Virus record (IMG/VR): IMGVR_UViG_3300025266_000029
Coordinates: 1-30,823 of that record
Length of the DNA: 30,823 nucleotides
Reading direction: 5' to 3' (one strand)
Source of the DNA: a virus
Positions 1 to 30,823 of this stretch are shown here, piece after piece. Each line of letters begins with the position of its first letter. Position 1 is the first letter of the stretch. The notes beneath the pieces were generated by a model. It was not told the origin of the DNA and did not search any database. It was given only the letters and a program-made list of their open reading frames with translations. Both the position numbers and the translations under genes were made by a program.

Positions 1-246
1 AGAGGCAACTTCCTCTTCGCCCAAAGCAGCCTTCGTCCATGCCATAGCGTTTTCTTTAGTAACGTCAGCCCAAGGAATAAAGCCTTCAGCATCCACGTTA
101 GCTTCAAGACCAACAGTGCCATATCTACGGCCTCTATGGGTTACGCCATCAACCACTTCGTAATCAGAAGCTTCCCAGTGTGCAGTATTAATTGCACCTG
201 TTTCTACGTTAGCGTCTAACGCCAAAATGTTCCAACGTATAGCCAT
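1..246 (-). CDS. DUF7936-like tail-associated protein, partial (C-terminus beyond window)
   Basis: The open frame starts at the ATG at 246 and is still open at base 1, giving 82 residues and no stop. It begins MAIRWNILALDANVETG and contains HWEASDYEVVDG and a charged segment GRRYGTVGLEANVD. This resembles the small DUF7936 proteins found beside tail-fibre genes in many aquatic phages; the family call is from memory of that motif pattern. The start is well supported: AAGGTGGAG lies about 6 bases upstream, inside the last codons of the tail-fibre gene, and only one base separates the fibre stop from this ATG. The position directly after the fibre suggests an adsorption-apparatus or assembly role, but its biochemical function is unknown. 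Confidence 0.7.
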   Translation of the reverse strand, partial: MAIRWNILALDANVETGAINTAHWEASDYEVVDGVTHRGRRYGTVGLEANVDAEGFIPWADVTKENAMAWTKAALGEEEVAS

Positions 247-247
247 G

Positions 248-3200
248 TTATTTCTCCACCTTATCTAATCTTGATTCAAGTTCCGCTACTTTCTGAGTCA
301 GCTCTTTTACAGCTTCGATAAGAAGAGGAGTTAGTTTTTCGTACATCACTGTTTTGTAATCTTTACCTACCACAGAGTCAGTGACAATCTCAGGCAATAC
401 AGCTTCTACTTCTTGAGCAGAAACACCTACCTCTACGCCATTGTTGTCTACACCAAGAGATTGAGCAGTTTCGTTAGGAGTGTAGTAGTAACCGTTAAGC
501 TGGGCTACCTTGTCTAACGCGTTAGGGATGGTTCCCTTGAAGTCTTTAAGGCGTTCATCAGAGAAGTAAGCAGTAATGTTACCTGTAGCCACTATGTTAC
601 CGACAACATGAAGTGCCTGAGTCGGTGCGGTAATGCCTATGCCTAATCTTTTTGCACTAGTGAATCTTGCATACTCTCCACTTAATCCACCATCCATAGC
701 AATACTATGTCCACCACCAGTAGCGGAAGTAGCGGTTATTTGTGCTACACCGTTAAATGCCTTTAAGCCTACTAGTGAATCTGTTGAAAAGTTATTCCTT
801 ACATTGATGCCTTGATACCCAGTAAGGTTAGCTGTAGCGTATATTAAACCGCTAGCATCAAGCTCACATCCTACAGTGGTAGCGTTCTGAGCCGTTTTCC
901 CTACAAGGAAGTCACCTGTTGAAGTAATTCTAGCTCTTTCGCCAGTGTTGGTAGTAAAGGCCATTGAGTTGTTAGCGTTGAAGTAAGAAATCTTACCTAT
1001 ATCAAAATCACCAGAATCGCCAAACTGTATTGTTGCAGGGCTACTTGTTCCTGCCGTCAGTCTTAAAACTGCGTTAGTGTTGTTAACGCGAACAACATCG
1101 CTAAAGTTCATCTGGCCGCTTTTTGTTTGAGCGCCTGTATTTCTTATAACAGTGTTATCTAGAGATATATCATTTGCGTTAGCAGTAATACCATCACCGC
1201 CAATTACGTTGAGAGTTACAGCGCCAGAAGTACCACCACCAGTTAGACCTGAACCAGCAGTTACAGCAGTAATGTCACCACCACCAGCGTTAGCATCAAC
1301 ATAAGCTTTAGTTGCTACGTCCTGTGCAGCAGTAGGGTCGCCAGCGCCTGTAATCTTAGACGTTCCCATCGCTATTGCACCCGACATGGTTCCACCGGCT
1401 TTTGGCAAAGCGGCGTTAGCGGTAGTTGTAGTGCTGCTTAAAACGCCATCTCGTGTAGCAATATCTACGCCATCAAAGGTACTGTTGGTTGTGATAGCTC
1501 CGGTCATAGCACCACCAGACTTTGGAAGTGCCGCAGCAGCTAAAGTGCCTTGTGCAGCCGTAGCATAATCAGAAGAAGCAAAAGCTTTAACCTGTGAAAG
1601 GTTTGTAACTTCACTGTCCATTAGTGCGCCAGCGGCTGTTACGTTAGCTGTGTCTGTAACGTTTGCGGAGGCTTCAATGCCATCTAACTTTGTTTTTAAA
1701 GTTGTCGTGAAGTTCTTTTGCGTTAGACCGCCATCACCTACTGAGTAAGTAGTGTTAGCCCAAGGCACATTGACAAACATCTTCTCTGACGAAAGCTCTA
1801 CTGGGTAATTCTTGCCGTTCTCAGAGTAACCGATCTTAACGCCACCGCGAGTTGAAGAGGATGACAAAGGCAAAGTGTAGACAGTGTTTGTATCAGACCA
1901 AGGAACATTTACAACAGCCTGATTAGCAGAGTTAAGCTGTATTCCGTAAGTGCGACCTGTAGTAGTCGTTACTGCATTAGCCGCTACAGATTGATCTGTA
2001 TTGCTAAATAGTTCTACCCCGCCACGAACTGTATTCGTTGCAAGTGGCAGAGAATAATTATTGTAGCTGTTAGGGTTACTTGCTGGGTAATAGTAAGAGC
2101 CATGCTGACCATCCAAGAGATCAGCGTCTAATCCAGAGCCTGAGCCATCGTTATTAGACCGCCACGCAGTACCGCCGTTAAGGGTGCCTATGTTGGTTAG
2201 GTTGCGGCTAGAGTCTATTACTGTGGTGCCACTAATATCAAAGCCCACATTGGAGCGAACCTTACCTGCGAAATAGTTATCCACTGCGTCTGCAATATAT
2301 ACACCGTAGGGAGTCGTTGGGAGGGTGCCTGCGTAGTTTCCGTAAAACAAATAAGTATTGTTGGTTTGCGCCACGTTTGTGTTGTTGTCGTACTCAGCGC
2401 GGTAAACCATGCTAGAACCCAAAAGATCAGTAGAGCCATTTACTTCAATTTCAGAGTAAGTGCCGATTGCAGAGCCAACCACTGCACTGTCTGATGTAGT
2501 AGATGCCTTAAAATACCCGCCGTAAATGTTGTTAGAGTCAGAGCTGCTATTATCACTAACAGCTACCCCTTGAACGCCAGTTACATTATTAACTGCACCA
2601 GCACCGCCGTTGTCTTCTGCTCTAAAAGAGCCACCGTAAACAGAGGTTGTCTGACCTGTTGTAGGGGTTACAGTGGCATCTGCCGAGATACCATAAACAA
2701 GGTCTGAGTCTCCGGTAGAATCCACATCTATAAAAGCACCATAAACCCTATGCTCGTTGTTTATATCTCCCCCAGTCGTCATGGAGTTAATATCCACCCA
2801 AATCCCGCCCTGCTCACGATCACCAGTTGTAGCGGTCGTGCCAGATAGATTAGAATTGATCTCTTGAGCAAAATAAAAGTCGTTGTCGGGGTTGGTTTGA
2901 TCTGCGTTGATCCTTAGCGCCCCATTAGCGACATTGTCTGTATCAATGAGCAATGCGCCAGTCATAGCACCACCGGCTTTAGGCAGTGCATTAGTTGCTA
3001 GAGTTCCTTGCGCTGCTGTGGCGTAATAAGAGCCATGCTGACCATCCAAGAGATCAGCGTCTAATCCAGAGCCTGTGCCGTCGTTGCCGCTATCCCATAC
3101 GGTTCGCAAACTGCCCCAGCTAGTGCCTCTTCCTGATCTAAAATATAAGTTTTGATCTGTATCATCATTACTTGCGTTAGATGTTATCTGCCATGCTCTG

Positions 3201-4720
3201 TAACCATCACTCCAACCTTTAACAGTTATAACACTATCCCAAGTGTGCGTTGCTCCTGCTATGTCGTTAGTAAAGCTGAACGAAACTCTTGCGTCGCCAA
3301 AGTCGTTAGGCGTTACATCGCCACTATCTCGTGTATCTAATATTCTTGATTCGTATGCATGGTATCCATCAACAGTATCAGCATCTAAGCCTGAACCTGA
3401 GCCATCTACAGTCTTAATAGCTGTCAGTATTTCTGCGGCTGTTTGGTCGTTAGTGTAGCCATTAGGGTTACTTGCAGCGTAATACCCAGCAGTAGCATGG
3501 TTACCCCAGCCGTAAGCTGTGTCTAAGACAGAATCTCTTGCTGCAATATCAATACCATCAACAGTACCTGAGACTGCGATGTTTCCTGCAAAGGTTGCAC
3601 CCGTACTTGTCAGTCTTAAAGGCTCTACACTATTGTTTAACTCAAAGAATATTTCGCCGCCAGATGCTACGTTCTTGACTGCAAAGTTACCTGCGTTACT
3701 TGAGCTACTACCTCCATAAGCGATTATGTATGCTGCATCAGAATTACTACTATGTGAGCTAGTTCTCCATTGTTGCATAGTATGCTGTATTGAACTGGTT
3801 GAGCCAATAAGCAAAGGAATAGAAGCTCCAGCACTATCTGCTATAGTAAGCGCGCCAGTCAATGAACCGCCAGTCAAAGGCAACTTAGTTGCAATGCTGT
3901 TTGTTACGGTCGTTGAAAAGTTAGCGTCATCACCTAATGCAGATGCTAATTCGTTCAGCGTGTTAAGGGCGGCAGGAGATGAATCGACAAGGTTGCTAAT
4001 CTGTGTGCCAACGTAAGACTCAGTGGCGTAGCCAGAAGGTAGCGTATAAACCGTGTCGGTAAACACAGCGCCTGACGGGACGTTCGTTAAAACTTGAGAA
4101 TCATCTACTTTTCCATCTAACGCAGTTTGTAGCCCAGTGATAAAACTAATGGAGTGAGCTGATGGGTGTGTATAAACCGTGTTTGTATCTGTAAACACAG
4201 CACCCGATGGCACGTTCGTTAGAACTTGAGAATCATCTACCTTTCCATCTAGCGCAGTCTGTAGTCCAGTGATAAAACTAATGGAGTGAGCTGATGGGTG
4301 GGAATAATTATTTGCGTTAGTTGCAATACCATCCAGCTTGGAATGATCAGCGTCCGTAAAGTTGTTTTCCGAAAGCTCGCCATCTTGTACAGAGTAGGTA
4401 GTGTTGGTATCTGTATCAGCCTGATTCGCAACCTCATTTAAACCGGCAGCAGTTAATCGCAGTTCACACTTCGAAGCATTACTAAACGCGCGCGCGGACG
4501 TTCCGTCCTGAGCACGAACTACGGTCAGCGTATTACCTGACCGCGCAGTAAGCTTCACGATCTCCTTATTACCTACAAGGTCTTCAAAAGTTATGTATGT
4601 ATAGTCCGATCCATTTAGGGTCGGGAATACAGAACCGTCTTGGACAGTAATGCTCGTTACAGATGATGTTATGTTAGATGCCAACGCCGTTACGGCGTTG
4701 TTCGAAAAAACTACTGCCAT
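248..4720 (-). CDS. Long tail fibre / spike with C-terminal S74 self-cleaving chaperone
   Basis: This 1490-residue protein is probably the main receptor-binding fibre. The C-terminus, about residues 1386-1490, has FSDERLK, GVSAQEVEAVLPE, YEKLTPLLIEAVKEL and a final coiled coil. These are the marks of the peptidase S74 intramolecular chaperone, which trimerises, folds the fibre and then cuts itself off. Ser1387 in SDERLK is the expected cleavage nucleophile. The N-terminal 100 residues (VTALASNITSSVTSITVQDG onward) look like a virion-attachment module. The middle is built of repeats: two near-identical copies of THPSAHSISFITGLQTALDG, several SGLDADLLDGQHGSYY units, and several ALPKAGGAMTGA collar-type repeats. 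A GAGGT site lies 9 bases before the ATG. Base composition looks more AT-rich by eye than the packaging genes. It is followed by the DUF7936 gene, as is usual for fibre modules. Confidence 0.93.
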   Translation of the reverse strand: MAVVFSNNAVTALASNITSSVTSITVQDGSVFPTLNGSDYTYITFEDLVGNKEIVKLTARSGNTLTVVRAQDGTSARAFSNASKCELRLTAAGLNEVANQADTDTNTTYSVQDGELSENNFTDADHSKLDGIATNANNYSHPSAHSISFITGLQTALDGKVDDSQVLTNVPSGAVFTDTNTVYTHPSAHSISFITGLQTALDGKVDDSQVLTNVPSGAVFTDTVYTLPSGYATESYVGTQISNLVDSSPAALNTLNELASALGDDANFSTTVTNSIATKLPLTGGSLTGALTIADSAGASIPLLIGSTSSIQHTMQQWRTSSHSSNSDAAYIIAYGGSSSSNAGNFAVKNVASGGEIFFELNNSVEPLRLTSTGATFAGNIAVSGTVDGIDIAARDSVLDTAYGWGNHATAGYYAASNPNGYTNDQTAAEILTAIKTVDGSGSGLDADTVDGYHAYESRILDTRDSGDVTPNDFGDARVSFSFTNDIAGATHTWDSVITVKGWSDGYRAWQITSNASNDDTDQNLYFRSGRGTSWGSLRTVWDSGNDGTGSGLDADLLDGQHGSYYATAAQGTLATNALPKAGGAMTGALLIDTDNVANGALRINADQTNPDNDFYFAQEINSNLSGTTATTGDREQGGIWVDINSMTTGGDINNEHRVYGAFIDVDSTGDSDLVYGISADATVTPTTGQTTSVYGGSFRAEDNGGAGAVNNVTGVQGVAVSDNSSSDSNNIYGGYFKASTTSDSAVVGSAIGTYSEIEVNGSTDLLGSSMVYRAEYDNNTNVAQTNNTYLFYGNYAGTLPTTPYGVYIADAVDNYFAGKVRSNVGFDISGTTVIDSSRNLTNIGTLNGGTAWRSNNDGSGSGLDADLLDGQHGSYYYPASNPNSYNNYSLPLATNTVRGGVELFSNTDQSVAANAVTTTTGRTYGIQLNSANQAVVNVPWSDTNTVYTLPLSSSSTRGGVKIGYSENGKNYPVELSSEKMFVNVPWANTTYSVGDGGLTQKNFTTTLKTKLDGIEASANVTDTANVTAAGALMDSEVTNLSQVKAFASSDYATAAQGTLAAAALPKSGGAMTGAITTNSTFDGVDIATRDGVLSSTTTTANAALPKAGGTMSGAIAMGTSKITGAGDPTAAQDVATKAYVDANAGGGDITAVTAGSGLTGGGTSGAVTLNVIGGDGITANANDISLDNTVIRNTGAQTKSGQMNFSDVVRVNNTNAVLRLTAGTSSPATIQFGDSGDFDIGKISYFNANNSMAFTTNTGERARITSTGDFLVGKTAQNATTVGCELDASGLIYATANLTGYQGINVRNNFSTDSLVGLKAFNGVAQITATSATGGGHSIAMDGGLSGEYARFTSAKRLGIGITAPTQALHVVGNIVATGNITAYFSDERLKDFKGTIPNALDKVAQLNGYYYTPNETAQSLGVDNNGVEVGVSAQEVEAVLPEIVTDSVVGKDYKTVMYEKLTPLLIEAVKELTQKVAELESRLDKVEK
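2094..2152 (-). repeat. Dispersed direct repeat inside tail fibre (second copy at 3027-3085)
   Basis: The first 49 bases of this segment are identical to the stretch beginning at 3027, and similarity continues for about ten more. It encodes the SGLDADLLDGQHGSYY module. Near-identity at DNA level, not just protein level, points to recent duplication or recombination within the fibre gene. Confidence 0.8.
4044..4300 (-). repeat. Tandem duplication of about 125-131 bp inside tail fibre
   Basis: Copies lie at 4044-4168 and 4170-4300. They share long identical blocks such as GATAAAACTAATGGAGTGAG and differ by scattered, mostly third-position changes plus a 9-base in-frame insertion in the second copy. 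They encode the repeated module containing THPSAHSISFITGLQTALDG. This is an in-frame module duplication near the shaft's N-terminal end. Confidence 0.9.
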
Positions 4721-4747
4721 GCTTAATACCTCAAAGTGCCAATCAGA

Positions 4748-5173
4748 TTAACTAACGGTCACACTCCAGGTAATCGTCATCGAGTCTGACGACCCTTTAT
4801 TCACCACCGCGAATACCGTACGGCACAACATGGTGCCGCTAGAGTTGGCGTTAAACAAGCCGGCCTCTGTAAGCGCACCAGTGCCCTCGCCAGCGCCAAA
4901 CGTAGCGATGTAAGTAACAGTGGCGTTTGACACTCCGGTCGACGTCAGTGAATTACGGTCAACTTCCGAGCCAAGTGCCGCATTACCAGCAGCTGCCGCA
5001 GTGGAACCTGTACCGATCGCCATATGCGACATAGCAGAGGTAGACGCGTCTTTCATTCGACTAGCAACGTATTCTTTACCGTCGGTAACCACCAGGTTAG
5101 GTACTTCCTGCACAACAGTTTCGTTAATGGCAATAGTCAGGTGTCCGGTAATTTTAAAATCATCATGTAGCAT
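4748..5173 (-). CDS. Small virion / tail-fibre-associated protein
   Basis: This 141-residue protein has no firm family name that I can give. It has an N-terminal beta-rich part (GHLTIAINETVVQEVPNLVV), a segment MAIGTGSTAAAAGNAALGSE, and a C-terminus of alternating hydrophobic residues (AVVNKGSSDSMTITWSVTVS). I recognise this layout from small structural or tail-fibre accessory proteins in other phages, where the AIGTG motif and terminal beta strand recur. The start is supported by TAGGAG 8 bases before the ATG. It lies between the 38-aa-repeat protein and the long fibre, with about 10 bases on the upstream side, so it is probably part of the adsorption apparatus. Exact role unknown. Confidence 0.65.
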   Translation of the reverse strand: MLHDDFKITGHLTIAINETVVQEVPNLVVTDGKEYVASRMKDASTSAMSHMAIGTGSTAAAAGNAALGSEVDRNSLTSTGVSNATVTYIATFGAGEGTGALTEAGLFNANSSGTMLCRTVFAVVNKGSSDSMTITWSVTVS

Positions 5174-5183
5174 TGGATTTCTC

Positions 5184-6569
5184 CTAGTTATTTAGCGGTG
5201 AACTATTTAGCGCACCGGCATTTAATACAGACGACGCCAGAGACGCCGTAGTAATTTCTATTGATTCAGTTAGTGACGCAGTGTCGGCGAGCCCTTTGCT
5301 AAAGGCGGCGACGGATTGTTCGGCGAAGCTAACTGCGTCAGAGAACGTTCGGGTAAAAGCAACATCCTTTTGGAATATATCTGATACCGATGCGGGGTCA
5401 GATAGCACTTTGCTAATTGAAGACGAGCTGCTCTCAGATAGTGAGGTGGTATCGGAAAACGGACGGCTAAATGTAGTAACCTTATGAAAGATATCGCCTA
5501 CGCTAAATGCATCCGATGCAGGTCGCCCTGTAGCTAACGCGGCCAGATCTGAGAATGCCGCCGTATCTTGAAGGGTTTTCTCTGTACCGAAGGTTTGCGT
5601 ATCAGTGAAACCAAACACGTTGTTCTTTACTGCAGAAGCCGACCTACGAATCGCATCGACATCAGTAAAATCATCCAATACAAACGCGTCGCTAAACGAG
5701 CGCTGAAAACTTACAGTTCGACTTAGCTCTTCTGATAACGCAGCTGTGTCTGCCACACCCTTATCTACGAGTAGCGACTCAGTGTCCGCGGTCCCGAAAG
5801 ATTCTATGAACCCCCTATCGTAGGAAACAGTGCGTGCAAATAAATCTGCTACAGACGCTCCGTCTTGTAGAGCTTTGCTTACTGAAGTTGCAGTTACCTC
5901 TGAAATACCCGCAGTTTCTGTAAAGCCTCGGATAAACGATACAGTTCTGTTGAACTGCTCAGAAAGGCTAGTGCCGTCTGAAAGCAGAGAAGTAAGAGAA
6001 AACGCTGTAGCTTCAGCAATCGCAAAAGAGTCAGCTAACCCTTTCCCAAGATTCCGCTGAGCAGCGTCGTATGCACCAATAGAATCTGATTTTTTTAGGC
6101 CAAGGCCGAGTGCATGGGTGTCGCTATAAGATAGGGTGTCCGAAAAAGCACGCTGTATTTCAAGCAATATATGAGTAAAATCACCAATGCCCATCTCGTC
6201 CCCAATCCCTTTACCCAGGCGGAAATTTTCAACCTGATCGCTCGCCCCCAGCACTTCATTGGGGGCTTTACCCGTGTTGACTGACACTAAGTCAGAAACA
6301 CTAAACTCTTCCAGCCGAAAGTATTTATTAAGAGAGTATGGATCTAACGCTACATCTATAGCGGTTAGGGTTCGGTACTGGGTCTGAGTAGTAAGTTTTG
6401 CATAGTCCGCAAAAGCATTTAAGATCTGCGCAGATGCGGAGGCAGAATAAGAGGTACGGGTGATTACGGCTTGGGTCTTTTCGAGTTTCGCGTCGACGAC
6501 CGAAATTTTTGCGCTGCTAGCTAGAGCGCGTATTCGTTGGGGACTATCGACGACTACTCGGTAGCTCAT
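5184..6569 (-). CDS. Repeat-containing putative tail / appendage protein
   Basis: The protein has 461 residues. From roughly residue 200 onward it is made of degenerate 38-residue repeats. Each repeat opens with a motif like SFxRxFxDxxxxSE and carries a second half like KxLxDxASVxDxFxxxV. Clear openings are SFIRGF, SYDRGF, SFQRSF, TFSRPF and AFTRTF, and adjacent ones are 38 residues apart. The N-terminal 150 residues are different (VVVDSPQRIRALASSAKISV) and may anchor it to the virion. Composition is Ser, Ala, Asp and Thr-rich with almost no Cys or Trp, typical of extended phage appendage proteins. Its ATG overlaps the preceding gene's stop by one base (TAATG) without a strong ribosome site, so it is probably translationally coupled. 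I do not recognise a named family. Confidence 0.7.
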   Translation of the reverse strand: MSYRVVVDSPQRIRALASSAKISVVDAKLEKTQAVITRTSYSASASAQILNAFADYAKLTTQTQYRTLTAIDVALDPYSLNKYFRLEEFSVSDLVSVNTGKAPNEVLGASDQVENFRLGKGIGDEMGIGDFTHILLEIQRAFSDTLSYSDTHALGLGLKKSDSIGAYDAAQRNLGKGLADSFAIAEATAFSLTSLLSDGTSLSEQFNRTVSFIRGFTETAGISEVTATSVSKALQDGASVADLFARTVSYDRGFIESFGTADTESLLVDKGVADTAALSEELSRTVSFQRSFSDAFVLDDFTDVDAIRRSASAVKNNVFGFTDTQTFGTEKTLQDTAAFSDLAALATGRPASDAFSVGDIFHKVTTFSRPFSDTTSLSESSSSSISKVLSDPASVSDIFQKDVAFTRTFSDAVSFAEQSVAAFSKGLADTASLTESIEITTASLASSVLNAGALNSSPLNN

Positions 6570-6943
6570 TAATCAAAGTCACTTCTGACTTTGAATTTAA
6601 TTAAGTCGTTAACAGTCTGCTTCCCGCCGTTAGAGAAAGTCAGCTCGAGCTCGCCTTCAAATGTGCCAGCGGTGTCTAGGGTTCCTTCGGGGAAGTCGGT
6701 AGCGACTTTACCCCCTGCACCGTCTGTGACCGTGCAAGTTAGCGTGGACTTAACCGCGGTACTGCCCAACTCTCGCAGGCGCAGTTTAACAGTCGACCCC
6801 GTTACGTCGATCGGTGCCCAGGTAGTGCTGTCGTTCTCGTCTAGGTTTCTACCTGCCGCAGCCGTGTTACTGTCCTTTAAAGAAAAGGTCAGCTCTGGAA
6901 GAGTATCGCCAGTTACAAGATTTAAAGTGTCAGAATAAGCCAT
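6569..6943 (-). CDS. BppU N-terminal-like baseplate / tail protein
   Basis: This 124-residue protein matches the pattern of the BppU N-terminal domain: GDTLPELTFSLKDSN, then PIDVTGSTVKLRLRE, then a beta-sandwich ending GTFEGELELTFSNGGKQTV and IKFKVRSDFD. BppU_N domains anchor host-binding appendages to phage tails, known best from lactococcal baseplates but widespread. The length equals a single domain, so here it may be an adaptor for the repeat protein encoded directly after it. The ATG has CAGGTAC about 8 bases upstream. It is the first gene after a non-coding gap holding an operator-like dyad and a consensus TATAAT, so it may begin a transcription unit containing the tail appendage genes. 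Confidence 0.72.
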   Translation of the reverse strand: MAYSDTLNLVTGDTLPELTFSLKDSNTAAAGRNLDENDSTTWAPIDVTGSTVKLRLRELGSTAVKSTLTCTVTDGAGGKVATDFPEGTLDTAGTFEGELELTFSNGGKQTVNDLIKFKVRSDFD

Positions 6944-6969
6944 AATATGTACCTGTATATCGGTTAATT

Positions 6970-6988
6970 ATATTAGTTCAACTAATAT
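6970..6988 (-). promoter_or_regulatory. Operator-like dyad ahead of the tail-appendage genes, overlapping a -10 box
   Basis: Arms ATATTAG and CTAATAT are separated by five bases. The dyad extends outward to ten matched base pairs around one central base. On the minus strand the end of the dyad runs into TATAAT, an exact -10 consensus, but I see no good -35 at the right distance. It belongs to the seven-member family described in the findings. It lies 26 bases before the BppU-like gene start, with a normal ribosome site in between. Confidence 0.65.
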
Positions 6989-6999
6989 AAAGCCAGTAG

Positions 7000-7344
7000 T
7001 TAATAGCACCAAAGAACAGGTGTCGTCTTTCTAATGTCGATATGGACGAAGGTCTTCGCCACACCCACTGACATGCCCATAGCAAGAGCATGATTTACAA
7101 CAGCTCTTCGTTGAGCGCCACCCCGCACAGCTATGTCCGCGGCAATACCACTTGCGTGTGTACCTGGCGTAGACTTAGCTTTTTCGATGCTGTGGCCACG
7201 CGGGCACCGGTAGCCACTAGTCACAATAAACGGGAATCCACAAGCGGCCCTAAGTTGGTCTAAAGCCTTTATAAACTGGTGGTCCATCTCGTTATTGCCA
7301 GTCTCTTGGCAATCAAAGTCTTCTATCTTGAAGTACTTAAACAT
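7000..7344 (-). CDS. Endolysin, peptidase M15 (D-Ala-D-Ala / L-Ala-D-Glu type)
   Basis: This 114-residue zinc peptidase cuts peptide bridges in peptidoglycan and is the probable endolysin. It carries the M15_3 signature: VTSGYRCP (residues 41-48), GTHASGIAADI with His63 and Asp70, and FVHIDIR with His101, giving the His-Asp-His zinc set and a nearby acidic Asp103. There is no signal peptide, so export would depend on the holin gene upstream. I chose the ATG at 7344 over a TTG at 7350 because AGGGA sits at a normal distance from the ATG but almost touches the TTG. It overlaps or abuts the preceding lysis gene and is the last gene before the operator at 6970, closing the lysis cassette. Confidence 0.88.
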   Translation of the reverse strand: MFKYFKIEDFDCQETGNNEMDHQFIKALDQLRAACGFPFIVTSGYRCPRGHSIEKAKSTPGTHASGIAADIAVRGGAQRRAVVNHALAMGMSVGVAKTFVHIDIRKTTPVLWCY

Positions 7345-7346
7345 TT

Positions 7347-7628
7347 TCAATCCCTAAACATGTAAACAATAAAGCCTATAAACGCGGCCCATATAGAGGT
7401 CACTAACCCTTGGCCGACTTTAGCAACCTGTGAGTTCGAGGCGACTGCTTCGGTTAGATCATCTACCTTCCTTTCGCTCTCATCGAGGCGAAATTCATGG
7501 CGCTTTATACGCGCATCCGCACCGACTAACTTCTCCTCCACTCGCGCCACGCTTGCGAGAATGTCAGTAAGTTTGTCGATCTTCGTTTCGATCCTATCAA
7601 AACGACGGCTAGACTCTTGGTCGTTCAC
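7347..7628 (-). CDS. Coiled-coil membrane protein of the lysis cassette (XhlA-like)
   Basis: This 93-residue protein has a long heptad-patterned coiled coil (about residues 8-62, RRFDRIETKIDKLTDILASV onward) and one C-terminal membrane segment (residues 74-90, GLVTSIWAAFIGFIVYM) ending in FRD. The layout matches haemolysin XhlA-like and small holin-accessory proteins. It lies between the holin and the endolysin. The start is GTG at 7628, overlapping the holin stop as GTGA with GGGGTAAG upstream; no nearby ATG is better placed. Possible roles are second holin, antiholin or membrane anchor. I see no separate spanin pair, and this could conceivably serve a related envelope-disrupting role, but that is speculation. 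Confidence 0.7.
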   Translation of the reverse strand: MNDQESSRRFDRIETKIDKLTDILASVARVEEKLVGADARIKRHEFRLDESERKVDDLTEAVASNSQVAKVGQGLVTSIWAAFIGFIVYMFRD

Positions 7629-8008
7629 GACTTACCCCGCATCTTCATTATCTTGTCCGCGCCTTTCACGCCGAAGGACGCCGTCACCGCCACGTACAGC
7701 AAGTACGAAAGCCAGTCAGGAAGAAGCTCAAGAGTTGCGAGGCCGAATTGGACACGCTCTATAATCTCTACGTCGCCCGTCATCGCGCCATACATAATCG
7801 CAACCACAGGTGATGTGAGCAGAATTACCAGATACTCATCTTTCCACGAATTCGCCGAGGCGTCGGCCATCTTGCCTTCCCAGTCAGCATCGTTATTTAT
7901 CGCTGTGATCTTACGCTGGTGGATAGCCTGCTTTTCTTCGGCTTTGTTGCCTAAGTAAGCCTTACCTAACTCGGCAACGGGACCGAGTAACGCTGTGAAA
8001 ATACTCAT
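7625..8008 (-). CDS. Holin-like protein (3TM GTA-holin type)
   Basis: The protein has 127 residues. A cytoplasmic basic N-terminal half (NKAEEKQAIHQRKITAINND) is followed by membrane segments at about residues 59-76 (YLVILLTSPVVAIMYG) and 98-114 (DWLSYLLYVAVTASFG), then a basic tail (KMRGKS). The arrangement, with SWKDEY before the first segment and SFGVKGADKI after the last, fits the Holin_3TMs/GTA holin family. A holin permeabilises the inner membrane so the endolysin can reach the wall. Its ATG overlaps the stop of the giant virion gene (ATGA). The next two genes are the XhlA-like protein and the M15 endolysin, which supports the lysis assignment. Confidence 0.82.
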   Translation of the reverse strand: MSIFTALLGPVAELGKAYLGNKAEEKQAIHQRKITAINNDADWEGKMADASANSWKDEYLVILLTSPVVAIMYGAMTGDVEIIERVQFGLATLELLPDWLSYLLYVAVTASFGVKGADKIMKMRGKS

Positions 8009-11000
8009 AGTAAAGTTCTCGCGATTGCGCCAATTCCTAGGAGTGTCCCAGCCGCTTCTTGCGGTGAGTTCATACGCGTGTATGCGCCATCGAATGGACC
8101 ATCTTGAATTATCTTATCGGCCAGCTCAGCCGTTGGACCAAGTAGCGTGGCTAAGGATGAGCCACCCCAATCACCAGAGCGTTGAGCCATAGTAATAAGA
8201 CCGAGAGGCCCGTCTAATCCTGCACGTCCAAACAGCTCGGTGAAGTATGTGCCGTAATCCATCTGGTCGGTTCTGAGGTATTTAAGGCTTCCATCAATAC
8301 CAGGAATTGCGTAAGACAGTCCGACCTTTGCGTACTCGCGCAGCTCCAGCCCTAATGCAGCCAATGGCATAAAAGAGGCGAGTGTTATTAACATGAGCGG
8401 AGCAAGTGCTGGTACTAGCCCTTTCGCGCCACCCTTCCCTTCTAAGAAACGCATATAGCCTTCGCGCTCCAGGCCCTCAAGGATTACTTTGTTGAAAGCG
8501 TATATGAAAGACTTCATCTGCCAGATCAAAGCAAAACGAGGATCTGATGCCCAGATGGGTCTCTCTGCGGCATTAGGACGCAGGACCGAGCTCTCTACAA
8601 AGCGCTGCAATGCAGCTTTAACTGCCTGGCCGTCTTCGCCATCGAACGAAAAATCATTTTCCTCCCAGCGGCGCACCTGATCATAGGTTACGCCGAGCTG
8701 AGAAAGATAACGCTCCGAGCGATCGGACGGGTTGTTAGCGTGCTCAATCAAGAAGCGTTTACCCATACCTGATGCGAACTCGCGAGACAGGTTTGTTAAC
8801 CCGCTAAGGCCAGTCCACTTAAAGAACTTATCGGTTGCCATTCTTGCAGTAGGGTCGAGCATGTCGCTATCTGCCTGAGACATCCACGCATTTGCCGCGG
8901 CTTCTGGCATGACTACACCAATATCATTAGCCAAACGCTTCGCCGCTTCTTTGTCTTTTATAGTGCTCATGATCTGCTTGAGCGCCATACCAAAACCGTT
9001 GAACTCTCTAGTCTGAACAATCGCTCCCGCAAAATCGGGGACCGACGCTAGCGTAGCGAAAGGAAGCAAAGTGACTAGGTTCAGGGTAGCGAGGTAACTG
9101 TTCGTCTTGCGCCAGAACGGGGACAGGTGCGTTACGTTACCTACGTAGGCGTTAAGTACAGACTCAACGTTTGCGCGCTGCGCCTTAGTCATGCCCTTTA
9201 ACATAGGCCCGAGCTTATCTTTACCCGACGCGTCTTTGGTAGCGCGGTTCCATTCGACACGTTTTGTGATGTTGTCGACGTAGCTCATCAAGGCGACTTC
9301 AGGCTCTTGTACAAAACCAAACGTAGCCAACACATCGGGCGGAATGTTTTTAGTTAGCTGTATTTTAGCCTCAACTGCCGCTGCGGGGTTTATGGCATCT
9401 AGGTCACTAGGTACGTCAGTATCTGAGTCAATAATTCTCTGGTACTGACCCAACCGCGCGACGGTTTTCTCAACGCTCTTACGGTCCGCTTTTGGATCCC
9501 ACTTCAGCACCAAATCAACGAATGCTTTTGGGTCGTTCGCTATCTCGGGCAAGCTGAGTAGGACAGGAAAGTAATCCTGGCGGAAACCGATGTCCGAGTT
9601 GGATGGCTCTACATACTCACGGTGCATCTTCTCGAGATACTCACGAATAGCCTTTGCTTTAGGCTCCTTGAGTTTTGCAGTCGGCGTTCTACCTTGCGCT
9701 TCTTTCAAGGCGCGTTGCACTTCTTCGGTAGTCCAATCAGTCCCTACCGCATCAAATAATCCTGCGCGCCACTTATCTCGCGCTAACTGTCTAGCCTGTA
9801 CAAAACCGAGACCTGATCTAGTGTTCGATCTTACATAAAACATGTCAGCGAACGTGTCGCCAGCAGCCATCCGCAACATGCCATCTGCTGTGCGGACAAT
9901 CCCTAGAATCGCAGTCGCGTGAGGGTTGTTCTCTAAGAAGGCTTTCTGCCACTTTTCGAACTTTCTTCGCCAGCCTTCAGCTCTCGCCTGAGCGCCAGAC
10001 TGGATATTAATCTGATTCTTAAGGGCTATAACAAGCGCCTTTTGTTCCCAAGAAGGTTCATCAGGTATCGGTAGCTCCGGCGGTGGGCCGTCATAACCAC
10101 CGTCGTTGCCCGAACCACCCCCTTCTTGTGGCTGTAAATCTAATGGGGCCTGTTCTGTTGGGCTTTCAACGCCAGCTGCTTCTTGTGTAGGGGCAGTAGG
10201 CTGTGCAGACCGAAGTGCCGCGGCATACGCAACGATCTCACCCGCCTCGTTACGCACGGGCGACGTTATTACTTCGCGGTTCGCTCTCCGCGCTTTCGTC
10301 ACGGCGGTCATGTACTTGTCGAATTCCGGCGCGACTTTATCTGTACGCCTAAAGATATTATGCGATTTCACTTCCTGCCACAGCTGCTTGAACCGGCGGG
10401 CAACACGTTTGAAGTGGCTATCCACAGCATCGTTCGCGGTACGCTTGTCGGCCAGCATATCTTTCTTAGCCCATGCAGCGACTTGGTCGGCATACCACTC
10501 TTCGAACCCAACAGTTTCCCATTGCGGTATTGGCTTATCAGCGTCGCGCGCTGCCTGCCTATCTTGTTCGAAGCGTCGCACTAGTCGACCGAACAGCTGC
10601 TTGTTAGCTATTACGCCGTTGATCTCTTCGTTAAACAGCGCATGCCCCATCTCATGAGCCGCTGTTATAGCGATTGCTGCCTCGTTAGTGTTGTCTAAAT
10701 CATTAAGCATAATGACTGTCGCGCCGTCATATTTCTTATGGAACCCTTTCCGGCTCTGTCTACCAAAGCTATCAACTAAGTATTCCGCAAGTTCCTTGGC
10801 GACCAGCGTAGAGCTAGTCATAGGTTGCAGGGCTTCGAAGGCCGCGCGCTGGACAATACTCTGACCAACAAGCGTGGAGTCAGCCACCTTGCCTACTTCG
10901 ATGCTCATAGTCTTATTGAGTAAGCCGTCTTTTTGCAGCTGCTGTATAAACTTACCTACAGCCGCCTTGTCGCTTAAATCTAAAGGTTTTAAATTAGTAG

Positions 11001-14000
11001 CGCCCATTAGCTTTCGCATCGCGATCTTGCCTTTCGCAGACTTTTTGCCTTTGGCAGTGATGTAGCTGGCTAGTTGAGTGCGCGTGGCGTCGTTAAATTT
11101 CTTTAAACCTATTATCGCTATAGGGTTTTTTAGTTTCAGGCGGCGAGATAAACGACGTGTTAACGACGCTACTAACTCATTGACCTCACCAAAGGCGAAC
11201 GATACGCCTGATTTTAGGTTTAGTGGAGGCTTAGGAGCTGTCGCAGGACCGGTGACGGGGGCACTGCCTTTAGGTCGATTCTGCGTAGTGTTTACGTTAC
11301 GCTCATCTTCGATGTTCATCGTAGTAAGCGGTATACCGTCGGGTGTGCGGGCATTATTTTCGGCCATATCGAAAGGCTCGATAGGGTCTGCATCTTGCGC
11401 CGCTTCGCGAGCGTCTTCATCAGACATAACACCTTCGCGACGCAAGGTGTCAGCGAACCCTATTTTGCGCCTTAGCGCTGGCGTCAACGCTGCATGTAGT
11501 TTTTCGAGTCCGCCTTCTTTCGACAAAAGACTATTTATATCTCTAAGGAGATCGGACGCCACCTGTGCTGCGCGTTTCGATCTGACTGGTCTGTTGTCCC
11601 CTTTAATTCCAGGAATTCCCGCATCGATTAGGAGCTTGCGAATCTCTACTATTGTCGTAGTGGGTAGGGTTTTAAGAGTATCTAAAATAGAACTAGTGTC
11701 GTCGCGTGGCGCGCCTGGGACATAAGGCTTGAGTAGCGAGCCTAGTGTGATGGGCTTACCCGCGTCACTAAAACCAGCACTGAGTTTAGCTATCCTAGGG
11801 TCTAAGTCTTTAGTAGGGTCGGCTAGGTTAGCCATAATTACGTCAATAGGTACGCCTTGGATGTCAACTTCGTACCCGCGCATCTGTAGCTCACCTAGTA
11901 TAGCCAGCAGCCCTTTTCGTGATGACTGTGTTGCACCATCACCCGTAAAACTACCCGATACCGATTCTTCTATCCGCCGTCCAGCGTTCATTAAATCCAC
12001 AGGGTTAACAGACGTGCTTGTGTCTGAACCAGGCGCTTTGATATTTACGGTGCGAAACTTCTGGATGCTTCCAGCGGCTTTGTTTATTGACCTTCGTAAA
12101 AACTCTGACATGGAGAGCTCTTCTTCCACGCCTTTTCCGTCACGGCTTCTTATCTTCTGCGTATCCGGAGTAGTCTCAATGTCAATGCGGTATGAGCCGT
12201 CGCTGTTGACTGCGACTTGCACCACTTCATCAGTGTTAGCTTTTTGTAGTGCTACCGCGGTATTAAGCATGCTTTTAGACATGCGCTTATAGAATGGCGT
12301 ACTGAAATCAACGTCATAACCGAGCATCTCGGTATATGCTGTACGAGCCTCCTCGACGCCGTCGAAGTTATTGTCGCCTTCGACAGCTTGGTATGACTCG
12401 ATGGTCTCGCCTTTGTTTACGAAACTATGTGTACGAGTTTCAGGTTCAAACTCTTGGTCGCCTTGCGTCTCGTTAGAGGTCTGCTCAGACTCGAGACCGT
12501 CTGCATCCTCGTCGTCATCCATAAACTGCACATCGGGATCAGCGCGTCGAGCTCTATCCGCAATAGCGTCTTCAGTCGTCATAAACTCTACACGCCCGCC
12601 ATCAGGCTTGAGCCCTTCGGCTGCCTGCTGGGCAGAGGCCATTGACTCAGGTGCGACATCAACTACTTGCTCTGAAACGATCCCGCCATCTCTGTCATAT
12701 ACACGGAATACGCCGGTTTCTGTGCCGGTCTTTACGGCGCTATAACCGAGGGCCGAGGCTAGTACGGCGTCTGACGCTTGCCCCTTAACCACACTATCAA
12801 CGACATCAGCATCTGGCGAAATAATCGTCCCGCGTCCAGGTATAAAAGCGGCGTACACCTCTTTCCCGTTGATAAATATCTGCTTAACTTTGTTCGGGCG
12901 TTTGCTGTATTTTTGGTCGGGTTCAGTCCCGCTTATCCAAACTGCCTCTTTCGTACTAGTAGGGTCGAGCATTGCGCCGATTTGTGCATTGATGTCACGC
13001 TCTGACTCTTGAGTAGTTTGACCCGCATCTGCACCGGCTATATCGTCTTGCGCTTTTGCGCGAGTCATAAATTCTTTGATACTGTCCGTCATATCAGACG
13101 CTTTTTCGGCAACTGCCGCTGCGGTATCTAGTAACGGGGCACCCGCAATTTCTTGTGCTCCTTGTACAGCGAGTGAACCTACGCCGCCTGCAGCACCGCC
13201 TCCGAAGAACCCAACGAAACCGGCATTCATGCGCCGGAGATTTGCGTCAGCATTAGTAAAGGTATCGTCCATATCCATACGGTTACGAATGGAAATTTCT
13301 TCTTGCACGAGTTCGGCTGCGCCCTCTAAAGCGCCGCCTTTAACGTATCCTCCACCAACAGCAGCAGCTAGTCTACCCATGACAGAGTTTGGCCCTGCCG
13401 ATTTTGTTGTTGCCTGTTTTGAAATTAGCTTTAACAAGCCTACTTCACCAAAGAGGCCCACAGCTGCTTGTGGTAATGCTACAAGACCGGCACGGACGGC
13501 CTGCCCTCGGTCAAGCTCGCGGCCTGACTCTAGCGCTTCGCTAACATTTGATCCTGACAACGGGGCGTACTCAGACAAACCCGCGCCTATAAGGCCGCCC
13601 TGCTTAGCGGTCTTTTTTCTCAGGTATCCGTTTCTAGCTAATACATGTGCTTCTTTTGTCGCTTCGAATGCAGCCTGGGCGATGTCTGTCTGATCAGGAG
13701 TCGCCTGCTTTTTGGAGACTGCAATCAAAGAATCTTTAATAAGGTTTTTAGCGGCTTGGCGACTACTTTGTTTTAAAGTCTCCTTACCAAGAAGCATGGC
13801 CACACTGCCGACGCCTGCTCCAGAAATAGTAGAAATTACACTAGGTACTAGCTGGCCTGTCCCCGATGCAACTTGCTCAAAGAACCCGCCCACTGTCGGC
13901 TCGTCTACAAACTCCCCGAAGGTTTGCATCCCTTCCAACGGGATAGAAGCAAACTCTTCTTGGATGCGTGCGTTCTCAATAGACTGAGCTACGCCTTCCT

Positions 14001-14742
14001 TATCGCCTAGGAGCGCATCGATGCCCGCGGCCATATAACTAAGGTCTGCGCCTAATGATTCAGCGCCGGAGTTCATACCGCGCCTGAAAGTTTCTACCAG
14101 ATCGGAGCTCGCGACCGGCGCATTATACGTGGCGTTATCTAAGACCATTGCGCCCGTCAGGGCTGAATCGCGCCCTAACGAAAGTACCTCGGTCGCCATT
14201 GCGCCTGACGCTGTTACGGCTGGCTGAGATGGCGTGGGGGTAGTTGCGCTAGGTGTTGCACTGGTAACCCGCTTAAAAAAATTCTGCACGGGATCTTGGC
14301 CCGCGGGGGATGCAGACGCGGTATTGCGGTAGTCCTCACCCCTTGCGCTCGTTAGTAAATCCGCTGAGTAAGACTGGGCCGCTTGAGGGGACTCAAACTG
14401 CACCATCGCAGAAATCATCTTTTCACGCGTATTGGGGTCAGCTAAATCAATCTTGTCGTCAGCACCGATTCCCATCTTATCCGCTACGAACTTTGCGTAT
14501 GCAGGAGTCGGGTTATTGTCTGACGGTGGGGCGAAGCGGAATATAGCATCGTTTAGATTGTCGATGCCGTGCTTTGCTCCATAGTTTTTTAGGACGATGT
14601 CTGCTGCTCGAAGTCCGTCTTTCGGGTCTTCGAATTGCGCATAGTCGTTGCCGTCATTACCCGTCTGCCCTTCCCAATCATTAGAGGGGTTGTAGCGGAT
14701 ATTGAGCCAGTTGTTATTTCTCACGCCAAGATTTGTGGACAC
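8005..14742 (-). CDS. Giant polyvalent internal virion protein: N-terminal peptidoglycan-hydrolase-like domain plus zincin metallopeptidase motif
   Basis: This 2245-residue protein is probably packed in the capsid and ejected ahead of the DNA, like T7 gp16. The first ~140 residues (RNNNWLNIRYNPSNDW, AQFEDPKDGLRAA, RFAPPSDNNPTPAYAKFVAD) resemble a phage peptidoglycan-degrading domain of the NNPGNIR type. A textbook zincin motif HEMGH lies at residues 1363-1367, followed 48 residues later by EEWYAD (1414-1419), whose Glu is a plausible third zinc ligand. Hydrophobic stretches lie near residues 290-320, 505-530 (glycine-rich), 1881-1908 and 2105-2135 and could form a membrane channel. Long charged linkers separate these parts, as in large polyvalent phage proteins. 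The start is GTG at 14742 with AAGGGAAG upstream. Domain calls are motif-based. Confidence 0.85.
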   Translation of the reverse strand: MSTNLGVRNNNWLNIRYNPSNDWEGQTGNDGNDYAQFEDPKDGLRAADIVLKNYGAKHGIDNLNDAIFRFAPPSDNNPTPAYAKFVADKMGIGADDKIDLADPNTREKMISAMVQFESPQAAQSYSADLLTSARGEDYRNTASASPAGQDPVQNFFKRVTSATPSATTPTPSQPAVTASGAMATEVLSLGRDSALTGAMVLDNATYNAPVASSDLVETFRRGMNSGAESLGADLSYMAAGIDALLGDKEGVAQSIENARIQEEFASIPLEGMQTFGEFVDEPTVGGFFEQVASGTGQLVPSVISTISGAGVGSVAMLLGKETLKQSSRQAAKNLIKDSLIAVSKKQATPDQTDIAQAAFEATKEAHVLARNGYLRKKTAKQGGLIGAGLSEYAPLSGSNVSEALESGRELDRGQAVRAGLVALPQAAVGLFGEVGLLKLISKQATTKSAGPNSVMGRLAAAVGGGYVKGGALEGAAELVQEEISIRNRMDMDDTFTNADANLRRMNAGFVGFFGGGAAGGVGSLAVQGAQEIAGAPLLDTAAAVAEKASDMTDSIKEFMTRAKAQDDIAGADAGQTTQESERDINAQIGAMLDPTSTKEAVWISGTEPDQKYSKRPNKVKQIFINGKEVYAAFIPGRGTIISPDADVVDSVVKGQASDAVLASALGYSAVKTGTETGVFRVYDRDGGIVSEQVVDVAPESMASAQQAAEGLKPDGGRVEFMTTEDAIADRARRADPDVQFMDDDEDADGLESEQTSNETQGDQEFEPETRTHSFVNKGETIESYQAVEGDNNFDGVEEARTAYTEMLGYDVDFSTPFYKRMSKSMLNTAVALQKANTDEVVQVAVNSDGSYRIDIETTPDTQKIRSRDGKGVEEELSMSEFLRRSINKAAGSIQKFRTVNIKAPGSDTSTSVNPVDLMNAGRRIEESVSGSFTGDGATQSSRKGLLAILGELQMRGYEVDIQGVPIDVIMANLADPTKDLDPRIAKLSAGFSDAGKPITLGSLLKPYVPGAPRDDTSSILDTLKTLPTTTIVEIRKLLIDAGIPGIKGDNRPVRSKRAAQVASDLLRDINSLLSKEGGLEKLHAALTPALRRKIGFADTLRREGVMSDEDAREAAQDADPIEPFDMAENNARTPDGIPLTTMNIEDERNVNTTQNRPKGSAPVTGPATAPKPPLNLKSGVSFAFGEVNELVASLTRRLSRRLKLKNPIAIIGLKKFNDATRTQLASYITAKGKKSAKGKIAMRKLMGATNLKPLDLSDKAAVGKFIQQLQKDGLLNKTMSIEVGKVADSTLVGQSIVQRAAFEALQPMTSSTLVAKELAEYLVDSFGRQSRKGFHKKYDGATVIMLNDLDNTNEAAIAITAAHEMGHALFNEEINGVIANKQLFGRLVRRFEQDRQAARDADKPIPQWETVGFEEWYADQVAAWAKKDMLADKRTANDAVDSHFKRVARRFKQLWQEVKSHNIFRRTDKVAPEFDKYMTAVTKARRANREVITSPVRNEAGEIVAYAAALRSAQPTAPTQEAAGVESPTEQAPLDLQPQEGGGSGNDGGYDGPPPELPIPDEPSWEQKALVIALKNQINIQSGAQARAEGWRRKFEKWQKAFLENNPHATAILGIVRTADGMLRMAAGDTFADMFYVRSNTRSGLGFVQARQLARDKWRAGLFDAVGTDWTTEEVQRALKEAQGRTPTAKLKEPKAKAIREYLEKMHREYVEPSNSDIGFRQDYFPVLLSLPEIANDPKAFVDLVLKWDPKADRKSVEKTVARLGQYQRIIDSDTDVPSDLDAINPAAAVEAKIQLTKNIPPDVLATFGFVQEPEVALMSYVDNITKRVEWNRATKDASGKDKLGPMLKGMTKAQRANVESVLNAYVGNVTHLSPFWRKTNSYLATLNLVTLLPFATLASVPDFAGAIVQTREFNGFGMALKQIMSTIKDKEAAKRLANDIGVVMPEAAANAWMSQADSDMLDPTARMATDKFFKWTGLSGLTNLSREFASGMGKRFLIEHANNPSDRSERYLSQLGVTYDQVRRWEENDFSFDGEDGQAVKAALQRFVESSVLRPNAAERPIWASDPRFALIWQMKSFIYAFNKVILEGLEREGYMRFLEGKGGAKGLVPALAPLMLITLASFMPLAALGLELREYAKVGLSYAIPGIDGSLKYLRTDQMDYGTYFTELFGRAGLDGPLGLITMAQRSGDWGGSSLATLLGPTAELADKIIQDGPFDGAYTRMNSPQEAAGTLLGIGAIARTLL

Positions 14743-14757
14743 GCGCTTCCCTTATGT

Positions 14758-16956
14758 TTATTTCGCTTGAGCTTTAGCTTCAGCTTTAGCATTAGCTTCG
14801 GCTGCCGCTATGAGTAGTGCTGCGACATTAGCTTCATCTGCCACCAAATCTTTCACTGAAACGGCTTCACTTAGCACTCCGTCCCTGACGTAGGCTATTT
14901 CGATTACCTTGCCCCCTTTATTACGCGACGCTACTCTGATGTTACTGCCATCAAAGTCTATAGACCCTTTTGGCTCCTTTCGGAAAATGTCTTTATATGT
15001 CTCACCTGAAAAAATACCATTTGGGTCTGAGGCCGCTTTCGCTTGCATATAAAGCCCCACCATGCCGTTCAATGAGGTCATACCCGCTGCGAGTTCTTGC
15101 GGCCCCTGCGCCAGCTTGATTCGCTTAATAAAACTAGGGATACGGCGCGATATCTTCAAAGATTGGTCTGAATCGGCCTCGAACTCATTGGAAGTGGGGT
15201 TCCCGTCTGAATCCATTAACCCGAGTTCTACATGCATCTTGAGTAAGGCCGCCTCGCCTTCCTTGGCAAGTATTTTGGCTTGCCCGTTATCAAACTGGCG
15301 GAGCTGGCGAGCTGCGGTTTCAAAATTAGTCTGCGCATTTCTGGTAGCGGCGCGCCCTTGAGCTTCGGCGCTATCTAGCTGCGCCTGCTGCAAAGTACCT
15401 ACGTCTTGGTCGCCTCGCTCTACAAGGTTAGTCATCGCCTGTGCCATAGCGGCTTTTTGCGTAGTACTACCGTCGTTAGTTGCAGACATGACCCACGCTA
15501 GTTTTAGACCTTCCTGTCTATTTATCCTCTGGTCTTTGAGCGCTTGTTCTAGCTGCGCTTGTGTGTCAATACCGTTAGCTTTAAGCACCTCATCGACCTG
15601 CGCTTTTTGCTCATCTGTAGGCGCGCTCGTACTATTTATAATGGCGTCTCTCACGCCTTGTGCAGAAAGCTCAAAAGTAGGTGCGGTTATCGCAGGACCA
15701 CTAGAGGCAGGGAGGCCCGTGCCTTTTGGCGTTACGCCAGTGCCTTTCTGGGCTTGTGGGTTGAACGCACCTTCGATTCTATCGACAGAGATTGCACGTC
15801 CTTGCGCAGCAATTTCTGCTCTGTTTTCATTCTTGCTCTCGTTATAGTCAGGGCTATCGGCAGGCATATCACCAATGTCAGATAAGCCTACAAAGCGCCC
15901 TGGGGCGCTGGTCTTAATAGAATCCCAAGCACTGCCGATTGCTTTGCCTGGTTGCGCCATCAGATCACCTACTTCTGCGCCTACAGCCCCACCTGTCTTA
16001 TCCCATAATTGACGCAGGTCCTGCGACGTGCCTAATCTTTTGGCAATAGTCTTCTTCATAGCGGGATCGTAGCTTTCCCACTTTTCTCGGGTTATCCCTT
16101 TGTCCGCTAGTAACTCTTGTAGGGAGCCTGGGGCTATTCCACCCTGCTCTTCTTGATTCTCAGCAAACCTAGCATCAGCTTTTGCTTGGCCGCGCGCTCT
16201 CAAGTCGTCAGGATCACCGCCGACGCTCGTGTAAATGGATAGCAGTGCGTCAAGAGCACCTTCCTCTTCGATGTCTATATCCTCAACCGCGGCACGAAAC
16301 TGCGTCAGCTGGTCTTGGCCTTCTATTTTTTCCAGCGCTAGGTCTATTGTCTCTCGTTGAGCCATGTTGGCTGTTATCAAATCCGCAGTAGCTAGATAAG
16401 AATTAGTGTTTTCTAAGCCCCCGTCGCCGACAGCCGTTTGGTAACGGGCGTTCATTACTTTCTCAAGATGCTGCGGAGATATCTTTTGTACGGGATCTTT
16501 TGGGTCTGCTGTACGACCTTCGGTCATAGGCACAACAGCACCGGTATCTCTGCGCTTCATCCACGGTGTATACGAGCCGTCCTCATTTTTACGAACCTCG
16601 ACAATATCCGCGCCGACCATGTCTCCATTTTCGGCTTCGAAACTTTTGTAGCGCTCAGTACCCTCATCATTTAACATTTGTAACGCTAACTCGGGCCTAT
16701 CTTGGAGGAGTCGGAGTCCATCTGTTTTGTTCCAAGAGGCTGGCTCAGCACCGACCGATGAAAGATGCCCATCAATCTGAGACACGAGCTGTCTAGCGTC
16801 ATCTTTTCTTGTAATTAGATTAGCTGCAGTGTTCTGGTTATCCTGCTGCTCACGCTGTATCTGAAGCGCTTGGTTCTTACGAGTAGTATCGGCCTTGTTC
16901 TGGAACGAGGCTTGCGCGCCCTGTACGCCAGCTAAAATACCTTGTGCTAAGCTCAT
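14758..16956 (-). CDS. Internal virion / ejection protein (T7 gp15-like in position)
   Basis: This 732-residue, mostly helical protein is rich in Ala, Gln, Asp and Lys. It begins MSLAQGILAGVQGAQASFQN, followed by a Gln/Asn-rich coiled-coil-like region (RKNQALQIQREQQDNQ). It ends with an alternating Ala/Glu/Lys tail (AEANAKAEAKAQAK). No catalytic motif is evident. Size, composition and position between two small Ala-rich virion genes and the giant ejection protein fit the middle member of a podovirus internal-core set. The ATG has TTAGGT about 10 bases upstream. Only 15 bases separate it from the giant gene. Function is inferred from order and composition, not from a sequence match. Confidence 0.65.
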   Translation of the reverse strand: MSLAQGILAGVQGAQASFQNKADTTRKNQALQIQREQQDNQNTAANLITRKDDARQLVSQIDGHLSSVGAEPASWNKTDGLRLLQDRPELALQMLNDEGTERYKSFEAENGDMVGADIVEVRKNEDGSYTPWMKRRDTGAVVPMTEGRTADPKDPVQKISPQHLEKVMNARYQTAVGDGGLENTNSYLATADLITANMAQRETIDLALEKIEGQDQLTQFRAAVEDIDIEEEGALDALLSIYTSVGGDPDDLRARGQAKADARFAENQEEQGGIAPGSLQELLADKGITREKWESYDPAMKKTIAKRLGTSQDLRQLWDKTGGAVGAEVGDLMAQPGKAIGSAWDSIKTSAPGRFVGLSDIGDMPADSPDYNESKNENRAEIAAQGRAISVDRIEGAFNPQAQKGTGVTPKGTGLPASSGPAITAPTFELSAQGVRDAIINSTSAPTDEQKAQVDEVLKANGIDTQAQLEQALKDQRINRQEGLKLAWVMSATNDGSTTQKAAMAQAMTNLVERGDQDVGTLQQAQLDSAEAQGRAATRNAQTNFETAARQLRQFDNGQAKILAKEGEAALLKMHVELGLMDSDGNPTSNEFEADSDQSLKISRRIPSFIKRIKLAQGPQELAAGMTSLNGMVGLYMQAKAASDPNGIFSGETYKDIFRKEPKGSIDFDGSNIRVASRNKGGKVIEIAYVRDGVLSEAVSVKDLVADEANVAALLIAAAEANAKAEAKAQAK

Positions 16957-16966
16957 GAATAATTAC

Positions 16967-17554
16967 CTAAAATGCGAATGCAAGAATTGCAGCAGAGGCA
17001 AGTCCGCCCACTGCGCTGAACGTTTGTGCTTTTGAGGCCGCCTTAGCTGAGTCATAAGCGTTTTTGCGTTGCGTCGCACTCTGCGCGGCACCCTGCATCT
17101 GCCCGAGGGAGGAGCGGTTAACCCCTTGCCCGATGTTAATTAGGTCGCCGACAGCTGCTTGATTAAGATCTTTCTGTGCTAACCGCGCGTCATTCACAGA
17201 CTGGGCCTGGCCGAGATTGTTTGCACGCTCCAGCCCGCGAGATTGCTCTTGGCGCTGGGCTGGAGTTAAGGCAACTCCATATCGCGAAGCGTTACGATCT
17301 GCTATACCTGACATCAACCCTTGTGCGCCTTTAGCATTGACCCGCGCCTCGTCAATCAGAGAGGTATCGTTCTGCGCTCTATCGAGCAGATCCTCTTCGA
17401 AGCCGCGGTACTGGCTTACATAATCGATGTAGTCATTGCGTGTAATAGACGCATACGCCGCGTCAGGATTGCTAACGCTAGGTAGATTAGATACGTAATC
17501 TCCACCGCTAAAACCTAGCGCGCGTCCCATCGGTCCAATTGCATACTGTGACAT
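16967..17554 (-). CDS. Small internal virion protein, C-terminal hydrophobic tail
   Basis: The protein has 195 residues. The central region is Ala/Gln/Arg/Asn-rich and helical (RQEQSRGLERANNLGQAQSV). The C-terminus (residues ~172-195, AKAQTFSAVGGLASAAILAF) is a single hydrophobic helix able to enter a membrane. This resembles T7 gp14-type ejection proteins in size, composition and location, although I see no firm sequence signature. It has an excellent ribosome site, AAGGAG, 9 bases before the ATG. It precedes the 732-aa and 2245-aa virion genes, so the three probably act together to carry DNA across the envelope. Confidence 0.6.
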   Translation of the reverse strand: MSQYAIGPMGRALGFSGGDYVSNLPSVSNPDAAYASITRNDYIDYVSQYRGFEEDLLDRAQNDTSLIDEARVNAKGAQGLMSGIADRNASRYGVALTPAQRQEQSRGLERANNLGQAQSVNDARLAQKDLNQAAVGDLINIGQGVNRSSLGQMQGAAQSATQRKNAYDSAKAASKAQTFSAVGGLASAAILAFAF

Positions 17555-17577
17555 TTTTTAACGCTCCTTAATAAAGG

Positions 17578-18261
17578 TTAGTCGAAGAACGAACTAGCGG
17601 CCAGACGACCGCTAAATCCCGATACTTTATTACCGTTTCCGTCGACAGGGCTGAAGAAGCCGCCCTTGTTAATTTTTTGCGGGCCTTCTTTTCCATCCGC
17701 GCCCTTAGTCATAATGGGAGTTTTGTCTGGGTTCTGCGCTCCAGCCGAGGTCCGCATATTCTTAGCGCCCTGCATTACCAGAGAGGTTCCGATCTGTGCT
17801 GCAGCGGCAAATTTTGCGGATCTAACAGTCTGCTTCGCTTTCGCCTGGGTAAGTACTCGCGACGCGCCCATGTTTGCCGCTGCACTCATGCCCTTTGTTG
17901 CGTCCGCAGCCTGACCGCGCGCAGTACCTAGCACGCCGATCTGCATATCATTTTTTACTTTGAGCCCCGCTTTATCTGCTAGCCCCAACTGGGCTTGGTA
18001 GGCTTGGGCTTCCGCTCCACCATTTGCTCCAGTCGCCGCGCGGTCATAGCTCGCTTTACCTGCAAGTGTCTGCATAGTGTCAGCATTGGCACGACCTCTG
18101 AGTACGTCAGAGGTATCGTCCGTCTTGGATTCGTCACGCATCTTCTGCAGGAGGGGGTCGTACTTCTGCTTGAAGTATTTGTTCTCCGCCATCGCGACAG
18201 CGGCTGACGCTTTCTCAGCTGCGGAGGGTTGATATTCTGACTTTTTAGGTTTACTACCCAT
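17578..18261 (-). CDS. Ala-rich internal virion protein
   Basis: The protein has 227 residues. A basic start (MGSKPKKSEYQPSAAEKAS) is followed by an amphipathic helical middle with many Ala, Gln and Lys (QTVRSAKFAAAAQIGTSLVM) and a Gly/Asn-rich C-terminus (KGGFFSPVDGNGNKVSGFSG) ending SSFFD. Composition and gene order suggest a second small ejection or core protein beside the 195-residue one. The ATG overlaps the GNAT-like gene's stop as TAATG, and GAGAG lies about 8-12 bases upstream. I do not recognise a named family. Confidence 0.6.
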   Translation of the reverse strand: MGSKPKKSEYQPSAAEKASAAVAMAENKYFKQKYDPLLQKMRDESKTDDTSDVLRGRANADTMQTLAGKASYDRAATGANGGAEAQAYQAQLGLADKAGLKVKNDMQIGVLGTARGQAADATKGMSAAANMGASRVLTQAKAKQTVRSAKFAAAAQIGTSLVMQGAKNMRTSAGAQNPDKTPIMTKGADGKEGPQKINKGGFFSPVDGNGNKVSGFSGRLAASSFFD

Positions 18262-18716
18262 TACAATTCTCTCGTATAAACCACTGTTTCTTTTTTCCAG
18301 CCATCTGCGAGAAAGTATTTCTCTAGTGCCGTAACTGGGGTCCGTGTTTCTATGTTATTAAACCCGCTCTCTTTCGCTACGCTAGTAAAGAAAGAGATGT
18401 ACTTAATCGCGCAACTTTGTCCGCGGTCCTTTGTCCAGGCCAACCAGATAAAGAACGTTCTCGCCCCTGTAAACTCATCCCGCTCTGCGGTACTAATTAC
18501 AAATCCCTCCGGTGCAACCCAGAGGTGAGCTTCTTCATTTAGGCAAGCTGCATATACATCTTCTGCTCTGAACGTAAGCTGAGGTTGCTCAGCTAAAATC
18601 TCTTCAATACCGTGTTTAACCCAATCCCATTCTTCACGTATGTGGGCAAGTACTGGTTCAACCGCCGTTACCATAACGTCTGCGTCTTGTTCTCCAAGGG
18701 CCTGATGATCCGCCAT
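18261..18716 (-). CDS. GNAT-like (acetyltransferase-fold) phage protein
   Basis: This 151-residue protein follows the layout of GNAT-fold proteins often encoded among podovirus core genes. It has an N-terminal helical part (VEPVLAHIREEWDWVKHGIE), strands EAHLWVAPEGFVISTAE and TFFIWLAWTK, a helix with SCAIKYISFFTSVAKESGF, and a closing strand NIETRTPV followed by ALEKYFLADGWKKETVVYTREL in two parts. I cannot confirm an acetyl-CoA-binding loop; the usual R/Q-x-x-G-x-G/A is not clear, so it may be a structural relative without activity. The ATG at 18716 has CAGGA 9 bases upstream but lies 59 bases inside the previous gene, an unusually long overlap. A second ATG at codon 15 lacks a ribosome site. 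Confidence 0.65.
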   Translation of the reverse strand: MADHQALGEQDADVMVTAVEPVLAHIREEWDWVKHGIEEILAEQPQLTFRAEDVYAACLNEEAHLWVAPEGFVISTAERDEFTGARTFFIWLAWTKDRGQSCAIKYISFFTSVAKESGFNNIETRTPVTALEKYFLADGWKKETVVYTREL

Positions 18717-19338
18717 ATTTCACGTTCCTGTGTACGCCAGTGTCTGCGTGCCGAGCACGTCGCTCTGCGGATTCAACACCTTGGTTAAATAGGCTGCCGT
18801 ATATTTGCGCGCCCATTAGGTCTGTCCAGTCTTTGTTTGGAATTCTAAGAATCCTGCTTAAAGCACCGTTCACGATGGTGTCGCGGTAGTCGTTCATAAC
18901 GTCGTTTGCGCAGGAAGTACTTGTATGCGTGGGTCTAAGGACGGCCCGTATCACAGTACTGTTCACGCTCGTCACCATTGGGATGGGCGCTAAGATAAAT
19001 AAGCTAGATGTCTGCTGAATGAAGTATTGGGGTACGCCGCTGCCGTCGCGCCAGTTAGGCAACCGCTGCTCCAGTAACGTGGTAGTAATAGGCTCAACAT
19101 CCTTACCCCCATGAGTAACCCACAATATCTTCTGTACCGACGTCCCCGAAGGAGCTTCTAGATCGTACTCATAGATATTGGCGACAGTAGTCAACGGGTC
19201 AAGCTCAGCTTGATAAACGCCTGCGCGCTCACAAAGCTCGATGACTGATGCACGAACGCTATTCTGTACGAGGGAGTCAGGACATCCAGACACCATAGGC
19301 AAGATTTCAGGTAGTAGCGTCTCGTAGGAAATCGCCAT
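18658..19338 (-). CDS. Connector / tail-adaptor-like virion protein
   Basis: The protein has 226 residues. It starts MAISYETLLPEILPMVSGCP and has VRASVIELCERAGVYQAELD and a C-terminal helical part (MNDYRDTIVNGALSRILRIP). This looks like the second head-to-tail adaptor of podoviruses, which follows the DUF6682 gene. It ends with a strongly basic tail (WRTRRRRYGNGG), part of which is encoded in the 59-base overlap with the GNAT-like gene. The ATG has AGGAATA upstream, and only three bases separate it from the preceding gene. Function is inferred from order and general fold pattern. Confidence 0.6.
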   Translation of the reverse strand: MAISYETLLPEILPMVSGCPDSLVQNSVRASVIELCERAGVYQAELDPLTTVANIYEYDLEAPSGTSVQKILWVTHGGKDVEPITTTLLEQRLPNWRDGSGVPQYFIQQTSSLFILAPIPMVTSVNSTVIRAVLRPTHTSTSCANDVMNDYRDTIVNGALSRILRIPNKDWTDLMGAQIYGSLFNQGVESAERRARHADTGVHRNVKYGGSSGPWRTRRRRYGNGG

Positions 19339-19341
19339 ACG

Positions 19342-20028
19342 TTATATTCCTGCTGGTTGTCTTCTTTCGATATTTGGGTTGGTCACTGCGTCGATCTGGC
19401 CTTTGCCTGTGACTGAGGCGGTAAAGATCTGGAAGTGACTGCTAGCGCGCTGTGCGTTGCCTGCGTATTCCGCGTCTTTCATGTAGGCCATGTACAGGAC
19501 ATAGTTCATAACCGCGTTCGCAAAGATATCGGGGACAGACAAGTTGCCCGCTTGTGCGACAGTCGTGGGGTTGGAGCTATATATAATTTCTAGGAATGCA
19601 TCACCGGCTACGCCTGGGTACACGTAGAAGTTACGAGGGTTGCTCTCATCGTAGATGTAGTGCTTCACAATAGTAGTATGCGCTGCATCGCCAGATACAC
19701 TCGGGTCGTGCCAGTCAGGGGTCTGCGCATCAAGTACTTCTCGATCGACTAACCGTACGGAGCGTTTTCCAGTGCCGCTGCTCGCAGCAGACATATTTCG
19801 TACGACTTTAAGCAGTCGATTACCCCCAGAAGGGATATCCTGCTTCGTACCTGTAGCGAGAGTAACAGTCGTGTTAGTAGAGCTAGCATCTGGCTTTAAC
19901 AGAGCGATCTCGCGCTGGGCATCGTTGATCCACAATACTAGTTCTGCCACAACTGGCCATCTAACGCCGGTCGTGTCTTGCAGGACTGTTTGAGCTCTAT
20001 CTATTACGCTTTGTACTGTTACGGACAT
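19342..20028 (-). CDS. DUF6682-like phage head-to-tail adaptor
   Basis: The protein has 228 residues. It begins MSVTVQSVIDRAQTVLQDTT, then WINDAQREIALLKPDA, and later NPRNFYVYPGVAGDAFLEI and a helical C-terminus (FANAVMNYVLYMAYMKDAEY, then NAQRASSHFQIF). This is the recognisable pattern of the DUF6682 family, proteins encoded after the capsid gene in many podoviruses and thought to join portal and tail. The helical bundle with a beta domain is typical of gp11/gp4-type adaptors. The start ATG has a TAGGTAG site about 8 bases away. Ten bases separate it from the small gene upstream. Family recognition is fairly firm; the exact structural role is inferred. Confidence 0.75.
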   Translation of the reverse strand: MSVTVQSVIDRAQTVLQDTTGVRWPVVAELVLWINDAQREIALLKPDASSTNTTVTLATGTKQDIPSGGNRLLKVVRNMSAASSGTGKRSVRLVDREVLDAQTPDWHDPSVSGDAAHTTIVKHYIYDESNPRNFYVYPGVAGDAFLEIIYSSNPTTVAQAGNLSVPDIFANAVMNYVLYMAYMKDAEYAGNAQRASSHFQIFTASVTGKGQIDAVTNPNIERRQPAGI

Positions 20029-20038
20029 GATGTTCTAC

Positions 20039-20434
20039 CTATGAGTTAAGTATTGATTCCCACGCTGCCTCTCGGGTATCAGTGTCAATCGTCTTACCCA
20101 TCACTTTGTTCACTACAGCTGCTTTGGGATAGCCGTCGGCTTTAAATTTCTTTGGGTCTCCCTCGTCCATAATTCTTTCCAGACAGGTGACCAGTACTAC
20201 GTCCAGTTGCGTACCCGCTATTGGCGCGGCGCAAACTGCTTCTGTTACTTCTTCAAACACTGCTTCTTCAGCAGCCTCTTCCTCGACGAACTTGGCGTTG
20301 TACTCTTTCGCACCCATCTGGATAGCGACGATACCAATCTCATCTGCAATATTTTTTGGGACGCCCGCATAAAAAATTACTGCGGTCCCGTGGTTATTCG
20401 TAACGCGTAAATCTTTTTCGCTAATGATCTTCAT
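20039..20434 (-). CDS. Small phage protein downstream of capsid
   Basis: The protein has 131 residues. The N-terminal 50 residues (MKIISEKDLRVTNNHGTAVI then FYAGVPKNIADEIGIVAIQM) form a compact domain that I have seen in small proteins following capsid genes. The middle is acidic (EEEAAEEAVFEEV). The C-terminal half (CLERIMDEGDPKKFKADGYP then AAVVNKVMGK) resembles a small winged helix or HeH-like fold. A head-completion or head-decoration role is plausible but unproven. Its ribosome site (TAGAGAT) begins directly after the T-tract of the terminator behind the capsid gene, so it would be expressed from capsid-promoter readthrough or from an unseen start. Confidence 0.6.
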   Translation of the reverse strand: MKIISEKDLRVTNNHGTAVIFYAGVPKNIADEIGIVAIQMGAKEYNAKFVEEEAAEEAVFEEVTEAVCAAPIAGTQLDVVLVTCLERIMDEGDPKKFKADGYPKAAVVNKVMGKTIDTDTREAAWESILNS

Positions 20435-20446
20435 GATTAATCTCTA

Positions 20447-20485
20447 TAAAAAATAAAAAGCCCCTCCCCCGAAAGGAGGAGAGGC
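20447..20485 (-). terminator. Intrinsic terminator after the capsid gene, leftward
   Basis: Reading the minus strand, GCCTCTCCTCC, loop TTTC, then GGGGGAGGGGC (20485-20460) are followed by TTTTTATTTTTTA (20459-20447). On RNA all 11 pairs form, two of them G-U wobbles. Those two would be C-A mismatches in an RNA made from the plus strand, so the hairpin is selective for leftward transcription. It starts 12 bases after the capsid stop codon. Confidence 0.88.
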
Positions 20486-20496
20486 GATCGTTTTAC

Positions 20497-21651
20497 TTAC
20501 TGTGCAGTGTCTAAACAGATAACGCCGAAGTCCTGTACGTCACCAGTGATATCACTGTTGTACTTGGGCTTGCGCATACCGAAGATCTTGCCTACAGAGA
20601 TACCAGACTGGTTACCGTAGTCGAAAGTATCTTCGACCATTTCAGGCAGACCGATGTCAGCCAGTGCCAGAGCCTGAGCACCACAGAACAGAGCACGTCC
20701 GCCAACAACATCGGCGTTTGCGCCCCACTTGTAGCCAGCAGCGCCAGCGTTAGCTGAAGCGCCAGTAGTAGCGCCAGAAGTGTTAAACACATGACGGAAC
20801 TCGTGGATCATTACGCCGTCAACCATCAACGAAGCAGAACCAGAGAACAGGCTGTTGCCAGTACCGCGTACGCCAGCGTTGCGAACGTTAGCGAGGAAGT
20901 CAGAATCTAACTTCAGGCTAGCCATTTGCTGTGGAGTAACGAACATGTGGAACGTTTCTTGGTTACCTGCACCGCGAATACCACGGATGTAGTTATCTTT
21001 GGCGTAGGCTTTCAGGTTAACGATGGTGCTATAACCGATCTTATCGGTAGCGGCAACAGCAGTAGTATCACCAGCAACTAGGCCCGAAGTAGCATCCCAG
21101 CGACGGTGACGAGCTGAGGTAGGAGCAGATACGTCAGAAGCAAACTCTAGATCGACAAGCTCTTGGCCGTTTACAGCGCCGCCAACTACAGTGCGTAAGC
21201 CACCGTTGTTTTTAGTCGTGTACGCAACACCAGAGAGGGTCAAGAAAGCAAGCTGGTCACAACGGTCAGCCATTGCATAAGCAAGTGCATCGCGAGACTG
21301 CTCACGGAAGTTAACAACAGTTTTCTGGTCGGTCATACGGCCAGCGATACGGTTTGCGAAACGCAACTGATCCAGCTCGATGCTGATGTCATACGCGCGC
21401 AAGGCTTCTTCGTTGCCTTCCAGAGTAAAGTCACCAGTAATACCGTCGCCGGTCATGTCAGCTAGCAAAGTAATGTTAGCTTTAGTACCTTTGTTGTTCT
21501 TAGTCAGTTCAGTAATACGCTGAACCATTGCATTTGAACCGCTACCAGCGAACTGGTTGATGAAAGATTGGTTGCGAGCTACTTTCCAGAAGTCGCGGCT
21601 CCACGCTTGGAGTTGGTCGCCCGAAAGCGTACCGAAATTTGTTAAGGCCAT
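20497..21651 (-). CDS. Major capsid protein (N4 gp56 / DUF4043-like)
   Basis: This 384-residue protein is the probable shell subunit. It begins MALTNFGTLSGDQLQAWSRD and contains NAMVQRITELTKNNKG, LLADMTGDGITGDFTLEGNE, SIELDQLRFANRIAGRM and REQSRDALAYAMADRCDQLA. Later come FHMFVTPQQMASLKLD and GLPEMVEDTFDYGNQSGIS. This is the pattern I associate with the N4-gp56/DUF4043 capsid group. The position after portal and scaffold agrees. I prefer the ATG at 21651 over a TTG twelve bases upstream because GGAG lies 6 bases before the ATG and within the TTG extension. The gene has its own leader with two operator-like dyads and a strong terminator, as expected for the most highly expressed virion gene. 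Confidence 0.88.
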   Translation of the reverse strand: MALTNFGTLSGDQLQAWSRDFWKVARNQSFINQFAGSGSNAMVQRITELTKNNKGTKANITLLADMTGDGITGDFTLEGNEEALRAYDISIELDQLRFANRIAGRMTDQKTVVNFREQSRDALAYAMADRCDQLAFLTLSGVAYTTKNNGGLRTVVGGAVNGQELVDLEFASDVSAPTSARHRRWDATSGLVAGDTTAVAATDKIGYSTIVNLKAYAKDNYIRGIRGAGNQETFHMFVTPQQMASLKLDSDFLANVRNAGVRGTGNSLFSGSASLMVDGVMIHEFRHVFNTSGATTGASANAGAAGYKWGANADVVGGRALFCGAQALALADIGLPEMVEDTFDYGNQSGISVGKIFGMRKPKYNSDITGDVQDFGVICLDTAQ

Positions 21652-21687
21652 GAGAGGCTCCAAATAAAGTAAGATAAATTACTAGCG

Positions 21688-21706
21688 GTATTAGTACCAC
21701 TAATAT
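21688..21706 (-). promoter_or_regulatory. Operator-like dyad, capsid-proximal
   Basis: GTATTAG-N5-CTAATAT differs from the perfect form by one base in the left half. The inner seven-base arms TATTAGT and ACTAATA match fully around three central bases. It lies 36 bases before the capsid ATG. Confidence 0.6.
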
Positions 21707-21777
21707 CAGTAGCCGGCTTTAGGAGCGGCTAATCCGTTTTTCCACTATCGTGTAGAAGAACGTTTAGCGTTGATTAA

Positions 21778-21846
21778 CGAGGGGCGTCCTCGGCAGGTTT
21801 AACGCCTATACAGGCGACGAGTTACGGTTTTAACGCCTACGGGGCG
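21778..21846 (-). repeat. Three consecutive small stem-loops, each followed by GTTAA in the transcript
   Basis: In leftward RNA the order is CGCC-CCGTA-GGCG (21846-21834), CGCCT-GTAT-AGGCG (21816-21803) and CGAGG-ACGCC-CCTCG (21792-21778). The first two are followed by TTAAA and the third by TTAA; all three hairpin 3' ends read G then TTAA. Stems are 4-5 base pairs and spacing is about 20-30 bases. Function is unknown; leader RNA structure or protein-binding sites are possible. Confidence 0.55.
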
Positions 21847-21876
21847 ATCACATATCGTTGTAATGGACGTATTGTA

Positions 21877-21895
21877 ATATTAGTACAGCTAATAT
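21877..21895 (-). promoter_or_regulatory. Operator-like dyad, capsid-distal
   Basis: Perfect ATATTAG-N5-CTAATAT, extended on both sides by TA/TA so that nine bases match in each arm. TATAAT is found at one flank on the plus strand and TACAAT at the other on the minus strand. It is about 226 bases before the capsid ATG. Confidence 0.65.
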
Positions 21896-21956
21896 TATAA
21901 TGCAACACCTAAGTATGTATTAGTGTGATGTCGGGGTCGACAGACACGACGAGCGC

Positions 21957-21977
21957 AAAAACTAGCTGCTTCTAGCC
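21957..21977 (-). terminator. Weak terminator-like hairpin after the 75-aa gene
   Basis: On the minus strand GG-CTAG, loop AAGCAG, CTAG, then TTTTT. Four Watson-Crick pairs plus two G-U pairs precede five Ts. The stem is short, so termination would be partial at best. Its position right after the gene and before the capsid leader is what makes it worth listing. Confidence 0.3.
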
Positions 21978-21978
21978 A

Positions 21979-22206
21979 TTACACAGTTACCTCAAGATCA
22001 GTTTCGATCCAGACTTTGGCCCCACATGAGAGGGGCTTATCTGGACTGTACACAACAGTAGCCACTACCTCGCCATCAGCAGAAACTATTTCTGCCCTAT
22101 TAACTTTACGGTTGTTTTTATAGTCTTTAACCGTTAACACTGGCTCGGCTGCACCCTTGCTGTTAGCGCGTATGTTGTGCTGATTAACGTGGATGCGAGT
22201 CTTCAT
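21979..22206 (-). CDS. Small phage protein of unknown function
   Basis: The protein has 75 residues: MKTRIHVNQHNIRANSKGAA, a middle VLTVKDYKNNRKVNRAEIV and a C-terminus VVATVVYSPDKPLSCGAKVW then IETDLEVTV. The YSPDKPLSCGAKVWIET segment is familiar from small proteins of unknown function in many phages, often near the capsid genes. The predicted fold is all-beta. I take the ATG at 22206 rather than the preceding TTG. It lies three bases after the stop of the DUF6321 gene and probably depends on coupling, since only GGTGAT close by could serve as a ribosome site. Confidence 0.65.
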   Translation of the reverse strand: MKTRIHVNQHNIRANSKGAAEPVLTVKDYKNNRKVNRAEIVSADGEVVATVVYSPDKPLSCGAKVWIETDLEVTV

Positions 22207-22209
22207 CAA

Positions 22210-22500
22210 TCACCACTTTACCTTGTCAGCCCAGTATGCCGCCGACATCTTTCCCTTTGAAATGTTCTTACCATGTCGGGCTTTGAAGCTTTTACGCTTG
22301 GCCTTCATCTTGTCAGACTCCCCAGACTTTGGGGCTCCCGCAGTAGACGCTCCTTGCTCTCCAAACCGGATGGTTTTTACCTTATCGCCCTCTTTCGCCA
22401 CGACAACATGTGATTTTTTTGCGTGGCTAGGCGTCCGCTTTGGCTTATTAAAGCCCGAGACTCCTGCTCGGGCTAGTCGTGGGTCTTTTTCTACTGGCAT
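22210..22500 (-). CDS. DUF6321-like small basic phage protein
   Basis: This 96-residue basic protein carries FNKPKRTPSHAKKSHVVVAK, then DKVKTIRFGEQGASTAGAPK, KRKSFKARHGKNI and a final GKMSAAYWADKVKW. This near-complete motif set is the DUF6321 family, found in phages of several morphologies. The abundance of Lys/Arg and the conserved ARHGKNI segment suggest nucleic-acid or capsid-interior contact, but no biochemical role is established to my knowledge. The ATG has GAGGTAGGT immediately upstream, and ten bases separate it from the scaffold stop. The conserved position among scaffold and capsid genes hints at a head-assembly role. Confidence 0.82.
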   Translation of the reverse strand: MPVEKDPRLARAGVSGFNKPKRTPSHAKKSHVVVAKEGDKVKTIRFGEQGASTAGAPKSGESDKMKAKRKSFKARHGKNISKGKMSAAYWADKVKW

Positions 22501-22510
22501 ACCTACCTCG

Positions 22511-23497
22511 TTAAAGAATATCGCCGCGCATACGCTTCAAAGTTGCTTCCGGCAACGCCGCAAACTCCTCTTCAGTCATGTCGGACAGGTTAGACGTCTT
22601 CTCGCCATGCATCGCCGAGCTTTCACCTGGCAATTCGGGTGGTTGCGAATCCGCAGCCTTCAGCTTTCGACTAACAGTGGCCCGCTTTTTGGCCAGTTCG
22701 TCTGTTTTTTGGGCCTTTCCGGCCAAACTTGGCGCTTCTTGGTCGGCTTCTCCCAAATCGTGGTCTTTTACAACGTATCGAACAGCTTTTGACAGGGCCT
22801 CCACGCCTTCGTAGCCTTTCATCATGAAAGCATCGCGCAGTTCAACGACTTCATTAGTCATCTCTTCGTTGAAATCCTCCGAGTTTCGATCGAAGACAGG
22901 GTACGCTTCTTCCGTAGCGTTTGCGGCTTGCTGAAGAGCGGTCTGCTGGCGGTCTTGGTTGACTGTCTGAGACATTTCTTGGCGCATTTCGAACTCTAGC
23001 TCGGCACGTTCTGCCTTTCTAATCTCTCTGCGCAGGGCAACTGCTTTGGCCGACTCGCCATCCAGCACCATATTCTGATATTCGACTTCTTTTGCATCAA
23101 AATCGTAGGTCTCAGGCGCTTCTTCGTTTTTAACATTAGCTGCATTTGCTTCATCGAGCTGCTTTTGCAGCGCTTTCTGTTTAGCGAGCACTTCATCGAG
23201 TCTGGCCTTGGGCACCATCGGCTTCTTTGAGGTTTTTTCCTTCGTTACAGGCGCTTCTTCCTCGGCTTCTTCCTCGGCTTCTTCCTCAGCTTCTTCCTCA
23301 GCACTTTCTGGCACCAATTCTTGCTCTTCTTCTACACTTTCTGGCACCAATTCTTGCTCTTCTTCTACACTTTCTGGCACCAATTCTTCCTCGGTAAAGC
23401 TCAAGTCAAGCGTCTGCTGGGAATCTTCGTCGGGGATGTCCGCGCCAGGCATAACATCAAACATAGTTGTAGTGTCTTCTTTCGTATCTTCGCTCAT
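22511..23497 (-). CDS. Acidic scaffolding-like protein
   Basis: This 328-residue protein lies between portal and capsid genes, where podoviruses encode the scaffold. It is very acidic. Residues ~30-85 hold three copies of the 11-residue unit ELVPESVEEEQ followed by four AEEE units. The middle is predicted coiled coil (KALQKQLDEANAANV; ALRREIRKAERAELEFEMRQ), and the C-terminal part is helical (KKRATVSRKLKAADSQPPEL) and ends MTEEEFAALPEATLKRMRGD. A basic helix near the C-terminus is usual for scaffold binding to capsid. CAGGAG lies 8 bases before the ATG. It ends with the DUF6321 gene ten bases away. Confidence 0.82.
   Translation of the reverse strand: MSEDTKEDTTTMFDVMPGADIPDEDSQQTLDLSFTEEELVPESVEEEQELVPESVEEEQELVPESAEEEAEEEAEEEAEEEAPVTKEKTSKKPMVPKARLDEVLAKQKALQKQLDEANAANVKNEEAPETYDFDAKEVEYQNMVLDGESAKAVALRREIRKAERAELEFEMRQEMSQTVNQDRQQTALQQAANATEEAYPVFDRNSEDFNEEMTNEVVELRDAFMMKGYEGVEALSKAVRYVVKDHDLGEADQEAPSLAGKAQKTDELAKKRATVSRKLKAADSQPPELPGESSAMHGEKTSNLSDMTEEEFAALPEATLKRMRGDIL
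23253..23400 (-). repeat. Tandem repeats inside the scaffold gene (12-base and 33-base units)
   Basis: A 12-base unit encoding AEEE-type steps is repeated about four times near 23253-23300. A 33-base unit starting ACTTTCTGGCACCAATTCTT (plus strand) begins at 23303, 23336 and 23369. The three 33-base copies are almost identical, indicating recent slippage or unequal exchange, and length variation between relatives is likely. Confidence 0.85.
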
Positions 23498-25600
23498 TTA
23501 AGAACTCCTGTTGGTGTTTTGGAATGCTGCGGTGGCCAGCTTGGTCGCAGCATTGGTTTGGGATTGGGTCTCTTTTGTAGTGTTATTAAGCGAGGCTAGC
23601 TCACGTCGTAACGCGAGCTGCTGCTCATTGATCTCGAGCTTGGCCTGTATCTCTGCCATACGGATCTGTGGGTCGACGTCAGTCGCGTCTTGCGTTTTCG
23701 CGATGTTCAGTGCGACTTCAGACTGTAACTTCTTAACTTCCGCATCCTGCTTGGCAATCTCGAGCTGCAACTGCTGCATTTGTATCTGCTGCTGCTGTGC
23801 CATCGCTTCTTGCTGCTCTGGAGTAGGCGGCTCTTGGCCAGTCATCTGGCGGATACGCTTAGCGAGCTCACCTTTTCTAGCTAGGTGGCTGTACTCAATG
23901 ATCGCATCGTCTGGAATGACAACGCCTGCCTGACGAAGGTTAAGGGCCTCTGCAAACTGGATCTCATCGAAGCTGTCTCGCGCGGGTGCTGTGGCGACAA
24001 TAACGTCGTACTCGCCGATAGTAAGGTCGTTAACTACACGCCCTTCAGGAGTCTCTTGGTTAATGACCATCTCTTCGCGGGGCTTGAGCGGATCAGCTTC
24101 GTTAGTCACTTGGATCACGCGCTGCTCTGTATAGAAAGTCTGCACTAGGTTAAGAACGCTTTCAGCAAGGTACTGGCGAGATTTACGCAAGTTATCCAAA
24201 GGTACTTGGATCATGATCGCGCCGCGGTTCTGTTTAGCTTGGATCGCGATACCTGATACTTCAGCACTGTCCGTGCCGAGCATCGAATCATTAACGCCGG
24301 ATATCGTCTTTATGTTCAACGCGGCTTTCTGCGCAATGCGATCTAGGCCGGTCGGTATCTGGTTCGGTTGGATCTTGCTTGGGGGGTTAGTGCCGCGTGC
24401 ATATTCAAGTACGAGACCCGTCTCCGCTCCGTGCTCCTCTAAGTCGTCCGCAGTCATGCCAACCAATGATCCAGCCTCAACCATCCACCCACTATTAGCT
24501 GTGGTATTAACTATGTGCAATTCTTGAGACGCAATTTTGTTCAGCTGCTCCTGTGGAGATAGCAGGTTACGGACAACGCCGAACGGTCGACCGCGTCGGA
24601 AGTAACAGAAGAACGGTACGATCGTAAACTGGTTATAGGGGGACCAAGCATCGTGCAGCACTACTTTGTCGCAGGTTACTGTCCAGCGGATCTTCCTCAT
24701 AACCTTGCTAATAAGCGTAAGATTATACTGCTTGGCGAACTTTTTATTCTTAGCCTCGCTCCATTCGTCGGGTGCTTGCCGCTGGTCACCTGTGTCGGGG
24801 TCGACAAAGAATTGCGAACGGGCGATCTTCTTGTGTTGGCGCTCGACAACCCGCAGCGCTTTGACGTTGCGATATTCCTCATCGCCAGGGACGCCGGCTC
24901 CGAAATAGTCGTCGTTTGTTTCCGTATTACCGAACCGCGTCTCTTGGTACTCGACAGAATCTGGTCCGAACGACATACCGTTCTCAGCTACAAACAGCAG
25001 CCGGTCGGCTTTGTCCTTACCGTAAAGCTCTTCGATTTCATCCAACGTCATCCACTTAGACTCGAACACTTCGTTCCATGTTTTAGGGTCTGCATCTTTG
25101 GCGTCTGGATCGATTAGTATGTCCAGCGGGTCTTTGGCCGTGATCCGTACTTCGCCTTCAACATGGTCATTAAAGTCCATACGGACATCAAAATAGCCCC
25201 TACCGTCCATGATCAAGCCATCGCTGAAGACCTGCTGCTCAACCCAATCTAACTTGTTGTTGTCGGATATCTGCATGTACAACTTAGTCAGGGTGTGGGC
25301 CACTTCTTCGTCGCCACCACGTCGCGGTTTAAACTGAATGTCAGCTCTGCGCGTCGACTGCTCACCCAAGATGGTGTTCACTGTCGGAAGAATAGTATTA
25401 ATAGTAAGTGCGGGGCGACCTTCGGCCTCTAGAGCAGCCTGATCATCGTAGTCCCACTGGTCTCCGCGATAGTACTCATCGCACTTGTGTGCCATTTCGA
25501 CATAATCGAGGTGCCCGTTGTCCCGCGCGCGCTCGTATCGAGCCCACTGGGTGCGGGTGATTTCTTCTTCCTTCGCAGGACTGATCTTCTTCTTTGTCAT
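23498..25600 (-). CDS. Portal protein (P22 type)
   Basis: This 700-residue protein forms the dodecameric ring through which DNA enters and leaves. It shows the P22-type portal pattern: ARYERARDNGHLDYVEMAHK, then YYRGDQWDYDDQAALEAEGR, PALTINTILPTVNTILGEQS, EQQVFSDGLIMDGRGYFDVR and KDPLDILIDPDAKDADPKTW. Later RRGRPFGVVRNLLSPQEQLN and IASQELHIVNTTANSGWMVE fit the stem and wing regions. The C-terminal ~110 residues are Gln/Glu-rich coiled coil (QEAMAQQQQIQMQQLQLEIA), like the barrel of P22 portal. Length is close to P22 gp1 (725). It starts two bases after the TerL stop; a weak GAG precedes the ATG. Confidence 0.93.
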   Translation of the reverse strand: MTKKKISPAKEEEITRTQWARYERARDNGHLDYVEMAHKCDEYYRGDQWDYDDQAALEAEGRPALTINTILPTVNTILGEQSTRRADIQFKPRRGGDEEVAHTLTKLYMQISDNNKLDWVEQQVFSDGLIMDGRGYFDVRMDFNDHVEGEVRITAKDPLDILIDPDAKDADPKTWNEVFESKWMTLDEIEELYGKDKADRLLFVAENGMSFGPDSVEYQETRFGNTETNDDYFGAGVPGDEEYRNVKALRVVERQHKKIARSQFFVDPDTGDQRQAPDEWSEAKNKKFAKQYNLTLISKVMRKIRWTVTCDKVVLHDAWSPYNQFTIVPFFCYFRRGRPFGVVRNLLSPQEQLNKIASQELHIVNTTANSGWMVEAGSLVGMTADDLEEHGAETGLVLEYARGTNPPSKIQPNQIPTGLDRIAQKAALNIKTISGVNDSMLGTDSAEVSGIAIQAKQNRGAIMIQVPLDNLRKSRQYLAESVLNLVQTFYTEQRVIQVTNEADPLKPREEMVINQETPEGRVVNDLTIGEYDVIVATAPARDSFDEIQFAEALNLRQAGVVIPDDAIIEYSHLARKGELAKRIRQMTGQEPPTPEQQEAMAQQQQIQMQQLQLEIAKQDAEVKKLQSEVALNIAKTQDATDVDPQIRMAEIQAKLEINEQQLALRRELASLNNTTKETQSQTNAATKLATAAFQNTNRSS

Positions 25601-25602
25601 TG

Positions 25603-27246
25603 TTATGCGCTCATGGATGATTTGGTTTTCTCGCCTTTAAGTAATCCAGGGAGCTTGTCTCGCCAGGTCGGGACATGCTCAACGCGCTCAACAAAGGTGC
25701 TGAACTCCGTCATCATGAGACCTATCCAAGCCAAGGCGTCTACCTGATCGTCGTGTACCCCATTCGGGAAGCGCAATAACTCTGCTACCAGCGGGCCCGT
25801 AAATTGTTCCTCTTTGGGCAGATGTACCATGCCCTGCTGCATTCGTCCTTGGATCGCTCTGGCCCGCGCTTCTTTATCCCTGCGGCCCGTCTTAAGATCT
25901 TTAAAATATGCTTCGTACAAGCCGCGCTCACGTACGCGCTTCTCGAGGAACGGCCCGAGAGCCATCTCGATGTGCCCTTTCTCAATGCCTATAATTGACG
26001 GCTTCCACAGCTCATACATGTCGAGTATCTGCTCGACTAGTTCAAAGCCGTCAAACCGTCCGCGGACCATGTCCACGACGTACAGCGCATCTTGTTCATC
26101 GACGCCCACCACAATACCCACGGTGTAATCGTTTCTATCGTTCTTGCCGATAGCCAAATCCCACGCGCAGTAGAACCGCATTCGGTCATGGTCTATATCG
26201 TCAGAGTCGTAGTAGGAAATCATGTCTCGGGTGAAGTAATCACCGTCATCAGCAACAGGGTTTTGCTGATATAGGGCAGACCAATCTCGTGGGCCTACCG
26301 CACGCTCGATTCTTTCTAGGGCTGCTTCGTCATATCGCTCTCTGTGGAGCGCTTCCCCTTGGTTTCTAAACTTCTCATCGACTTCTGCTCGGGCGGGGTA
26401 GTTAACAACTTCCCACTGTTCACCTTTATCTGCTGCTGCTTTAAGTAACCGTCCTGCAAGATCATCATCATGCCAGCGAGTAAGGATAACCAGCACACCG
26501 CCACCAGGCGCAAGACGCGTGTATGCCGTACTTGTATACCAGTCCCAGGCGCTCTCGCGGGCGTTCGCTGATTCGGCGTCATCTCTGTTTTTTACCGGAT
26601 CATCAATGACAAGGATATGAGCACCCTTGCCAGTAATACCGCCACCAACACCGGCAGCGACATAACCGCCGCCAGAAGTAGTAAGCCATGCTTCAGCAGA
26701 CTGCGACTGTGGATCGAGACGAGTCTTAAAAGCTGACTTATATCCCTCTTCACGCAGCAGGCCACGTACCTTACGCGAGAAGCCCATAGCGAGAGAGCCA
26801 GAGTAAGAACAGCTGATAAACTCGTGCTGGGGGTGCCGTCCGAGGTGCCACGCTGGGAACGCCACTGATGCAAGCGTACTTTTACCGTGTCGTGGTGGCA
26901 TAAATAGCATAAGTCTCGGAGACTTCTTATCAGCAACATCTCGTGAGAACTCCTCTAGGCGATTACAAATATCTTTATGTACCCACCCCGCTGAGTAGTC
27001 AGGGTTAAACCTTTCTACAAAGGGTAATAGGCGTTTACGCGTCAGGAACCGTAGAGCAAGTTCCGCGCGCGCCTTCTCCTCTACCGATTCCGCTTTGGTG
27101 GGCACCGGTTCGGGGATCGCGGGTAACGGCCCCTGCTCCGCGATCTCCGCTTTACAATAGACACAGAGTCGGTCGTCTCCAGAGTAGAGTGTCTCTGGAT
27201 GCGTCGCTTTACAGCGTATGCATTCGACCTTATTAACTTCAGTCAT
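25603..27246 (-). CDS. terL: Terminase large subunit with N-terminal zinc ribbon
   Basis: This 547-residue DNA-packaging motor and nuclease has Walker A PPRHGKST at residues 117-124, Walker B ILVIDD at 211-216 and a coupling motif LTRWHDD near 255-261. The C-terminal RNase-H-like nuclease has DLAIGKNDRND (Asp363), IGIEKG (Glu422) and HDDQVDALAW (Asp499/500). Residues 9-31 add an unusual CxxC...CxxC pair (Cys9, 12, 28, 31) that looks like a zinc ribbon, followed by a Pro-rich linker. I infer this may contact DNA or the small subunit; it is not part of the core terminase fold. AAGAGAG lies 5 bases before the ATG, and the start overlaps the stop of the zinc-ribbon mini-gene by 8 bases. Confidence 0.95.
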   Translation of the reverse strand: MTEVNKVECIRCKATHPETLYSGDDRLCVYCKAEIAEQGPLPAIPEPVPTKAESVEEKARAELALRFLTRKRLLPFVERFNPDYSAGWVHKDICNRLEEFSRDVADKKSPRLMLFMPPRHGKSTLASVAFPAWHLGRHPQHEFISCSYSGSLAMGFSRKVRGLLREEGYKSAFKTRLDPQSQSAEAWLTTSGGGYVAAGVGGGITGKGAHILVIDDPVKNRDDAESANARESAWDWYTSTAYTRLAPGGGVLVILTRWHDDDLAGRLLKAAADKGEQWEVVNYPARAEVDEKFRNQGEALHRERYDEAALERIERAVGPRDWSALYQQNPVADDGDYFTRDMISYYDSDDIDHDRMRFYCAWDLAIGKNDRNDYTVGIVVGVDEQDALYVVDMVRGRFDGFELVEQILDMYELWKPSIIGIEKGHIEMALGPFLEKRVRERGLYEAYFKDLKTGRRDKEARARAIQGRMQQGMVHLPKEEQFTGPLVAELLRFPNGVHDDQVDALAWIGLMMTEFSTFVERVEHVPTWRDKLPGLLKGEKTKSSMSA

Positions 27247-27388
27247 CTAACTCTCTTGGTACGTAAAACTCGACGTGCGCTTGGCATGTTGGACAGCTAA
27301 AGTTGGACACCATGACGTACTCTTCGCAATTTTCACAATCGTGGTCTCCGCCCCATATAAGCTCTGTCTTACACGTCCAACAGTCCAT
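27239..27388 (-). CDS. 49-aa zinc-ribbon protein
   Basis: This short protein has three CxxC pairs in 49 residues (Cys3/6, 18/21, 32/35), within MDCWTCKTELIWGGDHDCEN and SNFSCPTCQAHVEFYVP. It must bind one or more zinc ions. The motif CWTCKTELIWGGDHD is familiar from small phage proteins near terminase genes, but no function is known to me. A longer reading from 27529 is possible in the same frame, but it would cover the 57-aa gene, so I use the ATG at 27388, one base after that gene's stop. The stop overlaps the TerL start by 8 bases. Coupling is likely, since no strong ribosome site is visible. Confidence 0.75.
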   Translation of the reverse strand: MDCWTCKTELIWGGDHDCENCEEYVMVSNFSCPTCQAHVEFYVPRELDD

Positions 27389-27389
27389 A

Positions 27390-27563
27390 CTAGTAGCCGT
27401 ACTTTTTCTTGGGCTTAGCTTTTGGCGCATCGCCTTTCGACTTTTTCCTTTTAACAGGCGTACCTGTAATTTTAGTTGTGGAGATCTTCTTGCCACCAGG
27501 TTTGCCTGATACTGCGGCGTTTCGCGCAATCGCCTTTGTCTGCTTATAAACAGTCTTAGTCAT
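27390..27563 (-). CDS. 57-aa highly basic protein
   Basis: This small gene encodes 57 residues starting MTKTVYKQTKAIARNAAVSG and ending in a strongly basic tail (PVKRKKSKGDAPKAK, PKKKYGY). About one third of residues are Lys or Arg. TAAGAG lies about 10 bases before the ATG, and the gene sits two bases after the small-terminase stop and one base before the zinc-ribbon start, filling the gap exactly. This tight packing is the best evidence that it is real. The charge suggests nucleic-acid binding, possibly in packaging. No family recognised. Confidence 0.72.
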   Translation of the reverse strand: MTKTVYKQTKAIARNAAVSGKPGGKKISTTKITGTPVKRKKSKGDAPKAKPKKKYGY

Positions 27564-27565
27564 AA

Positions 27566-28081
27566 TCAATCGCTCTTAGGTTCTAGGTAGTCAATGTCTT
27601 TACCCGCAATCTTCAACAAGTCTTCGTCACTCATGCGCTCCAACTGCTTAGTGCCGTTGATGTTGATGTTTACTTGTGTAGCGTTCTCAGGTGCAGCCAA
27701 ACCGTGCAGCTTGACCAACGAATCGGTGGTGTTCTTCATTTCAGTGGCGTTTGCCGAGGAGTTATAGGCTTCCATATACATCATGTGAGCGTGCTGATTG
27801 GAGAACCGCACCTCTTCACGCATCTCCTGGCGGAAATACTCAATCGCTTTTTGTACTTCGGGAACTTTTGCAGCGGCGTAAGCCGCCTGGGGGCAGGAGT
27901 AACCAGCACCACGTCCAGCAGCTGCAGTCGTCATCCCCGAAGAGATGAGCGAGACCAGCTTTTCTTGCTGCATGGTTAATGATCCACGGCTTATGCCCAT
28001 GTAGGGCATATGCGATTGGAATTCGGTGTGCTCACTGACTATGTCAGTGGACGGTTGACCCTGCTGGGGTTGCTGATCCAT
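27566..28081 (-). CDS. terS: Terminase small subunit
   Basis: This 171-residue protein is the DNA-recognition subunit of the packaging motor. After a Gln-rich, flexible N-terminus (DQQPQQGQPSTDIV) it has an HTH-like helical region at about residues 36-77 (LTMQQEKLVSLISSGMTTAA then GRGAGYSCPQAAYAAAKVPE), the usual terminase small-subunit layout. A helical middle follows (VQKAIEYFRQEMREEVRF) with HAHMMYMEAYNSSANATEMK and VKLHGLAAPE, then a C-terminal segment MSDEDLLKIAGKDI for TerL contact. Location just upstream of TerL supports it. The start at 28081 overlaps the 88-aa gene by 38 bases and has only a weak GACGAG site; a later ATG (codon 25) is possible but would lose little. Confidence 0.82.
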   Translation of the reverse strand: MDQQPQQGQPSTDIVSEHTEFQSHMPYMGISRGSLTMQQEKLVSLISSGMTTAAAGRGAGYSCPQAAYAAAKVPEVQKAIEYFRQEMREEVRFSNQHAHMMYMEAYNSSANATEMKNTTDSLVKLHGLAAPENATQVNININGTKQLERMSDEDLLKIAGKDIDYLEPKSD

Positions 28082-28310
28082 AGAACTCGTCGTCGTTATC
28101 TAGATATACAAATACAGGGCCGCCCTTGACTTTTTCCTCAGACATCTCTGTTAAATAGTCATAGGCATACTCTTCGGTATGCCCGCATGCCAAGATAATT
28201 TCTATAGCTTTATCAAAGTCGTAAGCAAGAACTTCGCGTCCATTAATAACTGCGGACCCGAGGATCGCGGCGTCTAAACCGGAGATAGCTACTACTTCTA
28301 TTGTACTCAT
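28044..28310 (-). CDS. 88-aa protein of unknown function, first in the packaging run
   Basis: The protein has 88 residues: MSTIEVVAISGLDAAILGSA, then VINGREVLAYDFDKAIEIIL, HTEEYAYDYLTEMSEEKVKG and GPVFVYLDNDDEFYGSATPA. It is acidic and mixed alpha/beta. I recognise no family. The reading frame overlaps the small terminase gene by 38 bases. The ATG lacks any Shine-Dalgarno sequence: only five bases separate it from a perfect operator-like dyad that carries a promoter-like pair TTGTGA/TAATAT, so its mRNA may start at or very near the ATG. Expression would then be directly controlled by whatever binds the dyad. Confidence 0.65.
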   Translation of the reverse strand: MSTIEVVAISGLDAAILGSAVINGREVLAYDFDKAIEIILACGHTEEYAYDYLTEMSEEKVKGGPVFVYLDNDDEFYGSATPAGSTVH

Positions 28311-28315
28311 ATAGT

Positions 28316-28344
28316 ATATTAGCTGAGCTAATATTTAATCACAA
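28316..28344 (-). promoter_or_regulatory. Promoter with embedded operator-like dyad, possible leaderless start
   Basis: The dyad at 28316-28334 is perfect: ATATTAGCT and AGCTAATAT around one central base. On the minus strand TTGTGA (28344-28339), a 17-base spacer, and TAATAT (28321-28316) form a sigma-70-like pair, each 4/6 to consensus. The -10 lies within the dyad, so a bound protein would block RNA polymerase. The predicted start of RNA falls at about the ATG at 28310. Confidence 0.6.
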
Positions 28345-28805
28345 GAAGAATCGTTAATAGTCTTCACCCACCAATAAAACATGTCTTCAGATAGGGTATG
28401 TTTCATGATGTTTATCCGATAGCAGACGAGCTGCGTGTTGGCGACGGTATAACCTTTTTTCCCATTGATACGATCTATTGAGGCGTTACAGTCTTTCCAT
28501 CCTGAGCCGTCTTTGTGGTGAGTCAGGAACACCCCTGAAATTGCGCACCTCCCCTTTTGCGCCTCCCACAAGGCTATAAAGTCCTCGGGTGTCAGGTCCC
28601 ATACGTAGTCTGCTCCGCGCTTGCCAGAGCGTGCGTTAGATTTACTCTGGGAGAAGAGGTTCCGTAGGTAGTTTTCATAGGACGCAGATATGCGGATCTG
28701 CTCTTTCTTTTGTTTACAAGAGGGGCATGTTTTTCTACCTGATTTAACTGAGTTGGGCGGTAACAGTTGGTGACATGCTGCGCATTTTATAAGGGGGGGT
28801 GCCAT
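28335..28805 (-). CDS. HNH endonuclease-like protein with N-terminal zinc ribbon
   Basis: The protein has 156 residues. The N-terminus has CAAC (Cys8/11) and CPSC (Cys27/30), a zinc ribbon. The C-terminal part has RCAISGVFLTHHK, then NASIDRINGKKGYTVANTQL and VCYRINIMKHTL. This is the variant HNH pattern often seen in phage enzymes, with SIDRI, GYT, N and LVC...N..K, where the first His of the classical motif is replaced. It may be a stand-alone homing-type nuclease or a packaging helper, since HNH proteins beside terminases assist cos cleavage in HK97-like phages. I choose the ATG at 28805; an in-frame ATG at 28820 lies inside the dyad. Neither has a clear Shine-Dalgarno site. Confidence 0.82.
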   Translation of the reverse strand: MAPPLIKCAACHQLLPPNSVKSGRKTCPSCKQKKEQIRISASYENYLRNLFSQSKSNARSGKRGADYVWDLTPEDFIALWEAQKGRCAISGVFLTHHKDGSGWKDCNASIDRINGKKGYTVANTQLVCYRINIMKHTLSEDMFYWWVKTINDSSCD

Positions 28806-28810
28806 AATGC

Positions 28811-28829
28811 ATATTAGCATACCTAATAT
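28811..28829 (-). promoter_or_regulatory. Operator-like dyad 5 bases ahead of the HNH gene start
   Basis: Perfect ATATTAG-N5-CTAATAT. On the minus strand its proximal end reads TAATAT, then GCATT, then the ATG, the same spacing as at the 88-aa gene. A T-rich and A-rich tract lies 10-40 bases farther upstream and could act as an UP element. No convincing -35 hexamer is visible. Confidence 0.6.
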
Positions 28830-29029
28830 TTTTGGGTGATTTTTTTCAGAAAAAAAATATAAAAAGTACGTTTATATCTCTCATGGACTATCTCCCCCCC
28901 GAGACTACAGACCACCCCCTTCCCCGAATCGTATTCATGGAACCTTGTTCGCGATTCACGGCCAGGGACCCCTATGCGTTTTCTCCTACGTCGAAACCGG
29001 TCGGTATCAATAATGAAACTAGCTCATAA

Positions 29030-29048
29030 GAGTTAGTACTACTAAGAG
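29030..29048 (+). promoter_or_regulatory. Degenerate operator-like dyad ahead of the first rightward gene
   Basis: The core TTAGTA-C-TACTAA is a perfect 6+1+6 dyad; outer bases diverge from the ATATTAG-N5-CTAATAT form. It is centred at 29039, 18 bases before the ATG at 29057, and the ribosome site AAGAGAG overlaps its right edge. Confidence 0.45.
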
Positions 29049-29056
29049 AGATCATC

Positions 29057-29248
29057 ATGAACTTCAAATCAAAAGCAATGCTCGCAGCCAACACGTTCGC
29101 CAACAAAAAGACTTACACCAAGGTCACCACGTTTGTTAAAAACAACTGGGAAGAAATACTCATAGTCGCAGTAACAGCCTACCTCGTTGAAGACATCATT
29201 GACCCAGACGTCTTAGTCTCTGCCGCTGAAGAAGGAGTACTGGTATGA
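29057..29248 (+). CDS. 63-aa small protein with one hydrophobic segment
   Basis: The protein has 63 residues: a basic N-terminus (NFKSKAMLAANTFANKKTYT), then a hydrophobic segment at about residues 33-48 (EILIVAVTAYLVEDII) and an acidic C-terminus. It could be an inner-membrane or membrane-associated protein. I recognise no family. AAGAGAG lies about 6 bases before the ATG. It is the first gene of the rightward block and overlaps the next by four bases (ATGA), so the genes form an operon. A strong ribosome site and a promoter-like region upstream support it as a real, probably early gene. Confidence 0.65.
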   Translation: MNFKSKAMLAANTFANKKTYTKVTTFVKNNWEEILIVAVTAYLVEDIIDPDVLVSAAEEGVLV

Positions 29249-29442
29249 ACAAGAATCATCCCCACCTCATCACCTGGTGCATTGGCGCCTTTCTGCTAAG
29301 CACGGCTGTCCCGTTCGCGGGACTGGCACTCATCCCGGTCTACATAGTCATCGAACGCCGCCGCAGAGCCGAGGCAGCACGCCTCGCTCACCTCAGCTAC
29401 AAATATGCCTTTGAAGCCCACGCCAACATGAGGAATAAGTAA
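29245..29442 (+). CDS. 65-aa membrane protein (two hydrophobic segments)
   Basis: The protein has 65 residues. Residues 8-36 are hydrophobic with a short turn (LITWCIGAFLLSTAVPFAGL then ALIPVYIVI), enough for a membrane hairpin. They are followed by a strongly basic stretch ERRRRAEAARLAH, which should stay in the cytoplasm. Family unknown; small membrane proteins in phage early regions often modify host membrane functions, but that is only context. GAAGGAG lies about 7 bases before the ATG. The start overlaps the previous stop (ATGA), and the stop overlaps the next start (TAATG). Confidence 0.65.
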   Translation: MNKNHPHLITWCIGAFLLSTAVPFAGLALIPVYIVIERRRRAEAARLAHLSYKYAFEAHANMRNK

Positions 29443-29627
29443 TGAGATATTCCAAAGCCTACGACGAATATACCCGTGAACCACGGACCACGACCTTTAA
29501 CCGCGCTCCACGACGCACGAACCACGCTCAAGAGCTTGCCGATCGCTATTCGGAGTACACGCGCATGGGCTTCAGCCATGACGATGCACGTCGCCTGGCC
29601 TATCACCATCACTCCAACAAACTATAA
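29442..29627 (+). CDS. 61-aa basic protein with heptad DNA repeat inside
   Basis: The protein has 61 residues with Arg, His and Tyr abundant: YSKAYDEYTREPRTTTFNRA, PRRTNHAQELADRYSEYTRM, GFSHDDARRLAYHHHSNKL. The C-terminal half, with MGFSHDDARRLAYHH, looks like a short helix-loop-helix or UBA-like segment. The N-terminal half is encoded by degenerate 7-base repeats (29475-29530), so that part of the protein may be shaped by DNA function rather than by selection on protein. GAGGAATAAGTA precedes the ATG, and TAATG couples it to the gene before. No family recognised. Confidence 0.6.
   Translation: MRYSKAYDEYTREPRTTTFNRAPRRTNHAQELADRYSEYTRMGFSHDDARRLAYHHHSNKL
29475..29530. repeat. Degenerate 7-base repeats (GAACCAC-like)
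   Basis: Bases 29475-29495 read CGT then GAACCAC, GGACCAC, GACC; after a gap follow GCTCCAC, GACGCAC and GAACCAC. The heptad form is roughly GRNYCAC. Related runs occur at 29759-29812, 30141-30180 and 30520-30540. Confidence 0.55.
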
Positions 29628-29638
29628 GGATACGCATC

Positions 29639-29758
29639 ATGTTTATAGGAACGTTCTTAGTATTCACGCTCATCATAGTACTCAGCGGAGGCTCCGGCCT
29701 CGCCCAACTCCTCATGAATCATGAACAGCGGTCGGAGAAAACCCATGAAAAAGACTGA
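29639..29758 (+). CDS. 39-aa single-span membrane protein
   Basis: The protein starts MFIGTFLVFTLIIVLSGGSG, which is one membrane segment (residues 2-16), and ends with a polar tail (LLMNHEQRSEKTHEKD). ATAAGGA lies about 8 bases before the ATG, eleven bases after the previous stop. Small size keeps confidence moderate, but the strong ribosome site and hydrophobic pattern favour it. The next candidate gene overlaps its end by 14 bases. No family recognised. Confidence 0.55.
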   Translation: MFIGTFLVFTLIIVLSGGSGLAQLLMNHEQRSEKTHEKD

Positions 29759-29846
29759 ACGAATCATGAATCGCGCTCCACGGTCCGCGGCTCGTGCCTC
29801 GCGCGCCCGCACAGCAATGTGTGTAATGGACGGAAAATGTGTGTAA
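29745..29846 (+). CDS. Possible 33-aa basic peptide running into the iteron array
   Basis: The frame reads MKKTERIMNRAPRSAARASR then ARTAMCVMDGKCV. CGGAGAAAACCC places GGAG about 7 bases before the ATG. The final codons come from the TGTGTGTAATG repeats, whose TAA provides the stop. It could be a real basic peptide or an accidental frame across heptad-repeat DNA (29759-29812). The NRAPR motif also occurs in the 61-residue protein, because both come from the same repeat DNA. Confidence 0.35.
   Translation: MKKTERIMNRAPRSAARASRARTAMCVMDGKCV
29759..29812. repeat. Degenerate 7-base repeat run
   Basis: From 29761 the sequence divides into heptads GAATCAT, GAATCGC, GCTCCAC, GGTCCGC, GGCTCGT, GCCTCGC, GCGCCCG. 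It follows the same pattern as the run at 29475 and directly precedes the iteron array. Confidence 0.6.
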
Positions 29847-30123
29847 TGTTTATTTCGAGACCATTACACACAACTTATCTATGTATATCAATGACTTACA
29901 CCAATGTGTGTAATGTGTGTAATGTGTGTAACGGTTTCTGAGTTCATATTAGAACTTGTTTCAAACACTGTTTTATTTTGTAAAAGGAAATTCAATTTGA
30001 AATCCATTACACACATTACACACATCTCTACAGCCCCCGTGTTTCCTCACTTTATACCCTCTAAACCATTACACACATTGCTACACACACATTACACACA
30101 TTGGGTAGTTCATTACACACAAC
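29816..30123. repeat. Iteron-like array: eleven TGTGTGTAATG copies flanking an AT-rich core
   Basis: Forward copies begin near 29818, 29838, 29905, 29914 and 29923, the last three in 9-base tandem. Inverted copies (CATTACACACA) lie at 29862, 30005, 30014, 30067, 30090 and 30111. The left side is mostly forward and the right side all inverted. The core 29934-30003 is AT-rich, with a TTTCAAA/TTTGAAA inverted pair at 29960-29966 and 29996-30002. The structure is like an iteron replication origin with an unwinding element, or a cooperative binding array for one regulator. The 449 bases from 29847 to 30295 contain no convincing gene. Confidence 0.85.
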
Positions 30124-30140
30124 AAGAATATAGAGCTAAA

Positions 30141-30180
30141 CGTGAACCATAAATCACGAATATCGGACACTATGTCCACT
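30141..30180. repeat. Degenerate heptad run with small dyads between array and next operon
   Basis: From 30144 heptads read GAACCAT, AAATCAC, GAATATC, GGACACT. It includes dyads CGTGA...TCACG (30141-30158) and GGACA-CTA-TGTCC (30165-30177). It is similar to the runs at 29475 and 29759 but more diverged. Confidence 0.4.
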
Positions 30181-30211
30181 AACCATGGAAATCGACTCAC
30201 GCTACGCGTTC

Positions 30212-30231
30212 ATCGGTCGGTTTCTTCTATA
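30212..30231 (+). promoter_or_regulatory. Repeated 20-bp element ahead of a rightward operon (promoter candidate)
   Basis: ATCGGTCGGTTTCTTCTATA matches the copy at 30795-30814 at 19 of 20 positions. TATAAG at its right end is a good -10 box, but no -35 consensus lies at the usual distance, so it may need an activator or serve a phage RNA polymerase. A shorter relative (CGGTCGGTATC) lies at 28998. Confidence 0.55.
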
Positions 30232-30257
30232 AGTACACAATTATGTGTGCCGTGTTA

Positions 30258-30276
30258 ATATTAGTATTACTACTAT
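30258..30276 (+). promoter_or_regulatory. Operator-like dyad ahead of the second rightward operon
   Basis: ATATTAG-N5-CTACTAT has one mismatch to the dyad consensus. It lies between the 20-bp element (30212-30231) and the ribosome site TAGGAGGA of the next gene, where a bound protein could stop transcription. Confidence 0.6.
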
Positions 30277-30295
30277 TCCGTAGGAGGAATAAGCC

Positions 30296-30496
30296 ATGAA
30301 TAATTTCCAATCGATTAACTTAAACGTAGATCACTGGGATATGTTAGCGTCCGAGCGTCATACGACAGCATTGGATTACACGAACTATGATCTTGTAGCT
30401 TTGTGTGATGATATTAGCTGTACTAATAGTAATGATGATAATAAGCCTTGGAACTACAACGAGCTAGCATCGTCTGGCAAGTGGGGTATGTCATGA
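30296..30496 (+). CDS. 66-aa protein of unknown function
   Basis: The protein has 66 residues: MNNFQSINLNVDHWDMLASE, RHTTALDYTNYDLVALCDDI and SCTNSNDDNKPWNYNELASS. It is acidic and Asn/Asp-rich with no clear domain. A near-ideal ribosome site, TAGGAGGA, lies about 8 bases before the ATG, and the 20-bp element and dyad upstream suggest regulated expression. Its stop overlaps the next start (ATGA). No family recognised. Confidence 0.65.
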   Translation: MNNFQSINLNVDHWDMLASERHTTALDYTNYDLVALCDDISCTNSNDDNKPWNYNELASSGKWGMS

Positions 30497-30762
30497 ACCA
30501 AGTTGAATTTAACTTCGAGCGTGAACCACGAGACGAGAACTTCGTGGAGTGGTTCAACGACCACAAAGACTACTTAAGTAGTACGTTCTTCAGCACATAT
30601 CAAAATCTAGAACGAACCTACGACGCTGATCTGGAGTCCTACCACCGTCAAACCTTCGAGGAGTGGACCACCATCATGTATCAAATAGATATAGACCCTG
30701 TGCGTTCATACAGCACGACCAACGGTTATATCGCCAACAGCCATGTGTTAGTAGCGCAGTAA
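30493..30762 (+). CDS. 89-aa acidic protein of unknown function
   Basis: The protein has 89 residues: MNQVEFNFEREPRDENFVEW, FNDHKDYLSSTFFSTYQNLE, YDADLESYHRQTFEEWTTIM then YQIDIDPVRSYSTTNGYIAN. It is acidic and aromatic-rich and probably helical in the middle. I place the start at 30493 rather than an alternative start at 30448 because it gives the ATGA overlap seen throughout this block, with GTGGGG upstream. It ends 14 bases before a perfect palindrome that probably begins the next control region. No family recognised. Confidence 0.65.
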   Translation: MNQVEFNFEREPRDENFVEWFNDHKDYLSSTFFSTYQNLERTYDADLESYHRQTFEEWTTIMYQIDIDPVRSYSTTNGYIANSHVLVAQ

Positions 30763-30775
30763 AAACAAACATCAT

Positions 30776-30798
30776 CGATATACCTTACAGGTATATCG
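30776..30798. promoter_or_regulatory. Perfect 10+3+10 palindrome overlapping the right-edge promoter-like element
   Basis: Arms CGATATACCT and AGGTATATCG are separated by TAC. There is no T-run after it, so it is not a typical intrinsic terminator. It overlaps the 20-bp element (30795-30814) by four bases and looks like a different operator class. Confidence 0.55.
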
Positions 30799-30814
30799 GT
30801 CGGTTACTTCTATA
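30795..30814 (+). promoter_or_regulatory. Second copy of the 20-bp element at the window edge
   Basis: ATCGGTCGGTTACTTCTATA; TATAGA lies at its right end. The window ends 9 bases later, so the gene it serves is not visible. Confidence 0.55.
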
Positions 30815-30823
30815 GATTAAGCG

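Follow-up and report, generated by a model that had tools for sequence, protein, structure and literature searches.

The window analyzed in this study, a linear viral record of 30,823 bases, is a fragment of a tailed phage. The genes for the portal protein (phrog_156), the large subunit of the terminase (phrog_38) and the major head protein (phrog_334) are all located on the minus strand. The nearest isolates, as judged by the terminase, were Aeromonas phage phiA008 (49%) and the Pseudomonas phages of the KPP25 group (about 41%), and terminases 78-100% identical to that of the window were found in 80 viral contigs. The long relatives are about 55-61 kb in length. The ends of one relative, G006, overlap by 3.36 kb, which indicates a closed genome of about 57.7 kb. 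A tyrosine integrase is encoded in several relatives, and the same ones also have a CI-like repressor. At 16240-19096 of the flipped G004 record (IMGVR_UViG_3300046167_000533), genes for a MoxR-type ATPase, an Nmad5-like protein and a DUF2201 metallopeptidase/VWA protein make up an early block that several relatives conserve. In G001 (9865-9957) and G003 (46844-46888), four to five copies of TAAAGCTAA were observed as short direct repeats immediately upstream of terL. DNA searches with the whole window and with the repeat array described below gave no match to phage records. tRNA genes, sought in the window and in parts of four relatives as a hint of an att site, were not found, and no obvious repeat arrays were seen beside int.

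The repeat array had been described in the initial annotation as eleven copies, five forward and six inverted. These copies were confirmed as ten exact copies of TGTGTGTAATG and one copy with a single mismatch. The exact copies lie at 29818, 29838, 29905 and 29914 on the plus strand and at 29862, 30005, 30014, 30067, 30090 and 30111 on the minus strand; the mismatched copy, which ends in AACG, lies at 29923 on the plus strand. Shuffled sequence gave a mean of 0.01 TGTGTGTAATG matches, against the ten exact copies observed. The 9-mer TGTGTGTAA was found in 11 exact copies in the 30.8-kb window, all of them inside the array. A twelfth site, CTACACACA, had been missed. It lies at 30081-30089 on the minus strand and occupies a slot that is filled in the relatives. 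The true layout is therefore six plus six sites rather than five plus six.

The slots of the window were read by hand, since the core rule of the scoring script failed there owing to a chance site. Six sites, a 75-bp core and six further sites span about 300 bases. On the left, slots L1 (29818-29826) and L2 (29838-29846) are exact matches to TGTGTGTAA on the plus strand with a spacing of 11 between them, as in the relatives, and L3 (29864-29872) is an exact match on the minus strand, inverted within the left half as it is in many relatives. The L3-L4 spacer contains a perfect match to the IHF consensus, TATCAATGACTTA (WATCAANNNNTTR), at 29886-29898 on the plus strand. Slots L4-L6 (29905-29931, plus strand) are three tandem copies with a 9-bp period, at a place where the relatives have two or three. 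On the right, where all the sites are on the minus strand, R1-R2 (30007-30024) are exact tandem copies with the same period, and R3 (30069-30077), an exact match, lies 44 bp past R2 as in the relatives. The one-mismatch site R4 (30081-30089) keeps the conserved 3-bp and 2-bp spacing, and this slot reads CTACACACA in the relative L038 as well. R5 (30092-30100) and R6 (30113-30121) are again exact. The right-hand gaps of 0, 44, 3, 2 and 12 recur almost unchanged in most relatives. The 9-base period noted earlier for some copies thus applies to three forward and two inverted copies, both groups lying next to the core. The core itself (29932-30006), a candidate DNA unwinding element between the inner tandem sites, has a GC content of 28%, compared with 49% for the window. 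An AT-rich core of about 70 bases with its own inverted pair had been proposed at first; this pair is weak, the longest exact arms (TTTCAAA/TTTGAAA) being 7 nt.

The array had also been placed near the point where transcription diverges. The flanking genes are in fact all rightward, and the divergence point (28820/29057) lies about 0.8-1 kb to the left. An endonuclease VII-like HNH gene (28335-28820) is kept at the divergence point in relatives. Beside the array there is a small basic ORF of 61 aa (29442-29627, plus strand), a homologue of which is found at the same place in several relatives; the ORF gave no PHROG match, and its G004 homologue no Pfam match. Another small basic reading frame, MKKTERIMNRAPRSAARASRARTAMCVMDGKCV (29745-29846), extends into the first two iterons and may be either a leader peptide or a chance frame.

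Arrays in the relatives were located by a k-mer scan for a mixed-orientation 9-bp word. The array recurs in more than 25 related phages, about 2-3.5 kb upstream of terL, and was found in most relatives with enough sequence. Both its position and its architecture are conserved. In the orientation of the window, the common scaffold consists of two sites, an inverted one, the IHF site and two or three tandem sites on the left, an AT-rich core of 71-80 bp (17-33% GC in most relatives), and two tandem inverted sites followed by four more on the right. The arrangement of six sites on each side is the modal one: with a scoring that lets in about one chance site per array, exactly 6|6 was obtained in 10 of the 27 scored arrays, six sites on the left in 14 and six on the right in 18. 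No array was seen in the six stretches with single matches that an exact scan of viral contigs for the tandem word of the window returned. The k-mer scan of Aeromonas phage phiA008 gave no clear array, and a scan of genome contigs for hosts yielded only two MAG contigs, at 43% identity, with no array seen.

The scaffold is fixed, whereas the 9-bp word that fills it differs between phages. About 20 words were found, including TTACACACA (the window), CGTCACACA, TGACACACA, TGCTACACA, TGGTACACA, TGGCACAAA, TGTCTCACA and CTGCACACA, and the slots inside one genome mostly agree on the word. The array of L038 (about 500-780) mixes TTACACACA, GTACACACA and CTACACACA, the last being the word of R4 in the window; these are T, G or C as the first base followed by TACACACA. 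It looks like an array in transition between two words.

A perfect IHF consensus was present in 19 of 29 arrays, against 0.75 expected by chance, mostly in the L3-L4 spacer and in either orientation. IHF has a known supporting role at several plasmid origins (PMC4980987). The DnaA box TTWTNCACA was absent from the window array and was found in only two of the 29 arrays, and a promoter scan near the array gave nothing above chance. The GC skew, proposed earlier as a check on the origin, gave a divided answer: the minimum falls beside the array in G006 and elsewhere in G003-G005.

Pseudomonas phage KPP25 (Kochitakasuvirus) provided a more distant comparison. It has related terL, portal, polymerase and primase-helicase genes, and a mixed-orientation 9-bp array is located at a similar place; the array is looser, its word is TTCGTAACA-like, and the group, unlike the temperate relatives, is described as lytic. 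No match to the integrase or the CI-like repressor of the temperate relatives was found in KPP25. A separate repeat, CAGCCCAGC, occurs in its early region in 17 copies, 16 of them in one orientation (L093, 29863-30127). The early proteins clearly common to KPP25 and the relatives are a family-A polymerase, a DUF5906 primase-helicase, a RecB-like nuclease, an SNF2-like helicase and a 121-aa protein. Among these five, only the primase-helicase falls into a class of known initiators that carry a DNA-binding domain at the C terminus, and it is therefore the plausible initiator.

The primase-helicase, which matches DUF5906 and VapE-like families of Pfam and is SF3/D5-like, is present in the complete relatives. 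Its gene lies about 8-10 kb to the right of the array, and the window fragment ends before it; a family-A DNA polymerase is also present in the relatives. In G004 the primase-helicase gene (flipped record, 21888-24412) is split into three frames, by an assembly error or by decay, and it is whole in the relatives. The structural neighbours of the modelled protein were the primase-polymerase-helicase of Nitratiruptor phage NrS-1, then the SaPI5 primase-helicase (one entry with dsDNA) and D5-type helicases. The last 144 aa are predicted to form a winged helix (helix-helix-hairpin, pLDDT 88.7). This domain was best matched by residues 617-718 of NrS-1 (Z 7.6, rmsd 3.1 over 94 residues), and several winged helices gave weaker matches; SaPI5 Rep does not appear in the VIA-align list for the domain, which is uninformative either way. 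When seven clade-A genomes carrying six words were compared, the wing hairpin stood out as the least conserved part of the whole protein (identity 0.50-0.56, compared with 0.83), while its variability in clade B is not extreme.

Both the word and the initiator were available for 17 genomes. An earlier unstratified partial Mantel test (n=14) gave p=0.004 for wing against word, but other protein windows scored higher. With clade-stratified permutations, the distance-based partial Mantel test (n=16) was not significant (p=0.23), and a mutual-information screen over all columns of the primase-helicase was confounded by clade structure. Several residues, picked out post hoc, vary with the word. An Arg before the second wing strand is present in eight of nine genomes with TGC/TGG/TGT words and absent from all the others, a nearby Arg is lost in three of the four genomes whose word does not end in CA (the fourth keeps it), and Gln replaces Arg in all three TGCTACACA initiators listed. 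In view of the stratified result, we regard a pairing of wing and word as likely rather than demonstrated.

The reading that best accommodates these observations is that the array is a replication origin bound by the phage's own DUF5906/SF3 primase-helicase, to which we assign a probability of roughly 0.75. An iteron origin dependent on a cognate initiator had been suggested at the outset, and it has gained support from the conserved position and architecture, from the IHF site in a fixed place, from the occurrence in KPP25 of the array and the primase-helicase with no integrase or CI match, and from the winged-helix candidate initiator in the relatives. A lack of conservation in close relatives, named at the outset as a ground for refuting it, was not observed. 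The cooperative repressor and the decoy array offered as alternatives gained no support. In the proposed mechanism, the C-terminal winged helix of the primase-helicase would bind the six iterons on each side of the AT-rich core. Bound IHF would bend the left half so that L1-L3 fold back toward the core, and a pair of helicase rings, one on each half, would assemble in head-to-head orientation. A pair of hexamers would fit the six sites per side; the count of sites, on which this stoichiometry is based, is suggestive of one hexamer per side. The rings would then melt the core and prime, and synthesis would be handed over to the phage's own family-A DNA polymerase.

It is worth noting that there are other possible interpretations of the array. 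The repeats may form an iteron origin bound by another phage protein, unrecognised or small and diverged, which loads the primase-helicase in the way that plasmid Rep or lambda O loads DnaB. The stratified wing/word test leaves room for this interpretation, as do several small early proteins without a known family. Apart from the primase-helicase, however, none of the early proteins shared with KPP25 has a recognisable DNA-binding domain, and the related helicases SaPI Rep and Cch2 bind the origin through their C-terminal domain, which is a known mode (PMC7581432). We therefore regard a separate binder as rather improbable.

An operator or immunity array, in which a repressor binds the repeats cooperatively and controls the early genes, seems quite unlikely. 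Several of the relatives encode a CI-like HTH repressor together with an integrase and are temperate, and diversified operator words would fit immunity groups. The CI recognition helix (SQGAISHYLN), however, hardly varies between genomes with different words, and for this reason a CI-type operator array was rejected. KPP25 has the array but no CI match, and no promoter-like site above chance was found near the array. Moreover, the AT-rich core and the IHF site are not needed by an operator, and all the copies lie in one place, unlike stoperators.

The mixed-orientation short sites, the IHF site and the AT-rich core also resemble lambda attP, and the integrases have an N-terminal segment like an arm domain. 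The repeats could then serve the tyrosine integrase as arm-type sites flanking a recombination core. Against this, a distance of about 17-19 kb separates the integrase gene and the array in relatives, for example in G004, G001 and G006. The N-terminal segment does not track the word, being nearly alike in G003 and G006 despite different words and different between G004 and G005 despite the same word, and KPP25 has the array but no integrase match. Twelve sites are also more than an attP site is known to have. A lambda-type attP was thus rejected, and we consider any attP function highly improbable. A packaging (pac) or partition site, suggested by the nearby terminase genes, has a similarly slight chance: the TerS proteins of G004, G003, G001 and the window are about 85-88% identical even though each of these four has a word of its own, and the early proteins scanned included no recognisable ParB-like gene product. 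The failure of TerS, the CI recognition helix and the integrase N-terminal segment to track the word disfavours these rival binders.

An origin bound by the primase-helicase has counterparts in known systems. SaPI origins, in which two iteron sets flank an AT-rich region, are served by Rep/PriRep self-loading helicases, and the SaPI5 primase-helicase is a fold neighbour of the present protein, with a sequence identity of only about 10% in the structural alignment. The SaPI origin adjoins rep, whereas the candidate initiator gene here is about 8-10 kb away, in a phage whose genome is about 58 kb long (G006) and which has a family-A polymerase of its own, fixed 6|6 slots and an IHF site. In phage P4 (ori1/crr), the alpha protein is likewise a primase-helicase fusion, and its C-terminal domain recognises short repeats that lie in both orientations about AT-rich DNA; P4 differs in using a separate crr, and it is not known to have an IHF-containing 6|6 layout. 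For the helicase and the C-terminal domain, the nearest experimentally determined structure is that of NrS-1, a comparison of proteins at only about 20% identity. Iteron plasmid Rep proteins are not known to be helicases. Their origins use DnaA boxes, and an origin of the DnaA/Rep plasmid type was rejected because the window array has none. The origins of pSC101, R6K, P1 and RK2 likewise contain iterons and an AT-rich element, and IHF in some (PMC4980987). By the features tested, the array belongs with the self-loading helicase origins of the SaPI/P4 type. It is a variant of this type in its IHF site, fixed 12-slot scaffold, distant initiator gene and fast-changing word.

It is conceivable, though we would lean against it at present, that the origin acts as a rapidly re-coded lock and key. 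The 12-slot scaffold, with six sites for each helicase hexamer and an IHF site, would stay fixed, and the word would be rewritten in all slots in concert with the initiator wing, which would prevent related phages in the same cell from firing or hijacking one another's origins. If this were true, the approximately 20 words would amount to a naturally occurring collection of orthogonal initiator-origin pairs. The origin reading would locate the origin of an abundant, uncultured aquatic phage group, and would give phrog_24712, a primase-helicase family annotated as 'unknown function', a role. Conserved slots combined with a changing word would offer many matched initiator/iteron pairs, and thus the evolution of origin specificity and the question of one hexamer per side would become directly testable.
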